This document shows, piece by piece, positions 1 to 42,705 of a stretch of 42,705 nucleotides of DNA. A model generated the notes under the pieces. It was not told where the DNA came from, ran no database searches, and saw only the letters and a list, made by a program, of their open reading frames with translations. Made by a program: the position numbers and the translations under genes. How positions within the stretch are numbered: position 1 is the first letter of the stretch; each line of letters begins with the position of its first letter. The stretch is from Deltaproteobacteria bacterium (GTDB lineage Bacteria > Desulfobacterota > DSM-4660 > Desulfatiglandales > Desulfatiglandaceae), in NCBI GenBank assembly GCA_029933075.1, contig JAOZOW010000005.1, positions 5,008-47,712 on the forward strand, written 5' to 3'.

Positions 1-507
1 ATCAATGGCCATGCAGAGTTCATTGGGTATTTGAGTGATCTCCATATAATTGTATTTGCCGGTTGTGTCGTATTTAAAAGCGATTGTGACGAGATGTGCA
101 GCGCCAGTACTGTCCGTGTATCTATACTGATAGTCCTTGCCGGTGTTAGTGGTAGGACATGTAAGCCCTACCTGACTCAGGCCATAATAGTTAGGGGGAG
201 TGGTGGTGGTATCTCCTGTACAAAGATCATCAGATCCACCCGATGTATCTGCTTGACCGTCTGAACCTGTGTGATCCCCCAATATTTTCCCGGTCCGGTC
301 ATAGAAATTGAGGTAGGCGACCCTCCATTCATTGAGAAATTTTGAATAAACTTTTTTCTGCTCTGCGCTTCGCACAAGATCCTTACCTTTGACCACGGCC
401 CCAATGATAATGCCGATGATGATAAGCACGATGGCCATTTCGATCAGAGTAAATCCCTGCCCCCCTGAAAGAGATCCTCCCTGTGCTCTTTCTTCGCTTT
501 TCTCCAT
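1..507 (-). CDS. Type IV pilin-like / pseudopilin protein, 3' end outside window
   Basis: Open frame of 169 codons from an ATG at 507 running off the left edge of the window, so the C-terminus is missing. The N-terminus carries a class III prepilin signal: an 18-residue leader ending in Gly, then GFTLIEMAIVL, with Glu at position +5 of the mature protein and a hydrophobic stretch (IVLIIIGIIIGAVV) that forms the conserved N-terminal helix. The rest is a polar domain with two visible Cys residues and a Thr-rich, Gly/Asp-rich loop, as in minor pilins or type II secretion pseudopilins. AGGAGGGT lies just upstream of the ATG. A sigma-54-like promoter lies about 50 nt upstream. Whether it is a major pilin or a pseudopilin cannot be told from this fragment. 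Confidence 0.85.
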   Translation of the reverse strand, partial: MEKSEERAQGGSLSGGQGFTLIEMAIVLIIIGIIIGAVVKGKDLVRSAEQKKVYSKFLNEWRVAYLNFYDRTGKILGDHTGSDGQADTSGGSDDLCTGDTTTTPPNYYGLSQVGLTCPTTNTGKDYQYRYTDSTGAAHLVTIAFKYDTTGKYNYMEITQIPNELCMAID

Positions 508-558
508 ACCGTACCCTCCTTATCAAGAATCTATAATCTTATTCCACTCTAATTTTTT

Positions 559-572
559 GCAATTTCGATGCC
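559..572 (-). promoter_or_regulatory. Sigma-54-like promoter of the pilin-like gene
   Basis: On the minus strand the sequence reads AGGCATCGAAATTGCA. The -24 GG (571-572) and -12 GC (559-560) are separated by exactly 10 nt, and the TTGCA half is perfect; only the first T of TGGC is replaced by A. Initiation would fall near 547, giving a leader of about 40 nt with a strong ribosome site. Pilin genes in many Gram-negative bacteria are sigma-54 dependent, which fits. Confidence 0.6.
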
Positions 573-726
573 TAAAACACTATTTGATGTACCCATTTTT
601 GCCTCAATTAATTGAAACTGGGGAAATTAGCTGCAATTAATGGACAGCATCTTTTAACGAGCAAGGCCTCTCAACAGGTTGCCCGAGATTGGATCAACCG
701 ACGCGACATCGCAAACAGGTTATGAA

Positions 727-821
727 ATGTCAAGAATTCTGCGGTTTCTTCCTGAAATAGGGGCTATTTTTTATGGAGTATAGAACAAATAGGGCATAAG
801 ATGTCAAGAATTCCGCGGTTT
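727..821. repeat. Pair of 21-bp direct repeats, 74 bp apart
   Basis: ATGTCAAGAATTC(T/C)GCGGTTT occurs at 727-747 and again at 801-821 with a single difference. The copies are 74 bp apart start to start, about seven helical turns, in non-coding DNA between divergent genes. They could be binding sites of a dimeric regulator or a remnant of a small repeat family; the sequence does not decide. Confidence 0.65.
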
Positions 822-906
822 CCGTCATGATTGTGTCGAAAAAGCGCCCCTGGGGCCCTCGGAATGAAGTGTTCAGGATGACGATCTCTGAGGAAAATGA
901 ATTGGA

Positions 907-935
907 TTGATTTATAGGCGAAATCGGTTTATTTG
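907..935 (+). promoter_or_regulatory. Weak candidate sigma-70 promoter for plsB
   Basis: TTGATT at 907-912 and TATTTG at 930-935 with a 17-bp spacer. The -10 match is poor, so this is only a candidate; initiation would be near 942, giving a short leader before the ATG at 969. Confidence 0.25.
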
Positions 936-968
936 TTTCTGGATTCAAGAAGTGGTTAGGGATGGCAT

Positions 969-3515
969 ATGAATACCTTCCATGAAAAACCCTGTTTTGC
1001 CTGCGTGTTGGATCATAAACCCGGCTTCCTGCTTGGCGGGATTCTGTATCGCATATTCAAACGCTTCCACTTTGATGAAAGCATTGTCGAGGAGTTGAAG
1101 CGCCTCCGCAGGCAGGGGACGATTGTCTATGCCATGAAGTATCCGGGCCGCCTCGATTATCTTCTCTATCACTACCGTTACAGGACGAGCCGGCTGCCTT
1201 ATCCCAAGATCGCTTTCGGACTCAATATGCTCTGGGTCTTGCCTCTGAAACAGATCTTGAGGGTGCTGACATTCCACATCAAATACCTCTTTAAAAAGAA
1301 AAAACTTCCAAGCCCTTACAAAACCGGTTTCTTTAAAGAGGCGGTCATGAACGGTACTACCTGCCTCCTCCCCCTAATAGATCCAAAGGGCTTTGCAAGA
1401 CGTTTCATCTACCTGGAAAAAGACGCTCTCCAGTTCCTGCTCGAAACCCAGAAAGAGCTGGAAAGGCCCATTTATATCGTTCCCCAGCTTGTGCTCTACA
1501 AGAAAACCCCTGAAAAAGAACAGCCGACCCTTATGGATATTTTTTTCGGGTATCAGGATAACCCAGGGGTTTTCAGGAAAATCGGCATGTTCCTCAGGCA
1601 CCACCGCCATGCCTTTATCGACTTCGGGAAGCCGCTGGACCTGAAGGCCTATTTGGAAGGAGAAGTTGATGGGCGCCCGCTGGAAGAAATGACAAGAGAA
1701 GTAAGACAGGTCCTCATCGACCGTATAGACGTCCAGAAGCGGGTGATCTTGGGCCCCGTTATGAAAACCAGAGAGCAGCTCAAAGAAAGGGTCCTGGATG
1801 ACCCGGGGGTCATCAGGACCATCGAAAGTATGGCTGAAGACAATCCCAGGCGCATCCAACAACTCAGGAAAAAGGCGGGGGCGTATTTCGACGAAATTGC
1901 CGCTGATTACAACATAGCTTATATCCAGTTCTTCCAAATCGCCCTGACCTGGCTCTGGAATAAGCTCTTCCAGGGGATCGACGTCCTTCCGTCGGAAATC
2001 GCCATGGTGAGGGAGTGGGTCAGGAAGGGGCCTACTATTTACGTCCCCTCTCACAAAAGCCACATCGACTATTTGGTCCTCAATTATGTCCTCTATTTAA
2101 ACCATATGCATGTCCCGAGAATCGCTGCTGGAAAAAACCTCAGTTTCTGGCCAATGGGACACATATTCAGAAAATCCGGAGCCTTTTTCATCCGAAGATC
2201 CTTCAGGGGGGCAAAGCTTTATACCGCTGTTTTCGAGAGATATATCAAGGCCCTGCTTGAAGAGGGCCACCCCCTGGAATTCTTCATTGAAGGCGGGCGC
2301 AGCCGGAGCGGGAAGCTGATTCTGCCAAAACTGGGATTTCTCTCCATCCTGCTCCAGGCGCAAAAGGAAGGATTCTCCGAAGACCTCATATTTGTCCCCG
2401 CCTCAATTACGTATGACCGGATCCTGGAGGAAAAGGCCTACCTCAAGGAGCTGAGCGGGGGAAAGAAAGAAAAAGAAAGCTTCCGGCAGTTCATGAAAGC
2501 GCGGCATTTTCTAAGCAGAAAGTACGGGAGAATTTACATCCGCTTTGGCCAGCCCCTCAGTCTCAACGAATATCTGGCCCGCCACGAAGTGCCACGGGAT
2601 GAAGCGGCCCAGGAGCTCGCTTTTCATCTCATAAAATCCATCAATAAGGCTACGCTTGTCACCCCTCTGGCGCTGATAGCCACTGCTGTTCTCACCAAAC
2701 ACCGCCGGGGTTTTTATGAAAAGGAATTGATGGGGACAGCGGAAATTCTTCTCCGTTTTCTCAAAAATCATGGCATCCCCATGTCCGCAGCCCTCGAACC
2801 TTTAGACAAGGCGGTGGGGGAAACCATTTCGTACCTGATCAAGAACAGGGTGATGAATATCCTTGAGGATATAGGGGGCGAGGAAATATTTTACTATGTA
2901 GAGGAGGAGAAAAAGCCTGAACTGGAATATTACAAAAACAGCATCATTCATTGCTTTATCCCCCACGCGTTTGTGGCGCTGTCTCTTTTGAGGGGGAAAG
3001 AAGAGGTGGTTCCTGAACAACAGATCCTTTCCGACTATGCCTTCATGAAAAATCTGTTCAAGAACGAATTCATATTTGAGGAGATGCCGGACATTCAAGA
3101 GGAAGTCTCGAAACTGACCCGGTTCTTTCAAGATGCCGATTATATCGAAAGAGACACTGCAAACGGAGGATACAGGGTCACCAGGATTGGTTTCGAGGAG
3201 TTGCCTATCTGGGCCGCCCTGCCTAAGACATTTATTGAGTCTTACTGGATTGCAGCCCAGGCATTCATCCGCAAAGGGGATAAATCGCTCAAACAGGAAG
3301 ACCTTTTAAAAAACATGAATTATCTTGGGTTGAGATACCACAAACTGGGCCTCATTGAACATCGGGAATCAATCAATCAGCTCAGCTTCAAAAACGCGCT
3401 GCGGTATATCCAGAAGGAAGTCACCGAAGTCAGAGAAATTTCCCCGGACTCATCCCGTGAGAAGCTTTCAAGGCTTGGTGAAAGGCTGTATGAGTTATCA
3501 CATTACAGGTTCTGA
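969..3515 (+). CDS. plsB: Glycerol-3-phosphate 1-O-acyltransferase (PlsB type)
   Basis: Transfers an acyl group to sn-glycerol 3-phosphate to make lysophosphatidic acid, the first step of membrane phospholipid synthesis, at the inner membrane. All four acyltransferase blocks are visible in order: HKSHID (H-X4-D, about residues 361-366), GAFFIRRSFRG (about 405), FFIEGGRSRSGK (about 437) and VPASITYDR (about 476). Length 848 aa compares with 807 aa for E. coli PlsB. The N-terminal 250 residues resemble a second, degenerate acyltransferase domain: RLDYLL stands where H-X4-D would be, and FIDFGKPL mirrors YIRFGQPL of the catalytic domain, as in E. coli PlsB. The ATG at 969 has only a weak purine-rich ribosome site; another ATG at 962 is out of frame. 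It is a single-gene unit convergent with ppdK. Confidence 0.93.
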   Translation: MNTFHEKPCFACVLDHKPGFLLGGILYRIFKRFHFDESIVEELKRLRRQGTIVYAMKYPGRLDYLLYHYRYRTSRLPYPKIAFGLNMLWVLPLKQILRVLTFHIKYLFKKKKLPSPYKTGFFKEAVMNGTTCLLPLIDPKGFARRFIYLEKDALQFLLETQKELERPIYIVPQLVLYKKTPEKEQPTLMDIFFGYQDNPGVFRKIGMFLRHHRHAFIDFGKPLDLKAYLEGEVDGRPLEEMTREVRQVLIDRIDVQKRVILGPVMKTREQLKERVLDDPGVIRTIESMAEDNPRRIQQLRKKAGAYFDEIAADYNIAYIQFFQIALTWLWNKLFQGIDVLPSEIAMVREWVRKGPTIYVPSHKSHIDYLVLNYVLYLNHMHVPRIAAGKNLSFWPMGHIFRKSGAFFIRRSFRGAKLYTAVFERYIKALLEEGHPLEFFIEGGRSRSGKLILPKLGFLSILLQAQKEGFSEDLIFVPASITYDRILEEKAYLKELSGGKKEKESFRQFMKARHFLSRKYGRIYIRFGQPLSLNEYLARHEVPRDEAAQELAFHLIKSINKATLVTPLALIATAVLTKHRRGFYEKELMGTAEILLRFLKNHGIPMSAALEPLDKAVGETISYLIKNRVMNILEDIGGEEIFYYVEEEKKPELEYYKNSIIHCFIPHAFVALSLLRGKEEVVPEQQILSDYAFMKNLFKNEFIFEEMPDIQEEVSKLTRFFQDADYIERDTANGGYRVTRIGFEELPIWAALPKTFIESYWIAAQAFIRKGDKSLKQEDLLKNMNYLGLRYHKLGLIEHRESINQLSFKNALRYIQKEVTEVREISPDSSREKLSRLGERLYELSHYRF

Positions 3516-3591
3516 GAAATACAAAAAGCTCAGGGCTCAGTGACTTTGCCACTTCTGGCATCATGCCTCAGACCCAGATCCCGCGTTCCCC

Positions 3592-6387
3592 TCATGCGAT
3601 GCTGTACTCCGCCTCCTTGAGCTTGGCATGTGCCGCGGCAAGCCGTGCGATGGGGACCCTGGGCGGCGAGCAGGACACATAGGTCAGGCCCACATGGTGG
3701 CAAAAGCGGATGGCGTCCGGATGTCCCCCTTGCTCTCCACATATGCCGATCTTCATATCAGGCCTTGTCTTCCGCGCCCATTCAATGGTGATTATCATAA
3801 GCCGGCCCACCCCTTTGATATCCAGGATCTCGAATGGATTGTGTTGCAGGATGCCCCGTTCATTATAAAGAGGCAGAAATTTATTCTCCGCATCCTCCCT
3901 TGAGAATGAAAACGTGGCCTGGGTGAGGTCATTGGTTCCGAAGGAGATGAATTCCGCAAGCTCGGCAATCCGCCCGGCCCGCATGCAGGCCCTCACCACT
4001 TCCACCATGGTCCCGAACTTATAAGAGACTTTGAGCCCATACTTTTTCTCCACCTCTTTGTGAATGGTGGTCACATATTTATGGACCCACTTGAGCTCCT
4101 GAAGCGTGCACACCTGGGGAACCATGATCTCCGGCTGCACATCGACCTTTTCTTTGATGCACTCCGCGGCCGCCTCCAGGATGGCCCTGATCTGCATGGA
4201 ATAAATCTCCGGATACGTAATCCCAAGCCTCACCCCTCTGTGCCCTAACATGGGGTTGGTTTCCGCTAATGCTTTGACTTTCTGGAGCATTGCCTCCTTG
4301 GAGGCGATAAGGTTCTCGGCTGTCTGCTTGTTTTTCAATTCTTCGAGCCCTTTTGTGATCATCTCAAGGTTGTGGGCGTATCGATCATGAAGCTCAGGGG
4401 CCAGGAGCTTCAGGGTGTCGGGAAGATCCTCCATCCCTTCCACCGTATCCCTCAATTTTTTGAGATGGTTGATCTCCCACTGCAATTCATCTTCGGATGG
4501 CAGAAACTCATGGATGGGCGGATCCAGAAGGCGAATGGTAACGGGCAGACCATCCATGATCCTGAAAATCTCCTTAAAATCTTCCTTCTGTATAGGGAGC
4601 AATCGATTCAAAGATTTCTCCCTTTCTTTCTCGTTTTCAGCCAGGATCATTTCCTGCACAACGGGCAGGCGCTCGGGTTGATTGAACATCCGCTCCGTCC
4701 GGCAAAGCCCGATCCCCACCGCACCATATTTGCGGGCCTTGTTCACGGCTTCAGGCTCTTCCGCATTGGCCATGATCTTCAGAGTGCTGATGTCATCGGC
4801 CCACTCCAGCAATACCAAAAGGTCCTCCACGAACTCCGGCTCAACCGTGGGAACCATACCCTGATAGACATTGCCGGTGCTGCCATCAATGGTAATCATG
4901 TCCCCCTCCCGGAGTGTCATACCGGAGATAACCGCCTCTTTGGCAAGGTGGTTGATCATGATATCTTCACATCCCGAGACGCATGGTTTGCCCATGCTCC
5001 TGGCCACAACAGCCGCATGGGAGGTCTTGCCCCCTCTGCTTGTCAGGATTCCCTGGGACGCGAAAAACCCGTGAATATCATCCGGCTTGGTCTCCTCCCT
5101 GACCAGTATCACCTTTTCGCCTAATTTCCCCTTGCTCTCGGCCCGATCAGCATCAAATACGATCCTGCCGGATGCTGCCCCCGGAGAAGCAGGGATGCCC
5201 TGCGCCAGCACTTCCACTTTGGCCTTAGGGTCCAGCCGGGGATGGAGCAACTGGGCAAGCATTTCCGGCTGAATCCTCAAAATTGCCTCCTCCTCCGTTA
5301 TAAGCCCCTCATTGACCATGTCTATGGAGGTCTTTATGAAAGCAGCGGCGTTCATTTTACCGTTTCGGGTCTGGAGACAGTAAAGCTTCCCTTTTTCAAT
5401 GGTGAATTCAAAATCCTGGACCTCTCTATAATAGTTCTCAAGGGTATGCCTGAGATCCTCCAGCTCCCTGTATACCTTCGGCATATCCTTTCGGAGCTCC
5501 CTGACTGGCTTTGGGGTCCTGATTCCGGCAACCACATCTTCGCCCTGGGCATTGATCATATATTCTCCGAAAAGCCTGTTTTCCCCCGTGCCGGGGTTCC
5601 GGGTAAAGGCTACGCCTGTGGCGCTGTCCTCCCCCATATTTCCGAAAACCATGGTGCAGATGTTGACTGCCGTCCCATTGGCCATCTCCTTGGTGATCTT
5701 GAATTCCTTGCGGTAATCCACGGCTCGCTTCCCCATCCATGACCTGAACACCGCCTCCACGGCCAACTCTAACTGGACATAAGGATCTTGGGGGAATGGC
5801 TTTCTGGTCTTCTTCTTGACCGCATCCAGGAACTGCCCACACGCCTCCCTTAGGGCGTCTGCGTTTAAATCAGTATCAACTTCTGCTTTATATTTCTTCT
5901 TTATCTTGTTAAAAATACGATTAAAATATTCATCTTCCATCCCAAGCGCTACTGAGCCGAACAGTTGAATCAGGCGTCGGTAGGCATCGTAGACGAACCT
6001 CTCGTTCTTGGTTTGTCTGATAAGCCCCTTGAGCGTATCGTCATTGAGGCCGAGGTTCAAAATCGTATCCATCATGCCCGGCATGGAGATGGCGGCACCC
6101 GATCTAACCGAGACGAGCAACGGGTTCTTTGAATCGCCGAAACCTTTCCCGGTTTTCTTTTCCAGGGCTACCATGGCCTCCCTTATCTGGCTCATCAATT
6201 CCGAAGAAAGCCCTTTACCTTTCTGGGCAAGGTAAGACAGGCACGCCTCTGTGGTGATCACGAAACCGGGAGGAACCGGCAGTCCTATCTGGGTCATCTC
6301 ACACAGATTCGCGCCCTTCCCTCCCAGGAGCTTCTTGTTCTTCCCATCTCCTTCTTCAAAAGAGTAGACATATTTTTTAGGTCCCAT
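3592..6387 (-). CDS. ppdK: Pyruvate, phosphate dikinase
   Basis: Interconverts pyruvate + ATP + Pi and phosphoenolpyruvate + AMP + PPi in the cytoplasm; in an organism assimilating acetyl-CoA-derived carbon it feeds gluconeogenesis. The 931-aa protein has the family order: N-terminal ATP-grasp domain (GGKGANL near residue 23), the central swivelling phosphohistidine domain (SRGGKTSHAAVVAR, with the catalytic His near residue 460), and the C-terminal TIM barrel ending with GICGEQGGHP, where Cys near residue 883 is the expected general acid. Length is close to the roughly 870-900 aa norm. The ATG at 6387 follows GGGAAAGGGGAAGACC, and the upstream 62-codon gene overlaps it by 11 nt, so translation is probably coupled. 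Confidence 0.96.
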   Translation of the reverse strand: MGPKKYVYSFEEGDGKNKKLLGGKGANLCEMTQIGLPVPPGFVITTEACLSYLAQKGKGLSSELMSQIREAMVALEKKTGKGFGDSKNPLLVSVRSGAAISMPGMMDTILNLGLNDDTLKGLIRQTKNERFVYDAYRRLIQLFGSVALGMEDEYFNRIFNKIKKKYKAEVDTDLNADALREACGQFLDAVKKKTRKPFPQDPYVQLELAVEAVFRSWMGKRAVDYRKEFKITKEMANGTAVNICTMVFGNMGEDSATGVAFTRNPGTGENRLFGEYMINAQGEDVVAGIRTPKPVRELRKDMPKVYRELEDLRHTLENYYREVQDFEFTIEKGKLYCLQTRNGKMNAAAFIKTSIDMVNEGLITEEEAILRIQPEMLAQLLHPRLDPKAKVEVLAQGIPASPGAASGRIVFDADRAESKGKLGEKVILVREETKPDDIHGFFASQGILTSRGGKTSHAAVVARSMGKPCVSGCEDIMINHLAKEAVISGMTLREGDMITIDGSTGNVYQGMVPTVEPEFVEDLLVLLEWADDISTLKIMANAEEPEAVNKARKYGAVGIGLCRTERMFNQPERLPVVQEMILAENEKEREKSLNRLLPIQKEDFKEIFRIMDGLPVTIRLLDPPIHEFLPSEDELQWEINHLKKLRDTVEGMEDLPDTLKLLAPELHDRYAHNLEMITKGLEELKNKQTAENLIASKEAMLQKVKALAETNPMLGHRGVRLGITYPEIYSMQIRAILEAAAECIKEKVDVQPEIMVPQVCTLQELKWVHKYVTTIHKEVEKKYGLKVSYKFGTMVEVVRACMRAGRIAELAEFISFGTNDLTQATFSFSREDAENKFLPLYNERGILQHNPFEILDIKGVGRLMIITIEWARKTRPDMKIGICGEQGGHPDAIRFCHHVGLTYVSCSPPRVPIARLAAAHAKLKEAEYSIA

Positions 6388-6565
6388 GGTCTTCCCCTTT
6401 CCCCCGTTTTCTCAGGAACTCAAAAAGATAGGCAAGGCCCAACATAATCGCGGCCAGCCCCAAGACCTTTACATACACAACCTTTCCGAAAAATATCCGG
6501 GTAGCCAGAAAGGCGAACAGGGTTGACAGCCCCACCCGTATGACAAAGATTCCATACTTCCCCAT
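6377..6565 (-). CDS. Small two-helix membrane protein, unknown function
   Basis: A 62-aa ORF with ATG at 6565 and stop overlapping the ppdK start by 11 nt. Two hydrophobic segments, about residues 5-25 and 30-50, are followed by a charged tail (EFLRKRGKGEDHG), suggesting a small inner-membrane hairpin protein. I do not recognise the family. It lies between a 116-aa unknown gene and ppdK on the same strand. The 11-nt overlap with ppdK and membrane-like composition support it being real despite its length. Confidence 0.6.
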   Translation of the reverse strand: MGKYGIFVIRVGLSTLFAFLATRIFFGKVVYVKVLGLAAIMLGLAYLFEFLRKRGKGEDHGT

Positions 6566-6638
6566 GCCTTTTTTACCCCCCGGAGTATGTCCTTCCAGGA
6601 CATTTCAGCTCTTTGAAAATATTCAACCTCAGAATATA

Positions 6639-6989
6639 TCATCCGGGCACAGGCTTTTTGCCTTGGGGTTTTCTGAAGGGAATCACTCTACCTCCCTCCT
6701 GATCTTTCCTCCCCCGACCCGGTTCTTTTTCATCGGTGTATCCATCCTGTTGAAATGCCACCCGTCTCACCTCTTCCAGCCTGACCGCCTTGCCGCCCAT
6801 GGTAAAGGGAGTGCCGTCAATATATTCCTCCCGGAGGATCCATGTAACCGGTTGCACCGGAAGAGTGAGGATCAGGAGCAGCACCTGATACCATCCCTTT
6901 TTGACATCCGGCTCAATGGCCTCTATGCGGGCAAACACGGCAGGTTGCTCCTCGTAGTAAATGAGAACCACATCACCAATATGTCGCAT
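6639..6989 (-). CDS. Conserved hypothetical protein, soluble, 116 aa
   Basis: Starts with MRHIGDVVLIYYEEQP at an ATG preceded by CAGGAG at 7 nt, a good ribosome site. The first 80 residues look like a compact beta-rich fold, with GWYQVLLLILTLPVQPVTWILREEYIDG as a core; the last 30 residues are highly charged and probably disordered. The opening and the WILREEYI motif recall a small family I associate with sulfate-reducing deltaproteobacteria, but I know no function for it. It sits between fmdB-like and the 62-aa membrane gene in a leftward group ending in ppdK. Confidence 0.7.
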   Translation of the reverse strand: MRHIGDVVLIYYEEQPAVFARIEAIEPDVKKGWYQVLLLILTLPVQPVTWILREEYIDGTPFTMGGKAVRLEEVRRVAFQQDGYTDEKEPGRGRKDQEGGRVIPFRKPQGKKPVPG

Positions 6990-7092
6990 GGTTCAGCTCC
7001 TGATTTCAGCCCTATTGGTATAAATCTCTTGCTAACCTCATTAAATCCTTGTGGAATTTTTCATGTTTCAGGGCACGAAGTCCGGGCGATTT

Positions 7093-7434
7093 TCAATCGC
7101 TCTCATCAAAGACACTGCCCGGATTGGTCCGTAGCTTGTCCAGTTTTGCTTCAAAACCACTCCCCAGGTCCACGCCCAGCTCTTGGGCCCGTTTCTTGGC
7201 GTGAAGCCCGATGTTGCGTGTGTCCTTATAAAAACTATCACTTTTGGGCGCCTTCGGGTCATACGCTTCCAATCGTGCGCTCTCCGACACATGGTAAACC
7301 ACCCTGGAAATCAGCTTTTTCAGGTTCCCGTTTCCGCACTCCGGGCACCGAAGCCGACTTTCGTCGTCCAGCTTCATCACCAGGGACTGAAATTGCGCCC
7401 GGCAGGCGCGGCATTCATACTCGTAAATGGGCAT
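7093..7434 (-). CDS. FmdB-family zinc-ribbon protein
   Basis: 113 aa beginning MPIYEYEC, the hallmark of the FmdB/CxxC putative regulatory family, with two knuckles (CRAC near residue 10 and CPEC near residue 33) that should bind one zinc. The C-terminal half is polar and probably disordered. The ATG at 7434 is chosen over an in-frame TTG at 7440 because GGAGGAG lies 8 nt before the ATG but only 2 nt before the TTG. Members of the family were first linked to formamidase and amidase gene regulation; no specific target is evident here. A promoter-like sequence lies 50-80 nt upstream. Confidence 0.85.
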   Translation of the reverse strand: MPIYEYECRACRAQFQSLVMKLDDESRLRCPECGNGNLKKLISRVVYHVSESARLEAYDPKAPKSDSFYKDTRNIGLHAKKRAQELGVDLGSGFEAKLDKLRTNPGSVFDESD

Positions 7435-7487
7435 GGCCAAGTCTCCTCCATGCTGCTTTCTCGAGATTCTGGACAGGGATATATAAT

Positions 7488-7516
7488 TTTATATCAGACA
7501 TATCCCTATTGGGCAA
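7488..7516 (-). promoter_or_regulatory. Sigma-70-like promoter for the FmdB-like gene
   Basis: On the minus strand TTGCCC (7511-7516) and TATAAA (7488-7493) are separated by exactly 17 bp, giving initiation near 7481 and a leader of about 47 nt before the ATG at 7434. Confidence 0.55.
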
Positions 7517-7632
7517 TACGAATCGGCGGAGGATTCCAGTATGCCGGGGAAGCCCTGTCTCTTCCCGCAAAAATTCCTTGACCCCCGCCGGGTTTCTATG
7601 GCATGTAACCTATTTCACAAGGGCTCCGCAGT

Positions 7633-7647
7633 TGGCACATCCATTGC
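7633..7647 (+). promoter_or_regulatory. Sigma-54 promoter of module A (hdrA1 operon)
   Basis: TGGCAC at 7633-7638, five bases, then TTGC at 7644-7647: the canonical TGGCAC-N5-TTGC pattern with GG and GC exactly 10 nt apart. Initiation would be near 7659, about 75 nt before the hdrA1 ATG. An NtrC-type activator gene lies downstream at 20734. Confidence 0.75.
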
Positions 7648-7733
7648 CTACCGACTGTGCTCCCGATAACAAACATTTCTTCCCGGCAATTAAGCCCGAT
7701 ATTTATTCAAAATCGCAGGGAGATTAGCAACTT

Positions 7734-10700
7734 ATGAGTAAAAATATGCTTAAAGGGTCTGTTATGGTTGTAGGTGCCGGCATTGCCGGCATTCAGGCCT
7801 CGCTGGATCTGGCCGATTCAGGTTACTTTGTTTATCTGGTGGAGAAAAGCCCCGCCATCGGCGGTGTCATGGCTCAGCTGGACAAGACCTTCCCCACCAA
7901 CGACTGTTCCATGTGAATTATCTCCCCTAAACTGGTCGAGGTCGGCCGGCATCTCAACATCGAATTGCTCACCCTCTGCGAAGTGACAGCAATTGATGGC
8001 GATGAAGGGAATTTCACTGTAGAGATCAGGAAATCCCCTCGATATGTGGATGTGGAAAAGTGCATTGGATGCGGCACATGTGCTGAAAAATGTCCCGCCA
8101 AAACTTCTGATGAATTCAACGAGGGTCTGTCCAAGAGAAAGGCCATCTATGTCCCCTATCCCCAGGCCGTGCCCCTGAAATATGCCATTGACGCACAAAG
8201 ATGCATCTACTTTCAGAAAGGGAAATGCAAGGCATGCGAGAAGTTCTGCCCTACGGGCGCCATCAAGTTTGATGACCAGGAGGAGAACATCTCCCTGAAT
8301 GTAGGTTCTATCATTTTTACAGCCGGACTTAAGGCCTTTGATCCTTCAGGCCTTGCAACCTACGAATATACACGGCTCCCCAATGTGCTCACAAGCATTG
8401 AGTTTGAACGGATTTTATCTGCAGGCGGGCCCACCGCTGGACATGTGGTGCGGCCTTCCGACAATAGAGAACCCAGGAAAATCGCATGGCTCCAGTGTGT
8501 GGGTTCTCGGGATTTGAACCGGTGTGACAATCCCTACTGCTCCTCCGTGTGCTGCATGTATGCCATCAAAGAAGCGATGATAGCCAAAGAGCATGCACGC
8601 AATGAACTCCAGACCACCATATTTTTCATGGACATGCGGACACATGGGAAGGATTTTGAAAAATATTATGAACGCGCAAAATCTGAAGGAATAAATTTCG
8701 TCCGCTCCCGGATCCATTCCATTTCAGAGGCCGACCAGACGGGGACCCTATCGCTCAAATATGCTACCGAGTCCGGCCAGCTCAAGGAGGAGGAATTCGA
8801 TCTGGTCGTCCTATCAGTTGGCATGGAACCATCCCCTGACGCGATTAAGGCGGCTGAAAGGCTCGGAATCGCCCTTAACGAGCACGAGTTCGTAAGCACA
8901 GAGGATACTAACCCTGTGCGGAGCTCAAGGGCCGGGATTTATGTGGCCGGGGTAGCCCAAGGATGTAAAGACATCCCTCAGTCGGTCATGGAAGCAAGCG
9001 CTGCTGCCTGCTGTGCAGGTATTAGTCTGGCGCCTTCACGGGGTACCCTCGTCAGGGAAAAGGAATTCCCGAAAGAAAAGACCTTCGGAGACGAAGAACC
9101 CCGTATCGGGGTATTTGTTTGCAATTGCGGGAGCAATATCGGTGGCATAGCCGATGTTCCCGCCATCGCCCAATACGCCAAGAGCCTGCCCCACGTGACC
9201 TACGTAGAGGAAAATCTCTTCACATGCAGCCAGGACACCCAGGAAAAGATTGTGGAATCCATAAAGGAGCATGGCTTGAACCGGATTGTTGTGGCTGCAT
9301 GCACTCCGAGGACCCACGAACCGCTGTTCCAGGAAACCATCCGCAATGCAGGACTCAACCCTTACCTCTTTGAGATGGCCAACATAAGGAACCAGTGCAC
9401 ATGGGTGCATTCGAGCAGCAAGGAGGAAGCCACCGAGAAATCCAAAGACTTAGTGAGGATGGCTGTTGCCCGAGCCTCTTTGCTTGAGCCGATCCCCGAC
9501 CTGTCGGTGCAAGTGAGCAAATCGGCTCTCGTGATAGGAGGAGGGGTAGCAGGCATGACAGCGGCCCTCAGCCTTGCCGACCAGGGATTCCCCGCCACCA
9601 TAGTGGAAAAGTCCGAAGCGCTCGGCGGCTCCGCAAGGGAAATAGAGAGGACCTGGACAGGCGCCAAGGTCCAGCCCTATCTTTCCGCGCTCGTGGAAAA
9701 GGTGAAAGCACATCCAGATATCCAGGTCATGCTGGAATCCGAGGTGGTGAATGCTTCCGGCTTCGTGGGAAATTTTGAAACCGAGGTTGCCACAAAGGAA
9801 GGGCCCCAGAGCATCAGTCACGGAGTTGTGATCGTAGCCACCGGAGGCCATGCAACCGAGCCGGAGGAATATCTTTACGGAAAGAACCCACGGGTGACAC
9901 GCTGGCATGAGCTTGAAGGAAACCTGAAAAAATTCCAGGGCTCAAACAGCATCGTCTTCATCCAGTGCGTTGGATCAAGGGATGAGAAAAGGCCCTATTG
10001 TTCCAGGATCTGCTGCACCACATCCGTGACCCAGGCAGTGGCTGTAAAAGAGGAGTATCCTCAAAGGGATGTCTATATCCTTTACCGCGACATGAGGACA
10101 TTCGGCGAAAGGGAGCTGCTTTACAGAAAAGCCAGAGAAAAAGGCGTCATTTTCATCAGATATTCTTTAGAGCGCAAGCCCCGGGTCGAGGAAACAGAAG
10201 AGGGACTCCTCCAGGTAATCGTCTTCGACCCCATCCTTCAGAGGGAGCTAAATATCAAAGCGGACCTCGTGAATCTGGCCACTGCCATCGAACCGGCGGA
10301 AACTGACAAGATAGCCGCCATTTACAAGCTCGCGATAAATGAAGAAAATTTCTTCATGGAGGCGCATGCCAAACTGCGGCCTGTGGAGTTTGCATCGGAA
10401 GGCATTTACCTGTGCGGCCTCGCCCATTACCCGAAGCCCTTGGATGAGAGTATTGCACAGGCTATGGCGGCTGCGAGCCGTGCGGCAACCGTGCTTTCAA
10501 GACCTTCGATCCATGTCTCGCCCCTTGTCTCCCAGGTCGATGCGGAAAAGTGCATCGGATGCGGCCTCTGCGTAGAGGTTTGCGGGTTCGGCGCCATCCT
10601 GCTGGAAGAGGTGGAGGGGAAAGGAATGCGTGCCAAGAACATACCGGCCTCCTGCAAGGGGTGCGGGCTCTGTGCGGCCTCCTGCCCCCAGAAGGCCATT

Positions 10701-10757
10701 GATATGCTTCATTTCCGGGATCAGCAGATCATTGCTTCAGTGTGCGCTGCTCCGTGA
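7734..10757 (+). CDS. hdrA: HdrA-like flavin/Fe-S protein 1, selenocysteine-containing
   Basis: A 1007-residue HdrA-type electron-transfer protein; the in-frame TGA at 7914-7916 (codon 61) is read as selenocysteine. Order of parts: FAD site GAGIAG (14-19); TFPTNDCSM[13 protein letters not shown], where other HdrA have the second Cys of NDCSMC, a ligand of an unusual 4Fe-4S cluster; ferredoxin motifs [12 protein letters not shown] (from about 110) and [13 protein letters not shown]; a second HdrA-like half with [12 protein letters not shown] and a further FAD site [10 protein letters not shown]; and two C-terminal 4Fe-4S motifs (CIGCGLC, CKGCGLC). It is longer than the roughly 650-aa methanogen HdrA and is in effect a double HdrA. 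No hdrB or hdrC is adjacent; mvhD follows. The ATG has GGGAGA upstream. The expected role is flavin-based electron bifurcation or confurcation in the cytoplasm. Confidence 0.93.
7932..7949 (+). promoter_or_regulatory. SECIS-like hairpin of hdrA1
   Basis: CTGGTC-GAGGTC-GGCCGG folds into a 6-bp stem (two G-U pairs) with loop GAGGUC. It begins after a 15-nt gap from the TGA. The loop AGGUC equals the core of the E. coli fdhF SECIS loop, which SelB recognises. Confidence 0.75.
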
Positions 10758-10777
10758 GAATTGAAAACTGACATGGA

Positions 10778-10802
10778 AGCCGCCCATCATCATGCGGCGG
10801 CT
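10778..10802 (+). other. GC-rich hairpin between hdrA1 and mvhD1
   Basis: AGCCGCC and GGCGGCT form a perfect 7-bp stem around an 11-nt loop. There is no U tract after it, so it is not a standard terminator; it may modulate processing or stability of the operon mRNA. Confidence 0.5.
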
Positions 10803-10842
10803 CTGGTGACGGCAGGAATCCTTTATCTGACGAGGTGAATAT

Positions 10843-11592
10843 ATGACAGATTATGAACCCAAAATCATCGCGTTCCTGTGCAACTGGTGTGCTTATGCAG
10901 GGGCCGATCTGGCGGGCGTATCAAGACTTCAGTACCCCGCAAACCTGAGAACCGTCCGGGTGATGTGCTCGGGTCGCGTTGACCCGGTCTTCATCATCAA
11001 GGCCCTTAGAGAGGGCAGCGACGGGGTCCTGGTAAGCGGGTGACATATTGGCGACTGCCATTACCTGGAAGGTAATGTTCAGGCGGAAAAGAAGATCAGA
11101 ATGACACGCAAGCTCCTGGAGCTGGCCGGTATAGGCAAAGAGAGACTGCACCTGGCATGGGTATCTTCAGCAGAGGCCCAGCGCTTTGTGGAGGTGGCCA
11201 CAAGCGTCATTGAGTCCATCAAGATGCAGGGGCCGCTGGATCGCATTGCTCACGAAATGTCGCTTTCAGCCTGCGAGATGACATTGGACAGTGAAACCCT
11301 TCGCTGGCTCGTTGGCAAAGAGGTTAAAATCACCTCGCAAGGTGATATATACGGACGTCAGTGGAGCGTTGAATCCTATGAGTCTTTTCTGGACCATACG
11401 CTTGAACGGGAGTACCAGAAAAACCTTATTTATCTGGCCATAGATCAGGGTTGTAGTTCGGTGAAAGATATCAGCGAGAGAATCGGGCTTGACCTGAAAC
11501 GGATATCCTACCTCCTGGCGGACCTGGAAAAAACGGGCAGGATCGAATTCAGGGGAATGGAAGATAGAAAACCGGTATTCGCAGTGTTGTAA
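10843..11592 (+). CDS. mvhD: MvhD-like 2Fe-2S protein 1 with selenocysteine and winged-helix tail
   Basis: A 249-residue MvhD-type protein, which normally passes electrons to HdrA through a 2Fe-2S cluster. The N-terminus [18 protein letters not shown] keeps both Cys. An in-frame TGA at 11041-11043 (codon 67) falls in VLVSG-Sec-HIGDCHY, replacing the Cys of the family motif GCHxGDCHY; the reading frame and homology continue unbroken after it. Residues from about 195 to the end ([19 protein letters not shown]...[14 protein letters not shown]) look like a winged helix-turn-helix domain absent from the two shorter mvhD copies in this window. The start is the ATG at 10843 after GACGAGGTGAAT. It lies between hdrA1 and hdrA2, which follows after 9 nt. 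Confidence 0.88.
11059..11077 (+). promoter_or_regulatory. SECIS-like hairpin of mvhD1
   Basis: CATTACC-TGGAA-GGTAATG is a perfect 7-bp stem with a 5-nt loop having G in its second position. It starts 15 nt after the TGA at 11041-11043, the same gap seen in the hdrA genes, although the sequence is unrelated. Confidence 0.7.
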
Positions 11593-11601
11593 GGAGTCAC
11601 C

Positions 11602-14600
11602 ATGGCATCGGCTAAAAACGGAAAAAGCGGATCGGTGATGGTCGTGGGAGCCGGGATAGCCGGCATGCAGGCATCCCTCGACCTTGCCAGTTCGGACTAT
11701 TATGTCTATCTGGTTGAAAAGGCCCCTACTATTGGCGGCCTCATGGCACGCCTGGACAAGACCTTTCCAACAAACGACTGCACCATGTGAATCATCTCGC
11801 CCAAACTGGTCGAGGTCGGCCGGAACCTGAACATACAGTTGATCACCAACAGCGAGGTGAAAAGTGTCGAGGGCGAGCCAGGGAATTTCTCTGTCACCCT
11901 GACAAACCATCCACGTTACATTGACTTGGAAAAGTGCACGGGCTGCGGAGACTGTGCAAGACACTGTCCCGTGGCCGCCGTGAATGAAGTCAACAAGGGA
12001 CTCGATGACCGCAGGGCCACGTACATCGAATATGCACAGGCCGTCCCGCTTGCCTATGCCATTGACACCGATGTGTGCATCGGCTGCGGCCTTTGCGAGA
12101 ATATCTGCCTGGCAAAGGCCATCAAATATGACGACAGGGAAAGGGAAACCCAGGTCAATGTTGGGTCCATAATCCTCTCCCCGGGAACCCAGGGCTTTGA
12201 TCCCTCGGGCCTGGATTTTTACGGCTACGGAAAATACCCCAATGTGGTGACAAGCGAGGGCTTCGAGCGGATTCTATCCGCTGGGGGCCCCTATTTCGGG
12301 CATGTCATGCGGCCCCTTGACCGAGAGGAGCCCAGGAGCATAGCTTGGCTCCAGTGCGTGGGATCAAGGGACCCTAACACCTGCGGAAACGGGTATTGTT
12401 CCTCCGTATGCTGCATGTACGCCGTTAAGGAGGCAATGATCGCAAAGGAACACATCCATGGCGAACTGGACACGGCGATCTTCTACATGGACATGAGGAC
12501 CTTTGGGAAGGATTATGAAAAATACCTCCTGCGGGCCCAGGAAAAGGAAGGCATCCGTTTCATCCGATCAAGAGTGCACACTGTCACGGAGATCCCCGAG
12601 ACAGGGGACCTGCGGGTGGTGTATGTAGACGAGTCGGGCGAGAGGAAGGAAGAGGTCTTTTCCATGGTCGTCCTCTCCGTAGGGCTCACCATTCCCGACA
12701 CAGCCGTGGAATTGGCAAAACGCCTGAACATAGACCTCGACAGGTATAATTTCGTGGCCACCGACCCCTTTTCGCCGGTATGTACCTCCCGCCCCGGCAT
12801 ATATACCTGCGGCGTATTTCAGGGCCCCAAGGATATCCCGGGATCGGTTACCGAGGCAAGCGCCGCAGCCTGTCTGGCAGGCGCTGATCTGGCGGAGGCA
12901 AGGGGAACGGAGAGCAAAAGCGTTGAGCTTCCAGAAGAGAGGGACGTCTCAGGCGAGGCGCCGAGGATAGGTGTATTTGTCTGCAACTGCGGCATCAATA
13001 TCGGTGGCATAGTGGATGTTCCTGCCGTAACCGAATATGCCGCCAAACTCCCCAATGTAGTTCACGCGGAACACAACCTCTTCACATGCAGCCAGGATAC
13101 CCAGGAGATCATAAAGGAGAAGATCAAGGAGCACAACCTTAACCGGGTGGTTGTGGCATCCTGCAGCCCCAAGACCCACGAGCCCATGTTCATGGAGACT
13201 CTCGAGGCCTGCGGGCTCAACAAATACCTGTTTGAGATGGCCAACATCAGGAATCAGGACTCCTGGATCCACTCAAAATCTCCCGAGCTTGCAACACAAA
13301 AGGCAAAGGATCTCGTGCGCATGGCCGTGGCCAGGGCTGATACCCTGAAACCCCTCAGGGAAAGGGTCATACAGGTAGTCCAGCGCGCCTTAGTGATCGG
13401 GGGCGGCATTGCCGGAATGAATGCGGCACTGAGCCTTGCCAAGCAGGGGTTTGAGGTCTCACTGATTGAGAAGGAGCACGAGCTGGGAGGATTCTGCCGG
13501 AAACTGCACCACACGATCGAAGGAAACGATATCCAGGAGTATCTAAGAAAGCTTATCTCGGAGGTGAATGAAAACGACAAGATTGAAGTCCTCACGGATG
13601 CGCGGGTCGCAAGTTTCGGCGGTTACAAGGGTAATTTCACGACCCGGGTCGTGGTGGGGCCAGACGGTGAGGAGCGCAGCATCCCACACGGGGTAATCGT
13701 GGTTGCAACAGGAGCCAAAGAGTACCGGCCCAAAGAATATCTTTACGGCGAGGACGAGCGGGTCGTGACACAGACCGAACTGGCTGACATCCTCGAGGAA
13801 AAAGGCGCCTCCCATCTTTCCAGCGTTGTAATGATCCAATGTGTCGGCTCCCGCAATGATGAATACCCTGAATGCTCCCGCATATGCTGTCAGAGTGCCG
13901 TCAAAAACGCCCTCCACATCAAGCGGCTCCATCCTGAAACCCAGGTCACAGTGCTTTACAGGGACATGAGGACCTATGGTCTTCTCGAGGACTACTACAC
14001 CGAGGCAAGGGAAAAGGGCGTGATGTTCGTCCGGTTCGACAAGGACTCTCCACCGGAACTTACTCCCACAGCGGATGGATTGCTCATAAGAGTAAAGGAT
14101 CACGTCCTGCAAAGGGACATCCAGATCAGGGCGGATCTCCTGGCTTTGAGTGCCGGTATGAGGGCGGAAGATACATCGGAGCTGAGCGGCATCATGAAAC
14201 TCAACCGCAACCCGGAGGGTTATTTCATTGAAGCGCACGTGAAACTCCGCCCCGTTGACATGCCGGGGGACGGCATCTTCCTTTGCGGCACAGCCCACGG
14301 CCCCAAGTTGATCTCCGAGGCCATCTCCCAAGCATATGCGGCGGCTTCAAGGGCCACCACCTTTCTTGCAGTCAAGGAGATAAAGCTCTCGGCCATCACC
14401 GCTCGCGTGGATACCGAACATTGCGTCAGGTGCCTGACCTGCGTGCGATCCTGCCCCTTTGAGGTGCCGGTATATGATCCGGATAAAAAAGAGATTGTAA
14501 TTGATGAGGCCCTGTGTCACGGATGCGGCATCTGCGCATGCGTGTGCCCGAGGCAGGCCATACAACTGAATTTCTACGAGGACGATCAGATAAACAGCAA

Positions 14601-14631
14601 GATTGACGCTTTGCTGGCAGGGGGAATGTGA
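11602..14631 (+). CDS. hdrA: HdrA-like flavin/Fe-S protein 2, selenocysteine-containing
   Basis: A 1009-residue paralogue of hdrA1 with TGA at 11788-11790 (codon 63) in TFPTNDCTM-Sec-IISPKL. Features: FAD motif GAGIAGMQA; 4Fe-4S motifs [12 protein letters not shown] and [11 protein letters not shown], a fuller ferredoxin domain than in hdrA1 and hdrA3, where the second motif reads [22 protein letters not shown]; second FAD site [11 protein letters not shown]-terminal [12 protein letters not shown] and [12 protein letters not shown]. The ATG at 11602 is preceded by AAGGAG at 5 nt. The stop overlaps the next gene's ATG (TGATG), so hdrA2 and mvhD2 are translationally coupled. It probably transfers electrons between MvhD, ferredoxin and the MetF/MetV reductase in the same operon. 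Confidence 0.93.
11806..11823 (+). promoter_or_regulatory. SECIS-like hairpin of hdrA2
   Basis: The 18-nt CTGGTC-GAGGTC-GGCCGG hairpin identical to that of hdrA1 and hdrA3, again after a 15-nt gap from the TGA at 11788-11790, although third-codon positions around it have diverged between the genes. Confidence 0.75.
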
Positions 14632-15095
14632 TGTCGGAATTTGAACCCACCATTATAGCTTTTTGCTGTGATTACTGAGGATACTCCGCAGCGGACCTGG
14701 CAGGTTCCATGCGACTGGAATATCCCTCGAACATCAGAATCATCAGGGTCCCCTGCACGGGGAAAGTCGATGTAATGCACCTTCTGAGGGCCATCCAGAA
14801 GGGTGCCGACGGCGTCTATGTGGTGGGCTGCCTGGAGGGTACGTGTCACTATAACGAAGGAAACACCAGGGCCCGTGAAAGGGTAGAATATGTCCGGATG
14901 CTGCTCGAGGAGATCGGAATGGAGGGTGACCGGGTAAGGATGTACAATCTCTCCTCTGGAGAGGGGCCTACCTTTGCGGCCTATGCCAGGGAGATGACCG
15001 AGCATATCAAGAAGCTCGGCCCCAACCCTCTAAAAACCGCGGAACAGAACTCGGGGAAAAAGGGAGGAGGCAAACGGGAAGCCCAAGCGGCATAG
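14631..15095 (+). CDS. mvhD: MvhD-like 2Fe-2S protein 2, selenocysteine-containing
   Basis: A 154-residue MvhD protein that starts at the ATG overlapping the hdrA2 stop. The in-frame TGA at 14676-14678 (codon 16) lies in IIAFCCDY-Sec-GYSAADLAGSMRL, replacing the second Cys of the N-terminal C-x-x-C that mvhD1 retains as CNWC. The second ligand region VVGCLEGTCHY keeps its Cys residues. The Sec therefore sits at a different cluster position from that of mvhD1. The C-terminal winged-helix extension is absent; the protein ends in a Lys/Gly-rich tail. It is expected to carry electrons between HdrA2 and the MetV/MetF reductase encoded just downstream. Confidence 0.88.
14693..14708 (+). promoter_or_regulatory. 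SECIS-like hairpin of mvhD2
   Basis: GGACCT-GGC-AGGTTCC gives a 6-bp stem with one bulged U and a small G-starting loop. It begins 15 nt after the TGA at 14676-14678. The surrounding 24 nt are identical to the same place in mvhD3. Weaker than the other hairpins. Confidence 0.55.
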
Positions 15096-15113
15096 AAAAT
15101 ATCATGTTGGCTT

Positions 15114-15130
15114 CGGCCTTTAAGAGGCCG
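15114..15130 (+). other. Hairpin in the mvhD2-metV1 spacer
   Basis: CGGCCT-TTAAG-AGGCCG, a perfect 6-bp stem with loop TTAAG in a 139-bp spacer. A similar hairpin with TTAAG in the loop occurs in the mvhD3-metV2 spacer at 27182-27194. No U tract follows. Confidence 0.5.
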
Positions 15131-15234
15131 GATCACGGCGAAGACAGATCCCGGCATGGGGGCTTGGATGGCCCGGTGAGTTCGATGATCAGGTTTTATG
15201 GACAGGTTACACAACATGAACCGAGGGGGAAAAC

Positions 15235-15918
15235 ATGATTATCGCCAAAAGGAAACCCTTTGAGGAAATAAAGGAAATGTTGACACCTTATAACAAGGTG
15301 TTGACACTGGGATGCGGCACATGCGTGGCCGTCTGCCTTGCGGGAGGGGAAAAGGAGGTGGCGGTCCTGAATGCGGAACTGGACATGGCCAGGAAACTGG
15401 ACAACAATCCTATCGAATTAGGGGCCTTCACGGTGGAGCGACAGTGCGACATGGAATACCTCGAGGTCCTGGATTCCATGGTGGGTGAATATGAAGCCCT
15501 GCTTTCCATGGCATGCGGTGCGGGGGTCCAGTTCCTGGCCGAGAGATACCCTGAAAAGCCGGTCTTCCCTGCGGTGGATACCACTTTCATCGGTGTCAAT
15601 CGGGCCGTGGGGTGGTATGAAGAACGTTGTCGTTCCTGCAGCAGCTGCGTGCTGGGAATGACAGGAGGAATATGCCCTGTGACCATGTGTGCAAAAGGGC
15701 TTTTTAACGGCCCTTGTGGCGGAACAAACAAGGGCAGTTGCGAAATAGACAAGGATCAACCCTGCGCCTGGTACCTGATATATGAACGACTCAGCCTGCA
15801 GGGCCGTTTGGATTCTATCAAAAACATCAGTCCTGCCGTGGAATGGCAGAATCAGGCGCCGAGAACGGTCATTCAGCCGGGATACAAGAAACCGGACGAG
15901 GCCGAGGCCGGGAACTGA
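15235..15918 (+). CDS. metV: MetV, zinc/Fe-S partner of methylenetetrahydrofolate reductase (module A)
   Basis: A 227-aa protein of the MTHFR C-terminal-domain family, which pairs with MetF in acetogens and anaerobes and passes electrons to its flavin. An N-terminal half (LTLGCGTCVAVCLAGG; GVQFLAERY) resembles a Rossmann-like fold. The C-terminal half has a Cys-rich block, CRSCSSCVLGMTGGICPVTMC...GPCGG...C, able to bind metal or Fe-S. The ATG at 15235 follows GAGGGGGAAAAC. metF1 follows 31 nt later. In Moorella the order hdrCBA-mvhD-metV-metF is known; here two hdrA-mvhD pairs replace it. Confidence 0.9.
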   Translation: MIIAKRKPFEEIKEMLTPYNKVLTLGCGTCVAVCLAGGEKEVAVLNAELDMARKLDNNPIELGAFTVERQCDMEYLEVLDSMVGEYEALLSMACGAGVQFLAERYPEKPVFPAVDTTFIGVNRAVGWYEERCRSCSSCVLGMTGGICPVTMCAKGLFNGPCGGTNKGSCEIDKDQPCAWYLIYERLSLQGRLDSIKNISPAVEWQNQAPRTVIQPGYKKPDEAEAGN

Positions 15919-15949
15919 ACTACATGTGGACATCAGAGAGGGCTTAGCG

Positions 15950-16873
15950 ATGAAGTCAGGAAGTAATTTGGAGAAAGTATTGGAGGCAGGGCATTTCGCT
16001 TTTACCGGTGAACTGGGGCCCCCGCGGGGGACCAGCATGGAAGAGGTAAAAAAGAAGGCCTCCTACCTGAAGGGCAACGTGGATGCGGTTAATATTACCG
16101 ACAACCAAACGGCCGTGGTGCGTATGGCCAGCTGGGCCGCCTGCATCATGTTGATCCGGGAAGGTCTGGAACCCAACTTTCAGATGGTATGTCGCGACCG
16201 CAACCGCCTCGCAATGCAGAGTGACATCCTTGGCGCGTATGCCCATGGTATCAGGAACATGCTCTGCCTGAGCGGCGACCATCAGAAATTCGGGGATCAT
16301 CCAAACGCCAAAGGTGTATTCGATATCGACTCTATACAGCTTCTCGGTATGGTCAAGCGGATGCGTGATGAGGGGCGGTTTTTGAGCGGGGCTGAAATTG
16401 AAGACCCTCCCCGATTGTTCATCGGCGCCGCCTCCAACCCATTTGCAGAGCCCTTTGAATGGAGGGTTCACCGGCTGGCAAAAAAGATAGAGGCGGGCGC
16501 CGATTTTATTCAGACTCAGTGCATATACAATATGGATAAATTCAGGGAATTCATGAAAAGAGTCGTGGATATGGGGCTCCACGAAAAGTGTTACATTCTC
16601 GCCGGCGTGACCCCCATGAAGAGTCTCGGTATGGCACGCTATATGGCCACGCAGGTGCCCGGCATGGATGTACCCGATTCCCTTATTCAACGCCTTAAGG
16701 GGGCGGGTAAGGGTAAGGTGGCCGAGGAAGGCATCAAGTTCGCACTGGAGCAGATCGAGGAATTCAAAGAGATGGAAGGAGTCGCAGGCGTTCATCTCAT
16801 GGCTATTGAATGGGAACACCGTGTCCCCGAGATTGCGGAGAGGGCCAGTGTGCTGCCAAGGCCTGAAGTATAA
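15950..16873 (+). CDS. metF: 5,10-methylenetetrahydrofolate reductase (module A)
   Basis: A 307-aa TIM-barrel flavoprotein that interconverts methylene- and methyl-tetrahydrofolate, here probably in the Wood-Ljungdahl pathway. Key residues matching the E. coli enzyme are visible: Glu in GELGPPRG (E28), Asp in LCLSGDH (D120) and Gln in FIQTQCIY (Q183). NITDNQ and CRDRNR are typical of the anaerobic subgroup. The ATG at 15950 is chosen because GAGAGG lies about 8 nt upstream; the frame extends back to 15782, but that would overlap metV1 by more than 130 nt. It is the last gene of the operon, followed directly by a strong terminator. Confidence 0.94.
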   Translation: MKSGSNLEKVLEAGHFAFTGELGPPRGTSMEEVKKKASYLKGNVDAVNITDNQTAVVRMASWAACIMLIREGLEPNFQMVCRDRNRLAMQSDILGAYAHGIRNMLCLSGDHQKFGDHPNAKGVFDIDSIQLLGMVKRMRDEGRFLSGAEIEDPPRLFIGAASNPFAEPFEWRVHRLAKKIEAGADFIQTQCIYNMDKFREFMKRVVDMGLHEKCYILAGVTPMKSLGMARYMATQVPGMDVPDSLIQRLKGAGKGKVAEEGIKFALEQIEEFKEMEGVAGVHLMAIEWEHRVPEIAERASVLPRPEV

Positions 16874-16885
16874 GTATAGATCTGG

Positions 16886-16929
16886 AAACCCGGGGGGCAC
16901 TGATCATTGTAGCCTTCCGGGTTTTTTTT
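16886..16929 (+). terminator. Rho-independent terminator of module A
   Basis: AAACCCGG (16886-16893) pairs with CCGGGTTT (16917-16924), a perfect 8-bp stem leading into a run of eight Ts at 16922-16929. It starts 12 nt after the metF1 stop. Confidence 0.88.
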
Positions 16930-16930
16930 C

Positions 16931-16960
16931 TTGAATTCCCGCCACATACTCATTTATGAT
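16931..16960 (+). promoter_or_regulatory. Sigma-70-like promoter of the regulatory operon
   Basis: TTGAAT (16931-16936) and TATGAT (16955-16960) with an 18-bp spacer, immediately after the terminator of the previous operon. Initiation near 16967 would place the ATG at 17006 about 40 nt downstream and rules out the in-frame TTG at 16931 as a start. Confidence 0.6.
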
Positions 16961-17005
16961 ATCCTACCTAAACACTATCCATTTCAAGATTCCTCTCTAC
17001 AGCCA

Positions 17006-17296
17006 ATGATTATTACCACAGAGGACGGAAGCTCATTCGACACGCAGAAGGATCTTACTGCTCCTGAGCGACATATCCTGCAGAAGCTGTTCCTGTGGGA
17101 GTCCCTGGCCCAGAGTCTTGAACAATTCAGGGAAAAAACGGCGGACGCCCTTCAGAAGGGATGGAACAACTCAGGACCTGTTAGCGAAACCCCTGCCCTG
17201 AAATGCATAATCAGGGATCTCGAAGGAAAAATATTGCGGCGCCTCAATAAAACCAATTCCCACTACGGGAAGACACATGAGGGTTCAGCCAAATGA
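17006..17296 (+). CDS. Small protein leading the sensor-kinase operon, unknown function
   Basis: A 96-aa ORF starting MIITTEDGSSFD, mostly helical and charged (HILQKLFLWESLAQSLEQFREKTADALQ), with no recognisable domain. The frame opens at 16931, but the terminator and promoter there argue for the ATG at 17006. The stop overlaps the ATG of the following kinase (ATGA), so the two are likely translated together and it may be an accessory of that sensor. No strong ribosome site is visible, which lowers confidence in the exact start. Confidence 0.65.
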   Translation: MIITTEDGSSFDTQKDLTAPERHILQKLFLWESLAQSLEQFREKTADALQKGWNNSGPVSETPALKCIIRDLEGKILRRLNKTNSHYGKTHEGSAK

Positions 17297-19263
17297 GCAC
17301 CCAACCGCAAAAGGATCCTATAGAGCATTTGGGAATAATAAGGGGGGAACAGGCAAGCGTGCCCCTCAATGCAGCCATAATCGGGGCGGGCAAGGCCTGT
17401 TATAATCTGCTCAGGATCCTGGACAGGCACAGGCTCACAAGGCTAAACATGAAGATTTTGGGGGTTTCTGACATCAACCCCGATGCCCCCGGCTTCCGCT
17501 ATGCCAAGAAACTGAACCTGTTCACCACCACGCGATTCCACGAGCTGTTCCGCCTCCAGGGGCTCAACCTGATCATAGAGCTCACAGGTTCAAGCGCGGT
17601 CAGGGAGGAACTGACCAGGGTAAAGCCTGTGGGTGTTTCCTGTATGGACCATACGGCCGCCAGATTGCTCTGGGATTTTATCCAGCTGGAAATGGAGGAG
17701 GCCCGGCGCGATAGGGAGCGCCAGGCTTTTCAGGAAAAGGAAAGAAAGCACACGCAGGTCATACTGGACTCCCTCCCTTACAGAATTATGGTGGTCAACA
17801 TGGATATGACCATAGACACGGTCAACCGTACCTTCCTCGATGAATTCAAACTCACACGTGAAGATATCAAGCGAATGCATTGCTATGAGGCAAGATACGG
17901 GCTTCCAAAATCCTGCCAGGAATCGGGGGAAGTCTGCTTTCTCAAGGAACGGCTCGATGAACTCAGGGAGAAAAAGATCCTCAGCACCATTAAGGAAAAG
18001 CGCGGAGAAGACGGAGAGACCCGTTTCGATGTAGTCACCATAGCACCGATCTTTGATGAAAGCGGCGAGATTGTGCAGCTCGTGGAGGCATCCAGGGATG
18101 TGACGGACCGGATAAAGCTGGAACGGGAGGTACAGAAATCCAACACCTTTTTCGAAAACGTAATCCAGAGCACTGTGGATGGGATCGTTGTGGTGGACAC
18201 GAAGGGGAATGTGCTGATCTTCAATGAAGGTATGGAACGGCTTACCGGGTATTCGGCGAAAGAGATCGTGGAGAAGGGGCACCTCAGCAGTTTCTATGAC
18301 ATTGACGTGGCAAGGGAAAATATGAGAAAGATGCGGAGCGACCAGTACGGACCTCCGGGTAAGCTTCATCCCACCAGCATGAGCATCACCACAAAAGATG
18401 GTGAAGAGATACCGGTAACCCTGACTGCTTCCATAATTACCATCGAAGGGAAAGAGATAGGCAGTGTGGGCGTATTCACTGATATGCGGGAAGTCCTCCA
18501 GATGCGCAAAGACCTGGAAGAAGCCCACCTTCAACTCGTCCAATCGGAGAAAATCGCATCGGTGGGCAGAATGGCTGCCGGCGTGGCCCATGAAATAAAC
18601 AATCCCCTTTCCGGTATCCTGATTTACGCCGAACTGCTCAAGGAGAGCCTCAAAAACCACCGCCAGCACCTCAAAGACATCCAGGAGATAATAGATCAGA
18701 CCTTGCGCTGCAAAAAAATAGTCTCAGAGCTGCTGGAGTTCAGCAGGCAATCTGTTGGAAAGGTCAAGACCTTCAACGTCCAGGAGCTGATTGACAAATC
18801 CCTGAACATCCTGATCCGCCAGGCGACCTTTCAGGATATTGAGGTGATCAGGGATATCCAGCCTGACATGCCCATGATGATTGGAGATATGGGGCAGCTG
18901 CAGCAGGTCTTCACCAATCTGTTCATTAATGCGGCCGATGCCATGGAGGGAAAGGGCAGGCTGGAGATCAAGGCAAGCTTTGAGCCGGAAAAGAACCTTT
19001 TTGTCTTCAAAGTGGCCGACACCGGCCCGGGCATACCCGAGGCCATGAGGGACCAGATCTTCGACATTTTTTTCACCACCAAGGCGGTGGGAAAAGGCAC
19101 CGGACTGGGACTGAGCATATCGCAAAACATAGTCAAACTGCACGGAGGAAATATTGCGGTGGATTGCCCTCCGGATGGGGGGACTGTTTTTACCATTGAG
19201 CTGCCCCTCGGGTTCGTTGAGGAACCGGGCGAAGAAGCGCTTTTCGTGGGATTGGATGAGTGA
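17293..19263 (+). CDS. Histidine kinase with N-terminal Rossmann-like domain and two PAS domains
   Basis: A 656-aa cytoplasmic sensor kinase without membrane segments. Residues about 20-130 look like a dinucleotide-binding Rossmann domain: AAIIGAGKACYNLLRIL, then KILGVSDINPDA and LIIELTGSS at the strand ends, as in NAD(P)-dependent dehydrogenases. A PAS domain (about 150-275) with CYEARYGLPKSC and a nearby Cys, and a second PAS (about 285-400) follow. HisKA has VAHEINNPL with the phospho-His near residue 433, and the HATPase carries DTGPGIP and GTGLGLS. It overlaps the next gene (TGATG). Together with the downstream receiver-kinase and NtrC-type regulator it forms a signalling chain; I infer it could sense pyridine-nucleotide redox state. 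Confidence 0.88.
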   Translation: MSTQPQKDPIEHLGIIRGEQASVPLNAAIIGAGKACYNLLRILDRHRLTRLNMKILGVSDINPDAPGFRYAKKLNLFTTTRFHELFRLQGLNLIIELTGSSAVREELTRVKPVGVSCMDHTAARLLWDFIQLEMEEARRDRERQAFQEKERKHTQVILDSLPYRIMVVNMDMTIDTVNRTFLDEFKLTREDIKRMHCYEARYGLPKSCQESGEVCFLKERLDELREKKILSTIKEKRGEDGETRFDVVTIAPIFDESGEIVQLVEASRDVTDRIKLEREVQKSNTFFENVIQSTVDGIVVVDTKGNVLIFNEGMERLTGYSAKEIVEKGHLSSFYDIDVARENMRKMRSDQYGPPGKLHPTSMSITTKDGEEIPVTLTASIITIEGKEIGSVGVFTDMREVLQMRKDLEEAHLQLVQSEKIASVGRMAAGVAHEINNPLSGILIYAELLKESLKNHRQHLKDIQEIIDQTLRCKKIVSELLEFSRQSVGKVKTFNVQELIDKSLNILIRQATFQDIEVIRDIQPDMPMMIGDMGQLQQVFTNLFINAADAMEGKGRLEIKASFEPEKNLFVFKVADTGPGIPEAMRDQIFDIFFTTKAVGKGTGLGLSISQNIVKLHGGNIAVDCPPDGGTVFTIELPLGFVEEPGEEALFVGLDE

Positions 19264-20741
19264 TGGATGACAAGGTCGCAGTGCTGGTCGTGGATGACGA
19301 GAAGGTGGTCAGGGACGGGTGCCACCGGGTCCTGACAGGCAAGGGCTACGAGGTCCTTATGGCGGAAAACGGCGAGGTAGCCATCGGCATTCTGGCAAAG
19401 GAGAATGTGGACATCATCCTGCTCGATCTAAAGATGCCGGTGATGAGCGGAGAGGAGGTATTGGAGCAAGTTTGTCCTGTTTATCCCGAGATTCCGGTCA
19501 TTATCATCACGGGACACGGGACCATTGATACTGCTGTGGAGTGTATGAAAAAGGGGGCCTATGATTTCATTACCAAGCCCTTCCAAATCGATCAGTTTCT
19601 TCTGACCATCAACCGGGCTGCGGAAAAGAGGCGTTTGGAGCAGAAGACCCGTGCGTATGAAGAGGAAAAACGGAGGAATCTCTACGATCTCAACCTGGAA
19701 AAGAGCCGCCTGAGGACAATTATCAACTGTATGGCAAATGGTGTCATGGTGACCAATCGAAATCTGGAAGTGGTCCTCCATAATCCCGCACTCATGCGGC
19801 TGCTTGAGATCCCGGGAGAAGTGGAAAATCCTTTCTCACTGGAGCGGATTTTCAATAATGAATCTCTCATTACAACACTCAAAAAGATCCAGTCCGGCGA
19901 ATCCCACAAGGAGGAGTTCATTTCACAGGAAATTGAGGCCGGCAGTAATGTTATCAGGGCCATATCGGCACCTGCCCTGGGGCCTGAGGGCGATGTAGTA
20001 GGAACCGTAACCGTGCTTGAGGATATTACGGCCTTCAAGCAGCTCGATGAAATGAAGTCGGACTTTGTCAACATGGTGGCCCATGAGCTTCGGAGCCCCT
20101 TGGTCTCCATCAGGCAGCAGAACAGCGTGCTCCTTGAAGGCCTGGCGGGTCCTCTGGAAAAAAAGCAAAAGGAGTTTCTGGGAAGAGGTGTCAAAAAGAT
20201 TGATGCCCTTCTGGAATTGATCAATGACCTGCTTGACATCGCAAAAATCGAGGCGGGTCGGGCAGTGGAGCACCGCATACCCATTGACATCGGAAAGGTC
20301 ATCGAAGAAACAGTGGCGCTTATGGAGCCGCGTGCCAAAGAACAGGGCGTCTCATTGTCCTACACCTGCGATAATCTCAGTCCGGTTCAGGCTGACCCTA
20401 AAAGCATTGAAGAAATTTTTAATAATTTAGTCTCCAACGCCATCAATTACTCCCCCGAGGGAGGTCAAGTAATTATCTCCGCCAAAGGGCTCGGGGAGTA
20501 CATGGAGATAAAGGTCTCCGATACCGGGGTAGGCATTGACCCGGAAGAGCTCCCCAAAATTTTCGACAAGTTCTACCGCGTAAAGCACCCCAAAACTCGG
20601 CAGGTCATGGGTACCGGCCTTGGACTGGCAATCGTCAAGGGAGCGGTGGAGGCAAACCACGGTAAAATCGACGTTGAGAGCGTGCCTGATACAGGCACCA
20701 CCTTCAGAATCCTCCTCCCGGTGATCACCTCCGATGAATGA
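19263..20741 (+). CDS. Receiver-PAS-histidine kinase hybrid
   Basis: 492 aa from the ATG at 19263 (a GTG one codon earlier is also possible; TGATG coupling favours the ATG). The N-terminal receiver has VVDDEK, phospho-acceptor Asp in IILLDLKMP and Lys in ITKPF. A coiled linker and PAS domain (about 150-250) follow, then HisKA with VAHELRSPL (His near residue 276) and an HATPase with DTGVGID and GTGLGLA. Such receiver-first kinases usually act mid-chain, here between the Rossmann-PAS kinase upstream and the NtrC-type regulator whose gene overlaps this one by 8 nt. Confidence 0.92.
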   Translation: MDDKVAVLVVDDEKVVRDGCHRVLTGKGYEVLMAENGEVAIGILAKENVDIILLDLKMPVMSGEEVLEQVCPVYPEIPVIIITGHGTIDTAVECMKKGAYDFITKPFQIDQFLLTINRAAEKRRLEQKTRAYEEEKRRNLYDLNLEKSRLRTIINCMANGVMVTNRNLEVVLHNPALMRLLEIPGEVENPFSLERIFNNESLITTLKKIQSGESHKEEFISQEIEAGSNVIRAISAPALGPEGDVVGTVTVLEDITAFKQLDEMKSDFVNMVAHELRSPLVSIRQQNSVLLEGLAGPLEKKQKEFLGRGVKKIDALLELINDLLDIAKIEAGRAVEHRIPIDIGKVIEETVALMEPRAKEQGVSLSYTCDNLSPVQADPKSIEEIFNNLVSNAINYSPEGGQVIISAKGLGEYMEIKVSDTGVGIDPEELPKIFDKFYRVKHPKTRQVMGTGLGLAIVKGAVEANHGKIDVESVPDTGTTFRILLPVITSDE

Positions 20742-22095
20742 TCCTAAGCGTTTGAACAATATACTCGTGGTTGACGATGAGGCTGTAGTACGGAACGGGA
20801 TCAGCAGAGTCCTTCGAGACAGAGGGCTTGCGGCCACCACCGCGGAAGGCGCTCTTGAGGCCCTCAACTTACTCAAGAGCCGCACCTTCGACTTGGTATT
20901 GCTGGATATTCGGATGCCTGACATGGATGGAATGGAGGTCCTGAAACAGATCCGCTCCAAATACCCTAAGACCCAGGTGATCATGGTAACCGGATACCCT
21001 ACCATAGACAGCGCCGTTCAATGCATCAAGTTGGGCGCCCTGGATTATCTGGTGAAACCTTTCAGGCTGGACGATCTGGACGCGGCCCTGGAAAAAACCA
21101 TTCATTTAAAAAGAGTCGGCACAAAATCCGCCAAGGAAGCCCGGGGACTCCAAATTGACCGCAAAGAAGCCCTGATCATCGGCAAAAGCCGCTCCATGAC
21201 GAGCATCTTCGAAAAAATCCGAAAGGTGGCGCCAACTGACAGCACCGTTCTCATCACCGGAGAAAGCGGCACCGGCAAAGAGCTGGTGGCCAAGGCGATT
21301 CATGCCTACAGTTTGAGGAAGGAACACGAGTTCGTGGCGGTTGACTGCTCCTCACTGGTTGAAACGCTGCTGGAAAGTGAGCTTTTCGGCCATGTAAAAG
21401 GCTCCTTTACCGGGGCCGTTCAGACAAAACATGGCCTGTTTGAACTGGCAAATAAAGGGACCTTTTTTTTTGATGAAATCTCCAACCTGAGTCTCAAAAT
21501 CCAGGCCAAACTCCTGCGAGTGATTCAGGAAAGGGAATTCATGAAAGTGGGAGACCAGAAGAAAATCAAAGTGGATATCCGTATTGTCGCTGCCTCCAAC
21601 AAGGATCTTCAAAGTGTGGTCAGATCGGGGGAATTCAGGGAAGATCTTTACTACAGGCTTAGCGTCGTACCGATCCATCTGCCCCCTTTGAGGAAGAGGA
21701 AGGAAGATATTCCCCTCCTCACGGAACACTTCCTGGAAAAATTCAGCCGGAAGATCAAGAGATCCGTTCCGCAGGTCTCCCCGGAGGCAATGGAGATACT
21801 TATGGAATACTCCTGGCCCGGGAATGTGAGGGAGCTGGAGCATACCATCGAGAGAATACTCATCCTGGAGGATACGGATCTCATCAGACCCAGGGACCTC
21901 CCCGTGTTCATATCCCAGCGACAGGGGGATTTCCAGATGTTCTCCGAGGACCCTGTTTCCCTTGAAGAGCTGGAAAAGCGCTATATCCGCTTTGTCCTCC
22001 GCAGGACAAAGGGAAAAAAGATTAAGGCCGCGGACATTCTTGGGATTAACCGGAAGACCCTTGCCATGAAAATCAAAAAATATGGCCTCTATTGA
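20734..22095 (+). CDS. NtrC-family sigma-54-dependent response regulator
   Basis: 453 aa with receiver (VVDDEAV; phospho-Asp in LVLLDIRMP; Lys in LVKPF), AAA+ domain with Walker A GESGTGKE, the sigma-54 contact loop as GSFTGA instead of GAFTGA, Walker B FFFDEI, and R-finger region EDLYYRLSV. A C-terminal Fis-type helix-turn-helix (KAADILGINRKTLAMKIKKY) completes it. The receiver makes it phosphorylation-dependent, presumably through the two kinases encoded just upstream. Canonical sigma-54 promoters lie upstream of both flanking metabolic operons (7633 and 22361), so these are its likely targets. The Ala-to-Ser change in the loop occurs in some active family members. Confidence 0.93.
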   Translation: MNDPKRLNNILVVDDEAVVRNGISRVLRDRGLAATTAEGALEALNLLKSRTFDLVLLDIRMPDMDGMEVLKQIRSKYPKTQVIMVTGYPTIDSAVQCIKLGALDYLVKPFRLDDLDAALEKTIHLKRVGTKSAKEARGLQIDRKEALIIGKSRSMTSIFEKIRKVAPTDSTVLITGESGTGKELVAKAIHAYSLRKEHEFVAVDCSSLVETLLESELFGHVKGSFTGAVQTKHGLFELANKGTFFFDEISNLSLKIQAKLLRVIQEREFMKVGDQKKIKVDIRIVAASNKDLQSVVRSGEFREDLYYRLSVVPIHLPPLRKRKEDIPLLTEHFLEKFSRKIKRSVPQVSPEAMEILMEYSWPGNVRELEHTIERILILEDTDLIRPRDLPVFISQRQGDFQMFSEDPVSLEELEKRYIRFVLRRTKGKKIKAADILGINRKTLAMKIKKYGLY

Positions 22096-22195
22096 TCCGC
22101 TCGCCTCTCTCGGAGTTTTCAACAATCGGTCTCGTCTGCCATCGTACCTGCCTAAAGGATGTGGTTCCTTCGCGTCTATCGAATGAGTAAATCGG

Positions 22196-22344
22196 TAACA
22201 AATGTGGCATTTTGTCTCTTAATTATAATATTTCCCCTATATCAAATAGTTACCCCCCTATTCCTCCCCCATATGTGACAAAATTACCCTTTCCTTGATC
22301 TGCCTCTTTGAGTTCATCAGTGTAACAAATTGAAATTATTGTTA
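22196..22344 (+). repeat. TAACAAAT-like motifs, candidate activator sites
   Basis: TAACAAAT at 22196-22203, TGACAAAAT at 22276-22284 and TAACAAAT at 22323-22330. The first is part of an inverted repeat (ACAAA-N8-TTTGT, 22198-22215) and the last of another (TAACAA-N10-TTGTTA, 22323-22344). They lie 17 to 165 bp before the sigma-54 promoter, where an NtrC-type activator would bind. Only statistical or footprint work would confirm them. Confidence 0.45.
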
Positions 22345-22360
22345 AAACGCGCTCCATTTG

Positions 22361-22375
22361 TGGCATGGAAATTGC
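22361..22375 (+). promoter_or_regulatory. Sigma-54 promoter of module B
   Basis: TGGCATG-GAAA-TTGC: GG at 22362-22363 and GC at 22374-22375 separated by exactly 10 nt. Initiation near 22387 leaves a leader of about 10 nt before the ATG at 22397, which is short but workable because GGGG precedes the ATG. Confidence 0.78.
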
Positions 22376-22396
22376 CATTTAAAAATGGGGGCTGTC

Positions 22397-22768
22397 ATGA
22401 AAAGGGGGAAAACGGTTTTCCTTGCCGAACCGACCAAAAGTCTTGCAAGAGAGCTGGAACAATTTCTGGCTCGGAAAGGCTACCGCACCATTCTGGCCAG
22501 GACGCTCAAGGAGACCCTTTTGACTCTCCAGCATGAAAGCGCGGACGTCCTGGTGCTCGACGCCTCCCTGCTTGAGGAGGACTGCGAGTTTATTTCAGTA
22601 ATCAAGGGCATGAAGCAGGATTTACCGGTGATCATCTGCTCGGAGTTCAACACGCCGGAGCTGGAAAGCAAGATTCGACAGCAAAAGATCTTCTATTATC
22701 ATATCAGAACATTCGGCATTCAGGACCTTGAGATGGCCATCTCTAATGCCGTCAACGGGTTATCCTAA
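22397..22768 (+). CDS. Degenerate receiver-domain protein
   Basis: 123 aa, a stand-alone CheY-like fold that leads module B. The phospho-acceptor Asp is kept in VLVLDASL, but the acidic pair is replaced by LAEP, the conserved Thr/Ser position reads PVIICSEF, and the conserved Lys before Pro is missing (YYHIRTFG). It is therefore probably a pseudo-receiver, signalling without normal phosphorylation or binding another protein. The start is the ATG at 22397 with GGGG 6 nt upstream; the open frame goes back to 22358, but that lies across the sigma-54 promoter. The next gene begins 18 nt after it. Confidence 0.75.
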   Translation: MKRGKTVFLAEPTKSLARELEQFLARKGYRTILARTLKETLLTLQHESADVLVLDASLLEEDCEFISVIKGMKQDLPVIICSEFNTPELESKIRQQKIFYYHIRTFGIQDLEMAISNAVNGLS

Positions 22769-22785
22769 CTTTGGAGGTTCAAGCA

Positions 22786-23661
22786 ATGCCACTGCAGGAA
22801 AAGATTCGCTCAAAGAAATTTGTGGTCCTCGCGGAAATGGACCCTCCTAAAGGGGCGGATTTCGGTACGCTCCTGAAACACGCCAACCTCTCAAGGGGTC
22901 GAGTGGATGCATTTCTCATCCCTGAGATGGCCAATGCCGTTCTGAAAGCGAGCTCTTTGGGGGCCTGCGCGTTCTTTCAAAAGGAGGGCATCGAGACCAT
23001 CATGCAGGTATGCTGCAGGGACAGAAACCGCCTCGCACTACAGGCGGATATCCTTGCCGCCGGGGGCCTGGGAATCAGGAATCTGATGGTGGTGCAGGGT
23101 GAAGACATCACATATGGGGATCACCCCCAGGCGCGGACGGTCAATGACTTGGGCCTGATCGAACTTGTGGAGACGGTGCAAAAGCTCCGGGAAGGCAAGG
23201 ATCTTGCCGGCATAGAGCTGAGGGGGGCGCCTGATTTTTGTGTGGGGACGACCATGGACATTAGCGTATCGGGAGGTCTTCTGGATATCGAACTGGAAAA
23301 TCTGGAGAAAAAGATAGCCCATGGCGTGGAGTTTGTAGTCACAAATCCCGTGTTTGACCTCAGACGTTTCCAGCAATTCCTCAAACGAATCGAGAAGACC
23401 AAAATCGCGGTTATTCCCACAGTGCTGCTCCTCAAATCGGCTGGCATGGCCCGGTACATCGACCGCAATATCAGGGGGATTTCCATCCCGTCCGAGATAA
23501 TCAGGGGAATCCAGAAGGCCCCTGACAAAGTCCAGGAATGCATCAACATAGCAGGGGATACCATCGTCCGAATAAAGGAGATGGGAATGCAAGGGGTATT
23601 GATCACCACAGCGGGGTGGGAGGATAAAATTCCTCTGATCCTGAACCGTGCGAAAATATAA
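22786..23661 (+). CDS. Divergent MetF-like protein (module B)
   Basis: 291 aa of the methylenetetrahydrofolate reductase fold, starting at the ATG at 22786 with GGAGG 8 nt upstream (an in-frame TTG at 22771 overlaps the ribosome site). It aligns through CCRDRNRLALQADILAA, GIRNLMV and GDHPQAR, but key folate contacts differ from the other three MetF copies here: LSGDH has become VQGED (D120 position is Glu), QTQ has become VTN (Q183 position is Asn), and NITDNQ is lost. The Glu in LAEMDPPKG is retained. It may use another pterin or C1 carrier, or serve as a structural or electron-transfer subunit. It precedes hdrA3, with metV2-metF3 further downstream. Confidence 0.82.
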   Translation: MPLQEKIRSKKFVVLAEMDPPKGADFGTLLKHANLSRGRVDAFLIPEMANAVLKASSLGACAFFQKEGIETIMQVCCRDRNRLALQADILAAGGLGIRNLMVVQGEDITYGDHPQARTVNDLGLIELVETVQKLREGKDLAGIELRGAPDFCVGTTMDISVSGGLLDIELENLEKKIAHGVEFVVTNPVFDLRRFQQFLKRIEKTKIAVIPTVLLLKSAGMARYIDRNIRGISIPSEIIRGIQKAPDKVQECINIAGDTIVRIKEMGMQGVLITTAGWEDKIPLILNRAKI

Positions 23662-23679
23662 AAAGAAAGGATGAAGGTA

Positions 23680-26600
23680 ATGGCGGCCCAGGAAACCAAG
23701 CCTTTGAACGGTTCCGTACTGGTGGTAGGAGGCGGTATCGCCGGCATGCAGTCCGCACTTGACCTTGCTGAATCAGGGTTCTTCGTGCACCTGGTGGAAA
23801 GATCTCCATCAGTAGGCGGTGTCATGGCCCAGCTGGACAAGACCTTTCCCACCAACGACTGCGCCATGTGAATTCTATCGCCCAGACTGGTCGAGGTCGG
23901 CCGGCATCTCAATATACAGCTCCATACCCTTTCCGAGCTTGTAGATCTTCGTGGCGAGAAAGGGAACTTCCAGGTGGACATCGTCAGGCACCCCCGATAT
24001 GTGGACATGGAAAAGTGCATAGCCTGCGGGACCTGTTTCGAAAAATGCCCCAGGAAGGTAGAAGACGAATACAATCAAGGCCTTATGAAAAGAAAAGCCA
24101 TTTATGTGCCCTACTCCCAGGCCGTACCGCTCAAATACGTATTGGACAGGGAAAACTGCATCTTTTTCCAAAAGGGGAAATGTCGGGCCTGTGAAAAATT
24201 CTGTCCTACAGGCGCTGTCAATTTCGAAGACAAAGAAGAAAAGGTCACCCTTAATGTGGGGGCCATTATACTGACACCTGGCTTCAGGGCCTTCGACCCA
24301 TCAAAATATGACACATACCATTACGCCCAGCATCCCAACGTGGTGAGCAGCCTTGAGTTTGAGCGTATCATGAGCTCTACGGGCCCTTATTTGGGACACC
24401 TCAAAAGACCATCAGATGAAAAAGAACCAAAGAAGATCGCCTGGCTCCAGTGCGTGGGATCCCGCGACCTGAACCGCTGCGACAACAGCTATTGCTCTTC
24501 GGTCTGCTGCATGTATGCCATCAAGGAAGCCATAATAGCAAAAGAGCACAGTGAAGAAGACTTGCATGCCGCCATCTTCTTCATGGACATGCGCACCTTC
24601 GGGAAGGACTATGAGGTCTATTACAACAAGGCCAAAGAGGAGTATGGGATAAGGTTTGTCCGATCCCGCGTCCATACCATTGATCCCGCCCCTGATGGCG
24701 ACGACCTCATAGTCCAGTACTCCGATGAGGAGGGAATGATCACCAGGGAGCGGTTCGACATGGTGGTGCTTTCCGTGGGAATGGAAGCGGATCCTCACAC
24801 CGCAGAGCTTGCCCGTCGCATCGGAATCTCCCTCAGCTCCCATTCCTTCGGGGCCTATCATCCCTTTACACCGGTTGAAACCTCCATTCCCGGGATCTAT
24901 GCATCCGGCGCTTTTACAGGCCCCAAAGACATCCCTTCATCGGTCACCGAAGCCAGCGCAGCAGCCTGTGCGGCTGGGATGGCCCTCAGTGCGGCCAGGG
25001 GAACTCTGACCCGGGAAAAGGAAATCCCCCCCGAGAAAGATGTCTCCGGAGAAACGCCGAGAATAGGGGTATTCGTCTGCAACTGCGGTACGAACATCGG
25101 AGGGATTGTGGATGTCCCCGGGGTTGCGGACTACGCCGCCACCCTCCCTCGGGTGGTACATGTGGATCAAAACCTCTTTTCCTGCGCCCAGGACACCCAG
25201 GAAAAGATCAAAGGCATCATTAAAGAGCACGGGCTCAACCGCGTTGTCGTGGCCGCCTGCTCTCCTATAACGCACGGCCCCTTATTTCAGGAGACCATCC
25301 AACAATGCGGCCTTAACAAATATTTATTCGAGATGGCCAATATCAGGAACCAGGACTCCTGGGTCCACAGCGACGATCCGACCTCAGCAACCGAAAAAGC
25401 CAAAGATCTTGTACGGATGGCCGTGGCAAGGGCATCGTTGTTGAGACCCATGGGGGCGAAAAAAATCTCCATTAACAGGCGGGCGCTCGTGATAGGCGGA
25501 GGGGTGTCCGGAATGACCGCTGCTCTGGGGCTGGCAGACCAGGGGTTCGATGTGATGATCGTCGAAAAGGAACCGCATCTGGGCGGATTTGCAAGAGAGT
25601 TGACCCGCTCTATTGAGGGCGAAGATATCAATGAATTCGTCCAAGATCTTTTGGACAGGGTCACACGTCACGATAGAATCCAGGTCCTCACTGAATCCTT
25701 GATCGTGGGTTTCAGCGGGGCAAAAGGGAATTTTACCACAGAGGTGCTGGTAGGCCCCGGCATGTATGAGAGGAAGATTGACCACGGCGCACTGATCTTG
25801 GCCACGGGCGCTAAGGAATACGAACCTAAGGAGTTCTTATATGGAGAGGATGAGAGGGTGCTTACGCAAATTGAGCTCGGGAAAAGGCTTGAAGAGAAAG
25901 GGGCATCGGATCTTGGCAACGTGGTCATGATCCAGTGCGTGGGCTCCAGGAACGAAGAGTATCCTAACTGTAGTCGCGTCTGCTGCCAGAATGCCGTCAA
26001 AAACGCCCTCCATATCAAGGAACTCAATCCCGAGGCCGATGTCTTCATCCTGTATCGGGACATCAGGACCTACGGCTTGATGGAAGACTACTACCGGGAG
26101 GCCAGGAAGCAGGGGGTTCTCTTTTTCAGGTTCGATTCAAATGACCCCCCGCGTGTCGAGCCGGGTGAGAAGGGGTTGATGGTCACATTCCGGGACCATA
26201 TCCTTCAAAGAGACATCAGGATTGCCGCCGATATCCTTACACTGAGCGCCGGAATGCGCGCCGAAGACACCGAGGAGCTGGCTTCCATTCTTAAGGTGGC
26301 ACGAAATCAGGATGGGTATTTCATGGAAGCCCATGTGAAGCTGCGACCCGTAGACATGGCCAGTGAGGGCATCTTTGTGTGCGGTACGGCCCACGGCCCA
26401 AAATTGATCTCGGAATCCGTGGCGCAGGCCATGGCGGCAGCATCGCGTGCCGCCACGTTCCTGTCTCAAGTCGAGATCACGCTCTCCGTGGTGACGGCAA
26501 GGGTGGATGAGGAGAAATGCGCCGCATGCTTAGTTTGCGTGCGATCCTGTCCTTATGGAGTGCCCCGCATCAACCGCGACGGCGTAAGCGAGATAGACCC

Positions 26601-26724
26601 GGCCCTGTGCCGAGGCTGCGGCGTCTGTGCTGCCGAATGTCCTGCCAAGGCGATAGAACTCGGCTGGTACGAAGACGATCAGGTGCTGAGTAAAGTGGAT
26701 GCATTGCTGGAGGGGGTACTATGA
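23680..26724 (+). CDS. hdrA: HdrA-like flavin/Fe-S protein 3, selenocysteine-containing
   Basis: 1014 residues with TGA at 23869-23871 (codon 64) in TFPTNDCAM-Sec, replacing the Cys of NDCxMC. Parts: FAD site GGGIAGMQ; 4Fe-4S motifs [12 protein letters not shown] and [24 protein letters not shown]; second FAD motif [11 protein letters not shown]-terminal [12 protein letters not shown] and [12 protein letters not shown]. In the ferredoxin and C-terminal regions it resembles hdrA1 and hdrA2 respectively, so it may be a mosaic. The ATG at 23680 is preferred to one three codons upstream because the latter touches its AAAGG ribosome site and because MAAQETK matches the hdrA2 start. The stop overlaps the mvhD3 ATG (ATGA). 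Confidence 0.93.
23887..23904 (+). promoter_or_regulatory. SECIS-like hairpin of hdrA3
   Basis: Same 18-nt CTGGTC-GAGGTC-GGCCGG hairpin as in hdrA1 and hdrA2, after a 15-nt gap from the TGA at 23869-23871. The preceding bases differ (ATTCTATCG against ATTATCTCC in hdrA1), so conservation is concentrated on the hairpin. Confidence 0.75.
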
Positions 26725-27155
26725 GCCAGAATTTCGAGCCGATCATTATTGCCTTTTGCTGCCAGTTCTGAGGCTATACTGCAGCGGACCTGGCAGGTTC
26801 CATGAGACTCCGGTACCCGAGCAACATCAGGATCATCCTGCTGCCCTGTACGGGCAAGGTGGACGTTATCCACCTGCTCAGGGCCTTTGAAAAAGGCGCG
26901 GATGGGGCATGTATCGTGGGTTGCCTGGAAGGGGAGTGTCATTACAACAATGGCAACATCAGGGCACGCAAGAGGGTCGAGCAGGTGCGGCAGATTCTGG
27001 ACAGCATCGGGATCGGAGGTGAGCGGGTTCAGATGTACAATGTGTCCTCAAGTGAAGCCCCTCGCTTTGTCAAAATTGTCGAGGAGATGACAGAGAAAAT
27101 CATCTCCATGGGTCCCAATCCCATAAAAATTGCCAGGAAGAGGAAGGCCGCATAG
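26721..27155 (+). CDS. mvhD: MvhD-like 2Fe-2S protein 3, selenocysteine-containing
   Basis: 144 residues, overlapping hdrA3 by 4 nt. TGA at 26769-26771 (codon 17) lies in IIAFCCQF-Sec-GYTAADLAGSMRL, the same position as in mvhD2, replacing the second Cys of the N-terminal CxxC. The second ligand motif is VGCLEGECHYN, with Cys. No winged-helix tail. It is the electron-transfer partner of HdrA3 in module B, and metV2-metF3 follow after a 76-bp spacer containing a hairpin. Confidence 0.88.
26786..26801 (+). promoter_or_regulatory. SECIS-like hairpin of mvhD3
   Basis: GGACCT-GGC-AGGTTCC, identical to mvhD2, with one bulged U. It starts 15 nt after the TGA at 26769-26771. Confidence 0.55.
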
Positions 27156-27181
27156 GGATGCAACGCAACAGAGGAATTAAG

Positions 27182-27194
27182 GCCCTTAAGGGGC
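27182..27194 (+). other. Hairpin in the mvhD3-metV2 spacer
   Basis: GCCC-TTAAG-GGGC, a short stem whose loop TTAAG matches the hairpin in the mvhD2-metV1 spacer at 15114-15130. Confidence 0.4.
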
Positions 27195-27231
27195 TATCTT
27201 TCAACAGTCAACGTATGGGAGGTTCTGTCCA

Positions 27232-27900
27232 ATGATTGTGGCGAAAAAGAAGCCCGTTGAGGAGATCATTGAGGAGGTAAAAAATTATGAAAAAATCCTC
27301 GTTGTGGGCTGCAACGAGTGCGTCACTGTTTGTGAGGCGGGCGGGAAGAAAGAGGTGGCCGTGCTTGCCTCCGCCCTACGGATGTATTTCATGAACCAGG
27401 GCAAGGATATAAGGTTAGATGAGGTGACTCTGGAGCGCCAATGCGACCATGAATACCTGGAAGAGATAAGAAACATCATCGATCAGTATGATGCGGTCAT
27501 ATCTTTAGCCTGCGGGGTCGGGGTCCAGTTCATGGCTGAAAAATACTTCAGCACCCCAATCCTTCCCGGGGTGGATACCTGTTTCATGGGGGCGGCTGAA
27601 GAAAGGGGAGTTTGGTCGGAACGCTGCCAGGGCTGCGGCCATTGCATTCTTGCCCGGACCGGGGGCATATGTCCCGTATCCAGATGTGCAAAGAGGTTGT
27701 TCAATGGGCCCTGTGGCGGATCCACAAAGGGACACTGCGAGATAGACAAGGACCTTGTGTGCGGATGGCAATTGATAATAGACCGCCTCAAGGAGCTTGG
27801 GAGGTTGGAGGACTATGAGATCATCGCACCCATCAAGGACTGGTCCACTGAACGCGCCGGGGGGCCAAGAAAAGTGGTGAGGGAGGATGTGAGGCAATGA
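27232..27900 (+). CDS. metV: MetV, zinc/Fe-S partner of methylenetetrahydrofolate reductase (module B)
   Basis: 222 aa, close paralogue of metV1: ILVVGCNECVTVCEAGG at the N-terminus, ACGVGVQFMAE in the middle and the Cys-rich block CQGCGHCILARTGGICPVSRC...GPCGG. In the first motif GCGTC of metV1 and metV3 is GCNEC, so both flanking Cys remain. The ATG at 27232 follows GGGAGGTTCTGTCCA. The stop overlaps the metF3 ATG (ATGA), indicating coupled translation and a one-to-one MetV-MetF complex. Confidence 0.9.
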   Translation: MIVAKKKPVEEIIEEVKNYEKILVVGCNECVTVCEAGGKKEVAVLASALRMYFMNQGKDIRLDEVTLERQCDHEYLEEIRNIIDQYDAVISLACGVGVQFMAEKYFSTPILPGVDTCFMGAAEERGVWSERCQGCGHCILARTGGICPVSRCAKRLFNGPCGGSTKGHCEIDKDLVCGWQLIIDRLKELGRLEDYEIIAPIKDWSTERAGGPRKVVREDVRQ

Positions 27901-28832
27901 AGACCAATACACCGAGCAAGCTTGAAAAGATTCTCAAGGCAGGTCACATGGCAGTCACGAGCGAATGTGGGCCGCCAAGAGGAAGCGACCCGGAGGCGAT
28001 CACAAAAAAGGCGGAAATGATCAAAAACCATGTGGATGCCATCAACATTACGGACAACCAGACATCCGTGACACGACTTTGCAGTCTTGCGGCCTGTATC
28101 CGCCTCAAATTGATGGGGCTGGAACCGGTGCTACAAATGGTAGTCCGGGACCGTAACAGGATCGCATTGCAAAGCGATATCTTAGGGGCGGCCTCTTTTG
28201 ACATTTACAATATACTCTGCCTGTCCGGGGACCATCAACAGTTCGGGGACAATCCTCAGGGGCAGAATGTATTTGACATCGATTCCATGCAACTCATCCA
28301 GATGGTACGGCTCATGAGAGACGAAGGGAAATTCTTAGGGGGGGATGATATTGAGCGCCCTCCGAGGATGTTTGTGGGCGCTGCCGCCAACCCTTTCGCG
28401 GATCCCTTTGAGATCCGTGTCCCCCGCCTGGCCAAAAAGATCGCCGCAGGAGCCGAGTTTATCCAGACCCAATGTATCTACAACTTGGACAAATTCGAGC
28501 TGTGGCTGAAACAGGCGCGTGATCGAGGCCTCCATGAAAGGGTCTTCATCCTTGCCGGTGTGACACCTTTCAAGTCCGCCGGTATGGCCAAGTACATGAA
28601 AAACCGGGTGCCCGGAATGGATGTCCCCGACGAAGTGGTCAAAAGAATGAGCGGCGTCCCCAAGGAAAAGCAAGCCGAAGAAGGGATCAAGATCTGTGTG
28701 GAAAGCATTCAGCGGTTGAAAGAGGTTGAAGGCGTAAGCGGGTTTCACATTATGGCAATCGAGTGGGAAGAAAAGGTCCCCGAGATTGTAGAGCGAGCCG
28801 GCCTGTATCCGAGACCGAGCGTAGAGGATTAA
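27897..28832 (+). CDS. metF: 5,10-methylenetetrahydrofolate reductase (module B)
   Basis: 311 aa with the full set of expected catalytic residues: Glu in SECGPPRG, Asp in LCLSGDH, Gln in FIQTQCIY, plus NITDNQ and VRDRNR. It is much closer to metF1 than to the divergent MetF-like protein of the same module. The ATG overlaps the metV2 stop. Presumably catalyses the same folate reaction as metF1 with electrons from the HdrA3-MvhD3-MetV2 chain; why the genome keeps both copies is not evident from sequence. Confidence 0.94.
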   Translation: MKTNTPSKLEKILKAGHMAVTSECGPPRGSDPEAITKKAEMIKNHVDAINITDNQTSVTRLCSLAACIRLKLMGLEPVLQMVVRDRNRIALQSDILGAASFDIYNILCLSGDHQQFGDNPQGQNVFDIDSMQLIQMVRLMRDEGKFLGGDDIERPPRMFVGAAANPFADPFEIRVPRLAKKIAAGAEFIQTQCIYNLDKFELWLKQARDRGLHERVFILAGVTPFKSAGMAKYMKNRVPGMDVPDEVVKRMSGVPKEKQAEEGIKICVESIQRLKEVEGVSGFHIMAIEWEEKVPEIVERAGLYPRPSVED

Positions 28833-28884
28833 ACAGCCCCTTCACCAAGCTGGGGGGGCAGCAATATCATAAGGAGGTTCTGAT

Positions 28885-29268
28885 ATGGCAGGAAAATATA
28901 TCCTGGTGGTTGATGATGATCCAGACCTGGTGGAAACCGTTGCCATGATGCTGGAGAGCAAGGGCTGCGAAGTAGGACGGGCCTACGATGGAGTGGAGGG
29001 AGAAGAATCGATAAAGGAAAGGCGCCCCGACCTGATCATTCTCGACATCATGATGCCCCGCAAGGACGGATATGTGCTATGTGCGGAATTGAAAGCCAAT
29101 GAAGAGACAAAGGATATTCCCGTGGTGCTCCTTACGGCAGTTGGAGAGGCAGTTCCAACAACTACCTATACACATGCCGACGGCATGTCCACGGAGGCGG
29201 ATGATTATATTGCCAAGCCCATCGATACTGAAAGCCTCTGGGAGGTAGTAAGCAACCTCCTGGATTAA
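28885..29268 (+). CDS. Single-domain response regulator
   Basis: 127 aa CheY-like protein with all phosphorylation residues: VVDDDPD, Asp in LIILDIMMP, Thr in LLTAVG and Lys in IAKP. Between the Thr and Lys strands it has an insertion of about 15 residues (VPTTTYTHADGMSTEAD) shared in kind with the response regulator at 30864. No output domain. A strong AAGGAGG lies 7 nt before the ATG. Being at the end of module B, it may relay signals to the kinases encoded nearby. Confidence 0.9.
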   Translation: MAGKYILVVDDDPDLVETVAMMLESKGCEVGRAYDGVEGEESIKERRPDLIILDIMMPRKDGYVLCAELKANEETKDIPVVLLTAVGEAVPTTTYTHADGMSTEADDYIAKPIDTESLWEVVSNLLD

Positions 29269-29291
29269 CTGCCTCCAAGGAGTGTCGCCCT

Positions 29292-30314
29292 ATGCCGTCG
29301 CCATCGAGACTCGGCGGTTTCAAGGTCCTGAAAGATGTGGCCCGTGTAACACTGCTTTCCCATGATCAATCGCGGGATTTTCCTTCCCGATTGCTCCAGG
29401 CTGTGGCCGAGAAAAAAATCAATTTGCCCTATCTGACCTGTGTAAAGGACGGACAGGCATACGGGCTGAACATGCTTGTGGATGCCAGCAGCGGTGAAAA
29501 GATCTGCGGGCTTATCAGCAATCTCTTTCAGGGACTCCGCCCGGAAGCGACTGAAAGTGCCATCCTCTCCATATTTCCCCATAGAAACAATCCGGAAATT
29601 ACAGGCTCCCTTTTCCAGGCCTTCGGTCGCAACCGGATCGAGCCGGATGCCGTGGCCAATTCCCCGTCCGCGACATCCGTTGTCCTAAAGGCCTCTATCC
29701 TCGAGCAAGCAAGCCGGGCCCTGTTCGGGCCTTTCAGCTTCGGAGCTTACCGTACGCCGGCCGACTGGAAACTTGCACAAAAAGGCAAAGAGAAGCTTTA
29801 CAAGGAAGTGGTCGCCTCCTACCAGGAGCAAAGGCCGAAGGTGTACGGCCTCGAATACCAGAAAGGGCAGGAACTGGTGAACATCAGCTTTGACAAGAAG
29901 CGGATGGCAGATGTAGGGGCATCGTTTCGGGAACTGGCGAACCGGGGTGCCAACATCAATTTTTTGGCCACCAGGGCCTGTGACCGGGACAATGAGGACC
30001 ATCTCCTGTTCTGCATCCCTTCAACAGGGACCGCGTCAATCACGGAGATCCTCAATGGAGCAGTCCAGAAGGAAAAGATATGGTGCATGGCGCCTGTGGC
30101 CACATTTTCTATGAACGGCCCCCATTTCGGGGACCGTTATGGAATTGCAAGCGAGCTTCTCCAGGCATTCCTTGAAAAGGGAATAGATGTGATAGGACTG
30201 AGTTGCACCATAGCATCCATCACAGGCGTCGTCCCTTCGGAGCAGGTCGAACGGGCCGTTGAATCGATACAAAGCTGTTTTGAGGTGCCGAGCATCATAA
30301 AAAAAGGCGGGTAG
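29292..30314 (+). CDS. ACT-domain protein related to aspartate kinase regulatory region
   Basis: 340 aa without a kinase domain. The C-terminus (about 265-335), FSMNGPHFGDRYGIASELLQ...GIDVIGLSCTIASITGVVP, closely resembles the second ACT domain of aspartate kinases, and residues 185-255 look like its partner. The first 90 residues resemble another ACT pair. ACT domains bind amino acids or other small ligands, so this could be a metabolite sensor for the folate module. AAGGAG lies 9 nt before the ATG. It is the last gene on this strand before the convergent signalling group. Confidence 0.75.
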   Translation: MPSPSRLGGFKVLKDVARVTLLSHDQSRDFPSRLLQAVAEKKINLPYLTCVKDGQAYGLNMLVDASSGEKICGLISNLFQGLRPEATESAILSIFPHRNNPEITGSLFQAFGRNRIEPDAVANSPSATSVVLKASILEQASRALFGPFSFGAYRTPADWKLAQKGKEKLYKEVVASYQEQRPKVYGLEYQKGQELVNISFDKKRMADVGASFRELANRGANINFLATRACDRDNEDHLLFCIPSTGTASITEILNGAVQKEKIWCMAPVATFSMNGPHFGDRYGIASELLQAFLEKGIDVIGLSCTIASITGVVPSEQVERAVESIQSCFEVPSIIKKGG

Positions 30315-30367
30315 ATTCCTGTCAGTGAAAATGAAAATTTTATCGCCACCGGTTGGTGTGTTTTGCT

Positions 30368-30835
30368 TTACCCTATCTTCCCACGTGGCCTTTCGAGGAC
30401 TTTCTCTCTTTTTCCCGCCCGGTTTATGAATACACCGCACTGCTCGCATGCTCCCGCGCACAGCGTCTCCCTGGTCTTCCGAATCTCATAACAGGGTAAA
30501 GCAGGGGATTGAAATGCTGGACAGCGCTCTTTAACTTCGCAGTCGAAAATGTTCCAGCATGGGGCAAGCTGGAAGATCCTGCGGAGGCATTGCAACGTAA
30601 ATCCTTTGCGATGGAGCAGGTAAGTAATATGTCGGATCTGTTCTACCTCAAAGTCGGAATAGATCCTGTTGTTGGTTCGCAGATCTCTTTTCGGCTTAAT
30701 CATTCCCATCTTTTCATAGTCACGGATCGTCTTCTGGGAAAGGTTAACCATTCTTGAGACATCCCCAATGCTATACTCACCTGATCTATGAGTCCGGGAA
30801 TCTGTTCCTTTTCTATAGTGCAAGCCGAACCTCAA
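30368..30835 (-). CDS. MerR-like regulator with Cys-rich C-terminus
   Basis: 155 aa with an N-terminal MerR helix-turn-helix (YSIGDVSRMVNLSQKTIRDYEKMGMIKP...IYSDFEVEQIRHI). The C-terminal half is cysteine-rich: CWNIFDC, ERCPAF, LPCYEI, then CAGACEQCGVF, eight Cys in about 55 residues. That could hold an Fe-S cluster or metal, which is inference. No ATG fits the N-terminus; the frame starts at a TTG (30835), with another TTG at 30823, so the start is uncertain. It is last in a leftward group of signalling genes. Confidence 0.8.
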   Translation of the reverse strand: MRFGLHYRKGTDSRTHRSGEYSIGDVSRMVNLSQKTIRDYEKMGMIKPKRDLRTNNRIYSDFEVEQIRHITYLLHRKGFTLQCLRRIFQLAPCWNIFDCEVKERCPAFQSPALPCYEIRKTRETLCAGACEQCGVFINRAGKREKVLERPRGKIG

Positions 30836-30863
30836 TACATATGGTCACGAGAGAATCGTCATA

Positions 30864-31256
30864 CTATTGAAGGCTGTTTTGAATGGCATCTAAAAGTTCA
30901 TCCGGCTCGGGTGGCTTTTCAATGTAGGCAGCGGGCTCGGGGATCTTTTCCCCCTTATATTCATCAAGGATCTTCTGGGAGTGAAAAAAGGTCTTCTTGG
31001 ACAATGCGGATAGCATGATAACAGGAATCTCTTTAAGCTCCGGATCAGTCATGAGGGCTCGATACATATTAATTCCGCTCTCCTTTGGCATCATTATGTC
31101 CAGTATGATAAGGGAAGGTTTCTCCTGCCGTGCCGCCTCCAGCCCTTCCTTGCCATCCATTGCCACAATGGGTCTGTACCCATTTGTTTCCAGCAATGTT
31201 GAAATAAAGGTCCTAACGTCAAGTTCGTCATCCACAACCAGGACTTTTTTTGCCAT
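30864..31256 (-). CDS. Single-domain response regulator
   Basis: 130 aa with VVDDELD, phospho-Asp in LIILDIMMP, Ser in MLSALS and Lys in YIEKP. An insertion of roughly 20 residues (TFFHSQKILDEYKGEKIPEP) precedes the Lys strand, recalling the regulator at 28885. The frame runs back to 31349, but ATG 31256 with GGAGG 9 nt upstream is the better start, since the longer form would overlap the Usp gene. Probably partner of the adjacent kinases. Confidence 0.9.
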   Translation of the reverse strand: MAKKVLVVDDELDVRTFISTLLETNGYRPIVAMDGKEGLEAARQEKPSLIILDIMMPKESGINMYRALMTDPELKEIPVIMLSALSKKTFFHSQKILDEYKGEKIPEPAAYIEKPPEPDELLDAIQNSLQ

Positions 31257-31285
31257 ACTCGCTTCCCTCCGGTGGTTTTGCACGC

Positions 31286-31783
31286 TTAGGATATTTTTCC
31301 CGGTAATGTAAACCGCTTGGCAGGATTTCTGATAGCAATAACATGGCAATGGGCGAATTTGGACACATTGCTCACGGTACTACCATGTACCATGCGGTCC
31401 TGCTCAGACTTGCCAAGTGCTCCCATTACAATGACGTCAACATCATTCTTTCTGGCGTAACGGATGATTTCCACATCCGGGGCACCGCTCTTTACTGCAA
31501 AAACATAATTGTCAAAGTCGCCGAGTTTCTCTTCGTATTCATCTTTCAAAGCCTTTTCTGCTGCCTTTTCAATCCCCTCATCGAAAAAGGCCTCACCCCC
31601 TTCCCTGCCATGGGGCACGTGTTCGTCTACCACATGTCTCATGTAGGTATAGGATGAATGGGGAATATGGAGAATATGAAGCCTGGCGTTATACCTCTTG
31701 GCCAAATCAAGCGCATGATGAAAGGCGATATTGGCGTCTTCTGAGAAATCGGTGCAGAACAGGATGTTCTTGTACTCTATCAT
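31286..31783 (-). CDS. Universal stress protein (UspA family)
   Basis: 165 aa, single Usp domain. ILFCTDFSEDANIAFHHALDLA opens the fold, and GALG-X9-GSTVSNV near the C-terminus fits the G-2x-G-9x-G(S/T) ATP-binding motif, so this is the nucleotide-binding type. It sits between the receiver-kinase hybrid and a response regulator in the leftward signalling group. His-rich sequence (HILHIPHSSYTYMRHVVDEHVPHGREGG) is unusual and could bind metal. Confidence 0.9.
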   Translation of the reverse strand: MIEYKNILFCTDFSEDANIAFHHALDLAKRYNARLHILHIPHSSYTYMRHVVDEHVPHGREGGEAFFDEGIEKAAEKALKDEYEEKLGDFDNYVFAVKSGAPDVEIIRYARKNDVDVIVMGALGKSEQDRMVHGSTVSNVSKFAHCHVIAIRNPAKRFTLPGKIS

Positions 31784-31848
31784 GATGGACTCCTTATCGG
31801 TTGTATTGGTCTAATGCAAAAAATCTACCATGTTCAACGAAAATCCCC

Positions 31849-32991
31849 TCATGAAGCACCGTTTTTCTCCGGCAGCCTGATCACAAATCTCGTACCCTTC
31901 GCCTTCCTGGATTGTACCTCAATAACGCCACCATGCCCCTCGATGATTTTTTTTGTGATCATGAGACCCAGTCCTGTCCCCTGGCTTCCTTTGGTGCTGA
32001 AAAACTCCTGAAATACCTTTTGCAAGGTATCCTCATCCATACCACATCCATTGTCTTCCACTTGATACTCCACGGCCCAGCCTTCTGGTCTTCGGGATCG
32101 AAGACAAATCTTGCCTTCTCCGGGGGTACATGAGAGATCTGTACAGGCATCAATGGCATTTGCAACGAGGTTCAAGAGACAGCGGTGAATCCCCTCGGGG
32201 TCCAGCCATACATGGGGCAAACCTTCCTCCAGTCTCAGATCAAGGCTTACCCCTTCCTTTTCGCACCGGAGGCGCATCAGGCTAGCCACCTCCCTTGCAG
32301 GCTCATTGGGGTCACAGAGCCGGTAATCGGGGGCTCTTTCCTTGCTGTAAGCAAGGAGGTCCAGGGCAAGCTCCTTAATTTTCTTCAAATTGTTTCTAAC
32401 CATCTCCCAGCCCTGATGCAGGTACTTTTCATTGTTCAGCTCAATCCCCTTTTCCAGGACAAATGCCCCGCCCGTGAGCCCTCCCGTTATATTCTTGATG
32501 GCATGGGCAAGACCCGCCACTGTTTGCCCTACTGCCGCCAACCGCTCAGCTTCTATTAACCGGGCGGTCTTCTCCTCCACAAGCCTTTCAAGATCCTCGG
32601 TATATTCTTTCAGTTGCCTTTTCAGGGCAATCTTTTCTTTGACCCTTTTGAGGGCGACTTCCAGGGCCTCATCATTTATGGGTTTGGTAATAAAATCCGC
32701 TGCATCAGACTTCAGGCTCTGGATGGCCAAGTCCATATCGCCATGCCCCGTGATCATTATCACTTCCGTGTCCGGACTCTCCTTTTTGATCTTCCGCAAA
32801 AGTTCAACACCGTCCATACCCGGCATTTTGATGTCAGTCAACACAATGGAAGGCTTGGCTTTAATAAAGATCCGAAAAGCTTCTTCCCCGTTTTCCGCTG
32901 ACAGCACCTGGTAGCCGCTGTCTGAGAGGGAAATACCCAGTACCTTCCTGATACCTTCCTCATCATCAACCAAAAGAATTTTATGTTCCAT
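31849..32991 (-). CDS. Receiver-histidine kinase hybrid
   Basis: 380 aa. An N-terminal receiver (LVDDEEG, Asp in IVLTDIKMP, Lys in FITKP) is joined by a long coiled coil (residues about 120-150) to a kinase core whose phospho-site reads GLAHAIKNITGG, with HATPase motifs DNGCGMD and GTGLGLM. The HAIKN form is less common than HEINN but occurs in receiver-first kinases. Its 5' end overlaps the upstream heme-motif kinase by 11 nt, so the two are co-translated and may form a phosphorelay. Confidence 0.92.
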   Translation of the reverse strand: MEHKILLVDDEEGIRKVLGISLSDSGYQVLSAENGEEAFRIFIKAKPSIVLTDIKMPGMDGVELLRKIKKESPDTEVIMITGHGDMDLAIQSLKSDAADFITKPINDEALEVALKRVKEKIALKRQLKEYTEDLERLVEEKTARLIEAERLAAVGQTVAGLAHAIKNITGGLTGGAFVLEKGIELNNEKYLHQGWEMVRNNLKKIKELALDLLAYSKERAPDYRLCDPNEPAREVASLMRLRCEKEGVSLDLRLEEGLPHVWLDPEGIHRCLLNLVANAIDACTDLSCTPGEGKICLRSRRPEGWAVEYQVEDNGCGMDEDTLQKVFQEFFSTKGSQGTGLGLMITKKIIEGHGGVIEVQSRKAKGTRFVIRLPEKNGAS

Positions 32992-35263
32992 TGCCCTCGT
33001 TCGAAACAGGGAACCGGATAATAAACGTGGATCCTTGACCCTCGCGTGTTTTCACCTCAATAGTTCCGTCATAGTCTTGCACAATGCCGTAGCTTATGGA
33101 AAGTCCCAGTCCCGTCCCCCTTCCCACTTCTTTCGTGGTGAAAAAAGGCTCAAATATCTTGTCCACCTGAGACTTTGGGATTCCTCGGCCGGTATCGCTT
33201 ATCTCGATTTTCACAAAGCCATCTATCAAATGGGTCTTAACGACAATCCGTTTGGCTGCGTCTTTGCGGTCAACTCGCCCCCATTTTTCTTCAATGGCGT
33301 CCCTTGCATTGATAAGCAGATTAATAAATACCTGCTCCAATCGATTGGCATTAGCCATAACCGGGGGCAGGTTTTCCTGCAATTCTTTGACCACTTCAAT
33401 CTCTCTCAATTTGAGCTGTTGGCTGAAAATCTCAAGGGCTCTGTTTAGGGCGACGTTAACCTGAACCCCTTCTCTCTTGACCTCGGATTTACGACCAAAC
33501 TCCCTCATATGATTAATAATCTTGGATGCGCGGTCTACGTGGCTGCCGATTTCTTCGGCCATGGTTCTCAAGATATCGTATTTGATTTCCTCCTTCCTTC
33601 GAACCTTCCTGATGAGGTAACTGCTTGCTGTCTTGATTACAGACAAGGGCTGGTTCAATTCATGTGCCACACCGGTGGCCATCTCCCCGAGGGTAGCCAT
33701 CTTGCTTGCCTGTATAAGCTGCTGCTCGGCCATGAGGCGTTTGGTGATATCGCTTGTAGTGACCAACAGCACTCCCTTTCCACCATACTCGGAGCAGGAA
33801 ACGCGGATATTCACATAGATGATCTGCCCATCTTTTCGAATATGTTTTACCTGATTCAAAATATTGGTGGTTCTTACCTTTGATGCATATTCCTGGCGGC
33901 TGTCCTCTTCAAACAGGTCAAGAAACGGCCTCATTAGCAACTCTTCTTTCCCGAATCCGTATACGGATGTGACGCTCTCATTACAATCAAGGATTTTAAG
34001 GTTGTCTCCATCGAGGACAAAAACCGGGTTGGGGATGGTGTTGAAAATCGTCCGGTACTTCTCCTCCGATTTTTTGGCCTCCTTCTCCAGGCGTTTCACC
34101 TCTGTTATATCGAGGCACAGCTCCATGGCGGCGACAATTTCCCCCTTGGAATCTCTGATGGGAGAAGTCCTTACCATCCAGTAGGATCTTGAACCATCCT
34201 TGCTGACTCCCGACTCCTCACTGTAATGGGATCTCCCGTCATCGAAAGTCCTTAATACAGGGCATACCTCACATCTTTCCGATCTGCCTTTATAGGCCTT
34301 ATAACAGTAATCTCCCTCCTGGGGCCCAAATTGCTCCGCGAATTCACGATTGAACCGCAGGAGTTTGAGATCTCTGTCTTGTACCGTGATGTAGCAGGGA
34401 GCAAGCTCAAAGATGTTTTGATACTCCTCTTTCTGTTTATTCATTTCTTCTTGTTTCTTGGCGATCTCTTCACCCATCTGGCTGATTGCGTATGCCAGCT
34501 CTCCCATCTCATCGCTCCGGTTAACCTCCACATTAAAATCATATTCCCCTCGGCCGATATGCCGGGTCCCCCTGATTAACTTCTTTATGGGTTGGTTCAC
34601 GAATCGCATTATAAAAATGCCTATGATGCCGGAAGTCACAATGAAGATAAAAATGGCGAAGCTGATAATCCCCTTCTGGTAGGCCATCACCTTTTTATCC
34701 GCATCCTTCAGAGATATAACCACGTCAAGGGCGCCCAAGACCTTTTTCCCCTCTGGGTGGACATGACAGGAGTTTCCGGAGCAACCCGGTTCGTTGTAAA
34801 TGGGACTGATGATCCCAAGGAGGCGATAGCCGTCTTGGGACCCAAATATCCGCGTCCTTTCCTCTAATGCCAGAGAATGGCTGGGAGGGGACGACCGATG
34901 GCAGATGTCACAGGCCTCTGCCTTGATATTGGTCTTCTGGTCCACCTCTTCAGGCCTATTGGAGAATTTGATCTGCCCTTGTTTATTGTAAATACGGATA
35001 TTTTCTATCTCCTCGAGTCGGGCTATATTTTGTATGATCTGGTTGATGTCGTCCCTGGAATTCAACATCATGGCATAGTGAGTACCCAGCTTAATAGTAT
35101 TTCCCAGCCTTTCCCCTTCCATCACCATGTCTCTCATGGCCTCCTCTTTTTGGTATTTGATATTGAAATAGGCCCAGACAGAGAGACTGATGAGAATGAT
35201 CAGCCCAACCCAAAAGATCAACCTAAAGCTAAGAGTATTATAGAAATTGGCGAACCGTTCCAA
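32981..35263 (-). CDS. Membrane histidine kinase with periplasmic heme c motifs, HAMP and two PAS
   Basis: 760 aa. Two transmembrane helices (about 12-32 and 199-220) flank a periplasmic sensor with CDICH (118-122), a standard heme c site, and CSGNSCH (161-167), a C-X4-C-H variant. A HAMP domain, a PAS with Cys residues (CYKAYKGRSERCEVCP), a second PAS, HisKA with VAHELNQPL and HATPase with DTGRGIP and GTGLGLS follow. A redox or gas-sensing role through covalent heme is likely. The start is a TTG at 35263; no ATG is available, and TM1 needs the sequence right after it. First gene of the leftward signalling group. Confidence 0.9.
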   Translation of the reverse strand: MERFANFYNTLSFRLIFWVGLIILISLSVWAYFNIKYQKEEAMRDMVMEGERLGNTIKLGTHYAMMLNSRDDINQIIQNIARLEEIENIRIYNKQGQIKFSNRPEEVDQKTNIKAEACDICHRSSPPSHSLALEERTRIFGSQDGYRLLGIISPIYNEPGCSGNSCHVHPEGKKVLGALDVVISLKDADKKVMAYQKGIISFAIFIFIVTSGIIGIFIMRFVNQPIKKLIRGTRHIGRGEYDFNVEVNRSDEMGELAYAISQMGEEIAKKQEEMNKQKEEYQNIFELAPCYITVQDRDLKLLRFNREFAEQFGPQEGDYCYKAYKGRSERCEVCPVLRTFDDGRSHYSEESGVSKDGSRSYWMVRTSPIRDSKGEIVAAMELCLDITEVKRLEKEAKKSEEKYRTIFNTIPNPVFVLDGDNLKILDCNESVTSVYGFGKEELLMRPFLDLFEEDSRQEYASKVRTTNILNQVKHIRKDGQIIYVNIRVSCSEYGGKGVLLVTTSDITKRLMAEQQLIQASKMATLGEMATGVAHELNQPLSVIKTASSYLIRKVRRKEEIKYDILRTMAEEIGSHVDRASKIINHMREFGRKSEVKREGVQVNVALNRALEIFSQQLKLREIEVVKELQENLPPVMANANRLEQVFINLLINARDAIEEKWGRVDRKDAAKRIVVKTHLIDGFVKIEISDTGRGIPKSQVDKIFEPFFTTKEVGRGTGLGLSISYGIVQDYDGTIEVKTREGQGSTFIIRFPVSNEGNGT

Positions 35264-35367
35264 AACTTTCTAAGACCTAACATATTTTGACGGAATAAAC
35301 GGAAAGACGAAATGAACAGCGTCCTTTTAATAAAACTATCACGATTCCACTCATGAGACAACCGCAC

Positions 35368-36672
35368 TTATCTCTCTCCATCTTTTGGGATCATCGCTTC
35401 GGGGATCTCCATGAGTTCAGATATGGCTTCCTTGAAGTGAATAGCTTTTATGCCCAGATCATATTCCTTGGATAGATCCCTGATCTGGTCAATACAGTTA
35501 TGACACGGGACAAAAACGATTTTTGCCCCCGTTTCTTTGATCTGCTCGGCCTTGATTTTTCCTCCTTTCAGCCGATATTTCTTCATCTCGCCCCCCATGG
35601 GCATGGCGCCCCCGCCACCGCAGCAACAGTAATTGTAGTTGCCCTGGTATTTCATGGGCCGAAAGTCTTCAGAAAGCATTTCAGCCAACAGGCGGTTTTT
35701 CTCGGCCAGCCCCCCGCTCCTGACAACATTACAGGGATCCTGCAGGGTGGTGGGTTCCTTGATCTTTTTCCTTAGCTTTATGCGGCCTTCGGCCACATAG
35801 TCGTGAAAAAGCTCCACGGAATGGATTACTTCCGGCTTCGGGGCGTATCCCAGCCAGGAAGGCGCTTCGAACCGAAGCGCTCGATACGCATGGCCTCATT
35901 CGGTGATAGCGATCTTCTCAACCTCCAGCTCCTCAGCCCTCTTGAAAGTATTCTCCACCAGCATCTTAGAAGTCGCTAAGTCACCGACAAACATGGACAG
36001 GTTGGTATCATCCCAGCCTGGCTTGCTTGGGACGGTCCAATCTTCCCCGGCCACATGGAATATCTTGGCTACCTCCATAATATCCTGGGGGTAAAATTTC
36101 GGCTCTCTGGCATTAACCGTATACATGATCCTCGCCCCCTTTTTGTCTATTGGAATCTTAAGGTCCTGTAATTCGTCCGCTGTTTCCTCCTCGCACCACT
36201 CAATGGTCTCCACCCAGTCTTCATCGCTGATGGCCATTTGGTTACCTGTCCGTTTGTAGTTCTCAATGGCCCTAATAAGGCCCTCAGGCGCCATTCCCTG
36301 CGTAAAAAGGAGACCCCGCAACAGGGAGATAAGAAGTGCGATGTCAATTCCGAAGGGACAGAAGAGTGTACAGCGCCGACACATATTGCATTCGTAATAG
36401 ACAGTTTCATAGACCTTTTGGAGGTATTTCCTGTCCACTTTTCCTTTCTTTCTCAGGATATCCCTGATAAACCGCACCTTATAAGAGGGGATCATTTGTG
36501 AATTCCCCTCATGGGCGTTATAGAAATGGCACGTATTGGCACACATGCCGCAGTGTGTGCAAATTTCCACCCAGGTTTTGAATCTTGCTCCCATCTTGGG
36601 CCTTAAAAAGGTCATGATCTCCGCTGGGTCTATCTTATCCACCAATCCTCTCTTAGTTTCTTCTTCAGCCAT
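35368..36672 (-). CDS. HdrD/DsrK/TmcB-like Fe-S oxidoreductase, selenocysteine-containing
   Basis: 434 residues with one in-frame TGA at 35896-35898 (codon 259). N-terminal 4Fe-4S motifs are CTHCGMCANTCHF (38-50) and CNMCRRCTLFCPF. The first CCG-type domain reads IAITE-Sec-GHAYRALR, where DsrK and HmcF-type proteins have ECGH; the second has DPCN, NYCCCGGGG and VPCHNC. These are the expected ligands of the catalytic cluster site in HdrB/HdrD-type proteins. Homology and frame continue across the TGA, and a perfect hairpin follows it. The ATG at 36672 has AAGGAG 6 nt upstream; GTG at 36702 is less likely. The adjacent cytochrome b suggests a DsrMK- or TmcBC-like membrane complex exchanging electrons between quinones and cytoplasmic carriers. 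Confidence 0.87.
35862..35880 (-). promoter_or_regulatory. SECIS-like hairpin of the DsrK/TmcB-like gene
   Basis: On the minus strand GCGCTTCG-GTT-CGAAGCGC is a perfect 8-bp stem with GGU at its tip. It starts exactly 15 nt after the TGA, as in the hdrA and mvhD genes, though the sequence is different. Confidence 0.82.
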
Positions 36673-36738
36673 GATTAGCTCCTTTGGTACTGAAGTCCCC
36701 ACTTTTCTAGTGGCACGGAGAAACTTCGAAATATTATA

Positions 36739-37404
36739 TCAGCTTATATATTCTCTTCTCCCGAACTCAATTCCTGTAGCGGCCCGGGAAAAAAAGAAAA
36801 GAATATAGTGAGAAAGTCTGGTAAAAGGCATCAAGACCAGCATCAACTCCCCGCAAAGCATATGGATCAGCTGCATATTGTCACCTATGAAGCCGAGTCG
36901 ATCCAGGGTTCCATGTGTCACGAAATAGCCGGTTGCAAAGGGCAATGCTGTTACGACAAGGAGCAAGTAATCTGAAAAGGTCGAAATAAGACGAATATCA
37001 GGGGAAAAGATGCGCCTGAGCAAAAAGAAAAGGGCGATTGCAAGGAAAATGAGAGTCATCCAGTCGGCCAGCCCGTCCGGGATCGGAGTCCAGGACCACT
37101 CGAAACGCGATTCCTCCCAGAGCGTGATATGGCCTGAGAGCCAGATGGGCACCACGAGTAGACAGATGTGAAAGATATAGACCAGCGCTACGAAGACCGG
37201 GTTTTTCACTACATCCTTGTTGAAGGGCAACAACCAGCGGGCGTATGTGGCAAGCACATATTTCCACTTGAAATATTTGTATATGACCGGATCTGTTTTA
37301 CGGGATATAAAGAACAACATAACAGCTCTGATGATACTGCCGATCGCAAAGGTCAAAAACGCGATCCACAAAAGAGGCCCCTCAACGAATGAATAGAAGT
37401 CCAT
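36739..37404 (-). CDS. Membrane cytochrome b subunit (DsrM/TmcC/NarI-like)
   Basis: 221 aa with five hydrophobic helices: about 8-34, 68-95, 110-130, 144-165 and 175-208. Histidines placed in or near helices (FHICLL, LSGHI, LIHML, RLSHYI) can bind two b hemes, as in NarI and DsrM. Such proteins oxidise or reduce menaquinone and pass electrons to a cytoplasmic DsrK/TmcB-type subunit, which is the next gene downstream (66 nt). The ATG at 37404 follows a CAGGAG close to the start and an AAGGAG further out. No TmcA cytochrome c3 or DsrJOP genes are next to it. Confidence 0.87.
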   Translation of the reverse strand: MDFYSFVEGPLLWIAFLTFAIGSIIRAVMLFFISRKTDPVIYKYFKWKYVLATYARWLLPFNKDVVKNPVFVALVYIFHICLLVVPIWLSGHITLWEESRFEWSWTPIPDGLADWMTLIFLAIALFFLLRRIFSPDIRLISTFSDYLLLVVTALPFATGYFVTHGTLDRLGFIGDNMQLIHMLCGELMLVLMPFTRLSHYILFFFSRAATGIEFGRREYIS

Positions 37405-37736
37405 AATCTCCTGACGCTCCTTTCAGAAAGATGAAATCCTTAGTCAGGGTTTCCCCCGTGTGAGGATGGGATCCATTGCTCCTGGGAACGGATATCGCCG
37501 CGCAGCGATCTTTGTATTTGTTATTCTCCACATATAATCAAAATGCCCCGGAGCCGTAAGGGGAGCACGGCGAGGGCAGACAACCAGGCGGAAAGAATCT
37601 TTACTTTATTTCTTATAGAAGAAATTATGTGAACATATAGGCAGGATTATGGTACGCTGTCAAGCAGAAAAACAAAGGGGTATCCTGCCATGCAGTGGGA
37701 TAGGAGGTACAGCCAGCTCATTGAAATAAATTGGGT
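37405..37736. other. Intergenic region between metF4 and the cytochrome b gene
   Basis: 332 bp with no convincing gene. It contains inverted repeats ATTTCTT-ATAG-AAGAAAT (37608-37625), ATCGC-N6-GCGAT (37494-37509) and the longer pair at 37640-37689. The promoter of the cytochrome b/TmcB-like pair should lie here, but I see only a weak match. Confidence 0.5.
37640..37689. repeat. 8-bp inverted repeat downstream of metF4
   Basis: GGCAGGAT (37640-37647) and ATCCTGCC (37682-37689) are perfect complements with a 34-nt loop. They could form a stem at the 3' end of the module C transcript, but no U tract follows on either strand. Confidence 0.4.
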
Positions 37737-38624
37737 TCATAACAACCCCCCCGCCCCCATGATTTCTGGGACCAACTCCTCTTTCCCGATGGCCATGATG
37801 TGGACGCCGTCACACATCTTCTCCTCTTTTATCTGATTGATCATACGGCCTGCGATCTCCACCCCCTTTTTCAGAACTCTGCCCTTGGGGGCGGAGGCCA
37901 TCTCCTCGATCAAGTGCTGAGGCACATTTACGCCGGCCACATTCTTGTTCATGAAACGTGCCATGGGGGCTGAGGTGAGCAGTATGATGCCAGCCAGTAC
38001 CTTCACCGGGAATTGCCTGGCATAATCCATGAATCTCTTGAATTTATCCAGGTCGTATATGGCCTGCGTTTGGATAAACTCGGCGCCTGCCTCAATCTTT
38101 TTTTCAAATTTAATCAGTTGGGGTTCAATGGGATTGGCCTCTGGTGTAACAATGGCGCCAGCACAGAAAGACACACTCCCATCCAGCTTGTTGCCTCCAA
38201 GGTCCTGCCCCTTCTCCAGAAGCCGCACGGCGCTCAGGAGCTGGCTGGAGTCCAGGTCAAAGACCCCTTTTGCCTCCTTATGATCCCCCAGGACCACGGA
38301 GTCTCCTGTCAGGCAGAGAACATTGTGCACTCCCCTGCTGGAGGCCAGCAGGAGATCCGCCTGGAGGGCCAACCGATTTCGATCCCGGCAGGTCATCTGC
38401 AAAATGGGCTCACCCCCCATTTCTTTTACCAGCAGGGCCCCTCCCAGCGAGGGGAACCGCATGACCGAGCTCTGATGGTCGGTCACATTCATAGCATCCA
38501 CCTTGTCCTTCAGCATCTCAATATGATGAGCCATTTTATCCAGGTTGGTCCCCTTGGGAGGAGCTACCTCGGAGGTCACGACAAACTTGCCCGATTCCAG
38601 GGCCTTCTTGAATGAGGACACCAT
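37737..38624 (-). CDS. metF: 5,10-methylenetetrahydrofolate reductase (module C)
   Basis: 295 aa, shorter than metF1 and metF3 and less similar to them, but with all catalytic positions kept: Glu in SEVAPPKG, Asp in LCLTGDS, Gln in FIQTQAIY, plus NVTDHQ and CRDRNR. The ATG at 38624 follows GAGAGGTGACCT. It is separated from metV3 by 181 bp, an unusually large gap within a MetV-MetF pair. It lies downstream of a NAD(P)H-type flavoprotein, so this copy probably uses nicotinamide-derived electrons rather than HdrA. Confidence 0.93.
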   Translation of the reverse strand: MVSSFKKALESGKFVVTSEVAPPKGTNLDKMAHHIEMLKDKVDAMNVTDHQSSVMRFPSLGGALLVKEMGGEPILQMTCRDRNRLALQADLLLASSRGVHNVLCLTGDSVVLGDHKEAKGVFDLDSSQLLSAVRLLEKGQDLGGNKLDGSVSFCAGAIVTPEANPIEPQLIKFEKKIEAGAEFIQTQAIYDLDKFKRFMDYARQFPVKVLAGIILLTSAPMARFMNKNVAGVNVPQHLIEEMASAPKGRVLKKGVEIAGRMINQIKEEKMCDGVHIMAIGKEELVPEIMGAGGLL

Positions 38625-38805
38625 AGGTCACCTCTCGAAATCCTCATGTTAAAAGGTTTCTTACATTTTTCCTCTCGCAAAGCGCTCTCGAATGCCAAAT
38701 ATCAAGGCTTAATCCGCCCTCCTCTTGGTCAAAAAACGATTATGGTTCCATGTACAAGGCCAAAAAGAGGCTCCTTGGCTTCAAGTCGCCCTGCGCCTTA
38801 TCCCC

Positions 38806-39483
38806 TTAAGACTTCAGCCCTTTGGCGGAGCCAAGTGACGCCAAATTCCACTTCCCGGGCGAGGGCTCGACCTGATGGTTTCTGGGATTCTGAAACCTCC
38901 TCATGACATCCAGGCGATTCAACGCTTTGAGACGATTGTAGATCTGGGTCCAGGCGCACTCCTTGTCAGTGTCGATTTCGCATTTACCGTTATTGGTACC
39001 ACCGCAGGGGCCATTGATCAGGCCTTTGTGGCATGACGTGACCGGACAGATCCCCCCTGTCTCGCCTATGATACAGGTCCCGCACTGTGTACAGATCTCA
39101 TCGAATACCCCCGCAGAGGTCTCCTTTCCCACAAAAAGGGTGTCCAGCGCAGGAATCACTATTTTTTTCAATTGCCTTGCAACGGTCTGGACGCCGAAAG
39201 CGCAGGTCATGACCAGCAGGAGTTCCGCTTGCTCGATCCAACCTCCATATTCTTTCAATGCCTCACCGGTCAGGTGATCACAGGCTACCGGCAGCACCAC
39301 ATGCCCGGTCACCAGCTTTCCGGCTTCCTGCAGCTTCTCGGACATGGCCTTCACTTCTGGCTCGCCCCCTGTCCTTGTCAGCGTAGCGCAGGTTCCGCAC
39401 CCAATGATGAATATCCGGGCTGCTCCCTCCAGAAGGCGTTGGATCTCCTCTTCAGGTTTTTGTCGGGTAATAGATCGAATCAT
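38806..39483 (-). CDS. metV: MetV, zinc/Fe-S partner of methylenetetrahydrofolate reductase (module C)
   Basis: 225 aa with FIIGCGTCATLTRTGG, CAFGVQTVARQL and the Cys-rich block CTQCGTCIIGETGGICPVTSC...GPCGG. In the first motif only the GCGTC pair is kept; the third Cys of metV1 and metV2 (VC) is a Thr here, which may alter the cluster. It lies 90 nt downstream of the NuoF-GltD fusion gene and before metF4 on the same strand. It should link MetF4 to the flavoprotein. Confidence 0.9.
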   Translation of the reverse strand: MIRSITRQKPEEEIQRLLEGAARIFIIGCGTCATLTRTGGEPEVKAMSEKLQEAGKLVTGHVVLPVACDHLTGEALKEYGGWIEQAELLLVMTCAFGVQTVARQLKKIVIPALDTLFVGKETSAGVFDEICTQCGTCIIGETGGICPVTSCHKGLINGPCGGTNNGKCEIDTDKECAWTQIYNRLKALNRLDVMRRFQNPRNHQVEPSPGKWNLASLGSAKGLKS

Positions 39484-39553
39484 TTCTATGCCCCTGCATT
39501 TCGGGTATGGGTTTTGGCCCTCAAAAGGAAAAGTAAACAGGGCCCGGCAAGAA

Positions 39554-39595
39554 GGATAGCAAATATCAAGGCTTCACCAGGCCTCATTGCTATCC
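39554..39595. repeat. 9-bp inverted repeat spanning the nuoF-gltD stop codon
   Basis: GGATAGCAA (39554-39562) and TTGCTATCC (39587-39595) are perfect complements and enclose the TGA stop of the fusion gene at 39574-39576. In mRNA this would form a stem-loop between that gene and metV3. Confidence 0.5.
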
Positions 39596-42500
39596 TCCAT
39601 TTCTCTTATCTCCTTTTCCAGGTCACACCTGAGGCATCTCATGGCTTCATACCATGCCTGTTTCTCGTTAAGGCCTTTTTCCACCTCACGAAAATCTCGT
39701 CTCCTGTCTTCAGGTCTCTCCATCTCAAGCCTAGCTCTCGGCTTTTCCTCTATACTCTCCTCTTCCAGGGCCAAGCGGTGTTCCTCACGCATGGAGCTCT
39801 TTTCATCGGTGATCTTCAGGGGCCCCTTTTCCCCCTGGAGATATCGCTTTATGGCCAGGGCCGCCCTTCTGCCTGACGCTATAGCCCTGATCACGGTACT
39901 CGGGCCTGTGGTGAAATCACCCCCTGCAAAAATCCCGGGGACATTGGTGGCAAGGCTGTTCTCATCCACCACAAGACTCCCCCACAAGGCCCTTTCAAGC
40001 TGACTGTCCTTGGAGAGAAACGAGATGTCAGGGGCTTGACCAATGGAGATAATGATCGCATCAGCCTCCACCGACTGGGTCGATTTCTCGTCCAAGCTCA
40101 AATGGGAGCGGCCTTCTTCATCAACCACTGTCCGGCTCCTCACAAACTGAATCCCGCTGATTTTGCCCTCTCGATGCAAAATCCGCTTCGGCGCCCAGAG
40201 CGTATTAAGAACAACACCCTCCTCCAAGGCCTCCTCAATATCTTTCTCCCAGGCAGGCATCTCCTCTTTGGTTCTCCGATAGAATATCTGGACATCCTGT
40301 GCGCCCACCCTGAGTGCGGTCCGGGCCACGTCAATGGCCACATTTCCCCCTCCCAGCACCACCACCTTCCCTTTAAGGTGGATATTCTTCCCTGTCCTGA
40401 TATCCGTCAGGAACTGAAGACCATAATAAAGGCCTTCGAGCCCCTCCTGTTCCCCCTCGATGCCCACTCTTTTGCTGGACTGGGCGCCTGCCGCGATAAA
40501 AACCGCTTGATATCCCTCCTTCAGGAGGGCATTCACCGTGTGTCTGGCGTCAATGGGCGAGTTGTACCGGATCTCTACACCACAACTTTCGATAAACTCG
40601 ATCTCGGCCTGTATCACCTTTCGAGGGAGGCGAAACTCGGGCACAGCAATTCCCAGCATGCCTCCGCCCACCTGCTGGGCCTCGAATACGGTCACTTTGT
40701 ATCCCATCCTGGCCAGAAAATAGGCGCAGGTGAGTCCTGCCGGCCCCGCGCCCACAACAGCCACCTTTTCAGCCCTCGTCACGGGAAAGGGCTTTTCAGC
40801 CCTACCTATGTGCGCAAAGTACCAATCCGCTGCATAACGTTTGAGGGCGCGAATGGCCACGGGTTCGTCCAGCTCGCCGCGACGGCATTTGAATTCGCAA
40901 GGGTGGATACAGATTCGGCCGCACACGGCGGGGAAAGGGTTTCTCTCTCTGATGATTTCTACGGCTTTTTCATAGTTACCGTTTGCAATGGCAGCCACAT
41001 AATTGGGCACATCAATCCCTGCCGGACAGGCATGTTGGCAGGCCGAGATGACCATGGAATCGCACGTGGCTCCAGCGCATCGCTGCTCAAGGATATGGTC
41101 TTCGTATTCCTTGAGGAAATACCTGAGGGTTGAAAGGGCCGGCTTGGGTGCGGTCTGACCAAGACCACATAGTGAGGTCGCTATAATTGTCTCCCCCAAC
41201 TCTTCGAGGGTCTGAATATCTTCAATTCTACCCTTCCCCTGGGTGATCCGGCTCAGTATTTCCAGCAACTGCGTGGTCCCGAGACGGCAGGGTGCGCATT
41301 TACCACACGATTCTGCCTGTGTGAAACTCAGGAAAAAGCGTGCGATCTCCACCATGCAGTTGTTCTCGTCCATGACCACCATGCCCCCCGAACCCATGAT
41401 GGCCCCGATCCGCTGTAATGTGTCGTAATCAATGGGGAGGTTGAGATATTGTGAGGGGACGCAGCCGCCCGACGGCCCGCCCATCTGCACCGCCTTGAAG
41501 TCCCTTCCCTTGGGAATGCCGCCGCCGATATCAAAGACCACCTCTCTGATGGTCGTACCTATGGGAACCTCTACCAAACCTGTATTGTTGACCTTACCGG
41601 CTAAAGAGAATATCTTGGTTCCCTTGCTCTTTTCAGTTCCTACCTCAGCGTACCAGTCAGCACCGTTGTTTATGATGAGTGGAACGTTGGCCCACGTCTC
41701 CACGTTATTGATGTTGCTGGGTTTGCCATCCACTCCCACTTCAGCAGGAAACGGGGGTCTTGCCTTTGGCATTCCTCGTTTCCCTTCAATGGAAGCCATC
41801 AGAGCAGTCTCTTCTCCACAGACAAAGGCCCCCGCGCCCATCTTTAGGGAGAGGTCAAAATCAAACCCCATGCCCAAGATATCCTCTCCCAGTAACCCCA
41901 AATCCCTTATCTGTTCAATGGCGATTTTCAGGTGCTCTACCGCAATGGGATATTCTTCCCGCACATAGATATACCCACGCTCCGCACCTATGGCGTAAGC
42001 GCCGATGAGCATACCCTCCAGCACAGAGTGGGGATCCCCCTCCAAAACCGCACGATCCATAAATGCACCAGGGTCCCCTTCATCCGCATTGCATATAACG
42101 TATTTAGGGTGGCCGTTGGACTCTCGGCAGGATCTCCATTTGATGCCTGTGGGAAAGCCAGCGCCCCCTCTTCCCCTTAGTTTGGCTGCTATCACTTCCT
42201 CGATCACCTGTTCTGGTGTCATTCTGGTGAGAGCCTTGACGATAGCTTTATACCCGCCCACGGCAATATAGTGATCAATGTTGGTGGGATCGATTCGCCC
42301 GCAATTGGCCAGCACCCTTTTCAGTTGTTTCTTATAAAAAGGGATCTGACTGCGGTAATAGATTGGATTTCCCGTTTGGGGATCCTTATACGCCAGACGA
42401 TCAATTAAACGGTTTTGCCTTAAGGTGAGGGCCACGATTTCTTTTGCATCTTCCGGGCTAACCTCTTGGTACTGAACGCCCAGAGGGTCAATTGCCACAA

Positions 42501-42705
42501 CAGGTGCTTTGGCGCAAAGCCCGTGACACCCGGTGGAACGCACCTCTACCTGGTGGGTAAGGCGCTGTTTTTTGAGCTCTTCCTCAAGGGCAGCGTGAAC
42601 CTCCATTGCACCATAGGCCCGACATCCAGTCGTACAGATACAAATACATGTTTTTATTCCATCCTCCCTGGCAAGAAGCTTATTCCGGTACCATTCCAAT
42701 TCCCC
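39574..42705 (-). CDS. NuoF/HylB-like and GltD-like fusion flavoprotein, 5' end at window edge
   Basis: At least 1041 residues. Order: thioredoxin-like 2Fe-2S domain (CICICTTGC near 18-26, TGCHGLC near 56-62); NuoF core with the glycine-rich RGRGGAGFPTG (175-185, FMN/NADH) and CNADEGDPGAF; 4Fe-4S site SCGKCAPC...C (about 464-511); then from about 550 a GltD-like Fe-S segment (CQHACPAGID, CGRICIHPC, C), FAD motif VVGAGPAGLT (about 648) and NAD(P) motif LGGGNVAIDVA; final CLRC near the end. Thus it could transfer electrons between NAD(P)H, FAD/FMN and Fe-S carriers, possibly by bifurcation. The frame is open to the window edge; the only start inside is a TTG at 42699, so the N-terminus probably lies outside. 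Linked to metV3-metF4 on the same strand. Confidence 0.9.
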   Translation of the reverse strand, partial: GELEWYRNKLLAREDGIKTCICICTTGCRAYGAMEVHAALEEELKKQRLTHQVEVRSTGCHGLCAKAPVVAIDPLGVQYQEVSPEDAKEIVALTLRQNRLIDRLAYKDPQTGNPIYYRSQIPFYKKQLKRVLANCGRIDPTNIDHYIAVGGYKAIVKALTRMTPEQVIEEVIAAKLRGRGGAGFPTGIKWRSCRESNGHPKYVICNADEGDPGAFMDRAVLEGDPHSVLEGMLIGAYAIGAERGYIYVREEYPIAVEHLKIAIEQIRDLGLLGEDILGMGFDFDLSLKMGAGAFVCGEETALMASIEGKRGMPKARPPFPAEVGVDGKPSNINNVETWANVPLIINNGADWYAEVGTEKSKGTKIFSLAGKVNNTGLVEVPIGTTIREVVFDIGGGIPKGRDFKAVQMGGPSGGCVPSQYLNLPIDYDTLQRIGAIMGSGGMVVMDENNCMVEIARFFLSFTQAESCGKCAPCRLGTTQLLEILSRITQGKGRIEDIQTLEELGETIIATSLCGLGQTAPKPALSTLRYFLKEYEDHILEQRCAGATCDSMVISACQHACPAGIDVPNYVAAIANGNYEKAVEIIRERNPFPAVCGRICIHPCEFKCRRGELDEPVAIRALKRYAADWYFAHIGRAEKPFPVTRAEKVAVVGAGPAGLTCAYFLARMGYKVTVFEAQQVGGGMLGIAVPEFRLPRKVIQAEIEFIESCGVEIRYNSPIDARHTVNALLKEGYQAVFIAAGAQSSKRVGIEGEQEGLEGLYYGLQFLTDIRTGKNIHLKGKVVVLGGGNVAIDVARTALRVGAQDVQIFYRRTKEEMPAWEKDIEEALEEGVVLNTLWAPKRILHREGKISGIQFVRSRTVVDEEGRSHLSLDEKSTQSVEADAIIISIGQAPDISFLSKDSQLERALWGSLVVDENSLATNVPGIFAGGDFTTGPSTVIRAIASGRRAALAIKRYLQGEKGPLKITDEKSSMREEHRLALEEESIEEKPRARLEMERPEDRRRDFREVEKGLNEKQAWYEAMRCLRCDLEKEIREMEDSNEAW

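Follow-up and report, generated by a model that had tools for sequence, protein, structure and literature searches.

The window analysed here, a stretch of 42,705 nt of DNA, carries on its minus strand a gene (35368..36672) for a TmcB/HmcF-like iron-sulfur subunit of 434 aa that is read as containing selenocysteine (Sec, U259). Translation through the TGA gives a single 434-residue frame from 36672 to 35368 with only one TGA, at 35896..35898 (minus strand; TCA on the plus strand), which falls at residue 259 in the context EKIAITE-U-GHAYRALRF. ORF calling with table 11 returns two ORFs, 36702-35896 with the Fe-S part and 35817-35368 with the CCG part, the very split that the initial annotation had foreseen; genes of this type can be expected to appear often in annotations as two such fragments. 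Pfam recognizes a dicluster ferredoxin and one CCG domain. On the same strand are encoded two cubane [4Fe-4S] motifs formed by invariant columns (C38-C41-C44-C48 and C95-C98-C101-C105; 36358..36561), a degenerate first CCG domain (approximately residues 182-262; 35888..36129) in which U259 is the sole canonical cluster cysteine position left, and an intact second CCG domain (35494..35733) with the ligands C314, C349, C350, C390 and C393.

Directly upstream lies a gene for a TmcC/HmcE-like membrane anchor of the NarI fold (36739..37404, minus strand, 221 aa), which scores 214 bits for TmcC (cut-off 240) and 153 for HmcE (cut-off 275); it has five predicted transmembrane helices and five His residues that are invariant in 17 relatives. 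This neighbour bears out the proposal of a membrane-linked complex. Downstream, all on the minus strand, are four conserved neighbours: a PAS/HAMP sensor histidine kinase directly adjoining the gene (32981..35263), a response-regulator/histidine-kinase hybrid (31849..32991), a universal stress protein (31286..31783), and a single-domain response regulator (30864..31349). The tmc/hmc loci of Desulfococcus multivorans and D. vulgaris are reported to have a similar set of neighbours (PMC5109826).

The UGA is followed, 15 nt downstream, by a putative bacterial SECIS hairpin, GCGCUUCG-GUU-CGAAGCGC (35862..35880, minus strand), with its apical loop 24 nt after the UGA. In its DNA form, GCGCTTCG-GTT-CGAAGCGC, the hairpin has eight perfect pairs from 35880 to 35862, as originally reported, and the tip was fairly described as GGU, the loop being G-U-U, or GGUUC with the closing pair open. 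The isolated 22-mer has a folding energy of -12.6 kcal/mol (z -3.5). In a 49-nt context the predicted minimum for the window sequence alone is a slightly more stable, register-shifted fold, and the GCGCUUCG register is the only one conserved across relatives; since the energy of the single sequence is ambiguous in that context, the case for a SECIS rests on conservation. The 21 Sec-type relatives on the TmcB/HmcF side, including the isolate NaphS2, form 7-8 of the 8 pairs, where randomising synonymous codons would give 5.35 (per-sequence P 0.011-0.021), and 97.5% of the cells are paired in the Sec-type alignment versus 15-48% in slid controls. Seven double-sided changes preserve the stem, GC having become CG in four sequences and AU in three. 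The hairpin has decayed in 27 Cys homologues, with a mean of 2.7 pairs at its position. One Cys homologue with TGT (L011, G020:C219) keeps a 7/8-paired remnant in a genome that still has SelB, and by its pairing this remnant is a fossil SECIS that marks a recent Sec-to-Cys switch. An Rfam scan of the window gave no match, unsurprisingly given how short bacterial SECIS elements are.

The source genome, a 3.0-Mb draft that is 94% complete, encodes the machinery required: SelA (527 bits), SelB (76 bits, C-terminal wing domain), tRNA-Sec (73 bits) and SelD (383 bits), the latter with its own in-frame TGA that is read through. A tRNA scan of the 42,705-nt window itself found none. A second match to the tRNA-Sec model, at G000:C121:233-309 (L003), scores 50.3 bits, just above the gathering score, and is possibly a tRNA-Ser. 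Among relatives at 73-79% identity most have TGA and a few TGT or TGC, and on the TmcB/HmcF side a further 20 relatives have TGA at the residue-259 column together with the hairpin. Besides the machinery, two further marks of bacterial selenoproteins are found here, an in-frame UGA at a position where homologues have Cys, and a downstream SECIS hairpin with a G early in the apical loop that is absent in the Cys homologues. Selection on the coding frame was assessed by pN/pS, which is 0.09-0.17 downstream of the TGA versus 0.16-0.23 upstream, indicating strong purifying selection beyond the codon. The protein is taken to be a selenoprotein because a conserved hairpin with compensatory changes, the Sec machinery and purifying selection past the TGA coincide, and on these lines the decoding of UGA259 as Sec is considered established at the level of sequence. 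The initial annotation, which had placed a genuine Sec codon in ITE-Sec-GHAYR, is upheld by the recoding signal, the complete machinery and the recurrence of the codon; of the two findings it had named as telling against Sec, a genome without Sec machinery or a TGC or TGT in place of the TGA, neither was encountered, as SelA, SelB, SelD and tRNA-Sec are present and the same TGA stands in many independent genomes. The stop codon that interrupts the frame and the fragmentation of the genome into 172 contigs could be taken for the traces of a pseudogene, sequencing error or assembly artefact, a reading of vanishing probability that was dropped, being contradicted by the recurrence of both TGA and hairpin across many independent assemblies, that of the isolate NaphS2 among them, by the strong selection downstream and by the complete machinery. 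Genome-wide reassignment of TGA to another amino acid, for which no support was found, is just as negligible and was rejected, since TGA is the ordinary stop of the upstream TmcC-like gene and relatives with TGT or TGC at the same codon lose the hairpin. SelB is retained in several Cys-form genomes (G020, G051, G065, G101 and G141), and the switch to Cys is thus not simply a consequence of losing the Sec machinery.

Against the NCBIfam models, the protein scores best for HmcF (NF045711; 447.9 bits, equivalog cut-off 750), followed by TmcB (NF045724; 430.5 bits, equivalog cut-off 735) and DsrK (NF045796; 184.4 bits, cut-off 400, a test that also calls for a dsrMKJOP operon). All three scores lie below their cut-offs, and identity with true TmcB, HmcF or DsrK was rejected on that ground; a separate true DsrK is encoded in the source genome (734 bits), in the Cys form with the motif GGECGHMWR. 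By its sequence relationships, the window protein represents a third branch, so far without a name, within the TmcB/HmcF family. Two trees were built, one of 171 rows and a mixture-model tree of 59 rows, and in both the window clade falls on the TmcB/HmcF side, with support of 100/99 in the mixture-model tree, separate from a GlpC-like side (100/100). The window clade comprises 17 Sec and five Cys rows. TmcB-scoring and HmcF-scoring rows form their own clades, almost wholly Cys, the HmcF-scoring rows being Cys. Further EUGH genes, for which a search had been suggested, were found repeatedly on both the TmcB/HmcF and the GlpC sides, the TGA occupying the residue-259 column in members of the window clade, in its sisters and on the GlpC side. 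The Sec/Cys label changes 14-17 times on the trees, with at least 12-15 changes forced by well supported branches, counts that do not separate gain from loss. So many switches at one column argue for a redox or nucleophilic role of the residue, in the GlpC-like as well as in the membrane-linked families, and they provide matched Sec/Cys pairs for testing that role. Two lone candidate Sec members, L174 (G235, ITEUGHTYRA) and L176 (G158, LTEUGHPRFA), lie within or next to the true-TmcB clade, whose other members have Cys; their genomes are small (1.6-1.8 Mb).

The initial annotation had matched the TGA to the ECGH of DsrK/HmcF/TmcB-type proteins, and the alignment agrees: E258-C/U259-G260 is invariant in 47 relatives, as are the eight ferredoxin-type cysteines and C314, C349, C350, C390 and C393, and H261 is conserved in more than 90% of them. 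An AlphaFold model of the protein has a mean pLDDT of 92.7, and Foldseek places EtfD (9ojn) first among PDB structures (E 1.2e-13, TMq 0.72), followed by LutA and HdrB. The same search with the model of 35368-36672 (m16f547780208) also returned Asp/Glu racemases and glutamate racemase (E approximately 1e-3 to 1e-4, rmsd >7 A), which suggests that the paired CCG domains of the predicted structure resemble a racemase fold. With the protein alone as query, phmmer found only EtfD and fumarate reductase; a profile search of the PDB did better, and it found no solved DsrK, TmcB or HmcF structure. EtfD (9ojn) and HdrB (5odc) are the closest solved folds, and their five noncubane cysteines, together with His583 of EtfD, align with the window protein. 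In the profile alignment to EtfD, U259 corresponds to C581, H261 to H583, and the five cysteines of the second CCG domain to C637, C672, C673, C709 and C712. In EtfD, a single membrane protein, H583 completes the noncubane D2 cluster, and C503, C538, C581 and C584 hold a linear [3Fe-4S] cluster, D1 (PMC13083937); both EtfD and HdrB have Cys at the Sec position.

It had been proposed that the first CCG domain houses the cluster and that Sec is its selenolate ligand. In its fullest form, with Sec259 ligating a catalytic first-domain cluster that does disulfide chemistry as in HdrB, this reading draws on the alignment of U259 with a D1 ligand of EtfD at the first CxxC cysteine position of a CCG domain, and it is nonetheless improbable: the remaining D1 ligands, C503, C538 and C584, are replaced by A188, D222 and A262, one residue cannot hold a domain-1 cluster, and FadF and DgcB likewise lack the D1 cysteines (PMC13083937). 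With these partners gone, no cluster is expected in the first CCG domain, and the placement there was rejected; all five noncubane ligands are in the second domain, the only one of the two with a complete CCG motif, where HdrB/HdrD-type proteins have two. Given that absence, and with U259 two residues from H261, the lone Cys or Sec is most likely located beside the noncubane cluster of the second domain, and Sec259 probably acts there. A lone Sec beside the second-domain cluster would accordingly be a better description than a selenolate ligand. Of the mechanism first proposed, the Sec codon, the ECGH column and the membrane link stand, but the idea of a first-domain cluster falls.

The novelty implied at the outset is smaller than it seemed, for Sec in the same UGH motif has been published for a GlpC-like family (PMC1794560, PMC13188914), and HdrD/HdrF proteins with Sec have been reported as well (PMC2702500). 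The 'Fe-S oxidoreductase-like protein, PTHR43551, UGH' counts among the established Sec families (PMC13188914, Table 1), five GlpC Sec members were known in 2006 (PMC1794560), and Sec-containing HdrD4/HdrF2 are present in Desulfobacterium autotrophicum (PMC2702500). In the phylum sample, GlpC-type relatives occur in 113 of 395 genomes, with one TGA in most among the matches listed. The GlpC-like family, equated here with a tree clade by motif and description rather than by a shared accession, has the same Sec column (EUGHAYYATRL), the same dicluster and CCG architecture, and occurs in the same phylum. However, it is 33-34% identical to the window protein, which falls outside its clade, and it is reported from hdrA-frhD-frhG-frhA operons, whereas the window gene lies beside a TmcC-like anchor. 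In two loci (L097, 1906-3225; L094, 998-2317), a Cys GlpC-like relative is found just upstream of a Sec-type TmcC-TmcB pair. HdrD4/HdrF2, likened by description, also have Sec in HdrC+HdrB-type (CCG) proteins, but HdrF and HdrF2 are fused to transmembrane helices and the window module consists of two genes. DsrK shares the single Cys in GECGH of a degenerate first CCG domain, as well as the intact second one. No earlier report of Sec in HmcF/TmcB/DsrK-type subunits was found in an open-access library of papers, and, as far as its contents show, the new part is the branch, i.e. Sec in TmcB/HmcF-type subunits encoded with a TmcC-like anchor.

The module shares its architecture, ECGH column and adjacent TmcC-like anchor with TmcB of the Tmc complex, and an HmcE-like anchor with HmcF of the Hmc complex, its best-scoring family. 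On the other hand, neither TmcD nor the acidic tetrahaem cytochrome TmcA was found beside the window gene, and neither the hexadecahaem HmcA nor HmcB-D around it; a c3 cytochrome is encoded elsewhere in the source genome (85 bits). In three Sec-type relatives (L109, L110 and L113) the gene is followed immediately by one for a tetrahaem cytochrome, which scores above the TmcA cut-off in L113 (139/114) and below it in L109 and L110, and the upstream TmcC of L113, with 296 bits, exceeds the cut-off of 240. Tmc-like loci thus do include Sec forms, but with no TmcA next to it the module in the window is best called TmcBC/HmcEF-like. Immediately upstream, on the same strand, are genes for MetV and MetF, and such genes also stand beside the Sec-type L068 (G106) and a TmcB-type gene in L058 (G002:C93), so that the module might be the quinone-side partner of the Sec-rich MetFV-HdrA-MvhD methylene-THF reductase complexes encoded nearby, coupling electrons of the CO2/methyl branch to menaquinone. 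This is unlikely, if less so than a first-domain cluster: most window-clade loci with flanks keep the kinase, regulator and Usp neighbours, not MetFV, and in L068 the genes are arranged convergently. Approximately 5 kb beyond the MetV-MetF/TmcB-type genes of L058 lies a Sec GlpC-like gene.

Judged by sequence, the gene apparently broken by a stop is a selenium-containing Fe-S subunit of a small membrane electron-transfer complex of sulfate-reducer-type bacteria. Its product is probably the cytoplasmic Fe-S component of a membrane redox complex with two subunits, of the TmcBC/HmcEF type, in which UGA259 is selenocysteine and Sec lies beside the noncubane cluster. The parts shown at the sequence level are the recoding signal, the Sec machinery, the selection past the UGA, the Sec/Cys column, the motifs for two cubanes, the five-Cys CCG domain and an anchor of predicted haem-b type. 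The two cubanes would wire a noncubane [4Fe-4S] cluster, with C314, C349, C350, C390, C393 and probably H261 as ligands, to the haem b and the menaquinone of the TmcC-like anchor. Sec259 would sit at the rim of that cluster, two residues from H261, where it could serve as a nucleophile or redox residue toward a cytoplasmic partner (a DsrC-type thiol/disulfide or a flavoprotein) or, alternatively, as an exchangeable cluster ligand; iron binding, attack on a disulfide or trisulfide, and gating of electron entry are all conceivable roles. Selenium may speed the step up or increase its reversibility, and confer resistance to over-oxidation. Since sister genomes manage the same job with Cys, Sec would tune the activity rather than create it. 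A more specific version, that in a quinone-linked membrane complex Sec is a direct, reversible ligand of the noncubane [4Fe-4S] cluster or its partner in a catalytic dyad, making it a selenium-tuned cluster of the HdrB/EtfD type with repeated Sec/Cys swaps, is offered tentatively and is rather doubtful. TmcB, HmcF and DsrK have a central part in the electron flow of sulfate reducers, and no explanation is known to the authors for the invariant cysteine of their ECGH motif.

Other candidate Sec genes are present in the window. Sec in HdrA is a known family, and three HdrA-like genes on the plus strand (7734-10757, 11602-14631 and 23671-26724) have an in-frame TGA near 7914, 11788 and 23869, respectively, in the motif NDC[STA]M-U-I[IL]SP[KR]LVEVGR(H/N); standard ORF calling starts all three at internal TTG or GTG codons. 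Three MvhD/FrhD-like genes on the same strand (about 14628-15095, 26721-27155, and about 10837-11592) likewise contain an in-frame TGA, with the motifs FCCDYUGYSAADLAG and FCCQFUGYTAADLAG, while in the remaining one the TGA falls within a second motif, VSGUHIGDC. Together with the TmcB-like gene, these make seven candidate Sec genes within 42.7 kb, located around several copies of MetF and MetV.
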